Source: a virus
Length of the DNA: 64,000 nt
Strand: one strand, 5' to 3'
Virus record (IMG/VR): IMGVR_UViG_3300025073_000817
Location: 50,592 to 114,591 of that record
Numbering within the stretch: the stretch's first letter is position 1; each line of letters begins with the position of its first letter. Under the pieces are notes generated by a model. It was not told where the DNA came from. It worked only from the letters and a program-made list of their open reading frames with translations, and searched no databases. The position numbers and the translations under genes are program-made. Shown piece after piece: positions 1 through 64,000 of the stretch.

Positions 1-2
1 CT

Positions 3-62
3 TATGAACACGATTTCATATCAATTAATGATTTAGAAAAATATTATGATATAATCAAATGA
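3..62 (+). CDS. C-terminal end of an MNxYT-family small protein (cut by window edge)
   Basis: An open frame enters from the left edge and encodes the last 19 residues (ending DLEKYYDIIK) before TGA. The stop overlaps the next gene's start (ATGA), the arrangement used throughout the array. An acidic, hydrophobic tail at this position is typical of the family. The start lies outside the window. Confidence 0.6.
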   Translation, partial: YEHDFISINDLEKYYDIIK

Positions 63-268
63 ATTATTATACCAAGTTAAAATATGCTAACAAGCATTTT
101 CCTATAGGGTCAACTATTACTCAGACTTTTGATGAAAAACATATGGGAAAGATATCAAAATTCATATTAAAAGATCAATATCTAACGATATTTGTTGAAG
201 GCAATAATCTGGAAGGAAGTATAACGGTAGATATTGAAAGATTAATTGAAGAAGATAAAAATGAATAA
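59..268 (+). CDS. MNxYT-family small protein
   Basis: A 69-residue protein beginning MNYYTKLKYANKHFPIGST. The family signature is MNxYT, a basic helix-like stretch, then (Y/F)P(I/V)G or KPG, followed by about 45 residues of alternating hydrophobic strands and an acidic tail. This pattern is what one expects of a small SH3-like beta-barrel, but that is inference. The start is fixed by overlap with the upstream TGA. Function unknown. Confidence 0.8.
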   Translation: MNYYTKLKYANKHFPIGSTITQTFDEKHMGKISKFILKDQYLTIFVEGNNLEGSITVDIERLIEEDKNE

Positions 269-467
269 TTATACCTTAATGAAATTTTTGAGGAAGAAAT
301 ATCCAATAGATAAAATTATTACAGAAGATGGACGAATATTAAAAGTAATTAAATGGGAAATAAGTAATTACGGGATATGGATAACATTTCTTATTCTAGA
401 TGGTCTTGAAAAAGGAAAATATTTAGTACAGATGTTAGATGAAGAAACAAGGACGGCTTATGAATAA
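261..467 (+). CDS. MNxYT-family small protein
   Basis: A 68-residue member starting MNNYTLMKFLRKKYPIDKI. I chose the ATG at 261 over an upstream in-frame ATG because it aligns with the family N-terminus and overlaps the previous stop by 8 nt (ATGAATAA). The usual G after YPI is D here. Function unknown. Confidence 0.8.
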   Translation: MNNYTLMKFLRKKYPIDKIITEDGRILKVIKWEISNYGIWITFLILDGLEKGKYLVQMLDEETRTAYE

Positions 468-681
468 TTATACAAAACTAAAAGAAGCTAGAAAAGAATT
501 CCCCATAGGTAGTAGATATATTTCTAAAATAACTTCTTCAGCGTCTATAGAAATAATAGGTCATAGTATTGGGCATAGTATTGCTGGAACTAAAATTGCA
601 ATAATACACTTTGAAGATAAATCTGGAGCAAAATATTCTCAACCTATTGAGATATTTAGAAGTTGGTTTACTAATGAATAA
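460..681 (+). CDS. MNxYT-family small protein
   Basis: A 73-residue member starting MNNYTKLKEARKEFPIGSR. The N-terminal 15 residues closely match the gene at 1159 (KEARKEFP), and both carry an IGHSI segment, so the two are recent paralogues about 0.7 kb apart. It overlaps both neighbours by 8 nt. Confidence 0.8.
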   Translation: MNNYTKLKEARKEFPIGSRYISKITSSASIEIIGHSIGHSIAGTKIAIIHFEDKSGAKYSQPIEIFRSWFTNE

Positions 682-886
682 CTATACTCTACTTAAAGAA
701 GTTAGATCAAAGTATCCTGTTGGTTCAAGGTTTAAGAGTCTTAGAACAAATAAGATATGCTACATCACTTTAGTAAGATATAGCACGGTATTTCGTAGAA
801 TTGTCATACAGGCAGAGCCAGAAACTAATTGTAGTGAAATCAATACACCTTATCTATTCTATCCTGAAGAGTTAGAGCCATTATGA
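674..886 (+). CDS. MNxYT-family small protein
   Basis: A 70-residue member starting MNNYTLLKEVRSKYPVGSR and ending FYPEELEPL, one of the clearest copies of the family C-terminal motif (aromatic-P-x-E-hydrophobic-E-hydrophobic). The ATG at 674 is preferred to an upstream in-frame ATG on family alignment and stop/start overlap. Confidence 0.82.
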   Translation: MNNYTLLKEVRSKYPVGSRFKSLRTNKICYITLVRYSTVFRRIVIQAEPETNCSEINTPYLFYPEELEPL

Positions 887-1161
887 ACCTCTACACTAAA
901 TTCAAAAACTTTAGAAAAACCTATCCAATAGGAACGAAACTTGTTCGGTACAATAATATTGGAGATACCCTAACTATTCTTTCTCATATTGCTCCTGATC
1001 ACTCTAATGACTACACCTGCCTTGCACTAGTAAAACTACATGGGATTAGAGTATGCAGCTTCTGAAATGTACCTAGATGTTCTCTATGAGAATCATGCAT
1101 GTAAAATCAATAAAAATGACTCCATATCAATCAAAATTGAAAATAAGTTGGTAGAAAAATG
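883..1161 (+). pseudogene. Frameshifted MNxYT-family gene
   Basis: The ATG at 883 (MNLYTKFKNFRKTYPIGTK) opens a normal family N-terminus, but the frame stops at 1065. From about 1053 the +1 frame is open to a TGA at 1161 that overlaps the next gene's ATG, and it encodes a 36-residue tail (YAASEMYLDVLYENHACK...) where the family C-terminus should be. A single indel near 1050 would restore one protein of about 95 residues. It may be real decay, programmed shifting or a base error. Confidence 0.6.
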
Positions 1162-1374
1162 AATAGCTACACCATTCTTAAAGAAGCTAGAAAAGAATTT
1201 CCCATGGGAAGTGTTAATGGTTATATCAAAGTAATCGGGCATTCAATAAGAGAGGGTTTCGAAAATGAAAATGTAGTGAAAATACATTTTAAAATTTTGA
1301 GTAATCTAAGTGATGGCTCAGAACATAGGTTATCTATAGATCTATTTAGAAAAGCATTCAGTTTAACATGTTGA
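1159..1374 (+). CDS. MNxYT-family small protein
   Basis: A 71-residue member starting MNSYTILKEARKEFPMGSV. Its closest visible relative is the gene at 460 (shared KEARKEFP and IGHSI). Translation would be coupled to the frameshifted gene upstream through ATGA. Confidence 0.8.
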   Translation: MNSYTILKEARKEFPMGSVNGYIKVIGHSIREGFENENVVKIHFKILSNLSDGSEHRLSIDLFRKAFSLTC

Positions 1375-1388
1375 TGCTGAGGTAGAAT

Positions 1389-1724
1389 ATGAATATCTAC
1401 ACTCTAATGAAGAGACTTCGTGAAATACTTCCAATCGGAACAATTCTGCATCCAAGAAGACATATAAAATTCTCTATCAATCATTCTGTGATGATTGTAG
1501 ACTTCTACATAATAACTATCCCATTCGTGACTGCAATCACAAGGAGTCTACCCACGCACGATGACTCTTCAGAGCCATTTAATGCAGACTACCTCATAAA
1601 TCTTCTATGTTACTATTTTGAAACCCCCGATGATCTAGAACCCTTCATAAAATCCTACCACGTGAGTATAGGATATAATGTTTATGATTCTGTTTCAAGT
1701 AGTTATAGTTCTAAAATCAGATAA
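1389..1724 (+). CDS. Long MNxYT-family protein
   Basis: An 111-residue protein starting MNIYTLMKRLREILPIGTI, the longest ordinary member, with a Ser-rich C-terminus (SVSSSYSSKIR). A GAGGT element lies 9 nt before the ATG. It is the last gene before the untranslated block, so it ends this operon. Confidence 0.75.
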   Translation: MNIYTLMKRLREILPIGTILHPRRHIKFSINHSVMIVDFYIITIPFVTAITRSLPTHDDSSEPFNADYLINLLCYYFETPDDLEPFIKSYHVSIGYNVYDSVSSSYSSKIR

Positions 1725-1792
1725 ATTTTTCGAATTTTTTCTACAACATGATCCTTTCTTATCTTCATTTCTAGATTAAAAATGAATTCAAA

Positions 1793-1895
1793 AATTTAAG
1801 AAACAAAAGTATAAGGTTGGTTATAGCGGGTATACCCTGCTTGTAGTTATACAGTTAATGTAAAGCCTATATTATCTCATAAGGTTTCTTAAGTT
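1793..1895 (+). other. Long inverted repeat enclosing a palindrome (structured RNA or regulatory element)
   Basis: AATTTAAGAAAC at 1793-1804 can pair with GTTTCTTAAGTT at 1884-1895 (12 bp with one G-T wobble). The enclosed 79 nt contain the perfect palindrome GGGTATACCC at 1828-1837, flanked by AGC/GCT. No gene covers it. It could be a leader RNA, an operator or part of an origin. Confidence 0.5.
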
Positions 1896-2081
1896 TCAAA
1901 AATTTCGATTAAATCATTTCTTCGATTGAATCATCAAGAGGTTAATACTTCTAAGTTACTAAGAAATCATTTTTCGAACGAATCAACGAGGGGTCAATAG
2001 GTAGTATGGTAGTTCGTAAGTTACTAAGAAATCATTTTTATCGACTAATTCATCGGGTGGTCATAACAAGTAATAGTGCCT
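1887..2081 (+). repeat. Three imperfect tandem repeats of about 65 nt
   Basis: Two units share an identical 23-nt opening, TAAGTTACTAAGAAATCATT plus TTT, at 1952 and 2017. Each continues with a degenerate TCGA..AATCA.CG.G.GGTCA segment. A more diverged unit (TTCGATTGAATCATCAAGAGG) precedes them at about 1905-1951. The rest of 1725-2193 holds no credible gene. Iterons or repeated RNA hairpins are both possible. Confidence 0.55.
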
Positions 2082-2193
2082 TACGCCCAAAATAACATGG
2101 GGTAGGGGGTGATTAGTGAAGTCAAATAACAACATAACAATCTAACTGTGGTGATAACCTAATGTGTGACAATCTAACAATGGAGGTGATAAC

Positions 2194-2370
2194 ATGTGGT
2201 GGGATGTATTACCGTTCGTGTCGTTAGTGATGTTTCTATTTGCTATGGTGTGGGGTTTGCATGACATCATCAGAGGAAGCAGGGTAATAGGAGGAATTGT
2301 GTTGTTCTTTTCAACCTTTGGTGCGGTTGCTCATATGTGGGCAATCATAATGTTCGTACTAGGGAGGTGA
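2194..2370 (+). CDS. Small membrane protein, two predicted TM helices
   Basis: A 58-residue ORF starting MWWDVLPFVSLVMFLFAMVW behind a textbook TGGAGGTGATAAC ribosome site. Two hydrophobic spans (about residues 5-21 and 33-56) are separated by a short DIIRGSR loop. It probably sits in the inner membrane. Small two-TM phage proteins include holins and superinfection-exclusion factors, but nothing here decides between them. Base composition is more GC-rich than the MNxYT genes. Confidence 0.65.
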   Translation: MWWDVLPFVSLVMFLFAMVWGLHDIIRGSRVIGGIVLFFSTFGAVAHMWAIIMFVLGR

Positions 2371-2394
2371 TAAAAATGATTAACAACTCAACAA

Positions 2395-2453
2395 TGTAGA
2401 TGCCTTAGTGTTAACTTATCAACATAACAATTTAACAAAAGAAAGGAATAATT
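2395..2453 (+). repeat. Repeated leader sequence, copy A
   Basis: The block TGTAGATGC...TTAACT...CATAACAA.TTTAACAAA..GAAAGGA directly precedes a start codon. Related blocks precede the genes at 3307 and 3554, so this untranslated leader has been duplicated with small genes. Confidence 0.5.
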
Positions 2454-2609
2454 ATGAGACCAATGTTTGAGTGTGATAGGGGATTCAATATATACCAAAC
2501 GCTTGAGGGCTACTTTGTAGTGGCTCTCTATTTGGGTCACATTCAGGTCAGAGGCCCTTGGGATAGGGTTACTCCGGCTATACTGGAGGGGTTGCGCCTG
2601 ACCGCATAG
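2454..2609 (+). CDS. Small hypothetical protein
   Basis: A 51-residue ORF (MRPMFECDRGFNIYQTLEGY...) with an AAAGGA site 7 nt upstream. It is rich in aromatic and hydrophobic residues without a clear TM helix. It shares its leader and general look with the 57-residue protein at 3307, which may be a distant paralogue. Not recognised. Confidence 0.55.
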   Translation: MRPMFECDRGFNIYQTLEGYFVVALYLGHIQVRGPWDRVTPAILEGLRLTA

Positions 2610-2626
2610 GGAGGGAGGTGACATGT

Positions 2627-2788
2627 ATGGGACGACCGGTGATTGGAAGTATAATGCACCGTGTCAATCCACTTCACATCTATTGTAGAATTATTGACCT
2701 TGGTTTCAGTAAACTCACAGCCAAACGTCTAGCCTCAATTCTAACCTACTTGTCTAATCTTTTAATCTATGGGAGAAAATTAACATGA
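2627..2788 (+). CDS. Small basic hypothetical protein
   Basis: A 53-residue ORF starting MGRPVIGSIMHRVNPLHIYC. An upstream ATG at 2623 opens only 21 codons in another frame, so the ATG at 2627, behind GGGAGGTGACATGT, is preferred. Ends in an ATGA overlap with the next gene. Not recognised. Confidence 0.55.
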   Translation: MGRPVIGSIMHRVNPLHIYCRIIDLGFSKLTAKRLASILTYLSNLLIYGRKLT

Positions 2789-3042
2789 TAGGAAACGAAG
2801 GTTTGAGAAGTGTCTATTTCGGATTCACCGGCAGAATGAAAGCCGGTGATGTTAACAACAAGGGTGCTGTGTCCAGGTCCGTTGGACAGAAGAAACCCAA
2901 TATCAACAATATTGACAAAGGGCTCACTGAGAGCCTGGAGTTGGTGTTGGAGTTGGAGCGCAAGGAAAGGTCGCTCAAGTGCGACATCACACGCATTGGT
3001 GATGTGATCAGGAGAAGGCGCAGGAAGGAGGTGACAGAGTAA
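2785..3042 (+). CDS. Small hypothetical protein with charged C-terminal helix
   Basis: An 85-residue protein starting MIGNEGLRSVYFGFTGRMKA. The last 40 residues look helical and strongly charged (LELVLELERKERSLKC, then RRRRRKE), suggesting nucleic-acid or protein binding. Coupled to its neighbours by ATGA and TAATG overlaps. Confidence 0.65.
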   Translation: MIGNEGLRSVYFGFTGRMKAGDVNNKGAVSRSVGQKKPNINNIDKGLTESLELVLELERKERSLKCDITRIGDVIRRRRRKEVTE

Positions 3043-3233
3043 TGACTAAGAAAGAAACATTGGCTATTTTTGAGAAAGCAAGTCAGCTTGTTGATGAACG
3101 GCTTGCTAAAGTTGCTAAGTCAATTAACAGTCATACACTTTATGGTATTCGGGTCACCTGTGAACATGCTATTGGAACTAGAGCAACTAATGTTCAAGTA
3201 ATCAAAATTGCTAAGATTCTTGGAATCATTTAA
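3042..3233 (+). CDS. Small hypothetical protein
   Basis: A 63-residue protein (MTKKETLAIFEKASQLVDER...) with two predicted helices. The second half (TRATNVQVIKIAKILGII) resembles the recognition end of a helix-turn-helix, but this is too weak to assign. A GGAGGTGAC site lies within the upstream gene. Confidence 0.6.
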   Translation: MTKKETLAIFEKASQLVDERLAKVAKSINSHTLYGIRVTCEHAIGTRATNVQVIKIAKILGII

Positions 3234-3249
3234 TTAACTATTACTAACT

Positions 3250-3306
3250 TGTAGATGCACTATTAACTAGATAATCATAACCTTTAACAAAGAATAGGAG
3301 AATATT
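3250..3306 (+). repeat. Repeated leader sequence, copy B
   Basis: TGTAGATGCACTATTAACTA and following bases match the leaders at 2395 and 3497. It ends with GAATAGGAG, a usable ribosome site for the next gene. Confidence 0.5.
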
Positions 3307-3480
3307 ATGAAAAAGAGATTATTTTGGGTATGGCGTGATACGTTAGGCTGGTTTGGATGCTCAGGTGAAGGGCCACAGAGGACGGCCTTTGGAGTGCCAG
3401 TGGTTGTGAGGATTGAAGGGGAAGTTGTGCATTTCGGGTTCCGTTCTTATGAGGACTGGCAAAGAGCCGAAGGGAGGTGA
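3307..3480 (+). CDS. Small hypothetical protein
   Basis: A 57-residue ORF (MKKRLFWVWRDTLGWFGCSG...) with an AGGAG site 7 nt upstream. It is Trp-rich and ends SYEDWQRAEGR, over an internal GGGAGGTGA ribosome site for what follows. Not recognised. Confidence 0.55.
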   Translation: MKKRLFWVWRDTLGWFGCSGEGPQRTAFGVPVVVRIEGEVVHFGFRSYEDWQRAEGR

Positions 3481-3496
3481 CAAACATGATAAACAA

Positions 3497-3553
3497 TATA
3501 GATGCTCAATTAACCAGATCATCATAACCCTTTTGAAAGATAGGAGATATGAT
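3497..3553 (+). repeat. Repeated leader sequence, copy C
   Basis: TATAGATGC...TTAACCAGATCATCATAACC parallels copies A and B. It also lies inside a 13-codon ORF (3486-3527, MINNIDAQLTRSS) that has a strong GGGAGGTGAC site and could be a leader peptide. Confidence 0.45.
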
Positions 3554-3697
3554 ATGAAGAGTATGGCAGTGTTCTTTTGTGTTTGCGGGTGTGTTTTCAT
3601 TCTTTGCAGGATTATTTACAGAATGATTAAGATTTTCCCTGTGGCTGTGTACTTCACTGTCAAGGCTTTTTTGAAAGATGCCAACCTTGATTATTAG
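3554..3697 (+). CDS. Small secreted or membrane peptide
   Basis: A 47-residue ORF, MKSMAVFFCVCGCVFILCRI..., with a hydrophobic, Cys-rich N-terminal span (about residues 4-20) and a basic second half. I chose ATG 3554 because of TAGGAGATATGAT; a longer upstream in-frame opening overlaps the preceding gene. Probably a single-pass membrane peptide. Confidence 0.6.
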   Translation: MKSMAVFFCVCGCVFILCRIIYRMIKIFPVAVYFTVKAFLKDANLDY

Positions 3698-3706
3698 GAG
3701 GGTGAA

Positions 3707-3922
3707 ATGAACTTGTATACATTAAGCCGATTAAAAAGAGGAGATTTTGTTCAATTAACAGATTTAATTGAACAAAAAGAATCACCTGACTATCAAGCGC
3801 CAGAAGTGGCAAAGGTTCTTTCAAATGATTTTGTAAAAAAGTTCATTTCATTTGAAACTAAGAGCCTGGTGGTGAGGTATAAATATAATTCACTTAGAAA
3901 AGAATTTATTATCAAAAGGTGA
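3707..3922 (+). CDS. MNxYT-family small protein
   Basis: A 71-residue member starting MNLYTLSRLKRGDFVQLTDL. This is the LKxGD subtype, in which the YPIGT turn is replaced by LKRGD. It has its own GGAGGG site and lies in an otherwise more GC-rich neighbourhood. Confidence 0.78.
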   Translation: MNLYTLSRLKRGDFVQLTDLIEQKESPDYQAPEVAKVLSNDFVKKFISFETKSLVVRYKYNSLRKEFIIKR

Positions 3923-3930
3923 GGTGACAA

Positions 3931-4146
3931 ATGAAGGTTGTGAAAGTTATTGATTCAACAGAACTGAGAGGGGATTCTGGGCGTGTCTACTTTGCTCAGA
4001 TCACGGTAGGATTTGCCGTATTCTACTCAGACATTGATCCTACAAAGTTGGAAAACCTCTGCAATCATAGATGGTCATTGTTCAGGACTTATGACAAAGG
4101 AATCGCTTCCAATATCTTTGATGCTTGGAAGTCAAACAAGATCTAG
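3931..4146 (+). CDS. Small hypothetical protein
   Basis: A 71-residue protein starting MKVVKVIDSTELRGDSGRVY, with alternating strands and then a helical end (NIFDAWKSNKI). A GAGGTGACAA site precedes it. It is not an MNxYT member by its N-terminus. Not recognised. Confidence 0.6.
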   Translation: MKVVKVIDSTELRGDSGRVYFAQITVGFAVFYSDIDPTKLENLCNHRWSLFRTYDKGIASNIFDAWKSNKI

Positions 4147-4162
4147 TTGAAGGAGGTGATAT

Positions 4163-4297
4163 ATGTGGAATAATCAGCAAGTAACTATTCGAGGTCCACC
4201 CATGCGGAACGGAGTATTCTATTATCCTGTAACTCAATTAATTGATAACCAAACAATCTTAATGTGGATGGTTAATTCTGGTATAAATCTTTCATAA
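4163..4297 (+). CDS. Very small hypothetical protein
   Basis: A 44-residue ORF (MWNNQQVTIRGPPMRNGVFY...) behind AAGGAGGTGATAT. The IRGPP motif recurs in the 12-codon minigene at 5394, suggesting a shared origin. Not recognised. Confidence 0.5.
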   Translation: MWNNQQVTIRGPPMRNGVFYYPVTQLIDNQTILMWMVNSGINLS

Positions 4298-4309
4298 AGG
4301 AGAAATACA

Positions 4310-4597
4310 ATGGGAAATTTGACGTTTGGTCGTTCGGATGGTAGTGACCTTCGCGTTGGTCAGATTCGCATGGCACATCTTAGCCACAGAGTGGATGAGG
4401 AAGCCCTTCGTACTGGAAGGGGTGCTGTTAAGGTAGAGGTGATGAGAATCGTCGGAACTATGGTGACGGTGAAGATCGTCAAGACCGGAACCATCATTCG
4501 GATCGACAAGAGAGGATTCAGGCCGATGGCTGAAAAGAAAGCCATGGAATTGAAGGTAAACGAACTGGTTAGCAAATTCAATGGCGCAAGAGCTTGA
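4310..4597 (+). CDS. Small basic hypothetical protein
   Basis: A 95-residue protein starting MGNLTFGRSDGSDLRVGQIR. A hydrophobic strand-rich centre (VMRIVGTMVTVKIVKTGTII) is followed by a helical tail. Basic charge and a KOW-like alternation suggest nucleic-acid binding, unproven. A GGAGAAATACA site precedes it, and its stop overlaps the next gene's TTG. Confidence 0.6.
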   Translation: MGNLTFGRSDGSDLRVGQIRMAHLSHRVDEEALRTGRGAVKVEVMRIVGTMVTVKIVKTGTIIRIDKRGFRPMAEKKAMELKVNELVSKFNGARA

Positions 4598-4776
4598 ACA
4601 TTAAGTTCTTCGAGTATGACAATGTAACCAAGTTAACTAAAATCATAAAATACCCGAATGTGATTTATAAGAATGGGAAACGCTGGACACTTGCAATTCA
4701 CAGCACAATCTTAGATAGGAAGAGTTCATTTCATATGGTAATTGGTAAACTAAGATATATGACTTCTAGGAGGTGA
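4594..4776 (+). CDS. Small hypothetical protein, TTG start
   Basis: A 60-residue ORF starting with TTG (TTGA overlap with the upstream stop), reading MNIKFFEYDNVTKLTKIIKY. Its end overlaps an AGGAGGTGACAG site for the next gene. The unusual start makes it less certain, but it is the only long open frame here. Confidence 0.45.
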   Translation: MNIKFFEYDNVTKLTKIIKYPNVIYKNGKRWTLAIHSTILDRKSSFHMVIGKLRYMTSRR

Positions 4777-4779
4777 CAG

Positions 4780-5022
4780 ATGAACCTCTATTCACTACAA
4801 AAACTTAAGAAAGCAAACATCGTAAAGGTAACTGATGAACTTAATGATTTCAATGGAGATCCATATACTCACTCAATTGTGTATGTAGTTGTAAATAATG
4901 ATCCTAAAAATAAAAATATAACATTAGCTACTAATATTTACGATAAAGAGACAAGAACAACATTTGATTATAAAATATTCACTAACTATCCTAAAACCAC
5001 ACTTACTAAACTTACTAACTAG
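4780..5022 (+). CDS. MNxYT-family small protein
   Basis: An 80-residue member starting MNLYSLQKLKKANIVKVTDE, with S for T in the tag and no GD turn, so it is divergent. Strong AGGAGGTGACAG ribosome site. Confidence 0.72.
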   Translation: MNLYSLQKLKKANIVKVTDELNDFNGDPYTHSIVYVVVNNDPKNKNITLATNIYDKETRTTFDYKIFTNYPKTTLTKLTN

Positions 5023-5032
5023 GAGGTGACAA

Positions 5033-5380
5033 ATGAATAAATATACAAGCAAGGAGTTAATGAAAGAATTAAAAGGTAAACTTAGATTTGGAACAATTGT
5101 GAGGCTGACCCAAACGTATGGGCGATTATCCAAAGATGATTTATTAGATGTTAAAAAAGTATATGAATCTAGATCACACAGGGGTGTTGATTCTAAGTTA
5201 CTTCAAATAGATCCAATTGATGGTGGTTTTTACGATGAGGAAGTTAATATTAATGATGTAGAGATTGTAATGGATGCACCTAAAATCAAATGTCCAAACT
5301 GCAATCATGTATTTCACTTTGATATTTATAAATATGAAAAACTATTAGAAAAATTTATGAAAAAACTTAGAGGCTGGTAA
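5033..5380 (+). CDS. MNxYT-tagged protein with C-terminal zinc knuckle
   Basis: A 115-residue protein: the tag MNKYTSKELMKEL, a strand-rich middle, then CPNCNHVFHF at about residues 87-96 (CxxC followed by His) and a charged tail. The CxxC-x-H group suggests metal binding. It is longer than the rest of the family, as if the tag had been joined to another small domain. AGGAGGTGACAA site. Confidence 0.7.
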   Translation: MNKYTSKELMKELKGKLRFGTIVRLTQTYGRLSKDDLLDVKKVYESRSHRGVDSKLLQIDPIDGGFYDEEVNINDVEIVMDAPKIKCPNCNHVFHFDIYKYEKLLEKFMKKLRGW

Positions 5381-5393
5381 GGAGATGACAACC

Positions 5394-5432
5394 ATGCAAT
5401 GCATTAGAGGCCCGCCTTTTAGTGCCAGATAA
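5394..5432 (+). CDS. 12-residue minigene
   Basis: ATG at 5394 behind AAGGAGATGACAACC encodes MQCIRGPPFSAR and stops just before the promoter at 5447. The IRGPP motif also occurs in the protein at 4163. It may be a translated peptide or a remnant. Confidence 0.3.
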   Translation: MQCIRGPPFSAR

Positions 5433-5446
5433 CTGTATTTTTAACC

Positions 5447-5476
5447 TTGCAATTAACATTTAGCCTATGGTATAGT
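5447..5476 (+). promoter_or_regulatory. Sigma70-type promoter for the VWA/MoxR operon
   Basis: TTGCAA (5447-5452), an 18-bp spacer ending TATGG, then TATAGT (5471-5476). It lies 25 nt before the gene at 5501. The layout matches the other promoters of this window. Confidence 0.65.
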
Positions 5477-5500
5477 AAACCATTAACTTAGGAGGGTATT

Positions 5501-6637
5501 ATGGACAAGAAAACAAAGGCAATGATTGCTCTGAGGGCATCTATTGCTGATCAATGGGAGCCATTCTACACATGCGCTTTAGGTTCGGCGTGTGATGTAG
5601 ATTGGGCAAGGCTTTCAGGAGCCTATGCTTGTGTCTATCATAAAGGAAATGGTAGATTTCAAATCTTTGTCAATGAGGACATGGTAGATGAACCACTAGA
5701 TGTCCTCCAGTATGAAGTCAAACATGAACTATGGCATGTACTGTTGGGGCATCTAACTAACAGATTCCATTCTGTTCTGTTTGCTGATAGTGAAAGGGCA
5801 AATGTTGCACAAGACATAGCCCTGAATTGTTGTATTCAAATTCCAGATAAAATAGCAAAGGAAAGACAAACAGCAGAAGTATGGAAAGTAGATCCAGATA
5901 AAACAACAGAGTTCTACTATCATGCACTAGAAGGAAATACAAAACTTCCTAATCTTAAAGAAATAACATTAGAAGAACTAATGCAAATGATTAAAAATGG
6001 CGAAAAAGTAAACTTTAAATTCATTGATACCATCAAAGGCAAACCTCTTGAAGAACACGAAATGCAAGAGGTGATGAATAGGATCGGCCAGTTGGCAGGA
6101 GCAATGCCTGGTGATTTATTGAGGGCATTGAATCGTGAACGTGGTATCAACTTCCAAATGATGGAAAAGATGATGCGTAACATGGTTGATCCTGATGGCA
6201 ACAAAGGGATCAAGAAAACATGGGCGTATGCTAATCGTAGAAATCCAACATTTAGAGGCAAAGTAAGGAGAATGATGGCCAGGATCTTCCTTATCCTGGA
6301 TTCATCAGGATCAATTACACAGCAACAACTCAACGTATTTGCTGGAACTTTGCACAGTCTGTCTGAATACTGCAAAATATTTGTGGCAGTAACGGATGCT
6401 CAGGTGCATGAAAAATTCTGGTTCAAAGGTCACTTGTCTAAGGTGACGGGAGGAGGTGGCACGGTATTTCACGACGCATTCAAATTAGCAGAGGAAATGA
6501 GGTTTACTAACATTGCAATTCTAACAGACGGGTATTGCGACTACCCGGACAAGACCACGGCAAAGCAGGTCTTGTGGGGCATTATTGAGAACAAAGAATT
6601 CAAGCCGAAGTTCGGCAATGTCATTCACCTTAAATAA
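5501..6637 (+). CDS. Metallopeptidase-like protein with VWA domain (DUF2201-like)
   Basis: A 378-residue protein. Residues 75-84 read HELWHVLLGH, an HExxH zinc site with a third His. A charged helical middle follows. The C-terminal third is VWA-like with an intact MIDAS metal site: DSSGS near 266-270, a Thr in the TGGGGT turn, and LTDGYCD. This order matches the bacterial VWA-like/metallopeptidase family that is normally paired with a MoxR-type ATPase, and such an ATPase follows 18 nt later. Inferred role: substrate partner of an AAA+ chaperone or a peptidase it controls. The start is supported by TAGGAGGGTATT. GC content is higher than in the MNxYT genes. The substrate is unknown. Confidence 0.8.
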   Translation: MDKKTKAMIALRASIADQWEPFYTCALGSACDVDWARLSGAYACVYHKGNGRFQIFVNEDMVDEPLDVLQYEVKHELWHVLLGHLTNRFHSVLFADSERANVAQDIALNCCIQIPDKIAKERQTAEVWKVDPDKTTEFYYHALEGNTKLPNLKEITLEELMQMIKNGEKVNFKFIDTIKGKPLEEHEMQEVMNRIGQLAGAMPGDLLRALNRERGINFQMMEKMMRNMVDPDGNKGIKKTWAYANRRNPTFRGKVRRMMARIFLILDSSGSITQQQLNVFAGTLHSLSEYCKIFVAVTDAQVHEKFWFKGHLSKVTGGGGTVFHDAFKLAEEMRFTNIAILTDGYCDYPDKTTAKQVLWGIIENKEFKPKFGNVIHLK

Positions 6638-6655
6638 GAAAGGGAGGAAATGATT

Positions 6656-7663
6656 ATGGAACTTTACAAGAGTTTGGTTACGGTAAAGGAAATGGTGAAG
6701 GCAATGGACATGTGTGCCAATGCTGGTATGACTCCAGTATTTGAGGGAGAGTCAGGCATTGGTAAGACTCAACAGATCAGGGCTTATGCTAATGATCGAA
6801 AGATGGATCTGGTTGAGTTGAATTGTGCAACTCTATTTGTGGAAGATTTTGGCGCAATCAGAGATGATGGCAACTTTGTAAAGTTCAGGCTGAATGCTAT
6901 CTTTGATATCAAGAGGCCAACTGTGGTGTTCTATGATGAATTCAGCAGAGCCCGTGGGGATTTACGTAACGCATTAATGAGTGCCATAAACGAGAACATG
7001 ATTTATGGTACAAAGCTCAGTGGCAAAATCCAGAATGTTGTTGCAATGAACCCTCCAACTCAGGACTATGGTGACACTGATGATCCGTTTGTGGATCTAG
7101 CAACCACACGGAGATACTCGATATTCAGTGTCATTCACAAGGCACAGGACTGGCTTGATTGGGCAGTTGAAAACAAGGTACATGAACAAGTAATCAGATT
7201 CATAAGGAAAAACGAAGTGATGTTGGTGTACGGGCAAGCGTGCCCAAGACAATGGGTTAAGATGAGTAACGTCTTAAAGATTGATGGAATTGAGGGTGTT
7301 AGGATGGTTGCTAATGGTTGTTTGGGCATAGCAGCACGGCATTTTATCGAACACCTCATGGAGAGGAAGGTGATAACAGTCGATGATGTGTTAAAGAGGT
7401 ACGCCGGGGTAAGGGATGAAGTAATTAAGGATAAGCAGCTTCAACTGGCTCTTGGTTCTGAAATTGCAGCCAAGAGGTTGGAGAAAACGTACAAAACAAA
7501 CTATCTGGCATTCATCATGGACCTGTCTGAAGAGATCAGATATCAGGTTGTTAAGTTAATTGTGGAACAGAAAACAGATGAGGAAGAAAGGGACATGGTG
7601 TATGGATGGCATGACAGCAATGCTGCTTTGAAAGAGTTCATGGAAAAACAATCAGATTATTAA
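6656..7663 (+). CDS. MoxR-like AAA+ ATPase
   Basis: A 335-residue protein. Walker A GESGIGKT lies near residues 26-33 and a Walker B of the form VVFYDEF near 82-88, followed by an Arg-rich stretch (SRARGDLRNALMSAIN) and a sensor-like VVAMNPP. These are features of MoxR/RavA-type ATPases, which remodel VWA-domain partners. I chose the second ATG (6656) because GGGAGG lies 8 nt upstream; the ATG at 6650 is only 2 nt from it. It forms an operon with the VWA protein, probably ended by the hairpin at 7673. Confidence 0.82.
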   Translation: MELYKSLVTVKEMVKAMDMCANAGMTPVFEGESGIGKTQQIRAYANDRKMDLVELNCATLFVEDFGAIRDDGNFVKFRLNAIFDIKRPTVVFYDEFSRARGDLRNALMSAINENMIYGTKLSGKIQNVVAMNPPTQDYGDTDDPFVDLATTRRYSIFSVIHKAQDWLDWAVENKVHEQVIRFIRKNEVMLVYGQACPRQWVKMSNVLKIDGIEGVRMVANGCLGIAARHFIEHLMERKVITVDDVLKRYAGVRDEVIKDKQLQLALGSEIAAKRLEKTYKTNYLAFIMDLSEEIRYQVVKLIVEQKTDEEERDMVYGWHDSNAALKEFMEKQSDY

Positions 7664-7672
7664 CATATAACC

Positions 7673-7691
7673 GAGGGGCTTTCACCCCCTC
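7673..7691 (+). terminator. GC-rich hairpin after the MoxR gene
   Basis: GAGGGG (7673-7678) and CCCCTC (7686-7691) form a 6-bp stem with a 7-nt loop just after the stop. No T-run follows, so it may be a weak terminator or an RNA-stabilising hairpin. Confidence 0.45.
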
Positions 7692-7710
7692 AAGATTGGA
7701 GGTGATAAAT

Positions 7711-7932
7711 TTGAACCAGTATACCTTTAACAAAGAATTTAAAGTAGGAACTAGAATCTATCATCAAAATCATGGAGAAGTTTTTATATCTGAAATCCTA
7801 TATTCACACTTTAACAATAACATAGTATTTGGGCTAAAGTTAAATAGCCTAATAAATGGTAAACGAGTAATGTTAAGGACTCTTAGAAAATTTTCAGAAG
7901 AATATAACAATGGGGATTTCTATAAATTATGA
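7711..7932 (+). CDS. MNxYT-family small protein, TTG start
   Basis: A 73-residue member read from TTG at 7711 (MNQYTFNKEFKVGTRIYHQ) with GGAGGTGATAAA immediately upstream. An earlier TTG in frame lies within the ribosome site. It overlaps the next member by ATGA. Confidence 0.75.
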   Translation: MNQYTFNKEFKVGTRIYHQNHGEVFISEILYSHFNNNIVFGLKLNSLINGKRVMLRTLRKFSEEYNNGDFYKL

Positions 7933-8150
7933 ACATGTATACACTGAAAAAAGAATATCCGATTGGAACCATATTTAGCTCACATCTTTTTAACAAATTA
8001 ACCATAACTAATTACACCTATAGTGACCAATTAAAAACCATTTTAGTCCACATATCTTTAGATAATGGTGAACGTTATGGGCATTATGAACTTAATCACT
8101 TTCTTCATAATATTGGTAAAATATGGGATAAAGGAGAAAGAAAATGGTAG
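7929..8150 (+). CDS. MNxYT-family small protein
   Basis: A 73-residue member starting MNMYTLKKEYPIGTIFSSH. The next gene begins inside its last codons (7-nt overlap). Confidence 0.78.
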   Translation: MNMYTLKKEYPIGTIFSSHLFNKLTITNYTYSDQLKTILVHISLDNGERYGHYELNHFLHNIGKIWDKGERKW

Positions 8151-8869
8151 AGATTATGAAAAAGAGTGTTGGCAATGGTGTGATTTCAAGTGCAGTTAAC
8201 TCTTTAGCAACCGAAATGGAGGGTGAAATGATGGAGAAACAGTCTATGGTGGACCAATTGGTGCAAGAAATTGATGAAACTGATTCAAAAACAGCGAAAG
8301 TTGAGTCAAAAACGTCCAAAGTTGGTCCAAAAAAGAGGAAAGTTGGGCCAAAAAAGAGCAATGAAAAATCGAAGGGAGGTGACATCATGAACAAGGATCT
8401 GTCTCCAAGGCAGAAGGCAGAGGCTCTCCTTATGAGAGTATGTAAGGAGATGGGCATTCGTGTCCAGAGGATTCAACCTAAGAGAGACATTCAGCACAAG
8501 CCCGGAGCACTTCAAGCAGTCAGGGCTGATGGCCTCAAGGTAGCAGTAAGAGCTGGTGATGTGTGTATCTACAGCCCTTACAGTGTGATCAAGGTTGGGC
8601 GTCCTGAGGTTGGTGGTTATCCACACGTAACCATACTCAGGCACAGTGAACCTGAAATGGAAGTAGCACTAAGAAGAGCGTTGAAGGACAAAAAGTCCAA
8701 CGCTCAGTGGGCTGCTGAACTGAAGGCAACTCGTAGGACGAAAACACTTGAAACAATTGAACAGAGAAGGGTAAGGCTTGAGGCTGAACTCAAAGCGCTC
8801 AAGGAAACAGAAAAGAGCATGAAGAAAAAAGAAGTCATGCTAAAGAAACTGAAACCACAAACCGTCTAA
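8144..8869 (+). CDS. Lys-rich protein with possible internal start (Lys-rich family member 1)
   Basis: A 241-residue basic protein. The first 80 residues are low-complexity and include a tandem KVGPKKRKVGPKKS. A compact domain follows (about 95-190), with strands around the pattern V-x-ADG-x-x-V-x-x-R-x-GD, then a Lys/Glu-rich coiled tail. Similar domains with Lys-rich tails occur at 11422 and 43580. A very strong GGGAGGTGACATC precedes an in-frame ATG at 8387, so a 160-residue product lacking the N-terminal part may also be made. AAGGAG supports the 8144 start. Plausibly DNA-binding; no known family recognised. Confidence 0.65.
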   Translation: MVEIMKKSVGNGVISSAVNSLATEMEGEMMEKQSMVDQLVQEIDETDSKTAKVESKTSKVGPKKRKVGPKKSNEKSKGGDIMNKDLSPRQKAEALLMRVCKEMGIRVQRIQPKRDIQHKPGALQAVRADGLKVAVRAGDVCIYSPYSVIKVGRPEVGGYPHVTILRHSEPEMEVALRRALKDKKSNAQWAAELKATRRTKTLETIEQRRVRLEAELKALKETEKSMKKKEVMLKKLKPQTV

Positions 8870-8877
8870 AAAGGAGA

Positions 8878-8902
8878 TTGGGGAGGACAACAAACTCCCC
8901 AA
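8878..8902 (+). promoter_or_regulatory. Perfect 8-bp hairpin before an MNxYT gene
   Basis: TTGGGGAG (8878-8885) and CTCCCCAA (8895-8902) are exact inverted repeats with loop GACAACAAA. The left arm buries a GGGGAGG Shine-Dalgarno-like run, and the next ATG (8911) has no other clear ribosome site. There is no T-run, so translational control is more likely than termination. Confidence 0.5.
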
Positions 8903-8910
8903 TACAAACT

Positions 8911-9120
8911 ATGAATGAATATGTTAAGATAAAATTGTTTAGACCAGGAACTAAAGTAACACCGACAAAAAAATTCAGAGGTCTTTATAACAAAATGGAT
9001 CTATCAGATGTATATGTAGTTAAATCATTCTTAAAAGAAGTTGATCATGTAATTTTATGTGGTGGAAAATATGATGAAGAACGATGGCATATAGATCATT
9101 TGGAGGTAGTAAATGAATAA
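8911..9120 (+). CDS. MNxYT-family small protein (KPGTK subtype)
   Basis: A 69-residue member starting MNEYVKIKLFRPGTKVTPT, with V for T in the tag, and ending WHIDHLEVVNE. I chose ATG 8911 over an upstream TTG that lies in the hairpin. Its TPTKKF segment recalls the gene at 19961 (TPTLRF). Confidence 0.72.
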   Translation: MNEYVKIKLFRPGTKVTPTKKFRGLYNKMDLSDVYVVKSFLKEVDHVILCGGKYDEERWHIDHLEVVNE

Positions 9121-9349
9121 TTATATTGCAAGAAAAATATTGAAACCAGGAGTTAAAGTAAGAATCAAAAAAGAAGCCGGAATAATTTATGAAGAAATAA
9201 CATCTAAAGAAGTGTTAACCATAACAGAGGTTTTAGTTTCGGAAGATAATAAGGTATTCATATCATTGATTAAAGGAAATATAAATGACCTTGATGAACT
9301 TAATTACTCATTTAAATTAGAAGAAATTGAGGAGGTGATAAATGGATAA
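9113..9349 (+). CDS. MNxYT-family small protein (KPG subtype)
   Basis: A 78-residue member starting MNNYIARKILKPGVKVRIKK. I replaces T in the tag. An 8-nt overlap with each neighbour and an internal GGAGG suggest coupled translation. Confidence 0.75.
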   Translation: MNNYIARKILKPGVKVRIKKEAGIIYEEITSKEVLTITEVLVSEDNKVFISLIKGNINDLDELNYSFKLEEIEEVING

Positions 9350-9638
9350 GTATAACCAGACAAAAAGATTTCATAAAATGCAATTGGGCGAAGTAGTAGG
9401 TCTTTTTCTAAAAATTGAAAACGAAGCTAATGATGGATGGGGTGATGCAATTTCACATTATTATGGATATACTTCTCCTAGTCATATCCGAAATAAGAAC
9501 ATTGAAATTCTTAAACTAGATCTAAAAAGATTTACTAAATGGACTCGTAAGAAAATCAAAGAAGAAATAGAGCGTAGAAGGATTAGTTACAAATGGCTAT
9601 ATAACAATGGTGTTTCATATCTTATAGAGGAGGAATGA
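9342..9638 (+). CDS. Hypothetical protein with MNxY-like tag
   Basis: A 98-residue protein starting MDKYNQTKRFHKMQLGEVVG. The N-terminus resembles the tag, but the body is helical and basic (KRFTKWTRKKIKEEIERRR) and unlike the small barrel. GGAGGTGATAA site. Function unknown. Confidence 0.68.
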   Translation: MDKYNQTKRFHKMQLGEVVGLFLKIENEANDGWGDAISHYYGYTSPSHIRNKNIEILKLDLKRFTKWTRKKIKEEIERRRISYKWLYNNGVSYLIEEE

Positions 9639-9640
9639 TT

Positions 9641-9850
9641 ATGGCATACACGAGTGTTGATTTCAAAACAAAGAAAGCGTTGAAAGAAGCTGTGGTTCAA
9701 GGTAGGAAGATTTCTATCTATAACCACTCAGGAATATTTCCAACCAAAGACAATGGAATTGAATTCGTTGAAGGTCCACACTATCCTAAACCTCACACAT
9801 GGTATGCTCAAGTAACAATGAAAGACGGGGTGATAGTAAAAGTAAAATGA
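9641..9850 (+). CDS. Conserved small phage protein
   Basis: A 69-residue protein (MAYTSVDFKTKKALKEAVVQ...). It ends GPHYPKPHTWYAQV..KDGVIVKVK, a pattern I recall from small proteins in many unrelated phages, function unknown. I prefer ATG 9641 (GAGGAGG 8 nt upstream) to ATG 9635, which overlaps the upstream stop. Confidence 0.7.
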   Translation: MAYTSVDFKTKKALKEAVVQGRKISIYNHSGIFPTKDNGIEFVEGPHYPKPHTWYAQVTMKDGVIVKVK

Positions 9851-10065
9851 ATCTATACACATTTAAAAAGACATTTAAAGATGGAATGAAAGTTAAACTA
9901 CTTAGATGTGATAACAAAAACTGTGGTCTACGAAATGACTGTGTTGGGTCTATTGTAGAAATCGGTGATATTTCAACTCGAAATGGACCGAGTTTTTGGA
10001 TTGAGGGTGAATATGCAGAGTGTGAAGTAACATGTGACTTTGAAGATTTGGAGGTAATAAAATGA
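9847..10065 (+). CDS. MNxYT-family protein, Cys-rich subtype
   Basis: A 72-residue member starting MNLYTFKKTFKDGMKVKLLR with an inserted CDNKNCGLRNDC loop before GSIVEIGDI. The three Cys could bind zinc. Comparable Cys loops occur at the same position in the genes at 15053, 18681 and 20781. It overlaps the previous stop by ATGA. Confidence 0.78.
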   Translation: MNLYTFKKTFKDGMKVKLLRCDNKNCGLRNDCVGSIVEIGDISTRNGPSFWIEGEYAECEVTCDFEDLEVIK

Positions 10066-10283
10066 AGGAAGAAATAAAGAAATTAATGCTTGAGTATCCA
10101 ATTGGCACCATTGTTGATTTTGCCGACGAAGGCGAAGAGATTGATCGATGGATTATTATTGAACATAATCTAGACAATAGCCCTGGGGAACTTGATCTTG
10201 GGCTAACATACGAAAATGATCCTAGCGAAACTCCAGACTTTTATGCATTCCCTAAAGACGTAACAATTATTAAGAAACCTTAA
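10062..10283 (+). CDS. Probable MNxYT-family protein lacking the tag
   Basis: A 73-residue protein starting MKEEIKKLMLEYPIGTIVDF. It has the YPIGT turn and acidic strands, but the N-terminus is MKEEI instead of MNxYT. Strongly acidic. GGAGG precedes it within the upstream gene. Confidence 0.65.
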   Translation: MKEEIKKLMLEYPIGTIVDFADEGEEIDRWIIIEHNLDNSPGELDLGLTYENDPSETPDFYAFPKDVTIIKKP

Positions 10284-10295
10284 AGAGATTATAAA

Positions 10296-10520
10296 ATGAA
10301 TCTATATCAACTCAGGAGATACATAGGTAAACAATTCAAAATGAAAAATTTAGCTAATAGACCAGGGACTATAGGTACTTATTCAAATATTTGGCCCGGA
10401 ATCTATATTGTAAAAGATGCTTATTACAGTAATAGAAGGATGTGTAATGTAATAGAATTCATAGATTCAAGTGATAATGAGGAATATATTATAAAACTTA
10501 AATTTGTAGAGTTTCTGTAA
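10296..10520 (+). CDS. MNxYT-related small protein
   Basis: A 74-residue protein starting MNLYQLRRYIGKQFKMKNLA, with Q for T in the tag and IGKQF in place of PIGTK. It is the last gene before an untranslated gap. Confidence 0.68.
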   Translation: MNLYQLRRYIGKQFKMKNLANRPGTIGTYSNIWPGIYIVKDAYYSNRRMCNVIEFIDSSDNEEYIIKLKFVEFL

Positions 10521-10812
10521 CCATCATAAACCAGTCAACTCTAATTACTAATCTTTAGTCTAAATTAGAATATGCTTTAACATTCCGACACGGTGTAGAC
10601 TGCTCTCGCTCTATACTCGCGATTTCATGATCTTCCATTTCACGCGCGGATTTGCGAACTCGCTGAACCTACCGAAGTCCATGAATCTAATCACGCCATT
10701 CACAACAATCACCAAAAACGAAACATTGCATTTTTTGCTTGCATCGGAGCCCTCGCCATGTTATACTGTACCCGTAACAATATAACAGGGACTTAGGACA
10801 TAAGGAGGTCTC
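10521..10812 (+). other. Intergenic region of mixed composition
   Basis: No credible ORF. The middle (about 10590-10690) is unusually CG-rich for this genome (ACGCGCGG, GCTCTCGCTC), which may mark a junction between AT-rich and GC-richer modules. The right end carries the promoter at 10739. Confidence 0.4.
10739..10767 (+). promoter_or_regulatory. Sigma70-type promoter
   Basis: TTGCAT (10739-10744), a 17-bp spacer, then TATACT (10762-10767), followed by AGGAGG before the gene at 10813. The spacer (CGGAGCCCTCGCCATGT) resembles those of the promoters at 11004 and 24232 in its CGG..CTCG core. Confidence 0.65.
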
Positions 10813-10995
10813 ATGATTTCAAAGAGCACAAAGAAGTGGAATACACTGGTCAACCGGATGCTCAAAACTGGACTTGGCCAGGAAGGCCATCAGATTCGGA
10901 TGGATGAAGTTGAGAACCTAGAAAGGGAAATGTTCAGAAATCAGTATCCGTTCAGGTCAGTACCCTCAGTAAAAAGGGGTCGCAAGAAAGCCTAA
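10813..10995 (+). CDS. Small basic hypothetical protein
   Basis: A 60-residue protein starting MISKSTKKWNTLVNRMLKTG and ending VKRGRKKA. Basic and mostly helical, with AAGGAGG 7 nt upstream. It is a single gene between two promoters and is likely abundant. Not recognised. Confidence 0.65.
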   Translation: MISKSTKKWNTLVNRMLKTGLGQEGHQIRMDEVENLEREMFRNQYPFRSVPSVKRGRKKA

Positions 10996-11003
10996 TTATT
11001 TAC

Positions 11004-11032
11004 TTGCATCGGCAAGCTCGACGTGTTATAGT
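11004..11032 (+). promoter_or_regulatory. Sigma70-type promoter
   Basis: TTGCAT (11004-11009), a 17-bp spacer, TATAGT (11027-11032). Drives the genes at 11066 and 11422, which end at a strong terminator (12043). Confidence 0.7.
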
Positions 11033-11065
11033 GGGAATAATAATACAGTAGAGGAGGTGATGAGA

Positions 11066-11470
11066 GTGTCAGATTTCCCGAGTCCCACACTAGCCGTTGA
11101 AATGGCACTGAAGCAATTCGGCGGATGGTTCAGGATGTTCGGGAGGTCATCTGGAACAGTAGATATCCAGGATATCACATATCGGGAAGGTGAAGTGGGA
11201 TTCTGGGTTGAATGGTCCAAGGTCAAGATGGCCGAACAGTTGGATGTAGATGTAGAGGAGGCCTGCCAAGAATTTGTGAAAGCCTATGGCAGGAAAATGC
11301 CGAAGGCCGAACTAAGGGAGAGGATGGTTCGCGCTCTCCTTAAGAACGGATGGAAACCCGATTCGGTAAAAGTCATCAAAGAAATGCGAACCATTCAGAA
11401 GTCCAAGCGGGAGGATATATCATGTCTAAGAAAAAGTCTACGAAAAAAGATGTCAAGAAGGAAGTCGTGA
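11066..11470 (+). CDS. Hypothetical protein
   Basis: A 134-residue protein read from GTG at 11066 (MSDFPSPTLAVEMALKQFGG), 8 nt after GAGGAGG. ATG 11060 is in frame but only 2 nt from that site. It has an alpha-beta N-terminal half, then helices (VEEACQEFVKAYGRKMPKAE). The last 16 codons overlap the next gene and give a very basic tail. First gene of a two-gene transcription unit. Not recognised. Confidence 0.62.
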   Translation: MSDFPSPTLAVEMALKQFGGWFRMFGRSSGTVDIQDITYREGEVGFWVEWSKVKMAEQLDVDVEEACQEFVKAYGRKMPKAELRERMVRALLKNGWKPDSVKVIKEMRTIQKSKREDISCLRKSLRKKMSRRKS

Positions 11471-12033
11471 AAGTCGGATGTGCCGCCAAGATCAAGAGAG
11501 GCGACAACCAGCACGAGAATAAAACCATTCGGAATATGTTCTCGGCCATCCTGAAGAAGCATTCGGATCTGAGCCTCGTGGAGAACTCGTGGGGAGCCCT
11601 TCAGGTGAAGCGAAACGGGGACGTCCTGTTCTCGGCCAGGCGTGGCGGCGACATGATCATCAGCCGTCCAATGTTCACCGGCACCGGAAAGAATCGTGAG
11701 CGCCTGTTCAAGCATCCGGGCAATCACTACGATTACCTCTCCTCGGTTCCACTCAACAAGGTGACCCTGGCGATGCTCGAGGACCGCGTGAAGGACCCGA
11801 AGTCCACGAAGGACTACTACGCTGAGATCTACAAGGGGCGTGAGGCTGAGGCTGGCTGGAACATGAGGAAAGCCGCCGCCGCCAAGAGGGTCGGTGAGGT
11901 TGTCAAGGAAGCCAAGGGAAAGGTCTCCAAGAAGACAGTGGAAAAGATCGTTGCTAAGAGGAAGGCCACCGAACTGAAGAGGACACCGGTCCGCAAGGCT
12001 CTCGCTCAGGTCGCAGCAGAAGCCTCAGCGTAA
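11422..12033 (+). CDS. Lys-rich protein (family member 2)
   Basis: A 203-residue basic protein starting MSKKKSTKKDVKKEVVKVGC. A central domain (about 30-135) follows the pattern helix, then GALQVKRNGDVLFSARRGGD-like strands. A Lys/Ala-rich C-terminus (KAKGKVSKKTVEKIVAKRKA) resembles histone-like tails. Member of a divergent trio with 8144 and 43580. GC content is far above the surrounding DNA. I chose ATG 11422 behind GGGAGGATATATC. A nucleoid-associated or DNA-packing role is a guess. Confidence 0.68.
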   Translation: MSKKKSTKKDVKKEVVKVGCAAKIKRGDNQHENKTIRNMFSAILKKHSDLSLVENSWGALQVKRNGDVLFSARRGGDMIISRPMFTGTGKNRERLFKHPGNHYDYLSSVPLNKVTLAMLEDRVKDPKSTKDYYAEIYKGREAEAGWNMRKAAAAKRVGEVVKEAKGKVSKKTVEKIVAKRKATELKRTPVRKALAQVAAEASA

Positions 12034-12042
12034 CCAACTTCA

Positions 12043-12072
12043 GGGAGGGTCACCAAGACCCTCCCTTTTTTT
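12043..12072 (+). terminator. Intrinsic terminator
   Basis: GGGAGGGTC (12043-12051) and GACCCTCCC (12057-12065) are perfect 9-bp arms with loop ACCAA, followed at once by seven T. It ends the transcription unit begun at the 11004 promoter. Confidence 0.93.
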
Positions 12073-12138
12073 GACTTTATTCCATCAGGATATCAAAGTT
12101 TTTTATTTCCTTTAGTCAGAGTTTTATGTGGGTGTGAG

Positions 12139-12327
12139 ATGAATAAATACAGTTGGGAAAAAGGTCGTAATGAACTTGCAAAAACTCTAAAAGAAAAACT
12201 TTCACCAGAAGAAATTATGGTGATAGTAGAAACTGTTTTTGATTTATTAGATGAAGAGGAACATGAACAGGTTTTTTCAAAAGAAATTCTAGATCTCTTA
12301 GATGGTAATTCAAAATATTTCCGGTAA
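12139..12327 (+). CDS. Acidic helical protein with MNxY tag
   Basis: A 62-residue protein starting MNKYSWEKGRNELAKTLKEK. The remainder is acidic and helical (SPEEIMVIVETVFDLLDEEE), unlike the barrel family, so this is one of the proteins that share only the tag. Weak ribosome site (GGGTGTGAG). Confidence 0.65.
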   Translation: MNKYSWEKGRNELAKTLKEKLSPEEIMVIVETVFDLLDEEEHEQVFSKEILDLLDGNSKYFR

Positions 12328-12380
12328 TAGTTTGCCCTTACTACTATTCCAAGACTAGTCGTAAGAGGATCTGAAATATC

Positions 12381-12578
12381 ATGAATTTATACTGTTTTCG
12401 TAAATTGAAAGTAGGTGATGAAATAGAAATAGCCGACAATTTATTTAAAGGATTATTTCTTCCTGAAAGAATTACCATAATAAAATTACGAAAAGATTCA
12501 TCTGGGAACGATTGTGCGGATATTGATTATGGGCTATATGTTTTACCTTATCAAATCGTTAGAAAGATAGAAAAATGA
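12381..12578 (+). CDS. MNxYT-family small protein (LKVGD subtype)
   Basis: A 65-residue member starting MNLYCFRKLKVGDEIEIADN and ending VRKIEK. C replaces T in the tag, as in the genes at 13998, 14817 and 15304. The same KIEK ending recurs in the gene at 12807, pointing to local duplication. Confidence 0.75.
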   Translation: MNLYCFRKLKVGDEIEIADNLFKGLFLPERITIIKLRKDSSGNDCADIDYGLYVLPYQIVRKIEK

Positions 12579-12809
12579 ATTTATATACTTTCAAAAAAGG
12601 AGCTGTAACCTGTAAGAAACTAAAGATGATCGCATGTAAGCATGTAAGGCAGATTCTCCTTGTCATAACCGTTGTCTTAGCGAAACACATGAAATTGTAG
12701 AACTAAAATTTAATAGTAATAGAAATGAATATGAAATTAATTTTATTAACAGTTGCACTTCGAGGGTTTGCCAAGCTAGATATGAAGATGAATTTGAGTT
12801 TGTAGAATG
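12575..12809 (+). pseudogene. MNxYT gene broken by an 8-bp tandem duplication
   Basis: Starts MNLYTFKKGAVTCKKLKMIA but runs to a stop after 41 codons. GCATGTAA occurs twice in tandem (12632-12639 and 12640-12647). Removing one copy gives an uninterrupted 75-residue frame ending YEDEFEFVE, whose TGA overlaps the next gene's ATG exactly as elsewhere in the array. The restored protein has six Cys (ACKADSPCHNRC), like the Cys-rich members. The lesion looks recent because everything downstream is still open. Confidence 0.8.
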
Positions 12810-13010
12810 AATCTATATACATTCAAAAAATTGAAAGTAGGTGATAGAATTCTTATTGATTTTCCAATGAGAAAAACTCCAATGGAATGTGAAGTAGTAG
12901 AAGCAGTAACCACAGACAGTGATTGGATAAAAACATTTATTGTTAATTCAAGAAATAAAGAACCTTTGAATGTCCCAAGAGTAGCAATAATCTGTAAGAT
13001 AGAAAAATGA
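12807..13010 (+). CDS. MNxYT-family small protein (LKVGD subtype)
   Basis: A 67-residue member starting MNLYTFKKLKVGDRILIDFP and ending IICKIEK. The start overlaps the repaired frame of the broken gene upstream. Confidence 0.78.
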   Translation: MNLYTFKKLKVGDRILIDFPMRKTPMECEVVEAVTTDSDWIKTFIVNSRNKEPLNVPRVAIICKIEK

Positions 13011-13100
13011 ATATATGTTTTCAAAGGGCTAATAGCGAGGGTTAAATGGGTTATTGAGATGAATATATATTGCTTTCAAAGGGCTAATGGTAGTAGTTAA
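13007..13100 (+). pseudogene. Two MNxYT 5' remnants in tandem
   Basis: ATGAATATATGTTTTCAAAG at 13007 (13 codons with the stop) and ATGAATATATATTGCTTTCA at 13059 (14 codons with the stop) are near-identical N-terminal stubs, each followed by AGGGCTAAT and an early TAA. They look like leftovers of family genes after deletion. Confidence 0.55.
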
Positions 13101-13106
13101 ATTGAC

Positions 13107-13313
13107 ATGAATCTATATACTTTCAATAAATTGAAACCAGGAGATAGAATTAGACTTCGCGAAGGAATGGATCATAGAGATTGTTCTACAATCCAAGTTG
13201 TGAAGAAGCGTTGGGGTAATAGTAAATTATGGATAGTAACAAGTGATAGCGAAACTAGAAATCCAAAACTCACTCATATATCTAATGTTGAATGTAAAAT
13301 AGAAGAATCATGA
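13107..13313 (+). CDS. MNxYT-family small protein (LKPGD subtype)
   Basis: A 68-residue member starting MNLYTFNKLKPGDRIRLREG and ending VECKIEES. Overlaps the next gene by ATGA. No strong ribosome site, so it may depend on reinitiation. Confidence 0.75.
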   Translation: MNLYTFNKLKPGDRIRLREGMDHRDCSTIQVVKKRWGNSKLWIVTSDSETRNPKLTHISNVECKIEES

Positions 13314-13525
13314 AATTTTCAGAATTAAAAAAACTTAAGAAAGGAAATAGAATTCTTGTTAATAAATCATATTTCTCAGAGGTTCATAAAGTTAAAGATC
13401 CTGTTTCAAAATCTAAAAGAACAATGATTGTGAAATCTGTGATGATTGAAGAATTTTGGAGGGGTGTATACACTGAAAATGAAATACATGTTCATCTCAA
13501 ATATATCAAAAAGCAAATCACATAA
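13310..13525 (+). CDS. MNxYT-family relative without the tag
   Basis: A 71-residue basic protein starting MKFSELKKLKKGNRILVNKS. The LKKGNRI turn and strand pattern match the LKxGD subtype, but the first residues are MKFSE. Confidence 0.68.
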   Translation: MKFSELKKLKKGNRILVNKSYFSEVHKVKDPVSKSKRTMIVKSVMIEEFWRGVYTENEIHVHLKYIKKQIT

Positions 13526-13610
13526 TTAAGAGACACTACAAAATACAGGATTCATATTTTTATACTCAATATAGCATACTCTAAATTAGTCACACTTAAA
13601 AAAGTCCTAA

Positions 13611-13628
13611 GTTTACCTTGGGGTAAAC
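13611..13628 (+). promoter_or_regulatory. Palindrome, possible operator
   Basis: GTTTACC-TTGG-GGTAAAC is a perfect 7-bp inverted repeat in the untranslated stretch 13526-13785. A related palindrome lies at 13735. Confidence 0.4.
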
Positions 13629-13734
13629 CACCTTTAAAGTTTTTGAAGTGTAGTAGAAAAGCATGATATATTATATCTTAGCTATATAGTTTATAAGGTT
13701 TCACACTATTGTAGTTGCAATGATTAAAAAAGGT

Positions 13735-13753
13735 GTTTTACCCCAGGGGAAAC
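13735..13753 (+). promoter_or_regulatory. Palindrome, possible operator
   Basis: GTTTTACCCC-A-GGGGAAAC is an imperfect inverted repeat resembling the one at 13611. It ends 32 nt before the GTG start at 13786. A repressor-binding pair or an RNA hairpin are equally possible. Confidence 0.4.
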
Positions 13754-13785
13754 TTTTGTTAATCACCACGATTTAGGAGATACTA

Positions 13786-14001
13786 GTGAACTTGTATACA
13801 CTGAAGAAAAAATATCCAATAGGAACTAAGTTAATTAGAAATTTCAACAATCATAAGGGATATAAGAAACACTATAATGTTTGGATTGTTGATGGATATA
13901 ATACCAGTCGTAAACATTTAATTCTATTAAGAAGTGATAATAGTAATTATTTAATTGGCGTTCCTTATTCAAATCTTAAACACTATAAGAGAATCAAATG
14001 A
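13786..14001 (+). CDS. MNxYT-family small protein, GTG start
   Basis: A 71-residue member read from GTG (MNLYTLKKKYPIGTKLIRNF) with TAGGAGA 7 nt upstream. Basic. Overlaps the next gene by ATGA. Confidence 0.76.
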   Translation: MNLYTLKKKYPIGTKLIRNFNNHKGYKKHYNVWIVDGYNTSRKHLILLRSDNSNYLIGVPYSNLKHYKRIK

Positions 14002-14195
14002 ATTTCTATTGCTTCAGAAGACTTAAGCCAGGAGATATCATAGAACTCACTGATGAAACTATGAGAGAATGGAATATCCATCACAGAGAACAGATAGTAA
14101 AAAAGTTCTGGCGTAGTGGTATCCTAACACGTCAAGGATGGTGTATTCACCCTGATGAAATACTCAGAAAAATTCCTTACCCTACAAAGAAATAA
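13998..14195 (+). CDS. MNxYT-family small protein (LKPGD subtype)
   Basis: A 65-residue member starting MNFYCFRRLKPGDIIELTDE and ending with a HPDEILRKI-type tail. Belongs with the NxYCF group (12381, 14817, 15304). Confidence 0.76.
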   Translation: MNFYCFRRLKPGDIIELTDETMREWNIHHREQIVKKFWRSGILTRQGWCIHPDEILRKIPYPTKK

Positions 14196-14337
14196 TTAAT
14201 AGATAACACCTATCATTCCTTATCTTTGTAACAATTACGTTCATCGACTTTTTTCAAGACTTTTCTTTCAATATTCTCAATCGAACCGAGTAAATGTGGT
14301 AATAATTTACACACACTAACAAGCAAAGGAGAATACC

Positions 14338-14565
14338 ATGTCTAAAAAATCAAGATCATCTCAGAGCACAAGTGAACACCTTAATGTTACTGTAACGGCA
14401 ACCTTCCTTCAAGATACAAAGAGTTACCACAAATACTCACTCAATGTTGACCTGAAAGATATCCTTCTTTCTAGGGATCATGCCTATCTTTCAAAAGATA
14501 AACCTGTGCCTTCAACCATAACAATAAAATTCGGAACACTTGAAGATAAGCAAGATAAGAAATAA
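14338..14565 (+). CDS. Small hypothetical protein
   Basis: A 75-residue polar protein starting MSKKSRSSQSTSEHLNVTVT, with a Ser/Lys-rich N-terminus, beta-rich middle and charged end (EDKQDKK). AAAGGAG 10 nt upstream. A possible TAATAAT -10 box lies at 14300 without a good -35. Not recognised. Confidence 0.62.
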   Translation: MSKKSRSSQSTSEHLNVTVTATFLQDTKSYHKYSLNVDLKDILLSRDHAYLSKDKPVPSTITIKFGTLEDKQDKK

Positions 14566-14591
14566 TTGTAATAGTAACAGCCATAGTAGTG

Positions 14592-14597
14592 TATAAT
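14592..14597 (+). promoter_or_regulatory. Possible -10 box
   Basis: GTG-TATAAT followed by ACCAGTAGT matches the downstream context of the promoter at 43529 (TACAAT-ACCAGTAGT). The best -35 (TTGTAA at 14566) is 20 bp away, too far for a typical promoter, so this is weak. Confidence 0.3.
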
Positions 14598-14664
14598 ACC
14601 AGTAGTGGAGGGTGTTAGATTAGTTGTTAGATTGTGAGAAGCATGAAGGTTGAAGGGTTTGAGA

Positions 14665-14805
14665 ATGGGCTATAAAGATATAAGAAATTACTTAAAAAAT
14701 GACTTAGAAATGACGGTCAGACCCCTTGTATCTTTTCTATCGTTAACCTATCGACTCATTTCATTTATCAACCCTTTAATCTATTACCAATCTATACCAC
14801 ACTGA
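14665..14805 (+). CDS. Possible small hypothetical protein
   Basis: A 46-codon ORF (MGYKDIRNYLKNDLEMTVRP...) with a hydrophobic C-terminal half and a weak GAAGGG site. It is the only ORF in the gap between 14566 and 14816. It may be spurious. Confidence 0.3.
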   Translation: MGYKDIRNYLKNDLEMTVRPLVSFLSLTYRLISFINPLIYYQSIPH

Positions 14806-14816
14806 GGTCTTTAATA

Positions 14817-15014
14817 ATGAATCTCTACTGTTTCAAAAGACTCAAACCAGGAGATAAAGTAGAGGCCAGTGATGAATTTATATCTAACTACAATAACAAT
14901 CCACCAAAAATTCAGACTATTAAAAAGATTAGAGAACGGAGATATAATTCTATCTATGCCCGTACAATTGAAGGTTGGTGGTTGAGCCATTGTGAAATTG
15001 ATAAAAAACTATAA
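14817..15014 (+). CDS. MNxYT-family small protein, duplicate A
   Basis: A 65-residue member starting MNLYCFKRLKPGDKVEASDE. About 56 consecutive nucleotides near its start are identical to the gene at 15304, and about 30 nt after its stop match the segment after that gene. So a coding-plus-spacer unit was duplicated about 490 bp away. Confidence 0.78.
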   Translation: MNLYCFKRLKPGDKVEASDEFISNYNNNPPKIQTIKKIRERRYNSIYARTIEGWWLSHCEIDKKL

Positions 15015-15052
15015 CTTTATATTCTTGTTCTTTAATATTTGAGATCATTCTT

Positions 15053-15307
15053 ATGAATCTCTATACACTTAGAAAAACCTATAAAATAGGAACTAAGATT
15101 AGAATCACTAAATGCAGAGGTGAATCTACTAGAATAAGTAAATGTGATTGTGCTCCAATATGTAGCAAAGTAGTTGAAATCTATAAAATTGATTATGAAT
15201 CTAAAACAATAGACTTCATCATGAAAGACACTATAAAAAATGAAGTTTCTTCATGTTTTGTATTTTTAGATAAAAATACAGATGAAGCAATAGAGATTAT
15301 AGAATGA
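15053..15307 (+). CDS. MNxYT-family protein, Cys-rich subtype
   Basis: An 84-residue member starting MNLYTLRKTYKIGTKIRITK. A Cys loop (KCRGES...SKCDCAPIC) is inserted before SKVVEIYKI, as in the genes at 9847, 18681 and 20781. Five Cys; metal or disulphide binding possible. Confidence 0.78.
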   Translation: MNLYTLRKTYKIGTKIRITKCRGESTRISKCDCAPICSKVVEIYKIDYESKTIDFIMKDTIKNEVSSCFVFLDKNTDEAIEIIE

Positions 15308-15495
15308 ACATCTACTGTTTCAAAAGACTCAAACCAGGAGATAAAGTAGAGGCCAGTGATGAATTTACCATTTTCTATCACAAAAGTCCACCAAAGATTC
15401 AGACTGTTAAAGAATTCAGCAATGGTAACGATAACTATCTCTACACAGAAGAGGAATGGTGGTTAACAGCTATAGATATTAAAAGAAAAATATAA
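15304..15495 (+). CDS. MNxYT-family small protein, duplicate B
   Basis: A 63-residue member starting MNIYCFKRLKPGDKVEASDE, nearly identical to the gene at 14817 over the first 22 residues and then diverged, except for PPKIQT and the WWL tail. This mosaic pattern suggests conversion or faster change of the C-terminal half. Confidence 0.78.
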   Translation: MNIYCFKRLKPGDKVEASDEFTIFYHKSPPKIQTVKEFSNGNDNYLYTEEEWWLTAIDIKRKI

Positions 15496-15538
15496 TAACT
15501 TTATATTCTTGTTCTTTAATGTTTGAGGTCTTCTTCTA

Positions 15539-15751
15539 ATGAACCAATACCTGATTAGAAAGAAGTACAAGGTAGGAACTAAAGTTATTATCAACAAAAA
15601 AATTTATAAAGACCCATATTATGATGATAAGATATTTACAATCAAAAGAGTTGAAATAGATAGAAATATCAAAATTTTTCTAAAAGGCTTTGATTATGAT
15701 AGTAACTGGGATAATGTATCGTGGTTTCCAGATGAAATTATTCTAATTTAG
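15539..15751 (+). CDS. MNxYT-family small protein
   Basis: A 70-residue member starting MNQYLIRKKYKVGTKVIINK, with L for T in the tag and a family C-terminus (WFPDEIILI). No obvious ribosome site immediately upstream. Confidence 0.76.
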   Translation: MNQYLIRKKYKVGTKVIINKKIYKDPYYDDKIFTIKRVEIDRNIKIFLKGFDYDSNWDNVSWFPDEIILI

Positions 15752-15778
15752 AAGACTATAAGGAGGTGATAACAGTTA

Positions 15779-16000
15779 AATGACTATACATTAAAGAAAA
15801 TATACAGACCAGGAACTAAAGTTGAAGTTATCGGTTACGATCTATGGGTAGAACCATATACGATTCTTAAATCTGGAAGAAATCTTGTTAAATTCGTTCC
15901 TGGATTTCTAATCATATTAGAAGGATACGAAAAAATCTGGTGGACCCCAAGTGAATTAAGAACTCTTAAGGAAAACGAAAATGAATCTATACACAGCTAA
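15779..16000 (+). pseudogene. MNxYT gene with lost start codon
   Basis: An open frame reads NDYTLKKIYRPGTKVEVIGY from 15779 and runs 73 codons. The codon where ATG or TTG should stand (15776-15778) is TTA. A perfect AAGGAGGTGATAACAG ribosome site sits just before it. No ATG, GTG or TTG occurs early in the frame. One base change (TTA to TTG or ATG) would make a normal gene, so either it is a fresh pseudogene or TTA is used. Confidence 0.65.
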
Positions 16001-16196
16001 TAAAATCTATAGAAAAGGAAGTAGAATTAGAGTAAAGAGCCACGAATCGAGTTTTTTCAGTGAACCTTTTATAATTAGGGAAATTGACGTTGGTCATTCA
16101 ATATATTTGAGAAGAGAAGCAGTCTATATCTTTGTTGAAAACCGTAATTTTCCATCAAATAACTTTTTCTATGATTATGAAGTTGAGGTCCTATGA
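15981..16196 (+). CDS. MNxYT-family small protein
   Basis: A 71-residue member starting MNLYTANKIYRKGSRIRVKS and ending FYDYEVEVL, a tail shared with the gene at 17492. Its start lies within the end of the start-less frame upstream. Confidence 0.78.
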   Translation: MNLYTANKIYRKGSRIRVKSHESSFFSEPFIIREIDVGHSIYLRREAVYIFVENRNFPSNNFFYDYEVEVL

Positions 16197-16312
16197 ATCT
16201 ATATACAATAGGAAAGAAAGCCAAACCAGAATCACAATAAATGCTATGTTGCGATTGATAGGGATGAATTTGAAATCATAGAAACTCAAAAGGAGGTGAC
16301 AAAAGATGAATG
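16193..16312 (+). pseudogene. Internally deleted MNxYT remnant
   Basis: ATG 16193 opens MNLYTIGKKAKPESQ and stops after 15 residues. A separate frame just downstream encodes a family-like tail (YVAIDRDEFEIIE) before the ribosome site of the next gene. The centre of the gene is missing. Confidence 0.6.
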
Positions 16313-16578
16313 AGTATACAATAAGGAAGAAATTCCCAATAGGAAGCAAAATAAGAGTGATTAATAACATTGAAGATGAAAGAATTATAAGGCGACATGG
16401 AAATATATTTACAGTGAAATCAATAGAAAGATGGGCATTCTTTACAGGTGAAGATGGTCCTATTGAAGGCATAAAATATAGTAATTTCTTAATAATTCCC
16501 GATGATAAAGAAACTTGGGGGATGGGTGTGGTGGTTTCATCCAGATAATGTAGAAGTTTTAAAGAAGATTAAAAAATG
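16306..16578 (+). pseudogene. MNxYT gene frameshifted at a G run
   Basis: Starts MNEYTIRKKFPIGSKIRVIN behind AGGAGGTGAC. The frame as read ends at 16548 with WGMGVVVSSR, unlike any family tail. Removing one G from the five at 16517-16521 gives WGWVWWFHPDNVEVLKKIKK, an excellent family C-terminus, with TGA at 16578 overlapping the next ATG (16576). This is either a true +1 insertion, slippage-controlled expression or a base-calling error. Confidence 0.72.
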
Positions 16579-16803
16579 AATTTATATACAGCAATGAAAG
16601 AATTGAAACCAGGAATCTTTATAAGATTTAAGGGTCATGATGAAGAACAAAAGATAAAAGAAGTTAGAGAAGGAATAAGATATCATAAATTTTGGAATAA
16701 ATATGTAGTTACTGTTCGTGATAGACTTGGAAAAAATGGAATAGTCTTCTTAGAAGAGATTTTGGAGGTGATAAATGAAAAGAAGATCAATATTGAGGAG
16801 TAG
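16576..16803 (+). CDS. MNxYT-family small protein (KPG subtype)
   Basis: A 75-residue member starting MNLYTAMKELKPGIFIRFKG. Its start overlaps the repaired, not the observed, frame of the gene upstream, which supports a recent lesion there. Confidence 0.76.
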   Translation: MNLYTAMKELKPGIFIRFKGHDEEQKIKEVREGIRYHKFWNKYVVTVRDRLGKNGIVFLEEILEVINEKKINIEE

Positions 16804-16825
16804 ACCTAAAAGAAAAATTAAATAA
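16775..16825 (+). CDS. 16-residue basic minigene
   Basis: ATG behind a perfect TTGGAGGTGATAA encodes MKRRSILRSRPKRKIK, 9 of 16 residues basic, overlapping the end of the gene upstream in another frame. The ribosome site is as good as those of real genes, so translation is plausible. Confidence 0.4.
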   Translation: MKRRSILRSRPKRKIK

Positions 16826-16851
16826 TATTGTTGAAGTGTGTAAATTTACCC

Positions 16852-16880
16852 TTGTTTTTGAAATGTTAGTATGGTATAAT
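16852..16880 (+). promoter_or_regulatory. Sigma70-type promoter, extended -10
   Basis: TTGTTT (16852-16857), a 17-bp spacer ending TATGG, TATAAT (16875-16880), then GAGGAGG before the gene at 16906. Confidence 0.65.
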
Positions 16881-16905
16881 AAATAAAAAAGAGGAGGCAA
16901 AAGAG

Positions 16906-17328
16906 ATGTGTAATGAACTGCATAAAGGTTTCCATGAAATTCCAGTTAACGGAACTGCTTACAAAATTTTTAATAAAGATAAAGAAACTGGTGATTTGAT
17001 AGGGATGTGTAATGATAAATATGATTTTGTTAAATTAACAAATAGTAACAGTCATCTTCTGGCACAATGGGATTATAGATATCAAATGGATAGGTATGAA
17101 CCCATAAAAACAGGAAGATTTGGATTTTGCATGTTTATGACCCATGAAGAAGCTGAGAAATGTCTACGTGAGTGGAAAATTGACTTTCCACGTGATAATA
17201 GTTTTATCTTTGAAATTCAATATCTAGACGGGATTGGCGAGTTCACTGAAAATAGGATTATCAGTGGTCTTAAGGAATTCAAAATTGCTATATGTAAAGC
17301 ATTCATTGTCAAACCTTTAAAGGACTAA
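16906..17328 (+). CDS. Hypothetical protein
   Basis: A 140-residue cytosolic protein (MCNELHKGFHEIPVNGTAYK...) directly under a promoter. Mixed alpha-beta, with MTHEEAEKCLREWK in the middle and a beta-rich remainder. It looks like a small phage protein with a YKIF..D..TG opening, but I do not recognise the family. Confidence 0.7.
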   Translation: MCNELHKGFHEIPVNGTAYKIFNKDKETGDLIGMCNDKYDFVKLTNSNSHLLAQWDYRYQMDRYEPIKTGRFGFCMFMTHEEAEKCLREWKIDFPRDNSFIFEIQYLDGIGEFTENRIISGLKEFKIAICKAFIVKPLKD

Positions 17329-17331
17329 CTA

Positions 17332-17523
17332 ATGCCAAAAAGATCCAAGAACTGTAAAAATCATGGTATAAAATCTCATAGATCTCATATAAGTGGAAAG
17401 AGATCTATGATTAAACCGTTCGGTAAATTCTGCAAAAATCTATCGGAAGAGGAACACAGTGAGTGGCTGGAGCGATTTAAGGAATTAGAAAATGAACGCT
17501 TACCTCGCAAAAAAGAAATATAG
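17332..17523 (+). CDS. Small basic hypothetical protein
   Basis: A 63-residue protein starting MPKRSKNCKNHGIKSHRSHI. The basic His/Lys/Ser-rich first half includes CKNHG...H, followed by a helix (LSEEEHSEWLERFKELENER). Overlaps the next gene by 32 nt. Not recognised. Confidence 0.55.
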   Translation: MPKRSKNCKNHGIKSHRSHISGKRSMIKPFGKFCKNLSEEEHSEWLERFKELENERLPRKKEI

Positions 17524-17698
17524 AAAAGGCGCTAAAATAAAAGTAACTACTGAAAGACTTGATGGTTATCATAATAAAATTTTTGAAATTTCAGATATTG
17601 ATTATTTTACAACTGATGGGGGAACTTTCATTGTTAGAATTTTTGTTCAAAACGATATTACTTACTTTTATGATTCAGAAGTAGAGGTTGTAAAATGA
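17492..17698 (+). CDS. MNxYT-family small protein
   Basis: A 68-residue member starting MNAYLAKKKYRKGAKIKVTT and ending FYDSEVEVVK. Starts inside the upstream gene. Confidence 0.76.
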   Translation: MNAYLAKKKYRKGAKIKVTTERLDGYHNKIFEISDIDYFTTDGGTFIVRIFVQNDITYFYDSEVEVVK

Positions 17699-17955
17699 AC
17701 GCTTACACCATAAGAAAGAAATTCCCAATAGGAACTAAGGTTAGAGTAACATGTTTGATAGACGATAAACTTGTATATGAAGATTGGATAGGAAGAATTG
17801 GAATTATTACTAAACTTGACTTTGGAACAATAAAATATACAAAATATGTAAGACACATACCCATTCATATAGAAACAGAAGAAGGTGAGAATAATCAATT
17901 TTTTCCTGAAGAACTGGAGGTGATAAATGAAACCAAAAGTAATCCAGAAGGGTAA
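17695..17955 (+). CDS. MNxYT-family small protein
   Basis: An 86-residue member starting MNAYTIRKKFPIGTKVRVTC with the tail FFPEELEVIN followed by about 8 extra residues that overlap the next gene. Confidence 0.78.
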   Translation: MNAYTIRKKFPIGTKVRVTCLIDDKLVYEDWIGRIGIITKLDFGTIKYTKYVRHIPIHIETEEGENNQFFPEELEVINETKSNPEG

Positions 17956-18193
17956 GAAATTTTATATACTTCACAAGACGGAATTCATTGATAACGTAAT
18001 CATAACAAATGGCAAATCAATAACACTATCAAAGGAGGGTAAAATAATCTGCATATATTGTGAATCTGAACTGAGAATGATTCTAACTGGTTCACCTAAA
18101 AACGATAAAGGTAGATTTTTCTGCACTCAATGCAACGAACACATGGGAAACTATAGAACGTCTAAGGATTTCTCAATATTTAGGAGGAAATAG
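17927..18193 (+). CDS. Small zinc-ribbon protein
   Basis: An 88-residue protein with CIYC (about residues 43-46) and CTQC (about 68-71), a two-knuckle zinc ribbon. The basic N-terminus MKPKVIQKGKKFYILH suggests nucleic-acid binding. TGGAGGTGATAA site within the upstream gene. Function unknown. Confidence 0.65.
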   Translation: MKPKVIQKGKKFYILHKTEFIDNVIITNGKSITLSKEGKIICIYCESELRMILTGSPKNDKGRFFCTQCNEHMGNYRTSKDFSIFRRK

Positions 18194-18195
18194 AA

Positions 18196-18684
18196 ATGAA
18201 GAAAATAATGATCGGTATGGTGGTATTTTTCTTGGCAATGGCAAGTGTCACATTTGCTGACATTAGAGAAGATATTCTAAAAGAATTCTATAAGATGGAA
18301 GCGAGATGTGAAGCAGGAATTACCTATATCGGACATGCTGATAGCCTTGCAAATATAGGCTTCAAAATGAAAGAATATAACAGACAAAAGAAAATAAATA
18401 AATATGAGCCTATAAAATCAATTGGATTCGATATAGCTATAAATGCAGCCTATCTCGAATATGAATTTGCACAGACTATTTGGAGATGGAAGGTTCAATT
18501 CGGGGATACATCTCATTATCCGGCTATGGATTTGTACAAGGCATTCTACAAATTCTTTCCTGATAGTGATATTGAAAAAGATTATGACGGTAGAATATTC
18601 TATATGGATATGATATCATACGCTTGGGGAGAAGCAAGCAAACATGTAAAGAAAGCTGAAAATGAACTAACTGGAAATAAATGA
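18196..18684 (+). CDS. Secreted or periplasmic hypothetical protein
   Basis: A 162-residue protein with a clear Sec signal peptide: basic start MKK, hydrophobic core IMIGMVVFFLAMASV, likely cleavage after VTFA (about residue 21). The mature part is helical, with aromatic clusters and one Cys. Exported phage proteins can act in lysis or superinfection control, but nothing specific is visible. AGGAGG 7 nt upstream. Confidence 0.7.
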   Translation: MKKIMIGMVVFFLAMASVTFADIREDILKEFYKMEARCEAGITYIGHADSLANIGFKMKEYNRQKKINKYEPIKSIGFDIAINAAYLEYEFAQTIWRWKVQFGDTSHYPAMDLYKAFYKFFPDSDIEKDYDGRIFYMDMISYAWGEASKHVKKAENELTGNK

Positions 18685-18890
18685 ATGAATATACTATAAA
18701 TAAATATTTAAGAAAAGGCCAAAAAGTAAAAATAATTTGTGAATGTGACCATTGTAGAATTCATAATGAAGTCACTGGCAAAATTTTTAATATTGTTAAG
18801 GTAGAATGGGAATCCCCAATAGAATTTATCCACATAGAAGGATATCCAAAAACATATTTCAGGCTTGATGAAATTGAAATAGTAAAATGA
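18681..18890 (+). CDS. MNxYT-family protein, Cys-rich subtype
   Basis: A 69-residue member starting MNEYTINKYLRKGQKVKIIC with CECDHC after the KVKII strand, then GKIFNIVKV and the tail FRLDEIEIVK. The compact CxCxxC loop suggests metal binding. Confidence 0.8.
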   Translation: MNEYTINKYLRKGQKVKIICECDHCRIHNEVTGKIFNIVKVEWESPIEFIHIEGYPKTYFRLDEIEIVK

Positions 18891-19078
18891 ACTTATATAC
18901 ATTCAAAAGATTAAAGATTGGCGATAAAGTTAGAATAAATGAAAATGAAACAACCTATAGAAGTATGATTGGTCAAATTGTAAGAGTTGATTTAATTTGG
19001 GAAGGGCATAATGTTATACTGTCTGACTGCGGATGCAATTTTCTCTATTATGAAATAGATAAGGTGGAGGAAGGATAA
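18887..19078 (+). CDS. MNxYT-family small protein (LKIGD subtype)
   Basis: A 63-residue member starting MNLYTFKRLKIGDKVRINEN, with CGC in the distal half (LSDCGCNFLYYEIDKV). The N-terminal 16 residues equal those of the gene at 27745. Confidence 0.8.
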   Translation: MNLYTFKRLKIGDKVRINENETTYRSMIGQIVRVDLIWEGHNVILSDCGCNFLYYEIDKVEEG

Positions 19079-19959
19079 TGCAATCACTAATAAAGAGAAA
19101 AAGTAAAGTATCTATAGGCTCATTTGGTGAAATAGACAAAAATTTATTTAAATCACTACCAAACATATTGGCTGGTAGTGATTTATTAGATATTGTCAAT
19201 ATCATAACTGCCCAAATTCGACATGATCCTAAATTACCTATTATATTAATGATGGGTGGCCATCCGATCAAAGTAGGAGTATCCCCATTCATAATAGATC
19301 TAGCAAATAGAGGAATTATATCACATATCGCTATGAATGGATCGGGATTAGTTCACGATCTAGAAATTGCTATGGAAGGAAACACATCTGAAGATGTTGA
19401 GGAATCATTGTGTAATGGGAATTTTGGTGAAACAGAAGAAACAATAAATGTCATTAATTCTATATTTTGTGATAGTATTCATAGTGACAATGATTCATTA
19501 GGGGATATAGCTAAAAGAACGATTAAAGATATGGAATATGAAAATTATAGCATCATAGCTTCAAAAGCTGAAGTAACTATTCACCAACAATTAGGATGTG
19601 ATGTTTATCATAAATTCACAAATGGACAAGGATTAAAATATTCAATAAATGATTACAGGAGTTTTAGATGTGCTATCGATATTCTTGTAATTAATGGCGG
19701 CATTATCATTAATCTTGGCTCTGCAGTAGTCATGCCAGAACTCTTCCTCAAAGCATTATCAGCATCCCTTTCAGGCCATCCTAATAATAATCAAATGCAA
19801 CAAGTAACAACTATTAATATGGATTTTATTCCTCAGTATCGAGCAATAAATAATATTGTCAAAAGACCTAAGTTACTCGGTGCTAGAGGATATAACTTGA
19901 TTGGACACCATGAAATTATGTTTCCTCTATTATATCATTTAATCATGGGGGGATTATGA
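19078..19959 (+). CDS. Conserved protein resembling the deoxyhypusine-synthase-like family
   Basis: A 293-residue protein. It carries a string of motifs I associate with one conserved bacterial family of unsettled function, sometimes annotated as DHS-like: MMGGHPIKVGVSPFIIDL (about 60-77), IAMNGSGLVHDLEIAM (about 88-103), TSEDVEESL, a LGSAVVMPE segment, a MDFIPQYRAINNIVKRP segment and a C-terminal GHHEIMFPLL. In bacteria I recall it near heptose/LPS sugar genes, which would fit the PfkB kinase at 51901 and the glycosyltransferase at 40170. The reaction is not known to me. Starts in a TAATG overlap with GGAGG upstream. Confidence 0.6.
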   Translation: MQSLIKRKSKVSIGSFGEIDKNLFKSLPNILAGSDLLDIVNIITAQIRHDPKLPIILMMGGHPIKVGVSPFIIDLANRGIISHIAMNGSGLVHDLEIAMEGNTSEDVEESLCNGNFGETEETINVINSIFCDSIHSDNDSLGDIAKRTIKDMEYENYSIIASKAEVTIHQQLGCDVYHKFTNGQGLKYSINDYRSFRCAIDILVINGGIIINLGSAVVMPELFLKALSASLSGHPNNNQMQQVTTINMDFIPQYRAINNIVKRPKLLGARGYNLIGHHEIMFPLLYHLIMGGL

Positions 19960-19960
19960 T

Positions 19961-20176
19961 ATGAATCTATACACACTCAAAAAGAAATTTAGGCCAGGAA
20001 CAAAAGTAACACCAACACTTAGATTTAAAGATGATCCTAATTATGGAAAAATATTCACAGTTAAGAGTATTATTGAATATACTGCAGATTACATTCTAGT
20101 AGATGTATATAGGGGTGAGGGATCAAAAGAATCAGATGGCTGGCATCCAGATAATCTAATGGTGATTGATGAATAA
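19961..20176 (+). CDS. MNxYT-family small protein (RPGTK subtype)
   Basis: A 71-residue member starting MNLYTLKKKFRPGTKVTPTL, with GKIFTVKSI in the middle and the tail GWHPDNLMVIDE, a clean example of the full family pattern. Confidence 0.8.
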   Translation: MNLYTLKKKFRPGTKVTPTLRFKDDPNYGKIFTVKSIIEYTADYILVDVYRGEGSKESDGWHPDNLMVIDE

Positions 20177-20372
20177 ATATCTCTTCAATAGATTAAAGGT
20201 AGGTGATAAAGTAAGAATAAATAAAAAGGGAATAGAATCATATTGCGATTTCCATGAAAATGAAGGTATTGTTATTGGCATTGGTCAATATGCAGAAAAT
20301 TGTTTTGTTGATATAAAAACATCTCATAACAAATTAGTATTTTTTCCTGATGAAATAGAGTACAAATTATGA
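20169..20372 (+). CDS. MNxYT-family small protein (LKVGD subtype)
   Basis: A 67-residue member starting MNKYLFNRLKVGDKVRINKK and ending FFPDEIEYKL. ATG 20169 overlaps the upstream stop by 8 nt. Confidence 0.78.
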   Translation: MNKYLFNRLKVGDKVRINKKGIESYCDFHENEGIVIGIGQYAENCFVDIKTSHNKLVFFPDEIEYKL

Positions 20373-20593
20373 ATTTATACACTGCAAAAAAACTGTTAAA
20401 ACCTGGAGTTCTAATAAGATTAAATAAAACAGTAGTAGTTGCTGATCGCAGTACATATTCAGAGCTTAGCGAATTTACTGTTAAAGAAGTATACAGAGGT
20501 GTTGAGGATAAGTATTTCTTGGTATATGTAGAGGAACATTCTGATTTCTTTTATTATCATGAAGTAGACATTATTGATGAAATAGTTGAATGA
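20369..20593 (+). CDS. MNxYT-family small protein (KPG subtype)
   Basis: A 74-residue member starting MNLYTAKKLLKPGVLIRLNK with the tail FYYHEVDIIDEIVE. Confidence 0.78.
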   Translation: MNLYTAKKLLKPGVLIRLNKTVVVADRSTYSELSEFTVKEVYRGVEDKYFLVYVEEHSDFFYYHEVDIIDEIVE

Positions 20594-20784
20594 ACAAATA
20601 TACTCTAATGAAGAAGTTAAAAGTTGGTAATGAAATTATATCTAAATTTAGTAGAAATAAATATATTATCTGCGAAATTCGCAAAACTCAATATGGGAGT
20701 TTAGTTATTCTTGCTAGAACTAAAGAAAAACTCCATAAGCATCTTACATATGAGTTTAATATTACAGAAATAGAATTTTTATGA
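20590..20784 (+). CDS. MNxYT-family small protein (LKVGN subtype)
   Basis: A 64-residue member starting MNKYTLMKKLKVGNEIISKF and ending NITEIEFL. Confidence 0.78.
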   Translation: MNKYTLMKKLKVGNEIISKFSRNKYIICEIRKTQYGSLVILARTKEKLHKHLTYEFNITEIEFL

Positions 20785-20993
20785 ATCAATATACTCTTAA
20801 TAAATTATACCACGTAGGTAGAAAGATAAAAATAATTTACTGCTCTCATACACATTGCGAACGCTGTTGTGGATGTATAGGAGTGGTAACTAAAATAGAA
20901 AAATTATTATTTGATTTTAATAATCATCCTATTCTTATCTATACTGAAAAATTTGCATGTTATTTTACAAGTAATGAAATTGAATTGTTATGA
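20781..20993 (+). CDS. MNxYT-family protein, Cys-rich subtype
   Basis: A 70-residue member starting MNQYTLNKLYHVGRKIKIIY, then CSHTHCERCCGC (five Cys, one His), GVVTKIEKL and the tail FTSNEIELL. The most Cys-dense loop in the family; zinc binding is plausible. Confidence 0.8.
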   Translation: MNQYTLNKLYHVGRKIKIIYCSHTHCERCCGCIGVVTKIEKLLFDFNNHPILIYTEKFACYFTSNEIELL

Positions 20994-21010
20994 ACATCTG
21001 GAGGTAAAAG

Positions 21011-23416
21011 ATGAGTGATTTTGAACTGGTTGATATTTCTGCCGAATTAAAAAAGTCTTATCTTGACTATTCAATGAGCGTCATAGTAGGTAGGGCTCTT
21101 CCTGATGTTAGAGATGGATTGAAGCCAGTACATCGAAGAATCCTTTATACAATGCATGGACTACATAATTTCTATAATAGGCCACACAAGAAATCAGCCA
21201 GGATAGTTGGGGAAGTCATGGGGAAATACCATCCTCATGGAGAAAGTTATGGAACTATAGTAAGAATGGCACAAGATTTCTCACTAAGATATCCTTTAGT
21301 AGATGGACAAGGGAATTGGGGAAATGTTGATGGAGACCCTCCTGCGGCAATGAGATATACCGAATGCAGGATGTCAGAAATATCACATGAAATGTTAGCT
21401 GACATTGATAAAGAAACAGTTGAATTCGTTCCTAATTACGATGAATCAACTTCTGAACCTACAGTTCTTCCCACTATAATTCCAAATCTGCTTATAAATG
21501 GATCGTCAGGCATCGCAGTAGGTATGGCGACCAATATACCACCACACAACATTACTGAGGTCTGCGAGGCCACCATACGCTTAATAGACACACCAGAAAT
21601 TCCTCTTAAAGAACTTATGTCAATTATTAATGGCCCAGATTTCCCAACCGGAGGGATAATTCTTGGCAGAAAGGGAATCAAAGAATATTTTAGGACCGGT
21701 AGAGGCTCTATCAAACTTAGAGGATGCGCTACAGTAGAAGAAGGTTCATCCAGGGAAAAAATAATAATTACTGAGATTCCTTATCAAGTCAATAAAACAA
21801 ATCTAATAGAAGGAATTGCTGACTTAGCTAAGGAGAAAAAGATTGAAGGAATTTCAGATATTAGAGATGAATCATCACGTGAAGGTATGAGGATTGTAAT
21901 TGAGCTAAAGAGAGGAGTAAACGGTCAAATTGTTCTTAATCATCTCTATAAGTATACGAAACTAGAAGTTTCTTATGGTGTAATAATGTTGGTCATTGTA
22001 GGAGGCCAACCTAAAGTCCTTTCCATCAGAGAAGTAATTAATAGATTCATATCATTTAGATCTGAAATAATAGTAAACAGAACTAAATATGATCTTAAAA
22101 AATCAGAAGAAAGAGCACATATATTAGAAGGTCTAATTAAAGCTCTTGAAATAATTGATGAAATCATTAAACTATTCAAATCTTCTAGCGATGGCAAGGA
22201 AGCTAAAGCTAGACTGATAGATGAACATAAATTTTCTGATATTCAAGCACAAACGATTTCAGATATGCGACTTCAGAGATTAACTGGTCTTGAAAGAAAT
22301 AAAATAAATGATGAATATCAGGAAATAATAACTAACATAACAAGATTCAAGACAATATTAGGTAGTCAAACGATGGTAATGCAAATCATTAAAAATGAAA
22401 TACAAAACATAATAGATAAATATGGTGATAAAAGAAAAACAAGAATAGTTGAAAGTGAAGGTGAGGTGAAAATTGAAGACTTAATCCCCGAAGAAGATGT
22501 TGCTGTAACGATAAGCCATGATGGGTATATAAAAAGAAGTTCTGCTTCAAATTATAGAATTCAGAAAAGAGGTGGTAAGGGGTCAACAGGATTCAAATCT
22601 ACTGATGATTTTGCAACTCATTTCTTCGTAGCCTCTTCTCATGATTATCTATTATTTTTCACAAATAAAGGGAAAGCCTATCTCAAGAAGATACATGAGA
22701 TACCTGAGGCTGGTAAACTATCAAGAGGGAAAGCAATTATTAATCTGTTGTCAGGACTAGATAATGATGAAAAGGTAGCTACCACTTTGAACTTTAAAAA
22801 ATTCAAAGAAGATAGATTTGTTGTAATGACTACGAAAAAAGGTCTTGTAAAAAAGACTTCAATGATGGCTTATAGTAGGCCAAGAACTAAGGGAATTATT
22901 GCTATAGGAATAAGAGAAGATGATGAATTAATCTCTGCAAGAATTACAAATGGTAAAAGAGATATATTCATCACAACTAGTGGTGGAAAATGTATAAGAT
23001 TTTCAGAAAATAATGTTAGAGATATGGGGCGTGGAGCTTCAGGGATAAAAGGAATTAGATTATCTAAAAAAGACAATGTGGTTGCAATGGATGTAATCAG
23101 AAAAGATGATCCTATTATGATTGTTACAGAAAATGGTTATGGGAAAAGATCATCCATTGATGAATATAGACAACAATATCGTGGTGGATCTGGTATTAAG
23201 GCAGCCAGGATAACTAATAAAAATGGTCCAATTATCTATACATGCCAAGTAAGTGATGATGATCAATTGATGATAATTACAAGTAATGGGAAAATAATCA
23301 GGGTGAAAGTTACAGATATTTCTATGACAAGTAGGCCAACACAAGGAGTTAGACTTGTGACTTTGTCAAAGGGTGAAAAAGTAGTGGGTGCAGCTAGGAT
23401 AGAAGAAGATGAATAG
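21011..23416 (+). CDS. gyrA: DNA gyrase/topoisomerase IV subunit A
   Basis: An 801-residue protein with all type IIA topoisomerase A-subunit marks: [18 protein letters not shown] (about 19-36), [11 protein letters not shown] (67-77) and the catalytic Tyr116 in [10 protein letters not shown] coiled coil follows, then a C-terminal beta-pinwheel containing QKRGGKG near 517-523, close to the GyrA-box QRRGGKG. The GyrA box argues for gyrase over topoisomerase IV. It needs a GyrB/ParE partner, which is not in this window and may be elsewhere or host-supplied. Likely role: relieving supercoils during phage DNA replication. GGAGG lies 6 nt upstream. It is flanked on both sides by MNxYT genes and overlaps the next one. 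Confidence 0.95.
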
Positions 23417-23627
23417 TTATACTTTAAGAAAAGCATTACTTCCTGGTAAGCAATTTAAAGTCATTAATCCGTATGAATCATGGGAGAATACAAAAGGCGA
23501 AACAAGAACAATAAAATCTATTAGTCCTAGAAGGTTTTGTATTGACTATAACAATAAAGATAGTATTATGGTATATGATACAAATGGAGCCTTTTGGTTT
23601 ATGGAAGAAATCAGGTTATTAGAATGA
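23409..23627 (+). CDS. MNxYT-family small protein
   Basis: A 72-residue member starting [20 protein letters not shown] and ending [11 protein letters not shown]. Overlaps the end of gyrA by 8 nt, so it would be translated with it. Confidence 0.78.
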
Positions 23628-24211
23628 ATAAATATACAAGAGATAAGATAGGCAACAAAATCATTAGTATGGTTAATCATGAGCCTGGATGGAAATCTTT
23701 TATTGATCAATCAGAGAGACATTCAACTAAACTATGCATCATAGCAAATAGGGGCCAAACCATCACACCTGATGTTGTTGATATAATTGAATACAATTTT
23801 AAGTATTATTTACCCTATAACAAAATAGATAAGTTTATGTGTAAATGTCATTTATCAAATTTCATTACTATCCACACTCAAATAATAGTAGATGGTTATA
23901 GACTTCGTTCCCTGCATAGAAAAATTGATACCAAAAATATACCAGATGCTATAATATATTCTCTTAAAGAGCAGGGTTTGATTTATGATTGGGAATATAA
24001 GATTAATTCAATAACAAATTATTTAGATACAGATATAACATATGATATTTTCATCTACAGAAAATATGAAAAATTTATTATTAGTGAAAATAATGAAATT
24101 TCAGAAAATGGTATGGTATATTCAGCATCATTAATCAGCAATGCTATAATCTTATATAAAAAGGTTTTTGAAAATTTAGAAAGATTGTGTAATTATCTTT
24201 TATATTCATAA
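23624..24211 (+). CDS. Hypothetical protein with MNxYT tag
   Basis: A 195-residue protein starting [20 protein letters not shown]. The tag is joined to an unrelated alpha-beta body (for example WKSFIDQSERHSTKLCIIAN, and a C-terminal helix ENLERLCNYLLYS). I chose ATG 23624 on its overlap with the upstream stop. Function unknown. Confidence 0.7.
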   Translation: MNKYTRDKIGNKIISMVNHEPGWKSFIDQSERHSTKLCIIANRGQTITPDVVDIIEYNFKYYLPYNKIDKFMCKCHLSNFITIHTQIIVDGYRLRSLHRKIDTKNIPDAIIYSLKEQGLIYDWEYKINSITNYLDTDITYDIFIYRKYEKFIISENNEISENGMVYSASLISNAIILYKKVFENLERLCNYLLYS

Positions 24212-24231
24212 CGAAAAATTAATTTTATGCT

Positions 24232-24259
24232 TTGCTCGGCAACCTCGGTGGTGTATAAT
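24232..24259 (+). promoter_or_regulatory. Sigma70-type promoter
   Basis: TTGCTC (24232-24237), a 16-bp spacer, TATAAT (24254-24259). The GCTCGGCAACCTCG spacer resembles that of the 11004 promoter. Precedes the gene at 24291. Confidence 0.65.
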
Positions 24260-24290
24260 AAATTAAAATAATTAAAAGGAGGAATTCATT

Positions 24291-24563
24291 ATGAAGATTG
24301 AAGATACTATTAGCGATCAAGGTCTTCCAGTCAACACTATTGCAATGTTGAATAGAGGAATTGAAATTCTTAAAAGTGTGAATACGAATTCAGCTCTCTC
24401 TTTTGAAGACCATTCGGATAAACAAGAATATAAAGAAGCACTAATCCAATATAAGAAACTCCTTTGGCTTATTAATCAACAAATATATGGTCAAATGGGA
24501 ATTATTGATATGATGGTTGAATATCAAAAACTAACAGGCGAAGCCGAATCATTAATCCATTAG
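24291..24563 (+). CDS. Small helical hypothetical protein
   Basis: A 90-residue, mostly helical protein (MKIEDTISDQGLPVNTIAML...) under its own promoter with AAAGGAGG. No recognised motif. First gene of a unit running through 25496. Confidence 0.65.
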   Translation: MKIEDTISDQGLPVNTIAMLNRGIEILKSVNTNSALSFEDHSDKQEYKEALIQYKKLLWLINQQIYGQMGIIDMMVEYQKLTGEAESLIH

Positions 24564-24571
24564 GAGGCATA

Positions 24572-24925
24572 ATGAAAATACATACAATTGATAGCACAAA
24601 AATCGTTGTAATGCTAGGTAAAAACATTATTGGCGAATCATATCCAGCAGTTCAATTTGATCTTGATGAAATTAGTGGTATTTATCTTGCCGTTGATGAT
24701 ACACATAACAACAACATCATGAAGAAATGTCTGATATGTAAATATGATTTAAATGAAATAGGTGTCTTAATCGTAGGTAATCATCGATCATTATTGATGG
24801 CCATGTGTGATGAATGTCTACATACAAATATTGCAACTCTACCTGATAATTATCCAATAACAGAAAGGCAAGATGAAATAAAAAACATTGAATTCATGAT
24901 ACTTAAAGGTAGTAACATAAATTAG
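24572..24925 (+). CDS. Hypothetical protein with two CxxC knuckles
   Basis: A 117-residue protein starting MKIHTIDSTKIVVMLGKNII. KKCLIC (about 51-56) and CDEC (about 76-79) could form a zinc ribbon between a beta-rich N-terminus and a short helical tail. AGGAGG 6 nt upstream. Function unknown. Confidence 0.65.
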   Translation: MKIHTIDSTKIVVMLGKNIIGESYPAVQFDLDEISGIYLAVDDTHNNNIMKKCLICKYDLNEIGVLIVGNHRSLLMAMCDECLHTNIATLPDNYPITERQDEIKNIEFMILKGSNIN

Positions 24926-24934
24926 GAGGTAGAT

Positions 24935-25273
24935 ATGAAAAGATCAAAATCAAAATGGGTTGTCAATAAAAAAATCTTTTTAGTTGCTTATGGAGAAACA
25001 GAAAAAGAAGAATTTGAAGAATCTTTTAACAATAGAAACTGGAAGCATATCGCTGAGATGGATATTAAAAATTTAATTGAAGAAGATTCTTCTATTGAGA
25101 TATCAGTAATAAGAAACTCATTCAAACATGGGAAAAAATCATATGGATGGTCTGGTAATGATAAACTTATTCTATTCAATAGCTTGGATCTTATAGATTC
25201 TAAAGAAAGTATTGAATGGATGATACAAGTTGCTGAAACAGTAGCTGAAGCATTGAATTCAAAAAAGCTCTAA
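24935..25273 (+). CDS. Hypothetical protein
   Basis: A 112-residue protein starting MKRSKSKWVVNKKIFLVAYG. An alpha-beta fold with a C-terminal helix (SIEWMIQVAETVAEALNSKK). AGGAGGTAGAT site. Not recognised. Confidence 0.65.
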   Translation: MKRSKSKWVVNKKIFLVAYGETEKEEFEESFNNRNWKHIAEMDIKNLIEEDSSIEISVIRNSFKHGKKSYGWSGNDKLILFNSLDLIDSKESIEWMIQVAETVAEALNSKKL

Positions 25274-25283
25274 GGAGGTAGAT

Positions 25284-25496
25284 ATGCCACTCATTCTTAG
25301 CCTTTTACGTAGACGTTTGACTAAAAAAGATTATGATAAATTTAAAGGAAAATCTTATGGCAGAATATTAATGGAAAAAGGATTTGAAGGCACTTGGTGC
25401 GATGACTGTGGTAAGACCGCAGAAAATCATGTTTGGTCTGAAGATAGTGAAATAGGTATTTACGCAAAATGTAAGGAGGATAATATTGATGAATAA
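25284..25496 (+). CDS. Small zinc-knuckle protein
   Basis: A 70-residue protein starting MPLILSLLRRRLTKKDYDKF, with CDDCGKTAENHVW and a distal CKE: C-x2-C...H...C, a plausible single zinc site. AAGGAGGTAGAT site. Confidence 0.62.
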   Translation: MPLILSLLRRRLTKKDYDKFKGKSYGRILMEKGFEGTWCDDCGKTAENHVWSEDSEIGIYAKCKEDNIDE

Positions 25497-26562
25497 AGAA
25501 ATAGCTTTTGACACTGCAAAGAAGGGTGCTATTTGGCTCTCTAGTCTTATTCAGACAAACGGTAGATTTATTTATGGGTATAATGTTAAAACTAGAGCAA
25601 AACTAAAAGATTACAATATACTCAGGCATCAAGGAAGCATATGGGCAATGCTTGAGATTTGTAAAGAAATGGAAGCAAAATCAACTAACGCTGAAGAACA
25701 ATTAGAAGTTAGAATTATTAAAGATAAAGCAAAACTCGCACTAGATTATATGTTAGATAGATTTATGTTTCCATTAGGATCAGAAGGACGTGTTGTAATT
25801 GCTGAAGATGGGTATATTAAACTAGGGGCGGCTGGATTAGGAGTTTTGGCATTACTTAAATATCATGAAATTCAACCTAATGAAAGATATTTAAAGATTG
25901 CAATTGATCTATGTAGATACATTATAAGTAGGACCTGCGAATCAGGAAGATTGACTCACCACAAATGCTTACTTAAGAATCCAGAAAGAGATAAAGGATT
26001 CATATCTGAATTCTATATAGGAGAAGCTGCACTTGCCTTATGTGTCATGGATGAAACTGACAATAAAGAAGGATTTAAATACTACGCTGAGAAAATAATT
26101 AATTGGTATTCATTCTATAGAAATATGACAAGTCATGTACGTGATCATTGGATGATGCAAACACTTGAACATTTTGGTGGAAGATATATAGAATATGCAA
26201 ATAAGATTGCTAGGAAAACAATGTGGGATCCAGTTTCTAAAAAATCGGGACCGACTGCTTGTAGATCTGAAACACTTCTGGCCTATCATAATATCTTAGA
26301 AGCTTATATTGAAGAATATCTAAAAGATACAAGTAGAAAAAGTGATGGAAAACATATTGCTGAATTAAAGACCGATTCTGAAATGGTAATGGGATTTGTA
26401 GACATGCTTTTAGATCAGCAAAAGAAAAGTCAAATAGTTTCTGGTAAAAAAGAAGATATTGGTGCATTCAGACATGATAAAGATTCTAATAATGTAAGAA
26501 ACGATTACTGCCAACACAACATTTCAAGTTTTCTTAAATTTTATAAACTATCAAGGTTGTAA
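25489..26562 (+). CDS. Predicted (alpha/alpha)-barrel protein
   Basis: A 357-residue protein of repeating helical hairpins. NGRFIYGYN (about 25-33), YNILRHQGSIWAMLEI (about 44-59), GAAGLGVLALLKYHE and GEAALALCV are the recurrent small-residue helices typical of (alpha/alpha)6 toroids found in glycoside hydrolases, lyases and epimerases. The RHQGSIWAML segment resembles a motif in uncharacterised bacterial members. No catalytic pair can be assigned, so the substrate is unknown; a polysaccharide or glycan role is inference. ATG 25489 behind GGAGGATAATATT. Confidence 0.55.
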   Translation: MNKEIAFDTAKKGAIWLSSLIQTNGRFIYGYNVKTRAKLKDYNILRHQGSIWAMLEICKEMEAKSTNAEEQLEVRIIKDKAKLALDYMLDRFMFPLGSEGRVVIAEDGYIKLGAAGLGVLALLKYHEIQPNERYLKIAIDLCRYIISRTCESGRLTHHKCLLKNPERDKGFISEFYIGEAALALCVMDETDNKEGFKYYAEKIINWYSFYRNMTSHVRDHWMMQTLEHFGGRYIEYANKIARKTMWDPVSKKSGPTACRSETLLAYHNILEAYIEEYLKDTSRKSDGKHIAELKTDSEMVMGFVDMLLDQQKKSQIVSGKKEDIGAFRHDKDSNNVRNDYCQHNISSFLKFYKLSRL

Positions 26563-26564
26563 AA

Positions 26565-26774
26565 ATGAATCGTGGTGATAAATTTATACAGATAGCAGGT
26601 TCAAGCAAAGGACAAATCGTTACTTTTATCAGGCTAGAAGGAGGGTTTGCTAGATTACATTGTGAAAAATATGGATTTGAATATCTTACTAGTGAATACA
26701 ATCTTAATCATCATTACAAACCATTCAAAAGAACTCCTGTAAAAGTGATACGAACACCTGTGAGGCGAATATGA
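26565..26774 (+). CDS. Small basic hypothetical protein
   Basis: A 69-residue protein starting MNRGDKFIQIAGSSKGQIVT. The GDKFIQI..S..GQIVTFI pattern is that of a small KOW/SH3-like barrel, followed by a basic tail (PVKVIRTPVRRI). It may be a distant relative of the LKxGD small proteins without the tag. Confidence 0.6.
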   Translation: MNRGDKFIQIAGSSKGQIVTFIRLEGGFARLHCEKYGFEYLTSEYNLNHHYKPFKRTPVKVIRTPVRRI

Positions 26775-27028
26775 AAGCAATAGGAATGAAAGATGAATCA
26801 AAATCATGCCATGAATGTGTTCATTGGAATAAAATAATAACTAAATCCAAATATGTTAAAATAAGAGTTTGTACTTGGATGGCACCTGAAGCTTATTTTA
26901 AAAAGAATGATATCAGGTCTATTACAAAAACAGCTTATGACCCAAGTATTCCTTTTTGGGCTGACAGAATAACGCATATCACCTTTTCATATGAAGGTGA
27001 TAATTGTTCAACTTTTACAAGGAAATAA
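26771..27028 (+). CDS. Small Cys-rich protein
   Basis: An 85-residue protein with CHECVHW, a later VCTW and a distal NCSTF: four Cys in a spacing suited to a zinc site. Starts in an ATGA overlap with the gene upstream. Function unknown. Confidence 0.62.
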   Translation: MKAIGMKDESKSCHECVHWNKIITKSKYVKIRVCTWMAPEAYFKKNDIRSITKTAYDPSIPFWADRITHITFSYEGDNCSTFTRK

Positions 27029-27032
27029 ATAA

Positions 27033-27212
27033 ATGAAAATTAAAAAAGATTTGCTAAATGTTGATAGTAAGAGTTCACCAATTATTATTTCAATGCTTGA
27101 TACTAATGAAAATAAAATAACATTAACTGAAAATAGGCCATATTCAATAATAGGTCTCAAACATATAATTCTATTAGTCATAACAGTGCTTTATATTCTT
27201 GCAAATATATGA
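27033..27212 (+). CDS. Small tail-anchored membrane protein
   Basis: A 59-residue ORF (MKIKKDLLNVDSKSSPIIIS...) ending in one hydrophobic span (LKHIILLVITVLYILANI). Looks like a C-terminally anchored peptide. Weak ribosome site. Confidence 0.5.
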   Translation: MKIKKDLLNVDSKSSPIIISMLDTNENKITLTENRPYSIIGLKHIILLVITVLYILANI

Positions 27213-27221
27213 GGTATAAAA

Positions 27222-27488
27222 ATGAAAAGAGATAGGAAATATTTTGATAAGAAATTAGTAGACCTCAATGCGGCATATTCATTACATGAAAAATTTAAGT
27301 TTGAAATATATTCGTATAAACCAGGAAATAGAAGATTATATCAATTAGTAATTATTGATAAGAAAACAATGCAAGAAATATATTCAATTCCAGGGCACAG
27401 TTTAGGTACAAATGATTTTGATTACTATCTTAGTGGTTTAATAGATGCTGATGTATTAAGAAATAAAACCAAATACACTAAAGTATAA
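27222..27488 (+). CDS. Small basic hypothetical protein
   Basis: An 88-residue protein starting MKRDRKYFDKKLVDLNAAYS. A basic helix is followed by strands (RRLYQLVIIDKKTMQEIYSI). Not recognised. Confidence 0.62.
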   Translation: MKRDRKYFDKKLVDLNAAYSLHEKFKFEIYSYKPGNRRLYQLVIIDKKTMQEIYSIPGHSLGTNDFDYYLSGLIDADVLRNKTKYTKV

Positions 27489-27505
27489 TTGAAAGGAAGT
27501 GGACA

Positions 27506-27748
27506 ATGTATAGTAAATATATGGTATGCTTAATAGTAGAAGATGTAGGAAAACATGTTCCGTTGATTAAACTAGATGAAATGACTTTTAGAAATCCTGA
27601 TAAGTTTCCTGAAGACATTGACAAAGCTATTGAGAGATCAAAGTTGCTTAGATCACAAGGAATAAATGCTCAACCAATAATCATTATAGGATTTCCACAT
27701 GAAGCCAATAAGGATAAATATATTCAAGGATCTAATTGGAAGAAATGA
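27506..27748 (+). CDS. Small hypothetical protein
   Basis: An 80-residue protein starting MYSKYMVCLIVEDVGKHVPL, a compact alpha-beta fold (DIDKAIERSKLLRSQGI, then AQPIIIIGF). GAAAGGAAG upstream. Not recognised. Confidence 0.6.
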   Translation: MYSKYMVCLIVEDVGKHVPLIKLDEMTFRNPDKFPEDIDKAIERSKLLRSQGINAQPIIIIGFPHEANKDKYIQGSNWKK

Positions 27749-27939
27749 ACCTTTATACATTCAAAAGATTGAAAATTGGTGATAAGGTAAGAGTTATCAA
27801 TCCAGAATCTGGCTATGAAAGGTATTTAGATAAAATATTAACAATAAATCTAATAACAAATTTATATAAAACATCTCTATTATGGGTTAATGAAAATGAG
27901 TGTGCATAGACCCGTAAGGAAATAGAGAAAGTAGAATGA
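27745..27939 (+). pseudogene. MNxYT gene with internal amber codon
   Basis: Starts MNLYTFKRLKIGDKVRVINP and meets TAG at 27907-27909 after 54 codons. The same frame then continues TRKEIEKVE to a TGA that overlaps the next gene's ATG. EIEKVE is a family-type tail, so the TAG is a recent nonsense change or a readthrough site. Other genes here use TAG as a normal stop, so codon reassignment is unlikely. Confidence 0.6.
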
Positions 27940-28139
27940 ATGAGTATACATTAAAAAAGATATATCCAATTGGAACCAGAATAAGAGTAAATCGCTATAA
28001 TGTCATAGCTATACTTAAATATAAAAAGTTTGATAGTGAAGTAATTATAGATTTATATCATCCTGATGGATCTATATCTGCATATGGCATTGATGCTTTT
28101 CTTGATGATATTAATGAAAAAGAATTAGAAATAATATGA
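27936..28139 (+). CDS. MNxYT-family small protein
   Basis: A 67-residue member starting MNEYTLKKIYPIGTRIRVNR and ending EKELEII. Confidence 0.8.
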   Translation: MNEYTLKKIYPIGTRIRVNRYNVIAILKYKKFDSEVIIDLYHPDGSISAYGIDAFLDDINEKELEII

Positions 28140-28345
28140 ACGAGTATTCTTTCAAGAAAAAATATCGCATAGGAGCTAAAGTAAGAATTATCAAACCGCT
28201 TGAAGGATATGAATTGTATTTTAATCATATTTTAACAATAAAAGGATATTATAGTTCAATGGTATTTGGTGTTACTAGTTTTTTAGTTGAAGAAAATAGT
28301 ATTGAATGGTATCCTGAAGAAGTAGAAATATTAAAGGAGGAATAA
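28136..28345 (+). CDS. MNxYT-family small protein
   Basis: A 69-residue member starting MNEYSFKKKYRIGAKVRIIK and ending EWYPEEVEILKEE; the WYPEE tail closely matches FYPEE at 674. AAGGAGG for the next gene lies in its last codons. Confidence 0.8.
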   Translation: MNEYSFKKKYRIGAKVRIIKPLEGYELYFNHILTIKGYYSSMVFGVTSFLVEENSIEWYPEEVEILKEE

Positions 28346-28348
28346 TGA

Positions 28349-28627
28349 ATGAGGCAAAAGTTAATTTCAGTATTTGTTGTATTACTTGCGTTTAGTATAT
28401 CCATTTTCATTACATTTGTAGTTTTAGAACAAAATAAACCCTCAACGCAATTAGATATTGATAAAAATATTCCTGTATTAACGATAATTTCAAACGAACG
28501 TCATTGCTTTAGTAAACATGATTGTGTTGACTTTATGATCTTAAAAGATTTAAAAACAGGTAAAAGAATTATCATTTCATCAAGCGTAACTTCTGGATCC
28601 CCACAAAGTATGGTTACATTAGACTAA
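28349..28627 (+). CDS. Signal-anchored hypothetical protein
   Basis: A 92-residue protein starting MRQKLISVFVVLLAFSISIF. A basic N-terminus and a 20-residue hydrophobic span indicate export or single-pass anchoring. The outer part has two Cys (HCFSKHDC) that could form a disulphide. GGAGG 9 nt upstream of ATG 28349. Confidence 0.68.
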   Translation: MRQKLISVFVVLLAFSISIFITFVVLEQNKPSTQLDIDKNIPVLTIISNERHCFSKHDCVDFMILKDLKTGKRIIISSSVTSGSPQSMVTLD

Positions 28628-28636
28628 GGAGAAATA

Positions 28637-30523
28637 ATGAAGATAAAAAAATTAGAAAATGAAATTCGTAGACATCGCGAACTGTATTATAATCAACAAC
28701 CAGAAATATCTGATCTTGAGTTTGACAAACTAATAGATGAATTAAAAGAACTTGATCCTAACAATATCATATTTAAGGAAATAGGAGCAACTCCTAGAGT
28801 TAAGGTAAAGTTGCCGGTAGTTCTAGGGTCTCTTGAAAAAGTTAATGAAAATGATGTTATAAAATGGATGAAGAAACAAAATGACGATATCCATGTATCG
28901 CATAAACTTGATGGCATAGATATTTTAGCAATATGGAAAAATGGTAAACTGGATAGTCTATTAACAAGAGGTGATGGTGAACATGGAGAAAACATCACAA
29001 GAAAAGCTTCAGCAATAATTGATTTACCAATAAAATTGAAAAAAGCAAAGAGAGTAATGGCTCGTGGTGAAGCAATCATGATAGGCGATCTTCCAGAAGG
29101 ATTTAAAACCAAAAGAAATGCTGTATCTGGATTATTGAATCGTAATGATAATGATGAAACAAACAAACTAATAAAGAAATCAAATATTCATGCAATTTTT
29201 TATGAATTGATTGAAGCTGATAATAGATCTCTAGGATCTTTAACTTCTTCTGAAATATATATGTCTAAAGTTGGACTCAATGTTGTACAGTCTTTTGTGA
29301 TATCAATAAGAGACATTATAAAATCTCCTAACAAAATTATATTGAACCTTATTGATATACTTAAGGATAAGAATAAATTACCCTATAAAATTGATGGCCT
29401 TGTATTGGCAGTTAACAATTCAGAAAGACAAAATGTAAAGATTCCTAAAAACAAAATAGCTTTCAAGGTTAATGATTTACCAATTAAGACTAAAGTTTTT
29501 GATATCGAATGGTTTCCCACAAGAACAGGCCGAGTAGTTCCTGTTATAAAAGTAGAACCTGTTGACATTGATGGAGTGATAGTAGAAAATCCTACAGGTC
29601 ATAATGCAAAGTACATAACAACTAATAAGATAGGCCCAGGAGCAGAAGTAGACTTGGTTAGATCAGGAGATGTTATTCCCTATATAACATCGGTAATAAA
29701 ACCTGCCAATAAGTCAGTTTCACTTCCGAAGTATTGTCCTTCATGCGAAAGCCCTTTGTCTACCCAAGGTGTTGATTTGATATGCGAAAATATTCTTTGC
29801 AACGGAAGATTAGTTTCAAATCTTGAATATTTTCTACAAACGTGTGGAATTGAAAATCTATCTGCAACAACCCTGGTTAACATAGGAACTTATACTTTAA
29901 AATCATTTTTAAGAATAACAAGAGAAAAACTTCTAAGAAAAGAAGGCATAGGTGAAATTACTGCTAATACAATTCTTTCGGAAAGGAATAAACTTAAGGA
30001 ATTAAAAGCAAGTACATTATTGACAGCTATTGGAATACCAAAAGTAGGTTCGAAAAATAGTCTTAAGATAATAAATTTCTTGGTTGAAAAAAGATTAATC
30101 AAAAAGTTTTCTGATATTGCTGAATTGCCAAATTCTAAAATGGTTAGATTAGTTGAAATTCCTGGTATTGGATCAAGTATCATAACATCTATTATTAGTA
30201 ATAAGCATATGATTAAATCATGTTTTAATCTTCTAAAAGATTTTGGAACCAAAGTAACCATTGATGAAAAAGCAGGCAGTTTACTTGAAGATTTAAGTTT
30301 CCAATTTACAGGAACTCTATCAAAACAGAGGGATTACTATGAAAAGATAATTATTGATAATGGTGGTCAAATCCTTAGCGTATCAAACAATCTTGATTAT
30401 CTTGTTGCAGCCAGTACAAATTCAGCATCAACGAAAATGCAAAGAGCTATTAAACTTGGGATTAAAGTTATTGATGAAGAAAAGTTTCTAAAGATTCTAA
30501 AATCAAAAGGAGTGGAGGTGTGA
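28637..30523 (+). CDS. ligA: NAD-dependent DNA ligase
   Basis: A 628-residue protein that seals nicks using NAD+. Domain order fits LigA: the Ia NMN-binding start (RELYYNQQPEISDLEFD), the adenylation motif HKLDGID with the nucleophile Lys90, TRGDGEHGENIT, an OB domain (TGRVVPVIKVEP), a four-Cys zinc finger (CPSC...C..ILC), helix-hairpin-helix repeats (GIGEITANTIL, IPGIGSSIITSI) and a C-terminal BRCT domain (FQFTGTLSKQRDYYEKIIID). It is slightly shorter than the usual 670 residues and appears intact. Likely Okazaki-fragment joining beside the phage-coded polymerase. GGAG 8 nt upstream. Its stop overlaps the GTG of the next gene. Confidence 0.95.
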   Translation: MKIKKLENEIRRHRELYYNQQPEISDLEFDKLIDELKELDPNNIIFKEIGATPRVKVKLPVVLGSLEKVNENDVIKWMKKQNDDIHVSHKLDGIDILAIWKNGKLDSLLTRGDGEHGENITRKASAIIDLPIKLKKAKRVMARGEAIMIGDLPEGFKTKRNAVSGLLNRNDNDETNKLIKKSNIHAIFYELIEADNRSLGSLTSSEIYMSKVGLNVVQSFVISIRDIIKSPNKIILNLIDILKDKNKLPYKIDGLVLAVNNSERQNVKIPKNKIAFKVNDLPIKTKVFDIEWFPTRTGRVVPVIKVEPVDIDGVIVENPTGHNAKYITTNKIGPGAEVDLVRSGDVIPYITSVIKPANKSVSLPKYCPSCESPLSTQGVDLICENILCNGRLVSNLEYFLQTCGIENLSATTLVNIGTYTLKSFLRITREKLLRKEGIGEITANTILSERNKLKELKASTLLTAIGIPKVGSKNSLKIINFLVEKRLIKKFSDIAELPNSKMVRLVEIPGIGSSIITSIISNKHMIKSCFNLLKDFGTKVTIDEKAGSLLEDLSFQFTGTLSKQRDYYEKIIIDNGGQILSVSNNLDYLVAASTNSASTKMQRAIKLGIKVIDEEKFLKILKSKGVEV

Positions 30524-30768
30524 TAATAATAAAATGCGATGTATGTGGTAATAATTTTTCTGAGACAGAAGCTCTGAATGAGTTGTTAATAAGTCACAAA
30601 AAAGTAAGAGATATGTGCGAATATTGTTTTGAAAAATTTGATAAATTAAGGAAACCCTTAATAGAAGAAATTGAAAGAAAAATTATTGATCAGATGCTAA
30701 TTGAAGCAAAAAATGAGATAAAAGATAATCAAATATTAAAATCTAAAAAAGGAGTAAAGAAATTATGA
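30520..30768 (+). CDS. Small zinc-finger protein, GTG start
   Basis: An 82-residue protein read from GTG (GTGA overlap with ligA; GTGGAGGT upstream). CDVCGN (about 6-11) and CEYCF (about 33-37) form a zinc ribbon. The rest is a charged helix (EEIERKIIDQMLIEAKNEIK) and basic tail. Confidence 0.65.
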   Translation: MIIIKCDVCGNNFSETEALNELLISHKKVRDMCEYCFEKFDKLRKPLIEEIERKIIDQMLIEAKNEIKDNQILKSKKGVKKL

Positions 30769-30845
30769 ATTGGCCTGAAGCAATTTTTGGAATAATAATA
30801 GCAATTGTAATTGCATGGGTCCTTGTTACGATTATAAAAAACTAA
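30765..30845 (+). CDS. 26-residue single-TM peptide
   Basis: MNWPEAIFGIIIAIVIAWVL plus a short VTIIKN end: one clean transmembrane helix. GGAG lies 10 nt upstream. Micropeptides of this kind are easily overlooked. It is the last gene before the promoter at 30890. Confidence 0.5.
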   Translation: MNWPEAIFGIIIAIVIAWVLVTIIKN

Positions 30846-30889
30846 AAAGTAAATTTCACATATAACATATTGAATAAACTGTAATTTAT

Positions 30890-30918
30890 TTGCAATACTT
30901 GTTTGTATGTGGTATAAT
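30890..30918 (+). promoter_or_regulatory. Sigma70-type promoter, extended -10
   Basis: TTGCAA (30890-30895), a 17-bp spacer ending TGTGG, TATAAT (30913-30918). Starts the unit of genes from 30953 that leads into the sigma-like factor. Confidence 0.75.
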
Positions 30919-30952
30919 ATAAATGCGGAATATATAAAAGGGAGGGAGAGCC

Positions 30953-31189
30953 ATGAGATGTCCAAAGTGTGGTCATCAATTTGAGAGTATTGAATGGGGG
31001 TTTGGGCAAGTACAATGTCCAAGTTGTTTAGAAATAATTGATCTTAATGAAGTAAGTATAGATAAATGGATTGAAAATAACTTAGAAACAACAAAGCAAG
31101 AATGCCAGCCAAAAATCTCAGCCAACGATAATCATACAACACACAAACAATCTTATAATTATAATCATTTTGAAGACGGATGTGTATAA
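30953..31189 (+). CDS. Zinc-ribbon protein
   Basis: A 78-residue protein with CPKC (3-6) and CPSC (about 22-25): a short rubredoxin/TFIIS-like ribbon followed by a polar tail. GGGAGGGAGAGCC site directly under the promoter. It could be a transcription-associated factor, but this is inference. Confidence 0.65.
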   Translation: MRCPKCGHQFESIEWGFGQVQCPSCLEIIDLNEVSIDKWIENNLETTKQECQPKISANDNHTTHKQSYNYNHFEDGCV

Positions 31190-31207
31190 TTCTGGAGGAT
31201 TAACCTT

Positions 31208-31498
31208 ATGCCAAATCTTATTTCGGAACTGGTCAGTAATCTAAAATTAATTGGTAATGATATCAAAGAAGCTGCAAAATCTGTTTTATATTCAATAAGA
31301 GATACAGAATATTTAGAAAATAAAATAATAGAAAAAGAAAATGAAATAGCTGACATAAATGCAATAAAAGAAATAGAAATAGAAAGAATTCTTCAAGAGT
31401 ATAGAGATGAATTAGAGTGTGAATGTATGGGAGAAGAAGACATCGATAAACAGATAGAAGACCTCAAAAAATCTTTAGATAAAGAAAGGGAAATCTGA
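31208..31498 (+). CDS. Acidic coiled-coil protein
   Basis: A 96-residue protein (MPNLISELVSNLKLIGNDIK...) with a long Glu/Ile/Lys heptad-like stretch (about 38-93) and one CEC. Probably an oligomer. TGGAGG 8 nt upstream. Unknown function. Confidence 0.62.
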   Translation: MPNLISELVSNLKLIGNDIKEAAKSVLYSIRDTEYLENKIIEKENEIADINAIKEIEIERILQEYRDELECECMGEEDIDKQIEDLKKSLDKEREI

Positions 31499-32211
31499 TG
31501 TCAAAACGGCAACTATTTGTTCCTGAGATTCCAAAGTACGTTGTTGAAGATGGCCCAAGGCATGTTCGTAATTATCTTGAACGAATATTGTCAAATAAAA
31601 TCATTTTAGATCCCAAAAAACTTGTAATAATCCCTGATATAACAGATTTTTTAGTATCCATGGATGGCGAACTTTTTGTAGGAAAATATGGTGTACGAAA
31701 AACAATTGCAAAAAAATTCAATTATGTTTCAGTGTCATTCTTAGTTAAGTTTGAAGATTTAGCTATTGGAACACTCCAGGTCAAAATGACCGAATCAACA
31801 TTCGTAGTAGTGAACCCCACCCAATTCCTCATAGTATCAATATCTAATATTTGCGAAACATGTTCTCATCACAAAATAAATTGTAAGTGTGATGAACAAT
31901 CTATTACTATGAATTCAAGCAAATCTGTGAATGATATCTTAGAATATAATGTTGGTGAGTATGGCAGACATGAATTAGATACAATAAATGTTTCTCCTGA
32001 AATATCAAATATTTTTGATTCTTATGAAAAAGAAACAGCAGAAATGGTTGATATCGATAAACGTCTTGAAAAATTTAACGAAATCATTAATAGTGTATCT
32101 AAGACACTAGGTGTTCCTAGGGATAAAGCAAAAGAAAGAGCCATAACTGCCATCAAACAAAATCCAGATATAACAGAAGAGGAAATAGCACTTCGTGTTT
32201 TAAAGGGATAA
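31498..32211 (+). CDS. Hypothetical protein
   Basis: A 237-residue protein starting MSKRQLFVPEIPKYVVEDGP. An alpha-beta N-terminal domain, a Cys/His cluster CETCSHHKINCKC (about 120-132) that may bind zinc, and a C-terminal helical segment resembling a small HTH (LGVPRDKAKERAITAIKQNP...TEEEIALRVL). ATG overlaps the upstream stop. It precedes the sigma-like gene, so a regulatory role is possible. Confidence 0.6.
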   Translation: MSKRQLFVPEIPKYVVEDGPRHVRNYLERILSNKIILDPKKLVIIPDITDFLVSMDGELFVGKYGVRKTIAKKFNYVSVSFLVKFEDLAIGTLQVKMTESTFVVVNPTQFLIVSISNICETCSHHKINCKCDEQSITMNSSKSVNDILEYNVGEYGRHELDTINVSPEISNIFDSYEKETAEMVDIDKRLEKFNEIINSVSKTLGVPRDKAKERAITAIKQNPDITEEEIALRVLKG

Positions 32212-32213
32212 AA

Positions 32214-32269
32214 TTACACTCCTGGGCAGGATTATCAACCATGGAGGGATTATAAGGAGGGGAGTGTAA
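32214..32269 (+). promoter_or_regulatory. Hairpin spanning the sigma-like gene's ribosome site and start
   Basis: TTACACTCC (32214-32222) and GGAGTGTAA (32261-32269) are perfect 9-bp arms. The right arm runs from the end of the AAGGAGGGG ribosome site to the A of the ATG at 32269. The 38-nt loop also repeats GGATTAT/GGGATTAT. Folding would block initiation, so this may time translation of the factor. Confidence 0.6.
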
Positions 32270-33069
32270 TGCCAAATAAAAAAGGAAGGAAAATATGGTA
32301 TAACGGCGAAGAATTATATGTCAATGATGTAGTAGAAGCACATAATGAACTTATTAAAATGATAGCATATCGGTGGTTATCGCTTAGAAAATTTGATCAA
32401 ATAATTGAAAGATGCGACTTAGAACAAGAGTTAAGGCTACATTTACTTAAGAACTTACATACTTATAAACAAGAAAAAGGAGCTGCACTAACATCATATA
32501 TTATTACATTGTCCAAAAGATATTTTATAAATAGATTAAAAGTAGCTAAGACTAATCTATTTATAAAATACGGAACCAACGGCCAACCTAAAACTAAGAT
32601 CAAACACATCAATTTATATTCTAAAGTAGAGGAAGATGTTTTATTATGTGATACATTATCATCTAAAGATGACGATGATAATCCTGAAAATAATATATTG
32701 TATGAAGAATGTGTTAAGGAAATAAAAGAAAGATTAAATCAAACAATATATACTCCTACTGGATTCATAAAGAAGAAAAGAACATTTTCAAGAAAAGTAT
32801 TTGATCTGTTATATAACCCTCCTGAAATTTTTACCAAATTCGTAAGATTTGAATCTAATTGCCGCGTAAGAGCTGCCAACGGAAATCATAGAAAACCTGC
32901 AACGAATTGCTGCTATCCATCTGCAGAAATAGTGGCAGATTTTTTGGAAGTAAATACAAGAGCGGTTAATATATCTTCTAAAATAATTAGAAATACTATA
33001 AAAAGATATTGGAGGAAAGATGAAAAAACAATCCTCAGAAAAAGGAAAAATGAGGAAGAAAATTCATGA
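32269..33069 (+). CDS. Sigma70-family-like RNA polymerase sigma factor
   Basis: A 266-residue protein. Residues about 24-98 resemble region 2: helices around ELIKMIAYRWLSL, DLEQELRLHLLKNLHTY and ALTSYIITLSKRYFINRLK, matching the pattern by which sigma70 region 2 contacts core polymerase and the -10 element. The C-terminal third has an HTH-like segment (SAEIVADFLEVNTRAVNISS) that could be region 4. No phage RNA polymerase is visible, so this factor probably redirects host polymerase to later phage promoters. Confidence in region 2 is moderate and region 4 is weak. Confidence 0.62.
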   Translation: MPNKKGRKIWYNGEELYVNDVVEAHNELIKMIAYRWLSLRKFDQIIERCDLEQELRLHLLKNLHTYKQEKGAALTSYIITLSKRYFINRLKVAKTNLFIKYGTNGQPKTKIKHINLYSKVEEDVLLCDTLSSKDDDDNPENNILYEECVKEIKERLNQTIYTPTGFIKKKRTFSRKVFDLLYNPPEIFTKFVRFESNCRVRAANGNHRKPATNCCYPSAEIVADFLEVNTRAVNISSKIIRNTIKRYWRKDEKTILRKRKNEEENS

Positions 33070-33493
33070 AATTGAAGAAAATCAAGATAAAATTTTAAAG
33101 AGGGTCAAAAAACTACATGATGAACTTATAGAAACCATAAGGCCAGAAGTTGTTTCAGTTTTCAGAAAGAAAATTAAAGGTAAGATATCAAGAGAAGTAG
33201 AATCGAATCTTGAAGAAGCTAAAGCAAAATTAAAATCAGAAATTACAGGATTATTAGAAAATGGTTATTTCAATAGATTAGATAATTTAGCTAATCAATT
33301 GATATCATCAAAAATAAAGAACAAAAAATTCTATGAGACATATGTAATGAAAGGTGGTAAAATTTCACTAAAGAGAATTATGAAAAAATACGATGAAGGA
33401 TGGAGGATAGCATATCATGGAATTTTAAAAGATGGAGAACCGCAAATCATCATTATGGATCGGCCAAAATCCATAAAGGAGAAAGACAAATGA
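33020..33493 (+). CDS. Coiled-coil hypothetical protein
   Basis: A 157-residue basic, helical protein (MKKQSSEKGKMRKKIHEIEE...) with coiled-coil character over residues 10-110 and a small beta tail (WRIAYHGILKDGEPQIIIMD). Starts 50 nt before the sigma-like gene ends, behind TTGGAGGAAAG, so the two are co-translated. An anti-sigma or polymerase-binding partner is possible but unsupported. Confidence 0.62.
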   Translation: MKKQSSEKGKMRKKIHEIEENQDKILKRVKKLHDELIETIRPEVVSVFRKKIKGKISREVESNLEEAKAKLKSEITGLLENGYFNRLDNLANQLISSKIKNKKFYETYVMKGGKISLKRIMKKYDEGWRIAYHGILKDGEPQIIIMDRPKSIKEKDK

Positions 33494-33930
33494 GATTCGA
33501 TACTTGGCCTGATTTAAAAGTTAATCGTAAACCAAAATACCAATATCCCTGGACTATGGGGATTATTATATTACTAATAATCATTTTAATGATTCTATTT
33601 CTATTTGTCCCAGGAGAAGCTACTGTTTGGGATGATGGATGGGAGCCAGATATCAATGTAATTTTTCGTCCAAAAGATAATAATGGTTTTATGACTTTTG
33701 TTCCATTTTTAAAAGGTGAGTATTTTTTTGTAGAATTACGGCAAGATATTCCAATTCAAAAACAAATTAATAGAATAATTGCATTTGAAATATTAATTCA
33801 TTATATAGTTGGTGATCAAATACAAATTAAATCTGTACCAGAACCCATATCTATGGTACTATTAGGTTCAGGAATTGTTGGACTAATTGTAATAAGAAGG
33901 AAAATAAGTGGATCTCTTAAAAGAAATTAA
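33490..33930 (+). CDS. Membrane/exported protein with PEP-CTERM sorting signal
   Basis: A 146-residue protein. Residues about 27-48 form an N-terminal hydrophobic helix (IIILLIIILMILFLFVPGEA). A beta-rich exported domain follows, and the protein ends with VPEPISMVLLGSGIVGLIVI plus RRK and a basic tail. That end is a textbook PEP-CTERM signal (VPEP, hydrophobic helix with a GSG turn, then RR), processed by exosortases in Gram-negative bacteria that make extracellular matrix. A PEP-CTERM tail in a phage protein is unusual and ties the host to exosortase-bearing bacteria. ATG 33490 with AAGGAG upstream. Confidence 0.75.
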   Translation: MRFDTWPDLKVNRKPKYQYPWTMGIIILLIIILMILFLFVPGEATVWDDGWEPDINVIFRPKDNNGFMTFVPFLKGEYFFVELRQDIPIQKQINRIIAFEILIHYIVGDQIQIKSVPEPISMVLLGSGIVGLIVIRRKISGSLKRN

Positions 33931-35566
33931 GTCCTTCAAAAGAACAAAATCTTCTTCTAAGAAGGTTTCAATTCTAGTTGGTAGCAATCATTCTAAAATA
34001 ATAGGATATGTTCACCCTGCAATAAAAACTAAGATATCTGATAAGATGAAATATTTTCCTGATGGGGCTATTTTTTCTAGGGCCTTTAAGGAAAAAAAAT
34101 GGGATGGATATATAAGAATGTTTAGCACAAGGATGCAAACATTTCCAACTGGATTTTTAAAAGATGTAGAAAAAATATTGATAAAATTTAAATATAAGGT
34201 CAAAATAAATGATAACAGACCTATCATCAAATTTAATGGAGATCCACTCGAACCAGTTCTTGATTTGATGAGAATTAAAAGACAAAGAGCCAGAAAATAT
34301 CAGATTAGAGCAGCAACTAAAGCCATTGATTTAAGATATGGAATTATTAATATATTTACAGGCGGTGGTAAAACAATCATTATCAATATGATTATTAAGG
34401 CCATAGATGAAGCTACTGATTACAAGCTAAATATCAAAGTTATTACTTCGGGAATATCATTAATTTCACAATTAAGAGAACAAATAAGAGCCTTTCAAGG
34501 AATTTATATTGGCATGTTAGGTGGTGGTGTTAATGACCGTGGTAGGATAACAGTCGCCAGTATTAATACCCTGGCAGAAAGAATAAATTCAAATAACAAA
34601 AAAGCAATCAAAGACATCAGGAATACAGATGTTCTTTTTATAGATGAAGCACATCATTCACCTGCAAAAACTTTCAAATCAGTAATAGGTCTAGCAAATA
34701 ATGTTGCTCTTTGTATAGGAACTACAGCTACATATAAAAGAGCCGAAACAGAAGGAGATATGATATTAAAAGCTGTGACTGGTAATATCATATATAAAAA
34801 ATCTATTTCTTCAGGAATTAAAAATGGATGGCTCGCCAAACCAACAATCATTATTTTCCAATATTCAGAAGATTTTAGTGAAAAAGATATAGATAGAAAA
34901 TATAATAAATTAAATAGGCATAAGAAAAAAAAGAAAGAATCGAATACTTCAGAGTATATTAAATCATATTCTGTACTCGTAGCTAACAATGAACATAGAA
35001 ATCAATTGATTAGCAAAATTATAAAGGTCCTAGATGATTATAATCTTTCTAGTGTTACTTTTGTTCAATCAATTGATCAGGGCCACTTAATCAATCAAAA
35101 AGCTAGAGAGTTTGGTGTGCAACAATCAGTTTTTATGAAGGGTGAAAATAAAGTATTAGATAGATCTAAAAATATTCAGGATTTTAAGAAAGGCAGATTA
35201 AGGCATATAGTTTGTACTAGAATTATTAACGAGGGATTAGATTTTCCAGAAGCTAATGCAGGAATTAGAGCTGGCGCTCTTAAGTATGAAGGAACAGTTA
35301 TTCAACAAATCGGTAGAATACTTAGAAAAGTTAAACCTAAACTTGCTAAAGACATAGATAGAAAAGAAACTCAGAGGATTTTTTGGATTGATATATGTGA
35401 TGTTAATAATAGACATCTAGCCTCACATGCGCTTGAAAGAATAGGAACTTATGAATCCGAAGAAGAATTTGAAATTGTTTATGTTGACAATATTGATGAA
35501 TTGAAAGGTGTTATTGATGAACGGATCAAGGAAGTTAAAATCATCAGTAAGAATGGGAAAATTTAA
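33908..35566 (+). CDS. Superfamily 2 DNA helicase (UvsW-like)
   Basis: A 552-residue protein read from GTG (AAGGA 7 nt upstream). Motifs in order: Q-like region RARKYQIRAATKAID, Walker A FTGGGKT (about 150-156), DEAHH (about 245), GTTATY motif III, then the second RecA domain with VTFVQSIDQGHLI, TRIINEGLDFPEA (motif V) and QQIGRILRK (motif VI). The ~110-residue N-terminal extension resembles the T4 UvsW arrangement. Inferred role: branch migration and recombination-dependent replication. Intact. Confidence 0.88.
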   Translation: MDLLKEIKSFKRTKSSSKKVSILVGSNHSKIIGYVHPAIKTKISDKMKYFPDGAIFSRAFKEKKWDGYIRMFSTRMQTFPTGFLKDVEKILIKFKYKVKINDNRPIIKFNGDPLEPVLDLMRIKRQRARKYQIRAATKAIDLRYGIINIFTGGGKTIIINMIIKAIDEATDYKLNIKVITSGISLISQLREQIRAFQGIYIGMLGGGVNDRGRITVASINTLAERINSNNKKAIKDIRNTDVLFIDEAHHSPAKTFKSVIGLANNVALCIGTTATYKRAETEGDMILKAVTGNIIYKKSISSGIKNGWLAKPTIIIFQYSEDFSEKDIDRKYNKLNRHKKKKKESNTSEYIKSYSVLVANNEHRNQLISKIIKVLDDYNLSSVTFVQSIDQGHLINQKAREFGVQQSVFMKGENKVLDRSKNIQDFKKGRLRHIVCTRIINEGLDFPEANAGIRAGALKYEGTVIQQIGRILRKVKPKLAKDIDRKETQRIFWIDICDVNNRHLASHALERIGTYESEEEFEIVYVDNIDELKGVIDERIKEVKIISKNGKI

Positions 35567-36173
35567 TCTTGACAAACTATGTCTTAATATAGATTCTGAT
35601 GAATTATGCATTGCAACACTCGATGAAATAGAAAATAATACAAAAAAAGATCCAGAAGCTGTAGCCGTTCGCAGAATCATACGGGCTAGGATGGCTGACC
35701 AACGAAGAAAATCTCGTGAGAAACAAAGAATTTATACATCTTATTTGAATAGGTATTTCTTATCATTAATCGCAAGTGCTACTGGTTACAAATCTTGGAC
35801 TTCTTTTGAAAAAAGTAAGTTAAAGAGAATAAGAAGAAGAATAGAAGAAATATATTCAATACCAGTTAATTATTATCAGGTATTCGTATATAGAACTGTT
35901 TACAAATATCTCAAATGGGATAAGCATAACATAATGTATTCTAACTTTGTAGGATTTATGAATTCAGAATTTAATATCATTAATTGCTCTAAATTTCTAT
36001 CAAGCAGAAGCATGATGTGGAGATACAGATATTCAACTTATCCATCTGAATATAAAGAGAAATGGGGGAAGCCAGTTCCTATAAGATATCAAAAGATAGG
36101 TATAAATGATATGGTTGTTAAACATGATTTACATTCAGATTTCATTACAAAGAGAATCAATAGGTTTAAATGA
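35553..36173 (+). CDS. Hypothetical basic protein
   Basis: A 206-residue protein starting MGKFNLDKLCLNIDSDELCI. The middle is very basic (RRIIRARMADQRRKSREKQR) and the rest is rich in Tyr/Arg/Lys, suggesting nucleic-acid binding. It sits between two helicase-related ATPases. ATG 35553 overlaps the helicase end by 14 nt; earlier in-frame starts (35508, 35517) are possible. Confidence 0.6.
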   Translation: MGKFNLDKLCLNIDSDELCIATLDEIENNTKKDPEAVAVRRIIRARMADQRRKSREKQRIYTSYLNRYFLSLIASATGYKSWTSFEKSKLKRIRRRIEEIYSIPVNYYQVFVYRTVYKYLKWDKHNIMYSNFVGFMNSEFNIINCSKFLSSRSMMWRYRYSTYPSEYKEKWGKPVPIRYQKIGINDMVVKHDLHSDFITKRINRFK

Positions 36174-36961
36174 TGGCGACGACTTATCGATATCAATTGT
36201 TCTATAACAGAATAAGTAAGTTTAGAAACAAAATGTTGGCATGTGATAAATGCGGAGGCGAAGGATATCTTCCTGTAGATAGAAATAGTAATGGTATTTT
36301 AATACCCTATAAGGATTGCGAATGTAAGAAAGAATTTTTCAATACCAAGAAAATTATAATGTCTAATATTCCCATCAAAAGAATAAAACTTCTAACAGGT
36401 AATATCAAAAAAAGAGTCGTAGTAAATCCATTAAATGGTAAACAAACATCTCTTTATAAGAAAGTAATTAAAAGATACATTAATAAATTTGAAGAAGCTA
36501 GAAGCAATGGGTTAGGATTGATGTTTTTTGGGCATCCAGGTAGTGGTAAGACCGTTGCTGGAATGTATGTAATAGCAAACCTTATTAACAAAAATTATGA
36601 TTGCTATTATATCTATTTCAAGGATCTAATTTCTCTCTTGATTGAAAGTTATAATGATGACGAAAAAAAACCTCTATTCAAGGAAATAATTAATGTAGAC
36701 TTATTGGTAATAGATGAGTTATCACTTGTAAGCAGAGTAACTCCATTGATGATCTCAGAATTTTCGTCTATATGTAAACAAAGATTTGAAGCTGGTAAAC
36801 CAACCATAATAATTTCAAATTACAAAACAACTGAAGAGATATATAAGAACTTTGGCTCACCAATGGAATCTCTGTTAAACGAAGCATTTGCGCCATTCAA
36901 GTTTGTTGATACAGATATGAGAGTAGATAAACTTGACTATATCAAATCATTCTTTGAATAG
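36170..36961 (+). CDS. Helicase loader, DnaC/IstB-like AAA+ ATPase
   Basis: A 263-residue protein. An N-terminal zinc-binding segment (CDKCGGEGYLP...DCECKK, about 25-52) is followed by Walker A GHPGSGKT (about 121-128), Walker B LLVIDEL (about 183-189) and sensor-1 TIIISNYKT. This layout (Cys cluster plus AAA+) is that of DnaC/DnaI-type loaders that place DnaB-like helicase on DNA. A DnaB-like helicase lies 1.9 kb downstream. Confidence 0.85.
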   Translation: MMATTYRYQLFYNRISKFRNKMLACDKCGGEGYLPVDRNSNGILIPYKDCECKKEFFNTKKIIMSNIPIKRIKLLTGNIKKRVVVNPLNGKQTSLYKKVIKRYINKFEEARSNGLGLMFFGHPGSGKTVAGMYVIANLINKNYDCYYIYFKDLISLLIESYNDDEKKPLFKEIINVDLLVIDELSLVSRVTPLMISEFSSICKQRFEAGKPTIIISNYKTTEEIYKNFGSPMESLLNEAFAPFKFVDTDMRVDKLDYIKSFFE

Positions 36962-36971
36962 GAGGAAAATA

Positions 36972-37277
36972 ATGAGATATACTAAATATGACCCATTAAT
37001 TGAGGATTTAATAGATTTAGATACAATTGAATTGATAAAAGAAATCATGTTAGGTGCATTAATTGAAGTAGAAAGGTTAAAATATAGAATTGATAGAATG
37101 AATACAGATGCTAATGAAGGTATTTATTTTAATGATTATGGTACTGAAACTGATCCACCTTTTGAAGCCCCAAATTTTGATGACGTAATTTCTTTTATTT
37201 ACAATATCAACAAATTGCTAACCATTGCAGATGCTTTAATTGATTTTCATAAAATAGAAAAGAGATTAATAAAATGA
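36972..37277 (+). CDS. Acidic helical hypothetical protein
   Basis: A 101-residue protein starting MRYTKYDPLIEDLIDLDTIE. Two amphipathic helical halves, ending IADALIDFHKIEKRLIK. Similar layout to the proteins at 41216 (LNALVDIQRR) and 55211, which may be distant paralogues. TAGGAGGAAAATA supports ATG 36972. Confidence 0.65.
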   Translation: MRYTKYDPLIEDLIDLDTIELIKEIMLGALIEVERLKYRIDRMNTDANEGIYFNDYGTETDPPFEAPNFDDVISFIYNINKLLTIADALIDFHKIEKRLIK

Positions 37278-37465
37278 ATGATTATACTTTAATGAGGGAA
37301 AATCCTGAGCTATATAAAAAAATAAAAAGAAATAGATTTATTAGTGATCAACTAGCTAAGAAAGGTGTCTATTTTGATTTTGAAACAAATACTTACCATC
37401 TTAGAGGCAAGGCAGATATTACCTTTTTAGAAAATAATGAAAGGATAATTAGCCATGAAGGATAA
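37274..37465 (+). CDS. Tagged small protein, MNDYT-NPxLYK subtype
   Basis: A 63-residue protein starting MNDYTLMRENPELYKKIKRN. It has the MNxYT tag but then an NPxLYxxxxxNR helix not found in the barrel family. It shares this whole N-terminus with the gene at 37687. Confidence 0.7.
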   Translation: MNDYTLMRENPELYKKIKRNRFISDQLAKKGVYFDFETNTYHLRGKADITFLENNERIISHEG

Positions 37466-37694
37466 AGAAAGATTAGATTGGCTGCAAGAACAAGATTGTT
37501 ACTCAGTAATTTCTGATGACAGAGGGCATTTTGCTTGTGTGGTAGAAGGAATACAAGATGTTCCGTTAGAAGTTCCAAATGATATCCAGACAACTTTCTT
37601 TATAAAAAAGAACCAATGGAAGAAATCAGTACGTGAAGCGATTGATTGTGCAATAGAAAGACAACATAAAGAAGAAAGTGATAGCTATGAATGA
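37455..37694 (+). CDS. Small conserved phage-type protein
   Basis: A 79-residue protein starting MKDKERLDWLQEQDCYSVIS. The (K/E)RLDWLQ opening followed by a beta strand and a C-terminal helix (VREAIDCAIERQHKE) recalls small proteins common in phage early regions. Function unknown. Confidence 0.65.
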   Translation: MKDKERLDWLQEQDCYSVISDDRGHFACVVEGIQDVPLEVPNDIQTTFFIKKNQWKKSVREAIDCAIERQHKEESDSYE

Positions 37695-38043
37695 TTATAC
37701 TCTTCTAAAAACTAATCCAAAATTATATGAACAAAGAAAAGCAAACAGAAAACTATACGAAAAATATAAGAAAGTTTTTGAAAGAATGGCAATAGCCATG
37801 AGGCCCTCACCCACTGTAATGTATAATCTAATAGATTCTTTTGCATTTTGTTCAATTACAACAAAAGAGATTGCAAATGCATTCAAAGAATTTGAAAAAG
37901 CTACTTCTAAAATACAAATTCTCAAAAATCGTTCCGGCGAATTGCCAAGATTGTCGATTGGGCAAGACGAGAACAAAAATAGTTCCACATGGTGGGAACC
38001 CACTAGCAAAACTTATATTACTCGGGGAAGGCCCGGGGTCTGA
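37687..38043 (+). CDS. Tagged protein overlapping the uracil-DNA glycosylase gene
   Basis: A 118-residue frame starting MNDYTLLKTNPKLYEQRKAN, paralogous in its first 25 residues to the gene at 37274. Its last ~55 codons overlap the glycosylase in another frame and look non-natural (SSTWWEPTSKTYITRGRPGV), so the original stop may have been lost, or the two genes were once separated by a frameshift. Confidence 0.55.
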   Translation: MNDYTLLKTNPKLYEQRKANRKLYEKYKKVFERMAIAMRPSPTVMYNLIDSFAFCSITTKEIANAFKEFEKATSKIQILKNRSGELPRLSIGQDENKNSSTWWEPTSKTYITRGRPGV

Positions 38044-38479
38044 AGAAGATTTATCTGGAAAACCTTTTGTTGGAAGATCTGGGAAAAAATTATTCAAAAC
38101 CATAAATGCTCTTGGGTTTGAAAGAGAAGATTTCTTAATACTCAATTTGATAAAATGTAGACCCCCGAATAATAGGAATCCAGGTTATGATGAAATAAAA
38201 GAGTGTAGAAAATATTTATATCAGCAATTTGAATTATCACAAGCTAAAGTAATTCTAGTCTTAGGCAAGGTAGCTTGGAAGGCAATGACTGGTGTCTATT
38301 TACCAGTAACCATATATCGTGGCACTACGCAAGAATGGACTAGATTATCAAAAGAATTCAAAATAGTTTACACTTATCACCCATCTTATGTTTTGAGAAA
38401 CAATACAATAGAGACTAATAAAGATTTTTTATCGGATATTAAATCAGCACTAGACTTGGCAGGATATTTTCGGAGATAA
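37877..38479 (+). CDS. Uracil-DNA glycosylase, family 4/5-like
   Basis: A 200-residue protein. CQDCRLGKTRT (C23, C26) is the first part of an iron-sulphur site. GEGPGSEEDLSGKPFVGRSG is the catalytic/water-activating motif. LNLIKCRPPNNRNPGYDEI and a later C follow, and TYHPSYVLRN is the C-terminal motif with the key His. These match the Fe-S uracil-DNA glycosylases that remove uracil from DNA. I take ATG 37877; an upstream ATG at 37841 is in frame. A role in repairing phage DNA is likely, alongside ligase and polymerase. Confidence 0.85.
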   Translation: MHSKNLKKLLLKYKFSKIVPANCQDCRLGKTRTKIVPHGGNPLAKLILLGEGPGSEEDLSGKPFVGRSGKKLFKTINALGFEREDFLILNLIKCRPPNNRNPGYDEIKECRKYLYQQFELSQAKVILVLGKVAWKAMTGVYLPVTIYRGTTQEWTRLSKEFKIVYTYHPSYVLRNNTIETNKDFLSDIKSALDLAGYFRR

Positions 38480-38484
38480 TGAAT

Positions 38485-38847
38485 ATGAATAAATATACTG
38501 AGGAAAAATTATTTAGGAATATACATAAACATAATTATTCAATAAAAATAAAGAATGAAATTGTTCCATTTAAAAGGTGGTACAATTTATTCTTAAGTAA
38601 TAAATCATGGGGAAAATGTTGTGGGACCAGATCCTTAGCTTTTAAGGAAGTAATTACTCACAAATGCTGTAATTGTAATCGTATATATATTGAAGAACAA
38701 GAAAGTTTCTGGATATGTTATAAATGCAAGGGAAGACATAATATAGATTCAACTACTCCTAATGAAATATTTATAGGCATTTTTGTTTATGTACTCATAT
38801 TTTTTATAATTTATGGAATAGTACATAATCATTTCATAGTAGGTTGA
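38485..38847 (+). CDS. Tagged zinc-finger membrane protein
   Basis: A 120-residue protein starting MNKYTEEKLFRNIHKHNYSI. The tag is joined to a zinc-binding middle (GKCCG..., HKCCNCNRIY, CYKCKGRH) and a C-terminal transmembrane helix (IFIGIFVYVLIFFIIYGIV). ATG 38479 (MNMNKYT) is also possible with CGGAG close upstream. A membrane-bound Cys-rich protein of unknown role. Confidence 0.65.
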   Translation: MNKYTEEKLFRNIHKHNYSIKIKNEIVPFKRWYNLFLSNKSWGKCCGTRSLAFKEVITHKCCNCNRIYIEEQESFWICYKCKGRHNIDSTTPNEIFIGIFVYVLIFFIIYGIVHNHFIVG

Positions 38848-38848
38848 T

Positions 38849-40192
38849 ATGGCAGAAATTGATAAGATACTACAGAAAGATATTTTATCTCTTTTTTTAA
38901 GAGATAAACAATTGGTCTCTAGATTTCGCAAGATAATAGACCATACGTTTTTTACTACCAAGTATTATAGATACCTTTGCAAATTAGCTTTTAATCATTA
39001 TGAAAATTTCGATGGTGAATTGATATCGAAAAAGTATCTTCTTCTAGATATAAATAAAAGGCTATCAGAAGATAAGAGGTCAGCCTTTAGAAAAAGACTT
39101 CTTCCCTTATTTGATCACAAAGTAAGTGGATCTAAAGGAATAGCAGATGAAATCTATCAATGGGCCGAAAAACAAAGATTCGGCCAACTACTTGAACAAG
39201 CATCTGAGCTAGGATCTGAAGGGAAATTAAGTGAAAGTAAAGAACTAATAAAATCATCTTTCTTATTTGATATATCTGATTCTGATTTTGAAGTGTTTTC
39301 ACATTTCGAAGAATGGAAAAAGAGACAGAAAGAAAGAAAACTTGAAAGGCTATCTAAAAAAACTACTAGGCTAATAACTGATCTTGGCGACCTAGATGAT
39401 TATATGAAAATAAAAACAGGAATTCCTATAATGGCATTGATGATGGGGACCTCAGGAGTTGGTAAAAGTATATCATCAATCAATATAGGAGCTGCTGCAA
39501 TAAATAGTGGATTTAGAGTTGCACATTTTGTGTATGAAAATACAGCAAAGCAAACTCTTGATAGATATGACTCTAGATTTTTAAAATATCCATATTTCAA
39601 TGTTAAAGATTTTATATGGTCTAAAAGATTACTTGCACTTGCAAACAAGACCATGCGAAAATATAGGAGATTGAAATCATATTATCTTAAAGTAATTCAT
39701 GCTCCTATAGATACGGTTAGCGTTACTGATGTAGAAGCTCTCTTAAGAGACTTTAAAATAAAAGAAGATTGGGAACCAGATTTTATAGTTTACGATTCAC
39801 CAGATCATATGTTGCCTTCAAAAAAACGTGAGTCATATAGACTTGAAGTTAAGAAAACATATACAGATATAAAGCGCCAGACTGAAATTAGAAGCATCCC
39901 AATTTTTTGCACCACCCATGCCAAGGCAGACGCAAAAGGGAAAAAGGTTAGACAAGAATCATTTAGTGAATCATATGATAAACCAAGATTATCAGATATC
40001 GTCCTAACTATTAGCCAAACACAAGAACAATTAGATGATAAACAAGCAGAAATATGGTTAGACAAAAACAGGGATGGTGATGCAAATATAGGAATATTAG
40101 TAGATCTGCTATATAAAGTTATGACGTTAAAATATGTAGAAAAACTAATGATTGGAGGGGGAGAAACTAATGAATCAGAAGATGATGATTAA
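38849..40192 (+). CDS. DnaB-like replicative helicase
   Basis: A 447-residue protein. A helical N-terminal domain (about 1-175) precedes a RecA-like core: Walker A GTSGVGKS (about 200-207), Walker B DFIVYDSPD (about 312-320), a TTHAKAD sensor-like segment and WLDKNRDGDAN with the arginine finger near the C-terminus. This matches SF4 helicases that unwind the fork as hexamers. It pairs functionally with the loader at 36170 and the primase at 42420. The acidic C-terminus overlaps the next gene. Confidence 0.87.
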   Translation: MAEIDKILQKDILSLFLRDKQLVSRFRKIIDHTFFTTKYYRYLCKLAFNHYENFDGELISKKYLLLDINKRLSEDKRSAFRKRLLPLFDHKVSGSKGIADEIYQWAEKQRFGQLLEQASELGSEGKLSESKELIKSSFLFDISDSDFEVFSHFEEWKKRQKERKLERLSKKTTRLITDLGDLDDYMKIKTGIPIMALMMGTSGVGKSISSINIGAAAINSGFRVAHFVYENTAKQTLDRYDSRFLKYPYFNVKDFIWSKRLLALANKTMRKYRRLKSYYLKVIHAPIDTVSVTDVEALLRDFKIKEDWEPDFIVYDSPDHMLPSKKRESYRLEVKKTYTDIKRQTEIRSIPIFCTTHAKADAKGKKVRQESFSESYDKPRLSDIVLTISQTQEQLDDKQAEIWLDKNRDGDANIGILVDLLYKVMTLKYVEKLMIGGGETNESEDDD

Positions 40193-41216
40193 TCAAAAAG
40201 GTAATGAAGTATTGTTAGTATCAAATGGATTAAGAAGAAAGGTAATTTCTGATACTGTATTAATTAATATAATTGATACACTATATGATGGTAATCCATA
40301 CAAATTAACAGTGGTATCTGAAGAATCAAATAGGGATATTTTCCCAAGTGTCTTAGTAAATAAATTCTATACTCTTAATGCAGAAAATACCATTATTCTT
40401 TCTAAAAGAAATTTTGACACAATAATTAACGCTTCATATGGCGAATTTGGAAATGCTTTTTTCTACTGGATGAACAAGCCTATAGGATTAAACATTATTT
40501 CGTTATTTAATAATGAATCTATTATGATTAACGGATCTGAAGTTAAATTTTCTTTTAAAAAGAATAATAATGATATCTTATATGTTGAAAATAGATATGC
40601 AATTTCAAAACCTGAACATCCTATTGATTTTGTACACTCTAAAATAAAAAGACAAGGTTCATATCTAATAGGAATAGTATTAGATGATGGAGAATCAGTT
40701 TTGACTCAACCGCCAATTATGTTTCTTGAACAAATCGCAAAGACTTTATCTAGAGGATTTCCTGCAAAATTCGTATTATTTGGTAGCAATCAAACTAGAG
40801 AAACAATGTTTTCTTCATTAATAGGCGAGTCAGGTTTAATGCGTAATTCAGATATTTTTTCTTTTGTATGTGAAAATAATGAAACTAAGATAATAGCTGA
40901 GGCAATGCATCTTTGTGATGTTATAATATCTCACGAATCATATTATATGCATGTTGCTCTTGCAATGGGTAAACAAGTGTATGGAATATTTGCTAACTCA
41001 TCATCAGATGATTTTGGAGAATTCGATAACCTTGTAAGGTTTGAACCTAAAACCAAAGCAACTTGTTCACCATGTAGGACAAAATATATGGAAGCAAATG
41101 ATTGTACTTCATTTAACGGAAATGATGAACCTGCAATATGCTATGAGTCTATCGATGTAAATTATCTTGTATCATCTATAATTAAATATTTAATCACCAA
41201 CAAAGGAGGAAAATGA
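40170..41216 (+). CDS. Glycosyltransferase family 9-like (heptosyltransferase-type)
   Basis: A 348-residue protein starting MNQKMMINQKGNEVLLVSNG. The C-terminal half has GT-B/GT9 features: FPAKFVLFGSNQTRE (about 210-224), AEAMHLCDVIISHESYYMHVALAMGKQVYGIF (typical of the donor-binding region) and the closing Cys cluster CSPCRTKYMEANDC...C seen in ADP-heptose:LPS transferases. The N-terminal half is diverged. Likely transfers a heptose or related sugar to a surface or virion glycan. Starts inside the helicase gene behind GGAGGGGGAG. Confidence 0.65.
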   Translation: MNQKMMINQKGNEVLLVSNGLRRKVISDTVLINIIDTLYDGNPYKLTVVSEESNRDIFPSVLVNKFYTLNAENTIILSKRNFDTIINASYGEFGNAFFYWMNKPIGLNIISLFNNESIMINGSEVKFSFKKNNNDILYVENRYAISKPEHPIDFVHSKIKRQGSYLIGIVLDDGESVLTQPPIMFLEQIAKTLSRGFPAKFVLFGSNQTRETMFSSLIGESGLMRNSDIFSFVCENNETKIIAEAMHLCDVIISHESYYMHVALAMGKQVYGIFANSSSDDFGEFDNLVRFEPKTKATCSPCRTKYMEANDCTSFNGNDEPAICYESIDVNYLVSSIIKYLITNKGGK

Positions 41217-41539
41217 TGGAGCCTTATCCATCTGAAATGGAATTAAATAATTATTTACTTTCAGATAATAATTCTATTCATGAATTAATGAAGCAAATAT
41301 TATTATATCTTAGTGAGGATATAAATAACTTCTTAAGTGATGATTTTTGTACTATTTTTGAAAATTTAGATGATATAGATGATGAGGAAGAAGATGGTTT
41401 CGTAGAGGAAGCACAAGTAAAATATCTCCAAACAACTGGACATAAAACCATTAAAAGAATTCTAAACGCCATTGTAAGATTAGACGAAACACTAGATATT
41501 CTAAATGCATTAGTAGATATACAACGGAGGAAATTATGA
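41216..41539 (+). CDS. Acidic helical hypothetical protein
   Basis: A 107-residue protein starting MEPYPSEMELNNYLLSDNNS, with an acidic centre (DDIDDEEEDGF) and final helix RLDETLDILNALVDIQRRKL. The layout resembles the proteins at 36972 and 55211. ATG 41216 is better spaced from AGGAGG than ATG 41213. Confidence 0.62.
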   Translation: MEPYPSEMELNNYLLSDNNSIHELMKQILLYLSEDINNFLSDDFCTIFENLDDIDDEEEDGFVEEAQVKYLQTTGHKTIKRILNAIVRLDETLDILNALVDIQRRKL

Positions 41540-41760
41540 AACAAGCACTAGAACTTATCAGGAAGTTAATTGAAACGCATCGAGCGACTCATGAATCAAG
41601 CGATTTTGAACAGGGAATTTGCGAAGGGCTTATCATGGCAAGGCGCGAATTGCAAAATCACATCCTCCAACAACCAGATTCAGCGAACGGGCATAACGTG
41701 ACGGTGATCACACCGAGTGAATTGTTTGAAAAGGGTGAATCGACTGGCGGGGGCATGTAG
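41536..41760 (+). CDS. Small hypothetical protein in a GC-richer island
   Basis: A 74-residue protein starting MKQALELIRKLIETHRATHE, two helices and a polar tail ending GESTGGGM. Codon usage shifts here toward G/C, continuing to about 42040, which suggests import from another genome. ACGGAGG 7 nt upstream. Confidence 0.65.
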   Translation: MKQALELIRKLIETHRATHESSDFEQGICEGLIMARRELQNHILQQPDSANGHNVTVITPSELFEKGESTGGGM

Positions 41761-41799
41761 CCCGCCGCTGATCTTGGCATTAGCCATGAAAGGAAAACT

Positions 41800-42042
41800 A
41801 TGAGCCTACAAACTGAAGCGATGCGTAGCACAGACGAGCGAATCATTACCGCGTATCAACGTGAAAATGGAACGTGGTCCGGAGTGGAATTGGTTAACCA
41901 CCCTACCCCGAGCGGTTGTTAACGATGGTTGCCTACGTACTCAGATCAACGTGAGTGGCCGGATGCTGAAACCGCGAAGCATGAATTTGAAGCAATTCTG
42001 CCGAAACCTAAGTTGGTTAACCAGGAGCTCCAGCAGACATAG
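41800..42042 (+). pseudogene. Small gene interrupted by TAA
   Basis: ATG 41800 (AAAGGA upstream) reads MSLQTEAMRSTDERIITAYQ and stops at TAA 41920-41922 after 40 codons. The same frame continues open for 39 codons (WLPTYSDQREWPDAETAKHE...) to TAG 42042. A 79-residue protein would result without the TAA. It belongs to the GC-richer island; another frame across it (41861-42073) gives an implausible protein. Confidence 0.45.
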
Positions 42043-42108
42043 AACGCCGATGATCTCTACGTTAAAAAAATAAATAAAATAGTCCTAAGCTAAATAAGGT
42101 AGAAAAGT

Positions 42109-42414
42109 ATGATTGCTAATTATAATCCTGACAAAGACCACAAAATTTGGATTGTTCGTACAATAGGAAATAATACGACAGCCGCTTGGCTTGATTGGAA
42201 TGAGGAATGGGATGATGAATGGAGTACAAAAACCTTTGATGATTTTTTGAACATCGAATTACCAGCCAATGACCCAATGATTAATTTCAGACCATTTAAT
42301 CGGCATCGTTCTTTGGACTGGCTTCAATATGTCTCAAATCGTGAACGATACAAGCTAAAGACAGGTAATTATAATCAGTGGAAGAGACGACATATGATGT
42401 GGGGAGGGTGTTAG
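42109..42414 (+). CDS. Small hypothetical protein
   Basis: A 101-residue protein starting MIANYNPDKDHKIWIVRTIG, rich in Trp and acidic residues in the first half (AAWLDWNEEWDDEW) and basic in the second. Weak ribosome site (AAGGTAG). Not recognised. Confidence 0.6.
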   Translation: MIANYNPDKDHKIWIVRTIGNNTTAAWLDWNEEWDDEWSTKTFDDFLNIELPANDPMINFRPFNRHRSLDWLQYVSNRERYKLKTGNYNQWKRRHMMWGGC

Positions 42415-42419
42415 AGTTA

Positions 42420-43475
42420 ATGAACTTTGACTGGCAAAAATTTCTTTTATCTGAGTTCAAAGGTAAGATTGTAAAATCACCACGAGGTGAAGAATACAAT
42501 ATTGACTGTATAGCCGATAATTGTCCTAATCCTAAAGGTCATATGTTTGTTAATCTGCATTCAACAGATAAGCATAGAGATAAGGCTTTTATTTGTCACA
42601 GATGTAATGTTGGTGGTAACTGGAAAGCATTTCTAATTTTACACTATAAAAGGCCATTAGCTGAGATACTATCATTTATTAATGAAAGCTATTTAATTGA
42701 AAGATCTCCATATGTTTCAGCACTTGAAAATATCAAAGAATTAGATACTAATATTAGCATAGGGAAGATTAAAAATGAACCCATAATTATTGATATTCCA
42801 CATGGAAGTAAGTTACTAAAACATTCTAACAGATTTACAGAAAGGAGGAAAATACCAGAAAATATCTTTAAGAAATTTAAATTTCATATATGTACACAAG
42901 GGTTCTATAAAAACAGAATCATAATACCTGTAGAAACTGAAAAAGATAGGGCATTTATAGCATATTCACAAATGTCCAAAGAAGCTCTTAAAATTGCAAA
43001 AGAATTAAGTCAAAAACATCCAGAATCAAGAGGGTTAGATTCAAAAAGAAAGAAGATCAAGAATCCTTTTGGTTCTATTTTTTCGAGGATGTTATTTAAC
43101 TACAACAATATTCCTTACGGGTGTAAGTTATTATTCGCACACGAAGGATCTACAGATGTAATTAGAACAACTATTTATAATCATTATGCAATAGGTTTAT
43201 TTCATTCAACCATATCAGAAGATCAAGCTGTTCTCATTGCTGAGAAAGAACCTAGTGAAGTGTGTATCATGTTAGATGCTGATGTTAAATTATCTAAAAT
43301 CATTAAATGTGTTGAAATATTAAAAGAATGGTATGACGGAAAAATAACATATGTTAAATTGAAAGAGGGTGATCCGGATGACATAAATTCAAAAAAGAGA
43401 TTTGAAAGAATAGTAAGTAAAAGAACAAAAGTCACAAAAATGAAGGACGTAAATAGTTTAAAACTTTTTAATTAA
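42420..43475 (+). CDS. DnaG-type DNA primase
   Basis: A 351-residue protein. A CHC2-like zinc finger uses C30, C35, C59 and C62 (CIADNC...CHRC). The catalytic TOPRIM core shows HEGSTDVIRT (acidic metal residue), CIMLDADVKLSK (DxD) and LKEGDPDDI. It is shorter than bacterial DnaG and has no fused helicase, unlike T7 gp4, so it works with the separate DnaB-like helicase at 38849. Synthesises RNA primers for lagging-strand replication. ATG 42420 overlaps nothing upstream; the ribosome site is GGGAGGG, 12 nt away. Confidence 0.85.
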   Translation: MNFDWQKFLLSEFKGKIVKSPRGEEYNIDCIADNCPNPKGHMFVNLHSTDKHRDKAFICHRCNVGGNWKAFLILHYKRPLAEILSFINESYLIERSPYVSALENIKELDTNISIGKIKNEPIIIDIPHGSKLLKHSNRFTERRKIPENIFKKFKFHICTQGFYKNRIIIPVETEKDRAFIAYSQMSKEALKIAKELSQKHPESRGLDSKRKKIKNPFGSIFSRMLFNYNNIPYGCKLLFAHEGSTDVIRTTIYNHYAIGLFHSTISEDQAVLIAEKEPSEVCIMLDADVKLSKIIKCVEILKEWYDGKITYVKLKEGDPDDINSKKRFERIVSKRTKVTKMKDVNSLKLFN

Positions 43476-43505
43476 TAGGTTCTGCGGAATAGTATAAGTT
43501 TTTTG

Positions 43506-43534
43506 TTGCAATTGTTAACGGTCTGTGGTACAAT
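43506..43534 (+). promoter_or_regulatory. Sigma70-type promoter, extended -10
   Basis: TTGCAA (43506-43511), a 17-bp spacer ending TGTGG, TACAAT (43529-43534). Drives the single Lys-rich gene at 43580, ended by the terminator at 44738. Confidence 0.7.
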
Positions 43535-43579
43535 ACCAGTAGTAAGTGAGGCTCCAACCATTTAATTCTAGGAGGGAAC

Positions 43580-44719
43580 ATGGCAAGCAAGGAGAAAAAA
43601 ATAAAAGGAAAGGAGGAACCGGATGAAGTAAGAGAGAAGCAAAAACCAAAGTGTTTCGGAATTGGGTATTCAAAAAAGGACACTGATTGTACTGAAGAAT
43701 GCCTAGTTTTTGGAGGAGGCGAAGATTCTGAATGTGCAATCGCAACCGCAGAAAACAATAAAGAAAAGGAAAAATTGGAGGGTAAAAAAATGGCTAAGAA
43801 AGAGAAAAAGAGCAAGAAGGAAGAATTGGAAGAGAAGAAGGCTAAAGAAGATAATGACAATAATGATGACAACAACGATAACGACAATAATGACAATAAT
43901 GATGACAACAATGATAATGACAATAATGATAACGATAACAATGATAATGATGACAAGAAAGATAATGATGACAACAACGATAATGATGACAACAACGATA
44001 ATGATGACAACAACGATAATGATGATAATGATGATGACGAAGGTAAGAAGAAAGCTAAGGGTAAGAAAAAGGCTGTAAAGAAAGAAACAAAAAAGGCTTC
44101 CAAGAAAAAGGCTAAAGAAGAAGATAATGACAACGATAACGATGACAATGATAATGACGATGACGATGATGAAGATAAGAAGAAGGCTAAGGGTAAGAAG
44201 GGCGGAAAAGAAGAAAAGAAAGTTAAGAAGTCCTTCAAGAAGAAAAATACAGAAACTATTGATGGTGGCATTGTTCCACTGAAACATAAGGAACTTATTG
44301 ACGAAATTGCTGAAAACAACGGACTTACAGTGGAGCACAAGACATCAGTTACCGTTCTTAAAAAGGATGGAGTCATTGTAGCTTCTATTGTAAGATCTGG
44401 AACTGATGTTGCACTTCTCTTTAACAGAATTTCTGCTAAAGACATGGACATTAAAGGCATTCCTGAATGGGGTAGTTTCCACAAAGTTACTAAGGAATCC
44501 TATGCTTCTATGGCGTGTGTAAAGATTGCTGACAAAATGCCCGCCAAGTTGGACAAGGCATTCGCCAAAGCAATTAAAATGGCGAAAAATGTGAAATCTG
44601 ATCGAATCAAGCGTGGAAAGGAATTGGCTGAAATGGCTGCAAAAAAGAAAGAAAAAGATAGTAAGGAAGAAAAGAAGGGTAAGAAAGACAAGAAAAAGGA
44701 CAAGAAGAAAAAGAAGTAA
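43580..44719 (+). CDS. Asp/Asn/Lys low-complexity protein (Lys-rich family member 3)
   Basis: A 379-residue protein in four parts: an N-terminal Cys motif (CFGIGYSKKDTDCTEEC, about 21-37); a Lys/Glu stretch; alternating blocks of Asp/Asn repeats and Lys-rich segments (about 93-225); a compact C-terminal domain (about 230-340, VTVLKKDGVIVASIVRSGTD) and a Lys-rich tail. The C-terminal domain shares its layout with those at 8144 and 11422. The CFG..Y...D.C..C motif recalls small metal- or nucleic-acid-binding segments in other phage proteins. Own promoter and terminator indicate strong independent expression. The acidic/basic alternation suggests a disordered, possibly phase-separating or DNA-organising protein. 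Confidence 0.7.
   Translation: MASKEKKIKGKEEPDEVREKQKPKCFGIGYSKKDTDCTEECLVFGGGEDSECAIATAENNKEKEKLEGKKMAKKEKKSKKEELEEKKAKEDNDNNDDNNDNDNNDNNDDNNDNDNNDNDNNDNDDKKDNDDNNDNDDNNDNDDNNDNDDNDDDEGKKKAKGKKKAVKKETKKASKKKAKEEDNDNDNDDNDNDDDDDEDKKKAKGKKGGKEEKKVKKSFKKKNTETIDGGIVPLKHKELIDEIAENNGLTVEHKTSVTVLKKDGVIVASIVRSGTDVALLFNRISAKDMDIKGIPEWGSFHKVTKESYASMACVKIADKMPAKLDKAFAKAIKMAKNVKSDRIKRGKELAEMAAKKKEKDSKEEKKGKKDKKKDKKKKK
43961..44014 (+). repeat. 18-bp perfect tandem repeat x3
   Basis: GATAATGATGACAACAAC repeats three times exactly, encoding DNDDNN units, inside a longer degenerate Asp/Asn tract (about 43854-44040). It is prone to copy-number change by slippage. Spacer-free, so not a CRISPR array. Confidence 0.85.
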
Positions 44720-44737
44720 TCATTTAACCTAAAGATG

Positions 44738-44771
44738 GGGCGGGTGAAATATCCCGCCCTTCCTGTTTTTT
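44738..44771 (+). terminator. Intrinsic terminator
   Basis: GGGCGGG (44738-44744) pairs with CCCGCCC (44753-44759), loop TGAAATAT, followed after TTCCTG by six T. Ends the transcription unit of the low-complexity protein. Confidence 0.85.
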
Positions 44772-44829
44772 ATCCCACCTAATTATCAACAAAATATAAG
44801 GCTCTACCAAAAATATTAAGAGGCCTGTA

Positions 44830-46152
44830 ATGAAAATTGCATTAGCTCTTTACCCAATCAATGATCTTGGGGGAATAATAAATCATACAGAACAATTATC
44901 ATTTGGTCTCAGAGAATTAGGCCATGATGTTAATTTGCATATTCTTTACTATCAATCAAAATTTAATTCAGTTAAAACTAGAAATCAGGATAAGAATTGG
45001 AGAAATGGAGCTTTCGTACTTTGTCATCAAAATTACGGATGGAATGCTCGCCCATGGATAGAGAAATTAGCCTATAAAGGTAAGGACAATTTAAACAAGA
45101 CGCTTGATATATTATCAAAATATGACATGATAATATGGGAAATACCTGTACCTACAAAATTAAGAGCCCATTATGGAAATAATGACTGGCCTGAATTATA
45201 TACAGCATGTAAAAAGAATATAGCAATAATACATGATGGAAATGCCCTCTCTACTCCATGGATCTTAGAAGTAAAAGATCATATAACAGCTCTAGCATGT
45301 GTTCATCAATGCGCTTTTAACACATCTAAGAAATTCGGAATCCCCACGTCATTGATATTCAATCCTCATGATTTATCTAAAGTAAAAGATAGATATGATT
45401 ATAAACTTAGAAATAAAGGGTTTTTATCATTACAAGTCTTTAAAGCATTGAAGCGTGTTGATGACTTAATAAGAGCAATTCCATATTTACCTAGTGAATA
45501 TAAGAAGTATATTGCCGGTGGAGGTATTGAACAAAGATACATGGTTTCAAAAAATAAAATCAAACCTAAATATATTTGCGATAGAAAAAATGATCCCAAC
45601 CTAAACAAAAAATTCATCGACAAACCAATATGGGAAGTAGCAACTACCTACGGTATGGATTATCTTGGTTTTATTTCAGAACGTAAGAGGGATAAAATAT
45701 TAAGGAAAATAAGAACATTAATTGATCCATCATGGAGTCAAAAATATGCAATTAATGGTGGTCACTTTAACAGAGTTTTTATAGAAGCAATTAAGCAGGG
45801 AACCATTCCAATAGCAATAAATAAAGGGATTTCAGATAATCTAGAAGGTGAAAATTTTCTATTTAAACCAAACATAAATTATATAATGATTGACTACAGA
45901 GTGACTCCAAAAGAATACGCTCAAAATATTGAATTAGCAAATGAACTGAGTACACAAGATGCAGAACTAATACAAAGTAATAACTATGATTTATTAGAAC
46001 TTTTCGAAAGAAAAAACATTGCTAATCAATTTATTAGATTATCTAAATTAAAGAAATGTGGATATTATAAAAAGATAGTACGCAAAAAAACTGATAAAAA
46101 TCTTTTAGAAGAATCTAAAAAAGAATTTGAATCATTCTTTAGAGGTAAATAA
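44830..46152 (+). CDS. GT4-like glycosyltransferase
   Basis: A 440-residue protein. A Rossmann-like N-terminus (MKIALALYPINDLGGIINHT) contains a GG acceptor loop, NHTEQLSFGLRELGHDV is the usual first helix, and the C-terminal half has GFLSLQVFKALKRVDDLIRA and FNRVFIEAIKQGTIPIAI, which corresponds to the donor-binding E-x7-E region. It looks like a GT-B fold enzyme; the sugar and acceptor are unknown. It opens a run of glycan-type genes (radical SAM, cupin, PfkB kinase). Confidence 0.7.
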   Translation: MKIALALYPINDLGGIINHTEQLSFGLRELGHDVNLHILYYQSKFNSVKTRNQDKNWRNGAFVLCHQNYGWNARPWIEKLAYKGKDNLNKTLDILSKYDMIIWEIPVPTKLRAHYGNNDWPELYTACKKNIAIIHDGNALSTPWILEVKDHITALACVHQCAFNTSKKFGIPTSLIFNPHDLSKVKDRYDYKLRNKGFLSLQVFKALKRVDDLIRAIPYLPSEYKKYIAGGGIEQRYMVSKNKIKPKYICDRKNDPNLNKKFIDKPIWEVATTYGMDYLGFISERKRDKILRKIRTLIDPSWSQKYAINGGHFNRVFIEAIKQGTIPIAINKGISDNLEGENFLFKPNINYIMIDYRVTPKEYAQNIELANELSTQDAELIQSNNYDLLELFERKNIANQFIRLSKLKKCGYYKKIVRKKTDKNLLEESKKEFESFFRGK

Positions 46153-46154
46153 CA

Positions 46155-47138
46155 TTGAAGTATCTACAAGATCCACCATACTCTATTCAAATAGAATTAA
46201 CAGAAGGCTGTAATAGATCTTGCTATTTCTGTGGAATACAAGGCATTAGAGATAACAAAGCAAACGGCCCGAATAAAAAGAATGGAACAGCAAGTAAGCC
46301 TTATAAATTCTTGTCTATAGAAAATGCAACCACCTTAGCAAAACAAATTAGTTCTGCAGGATGGTCTTCAAGAATAGTCTTCAGTATGCATGGAGAACCA
46401 ACTTTAAATCCAAACTACAATGAAATTATCAAAGTATTTAGAAAGAACTTACTCAAGTCATCATTTTTAATGATATCTAATGGGCATGGATTTATAAAAA
46501 ATTCTACAGATTCAATCAATGCAGTTATGAAGTCTGGTATAAATATCTTACATTTAGATAATTATGAATATTTAAACACTATCAAAATAATAATTGAAAA
46601 ATATAAAGGGCCATATGATATACTTTTCTATCCTCAAAATAAGAAAGCTAACCCACAACAAAGAAAAAGACCTAATGAACACATGATTGTCATTTGTGAG
46701 GATATAGCTAAAGGAACTGGAGGGATTAATTCAGTTATCACTAATCATGCGGGATGTTCTTTTCCTAAAAGTGATTTAATGGAGGGTAAAAGATGCGCTA
46801 AACCATTTAGAGAACTGAGCGTAAGGTGGGATGGCAATATTGCTATTTGTTGTCAGGATTTCAGAGGCATTTATAAATGTGGAAATATTAACAATCAATC
46901 AATAGATCATATTTGGAACAATAAATATTTTCGTTCAGCAAGAAAAGCACTTTATCATGGTATGCGAACATTTGATCCGTGTCGCGGATGCGATGCAAGA
47001 TCATATAGAATTGGATTACTACCTGACAAATATGGAAAAGAGTCATTGCCTGAGCCAAACAATAAAACATGGAAATTTATTAAGAAAGCCAATAGTGGGA
47101 AACCTTACACAAAACCAGTTAAAAGACCTTGGGAATAA
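46155..47138 (+). CDS. Radical SAM/SPASM-type enzyme
   Basis: A 327-residue protein read from TTG at 46155 (GAGGT about 10 nt upstream). CNRSCYFC (about 19-26) is the CxxxCxxC radical-SAM 4Fe-4S site, and FSMHGEPTLNPNY is the SAM-binding GE(P) motif. The C-terminus has CAKPFRELSVRWDGNIAICCQDF and CRGCDAR, a SPASM-like auxiliary cluster. Such enzymes modify peptides or sugars; the substrate here is not evident. The position after a glycosyltransferase hints at glycan or peptide modification. Confidence 0.85.
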   Translation: MKYLQDPPYSIQIELTEGCNRSCYFCGIQGIRDNKANGPNKKNGTASKPYKFLSIENATTLAKQISSAGWSSRIVFSMHGEPTLNPNYNEIIKVFRKNLLKSSFLMISNGHGFIKNSTDSINAVMKSGINILHLDNYEYLNTIKIIIEKYKGPYDILFYPQNKKANPQQRKRPNEHMIVICEDIAKGTGGINSVITNHAGCSFPKSDLMEGKRCAKPFRELSVRWDGNIAICCQDFRGIYKCGNINNQSIDHIWNNKYFRSARKALYHGMRTFDPCRGCDARSYRIGLLPDKYGKESLPEPNNKTWKFIKKANSGKPYTKPVKRPWE

Positions 47139-47149
47139 TGAGGCATATA

Positions 47150-48313
47150 ATGGCTATTAAATCTCTTACATATAGAATCTATCCTACTACATCACAAGAA
47201 CAGATGTTTAATCAGTTCTGTGGTAATAATAGATTTGTTTGGAATCACATGTTAATGAGAAATATTAAACATCATTTTGTGAGTGGAAAGTTTTTATTCG
47301 GGTATGATATGTGTAAAGAGTTACCGAAATTGAAAGAAGAACATGAATGGTTAAAACTATCTCCTAGCCAACCACTTCAACAACAATGCTTAGATCTAGA
47401 TAAAGCACTAAAAAATTGCTTCAAATCAGAATTTGGATTTCCTAAGTTTAAAAAGAAAAGAAAATCTAAAGAAAGTTTTAGGGTTAATCAAAACATTAAA
47501 ATATCTAAATCTAAAAAATCAATTAAGATTCCTAAAATTGGATTTATTAGAATCAAACCTAGAATTAATATTAATCTTAAAGATATTAAAAATGTAACCA
47601 TTAAAAAGCAAGGGAACAATTGGTGTCTTTATATCTGTCATCAATTCAGTATATTTAGAACTCCAATGTCAGGTAGAAAAGTCGGGTTAGATTTAGGAAC
47701 AGTAAGATTAGCAACTCTTTCTAATGGAAAAGTGATTGATAAATTTGAAGATGAAGAGTTACTGAAAAAGATTAAATCAACACAGAGAAAACTAGAAAGG
47801 AGGACTAGAAAAAATAAAAAACATAAAATGAAAAAGATTCAATCTATTAGTCGTGCAAAAACCAAGCAATCACTATCTAGATTGAATAAGAAACTTAGAG
47901 ACAAGAGAAAAGATTACTTAGATAAAGTTTCTAAGAAGTTAGTAAAGAAGTATGATATGATCTACATTGAAGACTTAAAGATCAAGAATATGACTAGACA
48001 AGTAAATAAAACTGATGATGGATCTCATAGAAGTGGTGTCAGTGCTAAATCAGGGCTCAATAGGGAAATACTGAATCAGTCTTGGGGACAACTGATTAAT
48101 ATGTTAGAATATAAGAGTCTTTGGTATAATAAAAAAGTGATAAAAGTTAATCCTAAGAACACTTCAAGAGAATGTAGCGAATGTGGATTCACTCACAAGA
48201 GAAATAGGAGATCACAATCTGACTTTAGATGTTTGAAGTGTGGATTCACAATGAATGCAGATCACAATGCTGCTATAAATATTAAGAGATTAGGATTGAG
48301 GTTAGCAGCTTGA
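47150..48313 (+). CDS. tnpB: TnpB RNA-guided nuclease (IS200/IS605 OrfB), copy 1
   Basis: A 387-residue protein with an intact RuvC core: Asp in GLDLGTVRLATLS (about 180), Glu in IYIEDLKIKNM (about 274), Asp in NADHNAAINI (about 370), and a zinc finger CSECGF...CLKCGF between the last two. No TnpA transposase is nearby, so the element is non-autonomous or domesticated. Several hairpins follow the stop, as expected for the guide (omega/re) RNA. ATG 47150 is chosen on alignment with the second copy at 63670. Confidence 0.9.
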   Translation: MAIKSLTYRIYPTTSQEQMFNQFCGNNRFVWNHMLMRNIKHHFVSGKFLFGYDMCKELPKLKEEHEWLKLSPSQPLQQQCLDLDKALKNCFKSEFGFPKFKKKRKSKESFRVNQNIKISKSKKSIKIPKIGFIRIKPRININLKDIKNVTIKKQGNNWCLYICHQFSIFRTPMSGRKVGLDLGTVRLATLSNGKVIDKFEDEELLKKIKSTQRKLERRTRKNKKHKMKKIQSISRAKTKQSLSRLNKKLRDKRKDYLDKVSKKLVKKYDMIYIEDLKIKNMTRQVNKTDDGSHRSGVSAKSGLNREILNQSWGQLINMLEYKSLWYNKKVIKVNPKNTSRECSECGFTHKRNRRSQSDFRCLKCGFTMNADHNAAINIKRLGLRLAA

Positions 48314-48420
48314 AATCAAAAAGGTTGGGACGCAACCATGTGGAGGACTCACAGAGTCCGTTGAAGCTAGAAAGTTCTACCTTAGATGGTAGATGCCTCT
48401 TAGAGGAAACGTCATGAAAT
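48314..48420 (+). ncRNA. Probable TnpB guide RNA (omega/reRNA) and element right end
   Basis: Four consecutive hairpins follow tnpB: GGTTG/CAACC (48323-48337), GGACTC/GAGTCC (48345-48359), TCTACC/GGTAGA (48376-48393) and CCTCTTAGAGG (48396-48406). No gene lies here. In TnpB elements the guide RNA overlaps the 3' end of the gene and ends at the element boundary, so the guide would begin somewhere near 48407-48425. Confidence 0.65.
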
Positions 48421-48445
48421 TAGTAAAAAGAAGAGGTGGTAAAAA

Positions 48446-48649
48446 ATGGGATTGTTTAGAAAATCAGAGAACGAAAAACTTGAAGAAAAAAACCAACAAA
48501 AAATTTTTGAAAGCAAAATATGCGATATGAGTAATGATAGAATTATAATGCTTGCATTGGGAAGACTATTATCAATGGGTGTGTCTAATGAAGAAGATGA
48601 ATTTCTTGCAGATCAATTGTATATTAGGTCTGGTATGGAGATACCATGA
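48446..48649 (+). CDS. Small helical hypothetical protein
   Basis: A 67-residue protein starting MGLFRKSENEKLEEKNQQKI; charged, then a helix (RIIMLALGRLLSMGVSNEED). AGAGGTGG 8 nt upstream, in or just after the TnpB element end. Not recognised. Confidence 0.6.
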   Translation: MGLFRKSENEKLEEKNQQKIFESKICDMSNDRIIMLALGRLLSMGVSNEEDEFLADQLYIRSGMEIP

Positions 48650-49059
48650 AGTTTGTAATTAAGGTAGCCAATAAAGATTTAAGTAACATTCATGAAGAGG
48701 AGTATGATCAAAATATAGATAATCCTGAAGAATGGGCTAAAGAAATAATCAAAAGATATAATGAAACACTTTACGAGGGGGATAAAGAAAGAGTTTTACT
48801 TGGCGTGAGAATATTAAACAAATTTTCAATAAAAGATCATGAATGGCAAAAGATAAATTTAGTAACAGTAAAAAGAAATGGCGCATATTGTGACCTTTAT
48901 AAATGCTCGAGATGTGAAATAACAGGAAAGTTATTTGGGTTAGGAGGATCTATTAGATTAGATCCAAAATACCAAAGAAATAAGGCATATCTTAGGTGTG
49001 ACACTAGTTTAAGATTACAAATTCAAAAAGGGAAGATTAAAAGAACTCCGGTTAAATAG
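48646..49059 (+). CDS. Hypothetical zinc-knuckle protein
   Basis: A 137-residue protein. Helical acidic first half (NPEEWAKEIIKRYNETLYEG), then KCSRCEITGKLFGLGG and a distal RCD: three Cys suggest a zinc site. Basic end (KGKIKRTPVK). ATGA overlap with the gene upstream. Confidence 0.62.
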   Translation: MKFVIKVANKDLSNIHEEEYDQNIDNPEEWAKEIIKRYNETLYEGDKERVLLGVRILNKFSIKDHEWQKINLVTVKRNGAYCDLYKCSRCEITGKLFGLGGSIRLDPKYQRNKAYLRCDTSLRLQIQKGKIKRTPVK

Positions 49060-49068
49060 AGGTATATA

Positions 49069-49491
49069 ATGAATGATTTACTTTATCCAAAAGGAATTGC
49101 ACTAAGATTTTATGAACCTATAGACATAAATGATGAAGACAATGTAGTAGTTAAACCTTGGGGATATGAGAAACTTATTGTAAGCACTGAAATATATAGC
49201 CTAAAACTTCTATATTGCGCTAATCAAGTCATTTCATCAAATGGTGCATTTCATTATCATAAACATAAAGATGAAACCTTTTATGTTCTAGATGGAATAA
49301 TAATGTTAGAATGGTTGCATGGAACTGCTGATAATTTTGTAGGCAAACCTAGATGCATTGAATTATCAAGAAATGAAACATTTAGAATTCAACCTTATAC
49401 TAGGCATCGCTTTAGATCAGTTACCGCCACGGCCACATTTTTAGAAGTAGCAAGTCAACATTCGTTTTTAGATTCATTCAAGGAGTCGTAG
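49069..49491 (+). CDS. Cupin-domain protein (sugar isomerase-like)
   Basis: A 140-residue protein with a single cupin: VKPWGYEKLI opening (as in mannose-6-phosphate isomerase-type cupins), metal ligands in FHYHKHKDETFYVLDG (about 65-80), and PYTRHRFRS for the distal His. A role in sugar-phosphate isomerisation or binding fits the nearby glycosyltransferase and PfkB kinase. The HEARO-like RNA of the IscB element begins right at its stop. Confidence 0.75.
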   Translation: MNDLLYPKGIALRFYEPIDINDEDNVVVKPWGYEKLIVSTEIYSLKLLYCANQVISSNGAFHYHKHKDETFYVLDGIIMLEWLHGTADNFVGKPRCIELSRNETFRIQPYTRHRFRSVTATATFLEVASQHSFLDSFKES

Positions 49492-49689
49492 CATACAATG
49501 ATTGACTTCGAGACTAAGCTGGTTGTTAAGCCGAGTATGCAGGTGAGTTTGTCCAGCTACCTGTTCTCACTAAACACCTCCGAATTTATCCAGTTTGGAG
49601 CTCTGTGGGATAGGAATCATGGGTTCTTATCGTTAAGACGTGAGACGCAGTTTGTCGAGGATACCGTAACCCGAGAGGAGATACCTTAA
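49492..49689 (+). ncRNA. HEARO/omega-RNA-like leader of IscB
   Basis: About 198 nt between the cupin stop and the iscB ATG are much more GC-rich than surroundings and contain possible stems, for example GTGAG (49543-49547) with CTCAC (49566-49570), CTCC with GGAG around 49577-49600, and TATCC with GGATA around 49588-49613. IscB proteins are encoded directly downstream of such an RNA, which binds the protein and carries the guide at its 5' end, here near 49470-49495. A 63-codon ORF across it (49498-49689) is probably incidental. Confidence 0.65.
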
Positions 49690-50862
49690 ATGGTCTTTGT
49701 CATAGATAGAGAATTTAAGCCATTGCTTCCTACCACTGAAGCAAGGGCAAGACTTCTTTTGAAGAAAAAGAAAGCATTTGTATATTCAGTGATTCCGTTT
49801 ACGATTCAATTGAAGAAAGTGATTAATAATCCTGTAGGCAAATTTAAAATCGGAATTGATGATGGAGCTAAAGAAGTAGGGATATCAATAGGTCACAAGA
49901 AAAATGTTGTATTTTGTGGAACTATTAAATTAAGGCAAGATGTACATAGAAAAATGTTGCAAAGAATGATGTATCGTAGAAATAGAAGAAATCGTAATTT
50001 AAGATATAGACAATGTAGGTTTTTGAATAGAAAAAGAGAAAAAGGTTGGATTCCTCCTTCTATAAGACAAAAGAAAGAATCAATTCTTAGAGTGATTGAT
50101 TTTATGATGAAAAGATTAAATATCACTAAATGTGTTGTCGAACAAGGACAATTTGATATTTCATCAATGAGTGCTGGATATAAATTGGTTGGGAAAGAAT
50201 ATCAACAATCTAGATATGAAGGTGAAAATTGGAGACAAAAGGTTCTATGGAGAGATAAATATATTTGTCAACATTGTAAAAGTAAAGAAAATTTAAATGC
50301 CCATCATATAATTCCTAGATCAAATGGTGGAACTAACATAGTTAAGAACGGATTGACTTTGTGCAAGAATTGTCATAATTCATTACATAATGGTAAATGG
50401 CTATTTAATAAAAGTGTTAAACAATTCAGATATCCAGCACATGTTCAACAAGGAAAATGGTTTTTATTTAATGCATTGAAAGAAAGATTTAAAAAAGTGA
50501 GAATTTGTTTTGGTTGGATGACTAAAAATAAAAGAATAGAACTTGGATTAAAAAAATCTCATGCAAATGATGCCTCAGCTATGATTAAGTCTTTTAAGTT
50601 TAAATGTAAGGAATATTTGATAATTCCCAAAAGAACCAAGGTATGGGAAAATAATCCAACTAAAACTTGTATTGAAAGAAATGGATTTAGACATTGGGAT
50701 ATTATAAAAGCAAAACATTATAAACTAGGGAATATAGTAGGATCTATTAGGAGCTTAAAAGTATTAGGAATTACTATACGTACAAACATTGATAGCAATT
50801 TCCCGATATCATATTCTAAATCTAAATTAATTTGGAGGCCAAGAAGATTAATTTTTATTTAA
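49690..50862 (+). CDS. iscB: IscB RNA-guided nuclease (RuvC-HNH)
   Basis: A 390-residue protein. An N-terminal PLMP-type domain (VFVIDREFKPLLPTTEARAR) is followed by RuvC-I KIGIDDGAKEVGISI (Asp about 56), an Arg-rich bridge helix (RMMYRRNRRNRNLRYRQCR), RuvC-II VVEQGQFDI (Glu about 150), an HNH domain (CQHCKSKENLNAHHIIPR...CKNCHNSLH, about 193-235) and RuvC-III LKKSHANDASAM. All catalytic positions appear present, so it should be active. It is the Cas9-ancestor family, here carried by a phage that also has TnpB. Ends 15 nt before the amidase gene. Confidence 0.93.
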   Translation: MVFVIDREFKPLLPTTEARARLLLKKKKAFVYSVIPFTIQLKKVINNPVGKFKIGIDDGAKEVGISIGHKKNVVFCGTIKLRQDVHRKMLQRMMYRRNRRNRNLRYRQCRFLNRKREKGWIPPSIRQKKESILRVIDFMMKRLNITKCVVEQGQFDISSMSAGYKLVGKEYQQSRYEGENWRQKVLWRDKYICQHCKSKENLNAHHIIPRSNGGTNIVKNGLTLCKNCHNSLHNGKWLFNKSVKQFRYPAHVQQGKWFLFNALKERFKKVRICFGWMTKNKRIELGLKKSHANDASAMIKSFKFKCKEYLIIPKRTKVWENNPTKTCIERNGFRHWDIIKAKHYKLGNIVGSIRSLKVLGITIRTNIDSNFPISYSKSKLIWRPRRLIFI

Positions 50863-50877
50863 TTAGGGAGGAGTGTC

Positions 50878-51399
50878 TTGGAATATAAAAATATTATTAT
50901 ACATCATTCTCTAACCAAAGATGGTGCTGTTGTTGATTGGCAAGCCATTCGGAGATATCATACTTCATGGAGGTATAATGGAAATATAATAACAAAAGAA
51001 GAATCAGAAAAATTAATATATGATGGTAAATCCGTAGAAGAACCTTGGATAGACATAGGATATAATTTCGGAATTGAAAGAATAAATAATGAATATGAGA
51101 CTTTAGTTGGTAGATCTTGGAATATTCCAGGAGCTCACACGAAAGGCCAGAATAGTAATAGCATTGGAGTATGTTGTGTGGGGAATTATGATGAAATAGA
51201 ACCACCTATGGAAATGATTGATAAACTAGTGAAACTTATAATAACATTAGTATCAACATTTGGAATATCAGTAATAAATGGAATACAAGGGCATAGAGCA
51301 TTTGCAAAGAAATCATGCCCTGGGAAATTATTTGATTTACAAAAGTTAGAGCGATATTGTCTAGCACCTTGGAAGCGTAACGAAATATATGGGGTATAA
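50878..51399 (+). CDS. N-acetylmuramoyl-L-alanine amidase (endolysin)
   Basis: A 173-residue protein read from TTG at 50878 (GGGAGGAG 6 nt upstream). Amidase_2/PGRP fold: IIIHHS at residues 6-11 (first zinc His), NFGIERINNEYETLVGRSW, GAHTKGQNSNSIGVCCVGNY (about 85-104), and GHRAFAKKSCPG with the second His and Cys ligands (about 139-147). T7 lysozyme-like length. Cleaves peptidoglycan for host lysis. No signal peptide, so it needs a holin or pinholin. Confidence 0.88.
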   Translation: MEYKNIIIHHSLTKDGAVVDWQAIRRYHTSWRYNGNIITKEESEKLIYDGKSVEEPWIDIGYNFGIERINNEYETLVGRSWNIPGAHTKGQNSNSIGVCCVGNYDEIEPPMEMIDKLVKLIITLVSTFGISVINGIQGHRAFAKKSCPGKLFDLQKLERYCLAPWKRNEIYGV

Positions 51400-51401
51400 A
51401 A

Positions 51402-51692
51402 ATGAAAAAGTATCCTGATATCAATTGGAACGGATTTGGTAAAAATATAACAGGAAATGTTGGAAAATGGAGATTGTTTAATATCAAACAAACTAAACCA
51501 AATGAGTATGAAATGACTTCTGAACTACCTGGGTTATCAAAAACTATTTGCCATACTAGTTTAATGCAATGCAAAAATCATGCAGACAAATCTTTTAAAT
51601 GGTGGCTAAACAGGCTTTTTGATAAAAAGGGAGTCCAAGGTAATCAAGAAGAGAAAAAGGAGATAGAATCTAATGCAATTCTTATTGAATGA
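51402..51692 (+). CDS. Small hypothetical protein
   Basis: A 96-residue protein starting MKKYPDINWNGFGKNITGNV. Polar alpha-beta, with two Cys (TICHTSLMQC). Follows the amidase by 2 nt; no TM helix, so not an obvious holin. Not recognised. Confidence 0.6.
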   Translation: MKKYPDINWNGFGKNITGNVGKWRLFNIKQTKPNEYEMTSELPGLSKTICHTSLMQCKNHADKSFKWWLNRLFDKKGVQGNQEEKKEIESNAILIE

Positions 51693-51879
51693 GGAAGAAT
51701 ATTATAACTTAAAGAATCTAAGAGACGAAGAATTAAAGAAATGGACTAATAGATCACAAAATCTATTTGCAATGCTTGTAGCAGCTAAAAAATATCCATG
51801 TATTAATCATGGATATTGTGATTCATGTGAATTAAAACATAGCGATGTTTGTTTCAAAACAAAGACCTATTCTAAATAA
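51673..51879 (+). CDS. Small Cys-cluster protein
   Basis: A 68-residue protein starting MQFLLNEEEYYNLKNLRDEE; helical, then CINHGYCDSCELKHSDVC, four Cys in a tight zinc-type arrangement. Overlaps the gene upstream by 20 nt behind an AAGGAG site. Confidence 0.62.
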   Translation: MQFLLNEEEYYNLKNLRDEELKKWTNRSQNLFAMLVAAKKYPCINHGYCDSCELKHSDVCFKTKTYSK

Positions 51880-51900
51880 TGAAACATCATGGAGAATAAC

Positions 51901-52932
51901 ATGCTAAACTCTAATCAAGAAATTCTTATTATTGGCGATATAATGCTAGATGTTTATCAGCATGTTGAGGTAAATAGAATAAGTCCTGAATCACCTACAC
52001 CTATATGTGATGTTAAAAACATAACATATGCTCCTGGTGGAGCTGGAAATGTTGCTGCTAATATAACTTCTTTAGGTGGTAATGTACACTTAATAGGAAG
52101 AATAGGATTTGATGCAAATGGAGAAATATTAGAAAAAACATTAAAAAGAAACAAAATTAGCTTCTATGGAAGTCGTAGCCATGACTATAAAACACCTACA
52201 AAGGTTAGAACTGTAAGTGAACATCATCATATTGTAAGGCATGATTTTGGTGAAAATCAACACCATGTTGTTACTGGATCGCCATACCTAGAACAATTAT
52301 CAAATACTATTGTAGAATTATCAAAAAAGGTTAAGGCTATTGTTATTTCTGATTATAATAAAGGATTTATTACTAGACCTATATATGCAACAATAATTAA
52401 CAATTCTAATGAAGTTCCAATATTCATTGATACTAAACAAAATATAATTAATTTTTGGGGAAAAAAAATCTTTGCGTTTAAACCAAATATGAAAGAATTC
52501 GAATATAATATAAAGTTGTTAGAAAATGAAGGTTTATATATAAGTCCTAATAATCTACTGTTTACAAATGAAATAGAAGCATTTATCAAATATTTAAGAG
52601 GGTTTCAAGGAACATATATCTCAAATGTTTTAGTGACACATGGCAAAGAAGGAATGATTCTTGGCACTCTAGTAGGTGATAAATACAATGCTTGGCAAAT
52701 AAATCCCATGAAAAAATTAAATGTCTATGACGTCACAGGGGCCGGTGATACTGCAATGGCGGCATTTGTAATGGCATGTGTCTCAGGATACTCTACAGAG
52801 CTTGCTGCTGGGATTGCCAACATTGCGTCGGGCATAGCTTGCTCTAAACTAGGAACATCAACTGTATCAATTCTTGAATTGATAGAAGTCAATGCTTTTC
52901 AAGAAGCTCAAGAGCTTGTGAGGAAAATCTGA
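51901..52932 (+). CDS. PfkB-family sugar kinase, HldE/RfaE kinase-domain type
   Basis: A 343-residue protein. ILIIGDIMLDVYQHVEVNRISPESPTP-like opening (shared with heptose-7-phosphate kinase), YAPGGAGNVAANI substrate loop (about 43-55), VISDYNKGF in the middle, and DVTGAGDTAMAAF with the catalytic Asp (about 279-291). These match the N-terminal kinase domain of HldE, which phosphorylates D-glycero-beta-D-manno-heptose 7-phosphate; the adenylyltransferase domain is absent. GGAG supports ATG 51901; ATG 51889 is also in frame. It fits with the GT9-like transferase as a phage-borne heptose pathway part. Confidence 0.8.
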   Translation: MLNSNQEILIIGDIMLDVYQHVEVNRISPESPTPICDVKNITYAPGGAGNVAANITSLGGNVHLIGRIGFDANGEILEKTLKRNKISFYGSRSHDYKTPTKVRTVSEHHHIVRHDFGENQHHVVTGSPYLEQLSNTIVELSKKVKAIVISDYNKGFITRPIYATIINNSNEVPIFIDTKQNIINFWGKKIFAFKPNMKEFEYNIKLLENEGLYISPNNLLFTNEIEAFIKYLRGFQGTYISNVLVTHGKEGMILGTLVGDKYNAWQINPMKKLNVYDVTGAGDTAMAAFVMACVSGYSTELAAGIANIASGIACSKLGTSTVSILELIEVNAFQEAQELVRKI

Positions 52933-52933
52933 T

Positions 52934-53470
52934 ATGAAAGTTTCATGTATGTTTTGTAACGAAGAAACAAATAGAAAACCAAATCAACTTTTTTATGTGT
53001 GTAATGAAATAGAATGCCAAAATAAAAAAGATAGATTGATATCTTTACGAAGACATTACTTAGCAATCTGCAGAAGATTGCATAAGTTTGTTAAATTATG
53101 TCCATATTGCAATAGAAATTTTTATTATTCAGATGTCAGAAGAATTTCATGTGGAGATGATGAATGTTTAGAAATGGCACATATAAACTTAGAACTTAAT
53201 AGAAAATCTAAAAGAGTTCATGGTTTACCGAAAGCATCTATGGAATTACTTGGTCCATCAGAACCACTATACCCTCCTAAAGAACATAAATGTCAAAGGT
53301 GCGGCACTAAAACACCTAATTATAAATTTTGTAACTCATGCCTAAGAGCTAAAAGCAAATCGTTAGGAATAGGAGGTAATGTAACTACAGGAGTATATTT
53401 TGAAATAGAAGATCTAATAGGCCAAGTATACCGTAAACAAAGTGACTATTATCCAGAAGGTAAATTTTGA
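52934..53470 (+). CDS. Multi-zinc-finger protein
   Basis: A 178-residue protein with at least three Cys clusters: CMFCN...CNEIEC (about 5-28), LCPYCNRNF...SCGDDEC (about 54-75) and CQRCGT...FCNSC (about 119-136). Basic linkers (RRHYLAICRRLHK). Probably nucleic-acid binding. Starts in a TGATATG overlap after the kinase. Confidence 0.68.
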   Translation: MKVSCMFCNEETNRKPNQLFYVCNEIECQNKKDRLISLRRHYLAICRRLHKFVKLCPYCNRNFYYSDVRRISCGDDECLEMAHINLELNRKSKRVHGLPKASMELLGPSEPLYPPKEHKCQRCGTKTPNYKFCNSCLRAKSKSLGIGGNVTTGVYFEIEDLIGQVYRKQSDYYPEGKF

Positions 53471-53474
53471 GATA

Positions 53475-54314
53475 ATGTCTAGAAAATATCAATTAAAAAG
53501 GCAACCACATTGTGGAACCCTGCCTGGCGAAATTTGGAAACCATGTGCTGTAATGGTTAAGAATAAACTAATAGAATTTCCTGATTATGAAGTATCAAAT
53601 CTAGCTAGAATTAGAGGGCTAATATATGATGATAAAACAGATAATTGGCCTGGTAAATTAGCTAATCAAAGGATATCTACCTCTGGATATTTAAACACTA
53701 AACTAAGTTTATGTAAAAATAAAATATGGATACGTACTGCCAGATTAGTAGCCCATGCTTTTTTAGGTCCATGCCCGAACAATAAAGAAGTAAATCATAT
53801 TGATGGGATTAAAACAAACAATAATATTAAAAATTTGGAATATGTGACTCATAAAGAAAATATGGAACACGCAGGGCGAATGGGATTATGTTCGAATAAA
53901 AAATCAAATGGGCAAAAAACTAAAGATCCAGTGCGTTGGACAAAAAATAATAAAATTAAATATGACTTATATTACAAAAAAATTTACAATATGCATCACC
54001 AAGGACTATCATCAAGGCAAATTGCTAAAAATCTTAATCTAACTAAGGTAGTTGTTACGAGACTTATGAAAAGAATGAATCTGCATAGAGAAAAATCTGA
54101 AGCTGAAAAATTAAAATGGAAAACACAAATAATAAAAAAACCAAAGAAACATACTAAGAAAAGTTTAGTTAAAGTAGGTAGAGAATTAGCCGAAACACAT
54201 AACGAACTTATGACCCAAATAGAATTTACCAAATTAACAGGAGTATCATTTAAGGTTGTTTATAAAAATTTTGGTTCATGGTTTAGATATAAACATATCG
54301 TAGGATTAAAATGA
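53475..54314 (+). CDS. HNH homing endonuclease with NUMOD-type DNA-binding region
   Basis: A 279-residue protein. EIWKP...FPDYEVSNLARIRGL (about 15-50) is a NUMOD4-like segment. ARLVAHAFLGPCPNNKEVNHIDGIKTNNNIKNLEYVTH-like residues (about 90-125) form the HNH_3 nuclease with the catalytic HID and N. Basic helix-turn-helix-like repeats follow (SSRQIAKNLNLTKVVVTRLM). Free-standing homing endonucleases of this type are common in large phages. ATG 53475. Confidence 0.88.
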   Translation: MSRKYQLKRQPHCGTLPGEIWKPCAVMVKNKLIEFPDYEVSNLARIRGLIYDDKTDNWPGKLANQRISTSGYLNTKLSLCKNKIWIRTARLVAHAFLGPCPNNKEVNHIDGIKTNNNIKNLEYVTHKENMEHAGRMGLCSNKKSNGQKTKDPVRWTKNNKIKYDLYYKKIYNMHHQGLSSRQIAKNLNLTKVVVTRLMKRMNLHREKSEAEKLKWKTQIIKKPKKHTKKSLVKVGRELAETHNELMTQIEFTKLTGVSFKVVYKNFGSWFRYKHIVGLK

Positions 54315-54925
54315 AAAAATTAATAAAGATATTAAACAAATTGCCTAAACCAGAAATCTTTTCTGAATATAAAATTATCAAACCTGATGAATTAATTTTT
54401 GATTTAATCGCTAGGTTGAAATGTTACACATGCGGCGGAGTGGGAAGATTTATCTTATGTCCATCATATCTTAAACTTACTTATCCTCAATTTGAAACTC
54501 TTGAATTATCAATGAATTTCGTAAATAGCTTTGATCACTGCATATTATTCATATGGAAAAATGATGGAACTAAAAGTTGGAAAATTAACAAAAAAGATCT
54601 ATCACATATAGACTTTAAAGTAAGGAAAGGTAGGCAGCTCAAAGGATGTGAAATGGGTCAATCAAGAGAAACATGTCAATTAATGGTAAGATATAAACGT
54701 GAACTAAAACAGCTTAATAAGAATGTGTTTGCTTTGCTTCAGGGTCATTGTGATAAATGCGGAATAAGATGCCCTAATCGCGATCATCCACCATGCCGCA
54801 GAAATGGCCTTCCATCATTAGAAGCTATTGGGATTGATGTGTATGCAACTATGGAAAAATTAGGAATTGAATATGAGTATCCTGTAATCAATGAATTAAC
54901 TACAATAACAGCAATTTTAATGTGA
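54311..54925 (+). CDS. DUF2284-like metal-binding protein
   Basis: A 204-residue protein. CYTCGGVGRFILCPSY (about 38-53) and QGHCDKCGIRCPNRDHPPCR (about 144-163), ending LEAIGIDVYATMEKLGIEYE, reproduce the Cys pattern and C-terminal signature I associate with DUF2284. Likely binds an Fe-S cluster or zinc. Role unknown. ATGA overlap with the homing endonuclease. Confidence 0.72.
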   Translation: MKKLIKILNKLPKPEIFSEYKIIKPDELIFDLIARLKCYTCGGVGRFILCPSYLKLTYPQFETLELSMNFVNSFDHCILFIWKNDGTKSWKINKKDLSHIDFKVRKGRQLKGCEMGQSRETCQLMVRYKRELKQLNKNVFALLQGHCDKCGIRCPNRDHPPCRRNGLPSLEAIGIDVYATMEKLGIEYEYPVINELTTITAILM

Positions 54926-54934
54926 GGTTAATTG

Positions 54935-55207
54935 ATGCTAGACGGAACATACTATTTCGAATGTAGATGTGGAACAGTAGAACATACCATTAGGTTTACA
55001 CTTGATAAAAAAGACAAAGAAATATATGCAGAGTTCCATCTTGATCCATATCATAGATGGCATAAAAGAATTTGGTTAGCAATAAAATATATCTTTAAAC
55101 AAGGACTTCACTATTCACATTTTGATTGTTGGATCATGGATGAAAATGATGTAGGTAGATTAAAAAATATGATAAACGAGTTTGAAAATATACGAAAGGA
55201 GGGCTAA
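54935..55207 (+). CDS. Conserved small phage protein
   Basis: A 90-residue protein starting MLDGTYYFECRCGTVEHTIR. The opening CxCG..EH.IRF, the DPYHRWHKRIWLAIKYIF segment and the YSHFDCWIM ending follow a pattern I recall from small proteins of many phages. CRCG may bind metal. Function unknown. Confidence 0.68.
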   Translation: MLDGTYYFECRCGTVEHTIRFTLDKKDKEIYAEFHLDPYHRWHKRIWLAIKYIFKQGLHYSHFDCWIMDENDVGRLKNMINEFENIRKEG

Positions 55208-55210
55208 ATA

Positions 55211-55570
55211 ATGGATGATAAGTTAAGATTTATAAGAGTTAAAGGACCCATTCATATCAATGAAGCAGGTATTAGCATAGAAAATATATGTGATTCTATA
55301 GCATTTTGTATTCATGTTGGGGATAAGGATTTTATTAAAATTTTAATCAAAAATCTTCTTCATTATGTAGATGAATCCATAACACATGATTTTGATGGGT
55401 TATATGATATCGAAGATCAAATTAATTGTAGTAATGGTAATCTTTACCATGAAGGTAAAGAATACATGCGACAGCTTTGTATTAATTTAATCAACACAAT
55501 AAAATTTCTTGATTCAAGACTCACGCTAATAGAAAGCCTGTGTGATTCAATAGATTATGAAGAGGAGTAA
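55211..55570 (+). CDS. Acidic helical hypothetical protein
   Basis: A 119-residue protein starting MDDKLRFIRVKGPIHINEAG. Helical, acidic, with a C-terminal INTIKFLDSRLTLIESLC stretch recalling the ends of the proteins at 36972 and 41216. GGAGG 10 nt upstream. Confidence 0.62.
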   Translation: MDDKLRFIRVKGPIHINEAGISIENICDSIAFCIHVGDKDFIKILIKNLLHYVDESITHDFDGLYDIEDQINCSNGNLYHEGKEYMRQLCINLINTIKFLDSRLTLIESLCDSIDYEEE

Positions 55571-55573
55571 AAT

Positions 55574-56101
55574 TTGGAACTACTAAAATCAATTCAAATT
55601 AAAAATCCACATATCAAGATAAATAGTGATGGATGTTTTCTATATGAGTTCGAAGAACATGGATTTAATGAAAAAGATTTTTCCAATTGGTTAGATGGCA
55701 AAATAATGGATATATGGGATATTCCTGTAGGTAAATTAAGAACAACTAAATGCCCGTGGTGCCAAAAGAAATTTGATAATATTGAAGAACATATTGCAAT
55801 CCATAAAAAGAAACCAGATGATCTAGTAACTTTGAAACTTTCAGCCAAAGCCTATACTCTACTATTGTCATATATTAGAAATAACAACTATGATGCTCTC
55901 GCATTTCTAGTAAATCGTAAATGTCAAATATGCGATAGAAAATATACTAAGGACAGAAAACATAAATGTCAAATTGCTGAATCATCAAGAAATAAAATGA
56001 GATCATTTAGAGAATTAACATTTAAATGTGACAATTTTGATTTGAAAGATTATACAGACACATCAATTGCTATTGTATATAAAAGAAGACCGGTGAAATA
56101 A
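55574..56101 (+). CDS. Zinc-finger hypothetical protein, TTG start
   Basis: A 175-residue protein read from TTG (GAGGAG upstream). CPWCQKKFDNIEEHIAIH (about 60-77) is a C2H2-like finger, and CQICDRKYTKDRKHKC (about 117-132) is a second Cys/His site. Basic end. Probably DNA- or RNA-binding. Confidence 0.65.
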   Translation: MELLKSIQIKNPHIKINSDGCFLYEFEEHGFNEKDFSNWLDGKIMDIWDIPVGKLRTTKCPWCQKKFDNIEEHIAIHKKKPDDLVTLKLSAKAYTLLLSYIRNNNYDALAFLVNRKCQICDRKYTKDRKHKCQIAESSRNKMRSFRELTFKCDNFDLKDYTDTSIAIVYKRRPVK

Positions 56102-56110
56102 GGAGGGAGT

Positions 56111-57310
56111 ATGCTTTCATTTATGAACGAAGGTACAACTTTTAATAATATAAACGATGCATTTCTACAGTCATTATGGAATGTACATAAATATGGAACT
56201 ACATATGTAATAAGAGGAAAAGAAGTTAAAGAGATTATAGATTATTCTTTTCGTATATTAAATCCAACGCATAAAGTTCTCGTCTGCCCTCATCGCTATA
56301 ATAATTTCCCTGCCACTGTAGCCGAAACACTTTGGGTTCTAAGTGGTAGATCTGATATGAAATTCCTATCATATTTTCTACCTAATGCAACTAATTATGC
56401 AGATCCTCCAGGGCGAGAATGGCGTGGGGCATATGGGGCGCGTTTGAAATATTTCTTTGATAACTATAATCAAATTATCGGAGTCATAGAAGCTCTTAAA
56501 AAAGATCCATTCACTAGACAAGCAATTATTGTTATTCCTAGGCCAGATTACGATTATAACCCAGAAATTGAAACTAAAGATAGGCCATGTACCGTATTCG
56601 CTCAATTTCTAATAAGAGATAAAAAATTACATTGCTTTGTAAGAATGAGGTCAAATGATGTGATTTTTGGAACGTTTAATATAAATGTGTTTGAATTTAC
56701 AGTATTACAAGAAATCATCGCAGGTATAATGGGATGTGAAGTTGGAATTTATCATCATAGTGCAGTTAGTTTTCATTTATATAAGGAACATTATCAACGA
56801 GCAGAAAATATAATATATGATGAAAAAACTAGATATAATGCTTATGATTTTAAACAAAATCATCCAAAATATCAATTGAAGTTTAAATCATATGATAAAT
56901 TCGATATAATAATCAGAGATATTATTGATTGGATAGAATATGCAATTGATTCTAAAACAGAACCTTTTAGCGGAATAAGATTTATAACAGAATTTTCAAC
57001 AAACTATTCAAATGAACAGATGGCAACACTCAGTTATCTGGCACCATGCATGTCTTATGTAATGTTGAAAAAACATGGGCCAATTGCCGCAATAAAAACC
57101 TTAACTTCATTTGCATTACATCTTAATAATGATGTAATCATAGCAACTTTAGAATATATTATGACAAATATCCATAAGTATTGTGATGATGCAAATATAA
57201 TAGCACAATCTAGAAAAGAAGTAACAGATTTTATAACAAATCAAAATTATGATAGTCGATCTGTAGACTTTGTATTTTGGCGAGGAACTCCAAAGACCTC
57301 TAATGTTTAA
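56111..57310 (+). CDS. Thymidylate synthase-family enzyme (ThyA-like)
   Basis: A 399-residue protein. The catalytic Cys lies in DRPCTVFAQF (about 160), followed by LHCFVRMRSNDVIFGTFNINVFEF, where RSND binds the phosphate and FNI holds the Asn that selects dUMP in ThyA. HHSAVSFHLYKEHY covers the later H-x-Y region. NPTHKVLVC and ETLWVLSGRSD fit the N-terminal part. About 130 extra C-terminal residues exceed the usual 264-320. The retained Asn favours dTMP synthesis over dCMP hydroxymethylation, but base modification is not excluded. AAGGAGGGAGT site. Confidence 0.82.
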   Translation: MLSFMNEGTTFNNINDAFLQSLWNVHKYGTTYVIRGKEVKEIIDYSFRILNPTHKVLVCPHRYNNFPATVAETLWVLSGRSDMKFLSYFLPNATNYADPPGREWRGAYGARLKYFFDNYNQIIGVIEALKKDPFTRQAIIVIPRPDYDYNPEIETKDRPCTVFAQFLIRDKKLHCFVRMRSNDVIFGTFNINVFEFTVLQEIIAGIMGCEVGIYHHSAVSFHLYKEHYQRAENIIYDEKTRYNAYDFKQNHPKYQLKFKSYDKFDIIIRDIIDWIEYAIDSKTEPFSGIRFITEFSTNYSNEQMATLSYLAPCMSYVMLKKHGPIAAIKTLTSFALHLNNDVIIATLEYIMTNIHKYCDDANIIAQSRKEVTDFITNQNYDSRSVDFVFWRGTPKTSNV

Positions 57311-57323
57311 AATTAGGATCACC

Positions 57324-60002
57324 ATGACAGGAATAGATCTTCTTTTGAGTGGAACATATATTGTTCCTGCTGAAGTAAAACAATTATCTAATGATACGGC
57401 TATTATCTTATCTGATTTAGGTGAAGAATTTTTCTTTTATTCAGCTAACTATGGATTCAGAGAAATTAAAGAAACAAATATTCCTCTAAGCATATTTCGT
57501 TCTATTCCAGAACGAATAGATGATATTATTATAGATTTTAGAGGTGATCCATATTTAGTTTCAAAATATATGATATCTAAAAAGATAAGGATCATTAAAA
57601 AGATAGGATTAGCCGTTTATTCAATTCCATTCTCTCTTATGAGGTTGATTGAAAAAACTAAAATTACTAATTCAAAATCAGACTTTGTCCACCTACATGT
57701 TCATACCGATAGTTCAATTTTGGACGGAGTTACTAGTTGCGAAAAATATGTAGCACAAGCTAAAGAATTTGGAATGGATGCCCTAGCTGTCACTGACCAC
57801 GGTAATATGGCTTCACATATGTCTCTACATCTAGCTTGTAAGAAAGCTGGAATAAAACCAATAATGGGAATTGAAGCATATATAACTGATGATGCAACAA
57901 TTCATGATGGCGATCATAGATCAAGTAACCATATCGTTCTATTAGCTAAGAATAGCATAGGCTATCGTAACATGCTTATTCTCCAAAAATTAGCATGGAG
58001 CACTGAAAATTATTATTACAGGCCTCGTATTGACTACCAAATGTTAGAGCAATATAAAGATGGTCTCATTGTCCTCACAGCTTGCCTCAAAGGTGTGCTT
58101 GCCAGTAAACTTATTAACGGCAAAATTAGGAAGGCAAGGGCAATTGCGCAAGATCTAAAAGACATGTTCAAGGATGATCTATATTTCGAATTGCAATTGC
58201 ATGATATTTATGTAGATGATATAAACATTCAAAAAAGATATAATAGAAGACTTATAGAACTTGCTGATGAAATGAATATCAAAACAGTTATTACAAATGA
58301 TGTTCATTATTTAAAAGAAGGTGGACATGAAATACAGAGTAAAGTAATGAGGATGAGGGAAAAAGATTCTGAATTATCAGAAACATATTGTGATTCTATT
58401 TGGTTTAAATCTTTCAAAGATATATACGAAACGCATAAAGAAAAGAAACATTTCTCGGACGATGTTTTTAAGTCTTCTGTTCTTAATACTTTAGAAGTTG
58501 CTTACAAATGTAATCATGAATTAGAAACTGGTGGATTAAAAATCCCAAAAATAAGTGTGGCTAAATTTCCAGGCAATAAGAAAAAACGACTAGATGAATT
58601 AGAATATCTCAAATGGAGAATAAAGAAGGGCCTAAAGAAAAGAAAGGATCAATTATCGGCACCATTAAAGGAATACAAAAAACGTATAGATTATGAAATA
58701 GATGCTTTCACAAAGATGGGTGTTATATCGTACATATTTATTTATGATGATCTAGTAAGATTTCTTAAAAAGCAAGGATGTCTATGTTCTTTAAGAGGAT
58801 CAGCTAATGGAAGTGTTGTGCTTTGGCTCATTGGTTTGTCAATTGTTGACCCTATCAAATTTAAAATTCTATTTGAACGATTTATTTCACCTGCTCGTAT
58901 AGAGGCTAGAATGGCTGATATCGATATTGACTTAGACATATGCCATACCTACAGAGATATGGCAATAGATTATTTAAAGAAAAGGTATGGTGAAGACAGG
59001 GTATGTCCTGTTGGGAGTTTTGGAAGGACACAATTACGATCAGCCATTAAGAACATGGCTAGAGTTGAAGCAGAAGAACTAAATAAAAAAATTAATGATT
59101 CTAAAACTGCTGAAGAAGCTGCTGAGTATAAAGCTAGATTAGAATCATTTAGTTTTATGGAAATAAACAAAATAACAAAACTCATTGGGGATGAAAATGA
59201 CATAACAAAAATTGGTGAAGTATCAAGATGGTTTGCTAAGAATAAAGATTGGTATTTCAAATATGTTCACCCAATTCTAAATAACAGATATGCCCCTTCC
59301 TTACATCCTGCAGGAATTGTAGTATCTCCCATCCCATACTATGAATGGCTTCCAGTAAGAACAAATAAAGTCAGCAAGGGTAAAAATGATGAAAGAGTAT
59401 TTACAACACAATGGGAAAATTCACATACTTCAGTAGAACATCTTAATGAAGCCGGTGTCATGGTTATGGATATTTTAGGAGTTAAAACCTTATCTGTAAT
59501 AAAAGATACTTTTGGCTTAATTAAAAAAAGATATGGAATTAAACTAAATTTGGAAGACATACCATTAAGCAATAAGAAAGTTTACAAAACTCTATCAAAA
59601 GGAGAAAACATCGGGTTTTTCCAGTTAGGTAGTTCTAAAATAAAAGGAACCTTAAGAAATACTAAGCCAGATAACATTGAAGATTTGATATTTCTAATAG
59701 CTGCTGATAGACCTGGGCCAATTGCGGCTGGAGCATTTGAAAAATATGCTGATCGCAAAAATGGAAGAGAAGAAATAGAAGAACTTCATCCATCAATCAC
59801 CGAAATAACCAAAGATTCAATGGGTGTACTAGTCTATAGTGAACATTTAATGTTGGCGGGACTTGAAGCTGCAGGAATGTCACCAATTGATTCAGAGAAA
59901 CTCAGAAAGATTGTTAAGTCTAAAAATCCAGAAGAGTTCGGAAAATTCAAAGAAAAATTTATAGAAGGGTTTGTAAAAAAATGGACAAAGAAAGTCAAAT
60001 AG
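57324..60002 (+). CDS. dnaE: DNA polymerase III alpha subunit, N-terminal fragment
   Basis: An 892-residue protein. A ~120-residue unrecognised N-terminal extension precedes a PHP domain (HLHVHTDSSILDGV, about 123; VTDHGNM; GIEAYITDD). The polymerase active site follows: RGSANGSVVLWLIGL, ADIDIDLDICHTYRD (about 532-546) and VMDILGVKTL (about 716) with the three catalytic Asp. It ends KFIEGFVKKWTKKVK, just where a normal DnaE continues into the FxxYxFNKxHA region. That region lies about 1.96 kb downstream at 61965. ATG 57324 has AGGA 5 nt upstream; ATG 57303 is also possible. Confidence 0.9.
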   Translation: MTGIDLLLSGTYIVPAEVKQLSNDTAIILSDLGEEFFFYSANYGFREIKETNIPLSIFRSIPERIDDIIIDFRGDPYLVSKYMISKKIRIIKKIGLAVYSIPFSLMRLIEKTKITNSKSDFVHLHVHTDSSILDGVTSCEKYVAQAKEFGMDALAVTDHGNMASHMSLHLACKKAGIKPIMGIEAYITDDATIHDGDHRSSNHIVLLAKNSIGYRNMLILQKLAWSTENYYYRPRIDYQMLEQYKDGLIVLTACLKGVLASKLINGKIRKARAIAQDLKDMFKDDLYFELQLHDIYVDDINIQKRYNRRLIELADEMNIKTVITNDVHYLKEGGHEIQSKVMRMREKDSELSETYCDSIWFKSFKDIYETHKEKKHFSDDVFKSSVLNTLEVAYKCNHELETGGLKIPKISVAKFPGNKKKRLDELEYLKWRIKKGLKKRKDQLSAPLKEYKKRIDYEIDAFTKMGVISYIFIYDDLVRFLKKQGCLCSLRGSANGSVVLWLIGLSIVDPIKFKILFERFISPARIEARMADIDIDLDICHTYRDMAIDYLKKRYGEDRVCPVGSFGRTQLRSAIKNMARVEAEELNKKINDSKTAEEAAEYKARLESFSFMEINKITKLIGDENDITKIGEVSRWFAKNKDWYFKYVHPILNNRYAPSLHPAGIVVSPIPYYEWLPVRTNKVSKGKNDERVFTTQWENSHTSVEHLNEAGVMVMDILGVKTLSVIKDTFGLIKKRYGIKLNLEDIPLSNKKVYKTLSKGENIGFFQLGSSKIKGTLRNTKPDNIEDLIFLIAADRPGPIAAGAFEKYADRKNGREEIEELHPSITEITKDSMGVLVYSEHLMLAGLEAAGMSPIDSEKLRKIVKSKNPEEFGKFKEKFIEGFVKKWTKKVK

Positions 60003-60220
60003 GGAAAGTATTTAAACATAAGAGGCTTGGATTAGTTTCGTTGGTATCTAATATGCCCGATATTAATGTTGCATATGATAGCACATTTATTGTTAGAACC
60101 ACCAATTACAAGGATTATCGTGTATTTAAAACTTCATGCATAGATTCTTCTGAAGAAGAAAGACAATTATATTGGAACAAAATTAAGGAGCACGATAAAT
60201 GGATAAAAAAGAAACAGTAG
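59981..60220 (+). CDS. Small hypothetical protein within the split dnaE
   Basis: A 79-residue basic protein starting MDKESQIGKVFKHKRLGLVS. The IGKVFKHK.LGLVSLVSN opening is KOW-like. It begins inside the last codons of the dnaE N-fragment, as if the fragment's original reading had been cut here. Unknown function. Confidence 0.6.
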   Translation: MDKESQIGKVFKHKRLGLVSLVSNMPDINVAYDSTFIVRTTNYKDYRVFKTSCIDSSEEERQLYWNKIKEHDKWIKKKQ

Positions 60221-60576
60221 GAAGAGTTACATTTGGACCACAAGTTAAAAATCCATTTACACTAGATATTGACACTGGTAAAGAATTAGAATCCCAATCA
60301 TCTAATCCTTTTGGATTAAGTAATAAAGATAATGATGTTGTTATATCAAGGTACAATAGTTGTCCAGCATGTAAAAAACCTTTAATAGTTAAAAATCCTC
60401 CTCCGTATTATAATGAAGTGCAAGAAAATTATGATATTAAAGTTGAATATGATGATACATCAAAAGATGATATTCCTGAAATATATGGATTTTATTTTAC
60501 TTGTGCAAGGTGTAGATATCAATGGTTTGAAAAAAGTAAAAACAAGACTAAAAATAGAAAACTAGAAGGAGAATAA
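60199..60576 (+). CDS. Zinc-ribbon protein
   Basis: A 125-residue protein starting MDKKETVGRVTFGPQVKNPF. CPACKK (about 55-60) and CARCRY (about 105-110) form a ribbon around an acidic beta segment. Basic tail. AAGGAGCACGATAA site within the upstream gene. Confidence 0.65.
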   Translation: MDKKETVGRVTFGPQVKNPFTLDIDTGKELESQSSNPFGLSNKDNDVVISRYNSCPACKKPLIVKNPPPYYNEVQENYDIKVEYDDTSKDDIPEIYGFYFTCARCRYQWFEKSKNKTKNRKLEGE

Positions 60577-60578
60577 TC

Positions 60579-60752
60579 ATGCCACCAGAAGGATACGTTA
60601 AAATTAGAGATAAATTGAAAAAAGAAGGCAAATCTGATGAAGAAGCTAAAGAGACCGCTGCAAAGATTTGGAACAAGAAGCATCCTGAAAATCCGGTAGG
60701 CCGTGGTAAGCATCATGAGGAACCGCAAGAGAAAATATTAATCGATGAATAA
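60579..60752 (+). CDS. Small basic phage protein
   Basis: A 57-residue ORF, MPPEGYVKIRDKLKKEGKSD..., containing AKETAAKIWNKKHPENPVGR. This A..IxNKxHP..PV pattern is one I recall from small phage proteins associated with structural or capsid regions. AAGGAGAATAATC site. Confidence 0.6.
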   Translation: MPPEGYVKIRDKLKKEGKSDEEAKETAAKIWNKKHPENPVGRGKHHEEPQEKILIDE

Positions 60753-61065
60753 ATATAATCTAACTAAATTTGAAAATTATTTAATCAAACATTTTAAAGA
60801 AAATTTACCAACAACATATGATAATTTTGCAATAATGTTCAGACTTGATGCTGTTATGATGCAAGAAAATTTTGGTTATAATGAAATATCACTCGAAGGT
60901 GTAATAGTAATAACATCAGAAAAATGTTCCACAAATCTTGAAGAATTTACCAAATGGAGTAGTTTAAATCTAAATGACTACAAGATAAAAACATTAACAA
61001 TCACCATTACTGATGACTACCGTTATCGTAGAGGAATTTCATTTAAATTAACTCTTTCAACATAA
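60745..61065 (+). CDS. Hypothetical protein with MNxY tag
   Basis: A 106-residue protein starting MNKYNLTKFENYLIKHFKEN. The tag is followed by a beta-rich body (ISLEGVIVITSEKCSTNLEE) unlike the barrel family. Overlaps the upstream stop by 8 nt. Confidence 0.62.
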   Translation: MNKYNLTKFENYLIKHFKENLPTTYDNFAIMFRLDAVMMQENFGYNEISLEGVIVITSEKCSTNLEEFTKWSSLNLNDYKIKTLTITITDDYRYRRGISFKLTLST

Positions 61066-61075
61066 AAGGAGAATC

Positions 61076-61339
61076 ATGAGCAGCGAATCACAAGAGCCGG
61101 CAATAACACCAGAACTGAAAAAACAACTTCAAGAATTTTATGAGGCTGATTTAAAGAAAAAGCAAGAACCTACACCATCAGATCTGCCATTCCGGACTGT
61201 CCAACATAATATTTATCTTATGGATAATATGATTCATATAGATTTTAGTCTAGCAGTTCAAAGGGTGAGATTTAATAAGAAAGAAGCAATGGCAATGTCT
61301 AACAGAATTAGAAAACTCGCAAAGAAAATGAAGTGGTGA
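61076..61339 (+). CDS. Small hypothetical protein
   Basis: An 87-residue protein starting MSSESQEPAITPELKKQLQE; acidic helix, strands (HNIYLMDNMIHIDFSLAVQR), then a basic helix (MSNRIRKLAKKMKW). AAAGGAG 6 nt upstream. Not recognised. Confidence 0.62.
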   Translation: MSSESQEPAITPELKKQLQEFYEADLKKKQEPTPSDLPFRTVQHNIYLMDNMIHIDFSLAVQRVRFNKKEAMAMSNRIRKLAKKMKW

Positions 61340-61343
61340 AAAT

Positions 61344-61556
61344 ATGGGAACAAAATATACATATGAAGAATTGTTTGAACTATTTTATAACGGCGAATCT
61401 TTTGATTATCAAGGTGGAACGGCTCGGGTTATGAATGTTAAAACTTATAGTGGGTATAACAATCGTGGAAAACCAGCCGTTTTTAGTGATTTTGTCATTA
61501 CTGTAACAAAAATTCTTAAGGTTGAATCTAAACAAAGTAAAAAGAAAAAGGCGTAA
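61344..61556 (+). CDS. Small hypothetical protein
   Basis: A 70-residue protein starting MGTKYTYEELFELFYNGESF, with a Lys-rich end (SKQSKKKKA). Strand-rich centre. Not recognised. Confidence 0.6.
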   Translation: MGTKYTYEELFELFYNGESFDYQGGTARVMNVKTYSGYNNRGKPAVFSDFVITVTKILKVESKQSKKKKA

Positions 61557-61558
61557 TC

Positions 61559-61759
61559 ATGCCAACACAATTTACTGAAAAGAAATATCGTTTCTATTTC
61601 GGCAAACATAAAGGGAAACTAGTCCAAGAAGTAGAATCCGGTTATCTTAAATATTTACTAAATCAAGATTGGTTTGAAGATAAATATGAAGAATTATATG
61701 ATGAAGTTGAAAGAGAAGTTGAATGGAGAGATGAAACAGAAGGGCACTTTTATGATTGA
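61559..61759 (+). CDS. Small DUF3820-like protein
   Basis: A 66-residue protein. FYFGKHKGKLVQEVESGYLKYLLNQDWF-type residues (about 12-40) match the pattern (F-G-K-x-K-G-K...YL.WLL) of DUF3820, often found alone or fused to exonucleases. Acidic C-terminus. Confidence 0.6.
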   Translation: MPTQFTEKKYRFYFGKHKGKLVQEVESGYLKYLLNQDWFEDKYEELYDEVEREVEWRDETEGHFYD

Positions 61760-61934
61760 TGAACTAATCCAAGAAATGACAATGACATGTCAAGTGTGTG
61801 GAGGTTCAGGAATAAAATCACGATACGACGAAGATGATGACGCTAAATGTACCGATTGTAATGGGACTGGGGTTATAATTTCTCCTGATGGGGAAAAATT
61901 ACGGCAAATTATCCTTAAAGGAGAAATATTATAA
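61752..61934 (+). CDS. Small DnaJ-type zinc-finger protein
   Basis: A 60-residue protein starting MIDELIQEMTMTCQVCGGSG. CQVCGGSG and CTDCNGTG are the CxxCxGxG repeats of DnaJ-type zinc fingers, enough for one zinc. ATG 61752 overlaps the upstream stop. Confidence 0.65.
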   Translation: MIDELIQEMTMTCQVCGGSGIKSRYDEDDDAKCTDCNGTGVIISPDGEKLRQIILKGEIL

Positions 61935-61964
61935 AACAAACATTAATACCATAATGGATAAATA

Positions 61965-62919
61965 ATGAAAAAGCATTTTAAATCAAAAGATAAAGCAAGG
62001 AGGGCAGCGGAAACAATATGGTCTGAGCTTCATGCGTTCGGACAATATTGTTTCCCGTAATGTAAGGAAAGCTCATGCGACTTCTTATGCATTAGTCGCT
62101 AATGCGACACAATATCTTAAGGTTAAATATCCATTAGAGTTTTTCTGTTCATTATTATCACAAGCAACTGATGACGAGTATGAAGGCATCAAGGCTGTTT
62201 CAGAAAAATACTATGGTATAAAGTACCACATGCCAGATATAAACTTATCTAAGGTCAATTTTTCCATCAATGATGATGAAATAGTTTGGCCTTTCACAAG
62301 TATTAAAGGAATAGGAATTAGTGCAGCTAACGAAATAGTAAAACATCAACCATATGACTCTTTCAAACATATTTATGAAACTGTTAATAAAAGAATTGTG
62401 AACGTCAAAATATTTAGATTGTTGATAACAACTAATTCTCTTAATGAATTTAGTAAGCGAAATAAGTTAATAAAAAGATTCTATAAACTTCATAAAATCA
62501 ATGAAACATTTGAACCACTAAAGAAAAAACAATGGGATTTTGAAGCGAGTAAGGTTATGCCTTATTTTAAACAATCAGTAGAAGAACTATTCCCTGATCA
62601 ACTCAAAGGTGTAATACCGTATGAAAAATTTTCATTGGCTAGAACTGGTCAACGTATAGTAGTTGCTGGAATTGTTTCATCAGTTAGATATATTAATTCT
62701 AAGCGTGGAAAGATGGCTATCTTAAATCTATCCAATATTGGGGATACGTATAATATTGTTTTATGGTCTGATATGATTGCTAAATTAGATAAAAAGGATA
62801 TAACTATTAAAGTAGATATGCCACTTAAAATATCTGGGTTCAAATCAATGTCTAGGATGAATGAACCGCAAATTGCTTTAGGTAATGAACCAGAAGCATA
62901 CATTAAGGTATTGAAGTGA
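61965..62919 (+). CDS. dnaE: DNA polymerase III alpha subunit, C-terminal fragment (internal frameshift)
   Basis: ATG 61965 reads MKKHFKSKDKARRAAETIWS, then HAFGQYCFP and a TAA at 62058-62060. The +1 frame, open from 62032, continues with NVRKAHATSYALVANATQYL. Together these give FGQYCFP-NVR-KAHATSYAL, matching the DnaE consensus FAxYxFNKSHAxxYA apart from a three-residue insertion. The rest has helix-hairpin-helix (SIKGIGISAANEIV) and an OB domain (VVAGIVSSVRYINSKRGKMA). One +1 shift at CCG-TAA would make a 317-residue fragment. The product must then assemble with the N-fragment at 57324 to be active. Confidence 0.72.
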
Positions 62920-63119
62920 ATCTATATACAATAAGAAAGAAATATAAACCAGGAACAATATTAACTCCTATTAAATATACCAATACTCCACAAGATGTTG
63001 GTAAAAAATTCATAGTTAAAGATATATATATTCCTTTTACTGGCCATTTACTCCTTAATTGCATAGATGATGGAAGAGAAATAATTTGGCATTACTCACA
63101 ATTAAGAGTTATAGAATGA
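62916..63119 (+). CDS. MNxYT-family small protein, GTG start
   Basis: A 67-residue member read from GTG (GTGA overlap with the dnaE C-fragment), MNLYTIRKKYKPGTILTPIK, ending HYSQLRVIE. It shows the array resuming about 34 kb after its last copy. Confidence 0.76.
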   Translation: MNLYTIRKKYKPGTILTPIKYTNTPQDVGKKFIVKDIYIPFTGHLLLNCIDDGREIIWHYSQLRVIE

Positions 63120-63349
63120 ACTTATATACAATAAGAAAGAAATATCCTGTTGGAAGTAAATATAAAATGAAAAGAGTAATTTATATGGAGGATAATGAAG
63201 ATGATATCTACACAATTAAGGAATTTGATAGTTATCCTGGCGGAATTGTAATAACCTTTGATGTTAAGTCTAGATTTATTAATTCAAACAGCTATAGTAT
63301 TGAACTTTTTGAAAGAATGCTAAGAGATAAAAGGCTAGTACCAATATGA
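63116..63349 (+). CDS. MNxYT-family small protein
   Basis: A 77-residue member starting MNLYTIRKKYPVGSKYKMKR. The first 14 residues differ little from the genes on each side, indicating local triplication (62916, 63116, 63346). Confidence 0.78.
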   Translation: MNLYTIRKKYPVGSKYKMKRVIYMEDNEDDIYTIKEFDSYPGGIVITFDVKSRFINSNSYSIELFERMLRDKRLVPI

Positions 63350-63576
63350 ATTCATATACATTTAGAAAAAAATATCCAATAGGAAGTAAATATAAAAACC
63401 TGCAACCAATATTTCCTGAAAGTAATACTTTTGAAATATTTAGAATCTTTCTCAATATAAATTTAAATAAACTATTTCTTACTGTAAAATATAACAATGG
63501 CCACATAGATATATTTTCAAAAGGTTTTTTCTTACATGAAATTAATAAAGGTACATTTAAACCAATCAAAGCATAA
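63346..63576 (+). CDS. MNxYT-family small protein
   Basis: A 76-residue member starting MNSYTFRKKYPIGSKYKNLQ, sharing SKYK with its neighbour. Last array member before the promoter at 63603. Confidence 0.78.
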   Translation: MNSYTFRKKYPIGSKYKNLQPIFPESNTFEIFRIFLNINLNKLFLTVKYNNGHIDIFSKGFFLHEINKGTFKPIKA

Positions 63577-63602
63577 TCTTCAATGAATATATAAAATTTT
63601 TG

Positions 63603-63631
63603 TTGCAATTGTGGCATAACTGTTGTATAAT
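63603..63631 (+). promoter_or_regulatory. Sigma70-type promoter
   Basis: TTGCAA (63603-63608), a 17-bp spacer ending TGTTG, TATAAT (63626-63631). Lies 39 nt before the second tnpB start. Confidence 0.72.
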
Positions 63632-63669
63632 ATAAATTAAAGAGCTAAATAACTTAACAAATTTTAACA

Positions 63670-64000
63670 ATGATAAAATCTTTTACATATAAAATCTATC
63701 CTACTAAATCGCAAGAACAGATGTTTAATCAGTTTTGTGGTAATAATAGATTTACATGGAATCACTTCTTAATGAGAAACATTAAACATCATTTTGTTAG
63801 TGGTAAGTTCCTGTTTGGGTATGATATGTGTAAAGAGTTAACTAGATTAAAACAGTATAAAGGATATGAATGGCTAAAACTATCTCCTAGCCAACCACTT
63901 CAACAACAATGCTTAGATCTAGATAAAGCACTAAAAAATTGCTTCAAATCAGAATTTGGATTTCCTAAGTTTAAAAAGAAAAGAAAATCTAAAGAAAGTT
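63670..64000 (+). CDS. tnpB: TnpB, copy 2 (cut by window edge)
   Basis: Starts MIKSFTYKIYPTKSQEQMFN and runs open to the window end (110 codons). The protein is close to copy 1 at 47150, and from about 63880 to the edge the DNA appears identical to 47350-47476. It has two extra codons (KQYKGYEW against KEEHEW). The RuvC core lies beyond the window, so intactness is unknown. No TnpA upstream. Confidence 0.85.
   Translation, partial: MIKSFTYKIYPTKSQEQMFNQFCGNNRFTWNHFLMRNIKHHFVSGKFLFGYDMCKELTRLKQYKGYEWLKLSPSQPLQQQCLDLDKALKNCFKSEFGFPKFKKKRKSKES

Follow-up and report, generated by a model that had tools for sequence, protein, structure and literature searches.

A phage DnaE polymerase gene in two parts, with a candidate translational recoding element at a second break

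Introduction

Gene 60 of bacteriophage T4 is the classic proven case of bypassing by the ribosome in a phage, and whether its plan is general is a standing question that bears on the locus described here. In T4, about 1 kb with the HNH gene mobA separates genes 39 and 60, and ribosomes bypass 50 nt within the 5′ portion of gene 60 (PMC3014915). The take-off codon of gene 60 is followed by a stop, and a 5′ stem-loop has been modelled as the motor (PMC5009743, PMC11194080). Hairpins are also associated with T4 genes 25 and 38, which have split ribosome-binding sites (PMC3014915). Among other divided phage genes, nrdA of Aeromonas phage Aeh1 is split by mobE and an Aeromonas phage DNA polymerase is split into 43A and 43B, and the parts assemble into active enzymes (PMC2988022).

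Here we analysed a window of 64,000 nucleotides, corresponding to bases 50,592–114,591 of a 114,591-bp IMG/VR virus contig (a virus of bacteria). The replicative DNA polymerase of this phage is of the DnaE type; its N-part and C-part are encoded by separate genes (break 1), and the second gene is broken again (break 2). As in T4 39/mobA/60, an insert divides the gene and includes an HNH endonuclease in one phage of the group (L027), a coding gap that alters the frame lies early in the downstream half, and the gene is whole in close relatives. The stop that immediately follows the last codon ahead of the gap, and the 5′ stem-loop in front of it, also resemble gene 60. In contrast to gene 60, the gene concerned is the unrelated DnaE, the gap is 6–11 nt instead of 50 nt, the hairpin stands before the gap and not within it, there is no matched landing codon, the nascent-peptide signal is not conserved, and the product is a predicted one. 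Like Aeh1 nrdA and 43A/43B, the locus encodes an essential phage replication enzyme cut into two coding regions by insertion. However, the enzyme belongs to family C and not, as 43A/43B, to family B, its assembly is predicted, and it has a second break with a recoding-type signature. The succession of Shine-Dalgarno (SD)-like motif, hairpin, and next coding segment is shared with T4 genes 25 and 38, whereas a start codon at the required place is present only in L026 and absent from the window and L027, and the hairpin is built from codons of the preceding segment. The split DnaE of cyanobacteria is likewise a C-family polymerase divided near the same conserved motif, but no intein is present at either break here. 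Relative to the cyanobacterial split-intein site, break 1 lies ca. 28 residues upstream and break 2 three residues downstream. In a full-text literature search, covering mostly papers outside subscription, neither a split DnaE gene nor bypass turned up for phages of this type.

Results

The comparison set consisted of five related IMG/VR phages:
G001/L002: dnaE split at the same break-1 place, gap of ca. 0.2 kb with one small gene
G002/L026: dnaE split at break 1, gap of ca. 0.9 kb
G003/L027: dnaE split at break 1, gap of ca. 1 kb that includes an HNH endonuclease gene
G004/L028: dnaE contiguous, 1197 aa
G005/L034: dnaE contiguous, PHP domain interrupted by an HNH-type intein

All contigs are metagenomic and come without reads. 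The search of related phages for contiguous or split dnaE that had been suggested with the original prediction yielded both forms: two close relatives carry contiguous homologues (L028 and L034), one has break 1 only (L002), and two have both breaks (L026 and L027), with the same break-1 junction in all three split relatives. Viral and genome scans revealed no further members of this clade; the last pattern scan missed the known L026, which probably sits at a stored-chunk border, and is thus not exhaustive. In known phage records, DnaE was found only as distant homologues, with 21–33% identity among the matches listed. Since break 1 is common to four genomes and the residue of break 2 to three, the breaks are beyond chance or assembly accident. 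L026 and L027 were sisters in the tree (100/99); therefore, the three cases of break 2 are not independent origins. The best tree placed the four split genomes on one side of a branch with weak support (66/80), and a single origin of break 2 was not rejected by the AU test (p 0.24).

Judged by its domains and by the predicted fold of L028, the window polymerase is a DnaE (C-family DNA polymerase III alpha). Pfam searches with the window pieces detected PHP, catalytic, and finger domains followed by HHH and OB domains. The structure predicted for L028, one of the contiguous homologues (mean pLDDT 86.6), matched Taq (4iqj/2hpi) and E. coli Pol III alpha. The first two features of the locus are as follows:
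57324–60002, plus strand: DnaE N-part with PHP, polymerase (NTPase/palm), and finger domains (Pfam PF02811, PF07733, and PF17657)
59981–61934, plus strand: break 1, eight small ORFs of the ORF list between the N-part and its continuation

The N-part matches (E 1e-45 to 1e-42) confirmed the PHP domain expected from the sequence, together with the polymerase and finger domains. The N-part ends with KKWTKKVK (FIEGFVKKWTKKVK / KFIEGFVKKWTKKVK), and the N-parts of the window and its relatives are 55–62% identical, with values of 55–57% for the window's N-part against those of relatives. Break 1 is at the same place in four genomes (the window, L002, L026, and L027), and its ends have drifted: the N-part tails extend from 2 to ca. 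18 residues beyond the conserved KKW, and the C-parts have new N-termini that vary among the genomes. The gene content of the gap is different in each split phage. An HNH endonuclease gene (phrog_119, E 2.7e-9), whose start overlaps the end of the N-part, is found at break 1 in L027 only, and the gaps of the window, L002, and L026 carry other genes. No endonuclease was found in the window gap by the scans made, in which three of the eight small ORFs were compared with Pfam and PHROGs and gave no useful match, and the break-1 gaps of the relatives contained no homologues of the window gap ORFs. A small gene at 60579 lies inside the gap in the window but downstream of the C-part in the relatives, indicating that the C-part behaves as an independent gene.

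Break 1 is very probably a functional split. The best reading, in agreement with what had been proposed, is that the N- and C-parts would assemble non-covalently: both parts retain 45–57% identity to those of relatives that share the split site, and each break maps to a predicted inter-helix loop. On the L028 model, break 1 lies in the loop between helices 872–889 and 896–910, and break 2 in the loop ahead of helix 917–936. This reading is supported by the split Aeh1 NrdA and split gp43, whose parts form active enzymes. Break 1 may have originated from an insertion of the homing-endonuclease type, as the HNH gene is still present in one relative, and the original insert may later have been swapped for other small genes. 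The two polypeptides would then join into a working C-family polymerase.

The downstream gene consists of the following parts:
61965–62060, plus strand: piece 2, 31 codons (MKKHFKSKDKARRAAETIWSELHAFGQYCFP) and a TAA stop; natural continuation of the N-part
62058–62067, plus strand: break 2, 10-nt gap (TAATGTAAGG) with the stop codon first and the frame changed; contiguous in L002, L028, and L034
62068–62919, plus strand: piece 3, the C-part from KAHATSYAL, with HHH_6 and OB domains (Pfam PF14579), within ORF 62032–62919

The original prediction described a DnaE gene split once, with an N-part, eight small genes, and a continuation from 61965 that leads to the K-x-H-A motif. The N-part, the small ORFs, and the start of the continuation were found as described, but the continuation does not run on to this motif. 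It halts at the TAA (62058–62060), and KAHATSYAL begins at 62068 in another frame. Two breaks are therefore present, and the stop and frame change at the second had been overlooked. Piece 2 shares 40% identity over 30 aa with the beginning of the L002 C-part (E 2e-8 for the pair), and the C-parts of the relatives are 45–51% identical to piece 3 of the window. The sole in-frame ATG upstream of piece 3 is at 62032, within the hairpin loop described below.

At break 2, frame 0 of the window reads TTC CCG TAA, the stop coming directly after FGQYCFP. L026 has TTC CCG TAAAAAAAATG AAA GCT with an 11-nt gap, and L027 has TTC CCT TAG CTC AAA GCA with a 6-nt gap and the stop in frame. L002, L028, and L034 read through FP-(K/R)-(A/G)-H without interruption. 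Thus, break 2 is at the same residue in three genomes, with gaps of 10, 11, and 6 nt (window, L026, and L027) that give three frame offsets. The gaps have neither length nor sequence in common except the stop, which is immediately 3′ of the last decoded codon in all three (TAA, TAA, and TAG after CCN). The FP and KAHA codons at the borders are fully retained with no amino acid lost, and both sides are strongly conserved. These seamless ends are in contrast to the drifted ends of break 1.

Two further features precede the stop within piece 2:
61997–62003, plus strand: SD-like AAGGAGG, 5 nt before the hairpin, anti-SD energy −11.9
62009–62055, plus strand: hairpin in the coding sequence, 47 nt, 11 basal and 8 apical pairs, supported by a synonymous-recoding test and covariation with L026 and L027

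All three broken genomes have a 47-nt hairpin of 11–12 basal pairs and an apical stem (GGAAACAATAT..ATATTGTTTCC, GGAAAGCGTAT..ATACGCTTTCC, and GGAAGGCATAT..ATATGCCTTCC), which ends exactly 2 nt before the stop and 12, 13, and 8 nt before the Lys codon of KAHA. As the null model, 5,000 synonymous recodings per genome were generated with the gene's own codon usage. The hairpin was spotted first and tested afterward, and the effect is very large: none of the 5,000 recodings was as stable in any broken genome (window z −5.3), the energies being −25.1 against a recoding mean of −9.3 kcal/mol in the window, −25.5 against −8.6 in L026, and −26.1 against −11.5 in L027. The same test detected no unusual stability at this stretch in the three unbroken genes (L002, L028, and L034). 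In the basal stem, 33 of 33 pair cells are standard and four of the 11 pairs have changed on both sides (compensatory), whereas slid controls gave 36–58% pairing and no double changes. The fold is clearly more stable in the mRNA sense than in the antisense in two of the three genomes, owing to G-U pairs. A de novo palindrome scan of the contigs, which covered G004 and G005 in part, found the same three elements again and recognised no other combination of a hairpin, 2 nt, and a gene-breaking stop. By these sequence criteria, the hairpin structure is under selection, and its function is what we infer below. G000 and G002 share one more conserved hairpin in coding sequence, which is not accompanied by a break.

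The SD-like motif is located 5 nt 5′ of the hairpin in each broken genome (AAGGAGG in the window and L026, and AAAGGAG in L027). The fraction of synonymous recodings with an SD at least as strong was 0.017, 0.004, and 0.054 in the broken genes and 0.24–0.67 in the unbroken genes. These values are no more than suggestive.

Discussion

Break 2 is very probably a selected translational element. We read it as a recoding element in a working two-part polymerase, most likely for short ribosome bypass, to which we give a probability of roughly 0.5. Somewhat more tentatively, the event would be a hairpin-driven bypass of 6–11 nt into any frame, without a matched landing codon, in a two-part C-family replicase. 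The ribosome would pause with Pro-tRNA in the P site and the stop in the A site, the hairpin would refold behind it and pull the mRNA, and decoding would resume at the Lys codon of KAHA to give a single C-polypeptide. This product would include the spanning peptide AAETIWSELHAFGQYCFPK, with the gap residues left out. In T4 bypassing, too, a stop follows the take-off codon and a stem-loop on the 5′ side pulls the mRNA, which supports this reading (PMC5009743, PMC11194080), and the gap lengths of 10, 11, and 6 nt after FP fit frame-independent resumption. On the other hand, no CCN precedes KAHA in any of the three broken genomes, and the lack of matched take-off and landing codons of the T4 type disfavours bypass. 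A look-alike of the nascent-peptide KKYK signal, MKKHFK, occurs ca. 25–30 aa upstream in the window, and none was found in L026 and L027.

If bypass takes place, nature would here have arrived independently at a parallel to T4 gene 60, and once more downstream of a gene split of the endonuclease type. That such a split and a gap downstream of it recur in an unrelated gene would favour a repeated origin of such cassettes. The three diverged phages share the hairpin-stop geometry but have gaps of 6, 10, or 11 nt, a natural series in which the hairpin, the stop, and the landing codon could be examined for their separate roles, and the locus offers a split C-family replicase with parts that could be rejoined in vitro.

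We favour bypass over separate initiation of piece 3, which is less probable but a serious rival. In that case, the polymerase would be in three pieces, with piece 2 (31–34 aa) ending at the stop, and piece 3 would be initiated either because hairpin folding places the SD-like AAGGAGG beside its start, in the manner of T4 genes 25 and 38, or after termination by sliding. An SD-like motif precedes the hairpin in all three broken genomes and in none of the unbroken ones, and hairpin-split ribosome-binding sites are known in T4 (PMC3014915). The ATG exactly before KAHA in L026 hints at separate initiation in that phage. However, the window and L027 lack an ATG, GTG, or TTG directly before KAHA; in L027, the nearest in-frame start lies 29 codons downstream and would cost the conserved motif; and the ends at break 2 lack the drift expected of separate termini.

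True inactivation, as a pseudogene or in a defective subpopulation with replication by the host or by the N-part only, appears improbable. The frames are indeed broken by three different inserts in three genomes, but pieces 2 and 3 have kept 36–62% and 45–51% identity despite long divergence, and the hairpin is actively kept within coding sequence. Neither a family A nor a family B DNA polymerase was found in the whole 114.6-kb contig or in the five related contigs, records that may be fragments. The earlier suggestions of a dead polymerase and of a second polymerase gene outside the window thus found no support. It is about as improbable that the gap is removed from RNA or DNA, or that the palindrome has a role in DNA such as resistance to a homing endonuclease, with translation then continuous. 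In L006, a distant phage DnaE, a group I intron interrupts the neighbouring Phe codon, indicating that the FP-KAHA site attracts mobile elements as an insertion hotspot; the cyanobacterial split-intein site is adjacent too. However, no intron was found in the window region or contig, gaps of 6–11 nt are far below intron size, and the stronger mRNA-sense fold in two of the three genomes speaks against a DNA role. An assembly or sequencing artefact at the hairpin is the least credible explanation. Strong hairpins can upset sequencing, and the metagenomic contigs lack reads to check against, but three contigs from different datasets have three inserts at the same codon, each opening with a stop, and the hairpin lies in uninterrupted coding sequence with covariation.

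Several simpler candidates were rejected. Stop-codon reassignment was ruled out because all three stop codons terminate long ORFs in these contigs, and a suppressor tRNA is unsupported, with no tRNA gene in the window contig or the five relatives. No catalogued group I intron matched at the breaks. A split intein was rejected at either break: neither fragment matched an intein family, as had been anticipated, and the fragment ends are ordinary extein sequence. One fixed programmed frameshift was ruled out because offsets of +1, −1, and 0 would be needed. At U UUC CCG, which has the form of a canonical −1 slippery heptamer, a −1 shift would work in L026 but meets a stop in the window.

Position of the 57-aa gene next to the split DnaE

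A 57-aa gene lies inside the gap of small ORFs separating the DnaE N-part from its continuation (window 59981-61934).

window 60579-60752: 57-aa gene, inside the gap

In all five related phage genomes, this gene is found 3′ of the polymerase gene, but in the window it is within the gap. Because its position differs between the window and the five relatives, local reshuffling has occurred, either of the DnaE C-part or of the 57-aa gene itself. Directly after the C-part are small tandem paralogues with the N-terminus MNLYTIRKKY (window 62916-63576); a further copy is located ca. 43 kb from this set (window 19961-20176).

A coding hairpin; intron, inserts and intein in DnaE genes

A 45-nt coding hairpin spanning GWDNF..GEVIPF was conserved in genomes G000 and G002, and the reading frame there was unbroken.

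L045 9682-9724: coding hairpin
L052 12159-12201 (minus strand): coding hairpin

The DnaE gene of a distant phage (L006) contains a group I intron (8533-8962) that cuts through the codon for Phe in YA(F)NKSH, at a site adjoining the second break of the window gene (62058-62067). The DnaE frames of L035 (8001-12603) and L036 (7989-12628) are broken at approximately residue 742 by a 1.7–1.8-kb insert, where the frame changes; an Rfam intron search gave no match. DnaE of the related phage sequence L034 (7893-12476) is contiguous, and its PHP domain carries an HNH-type intein.

L034: HNH-type intein, C1 at nt 8280; extein restarts with Ser at 9234
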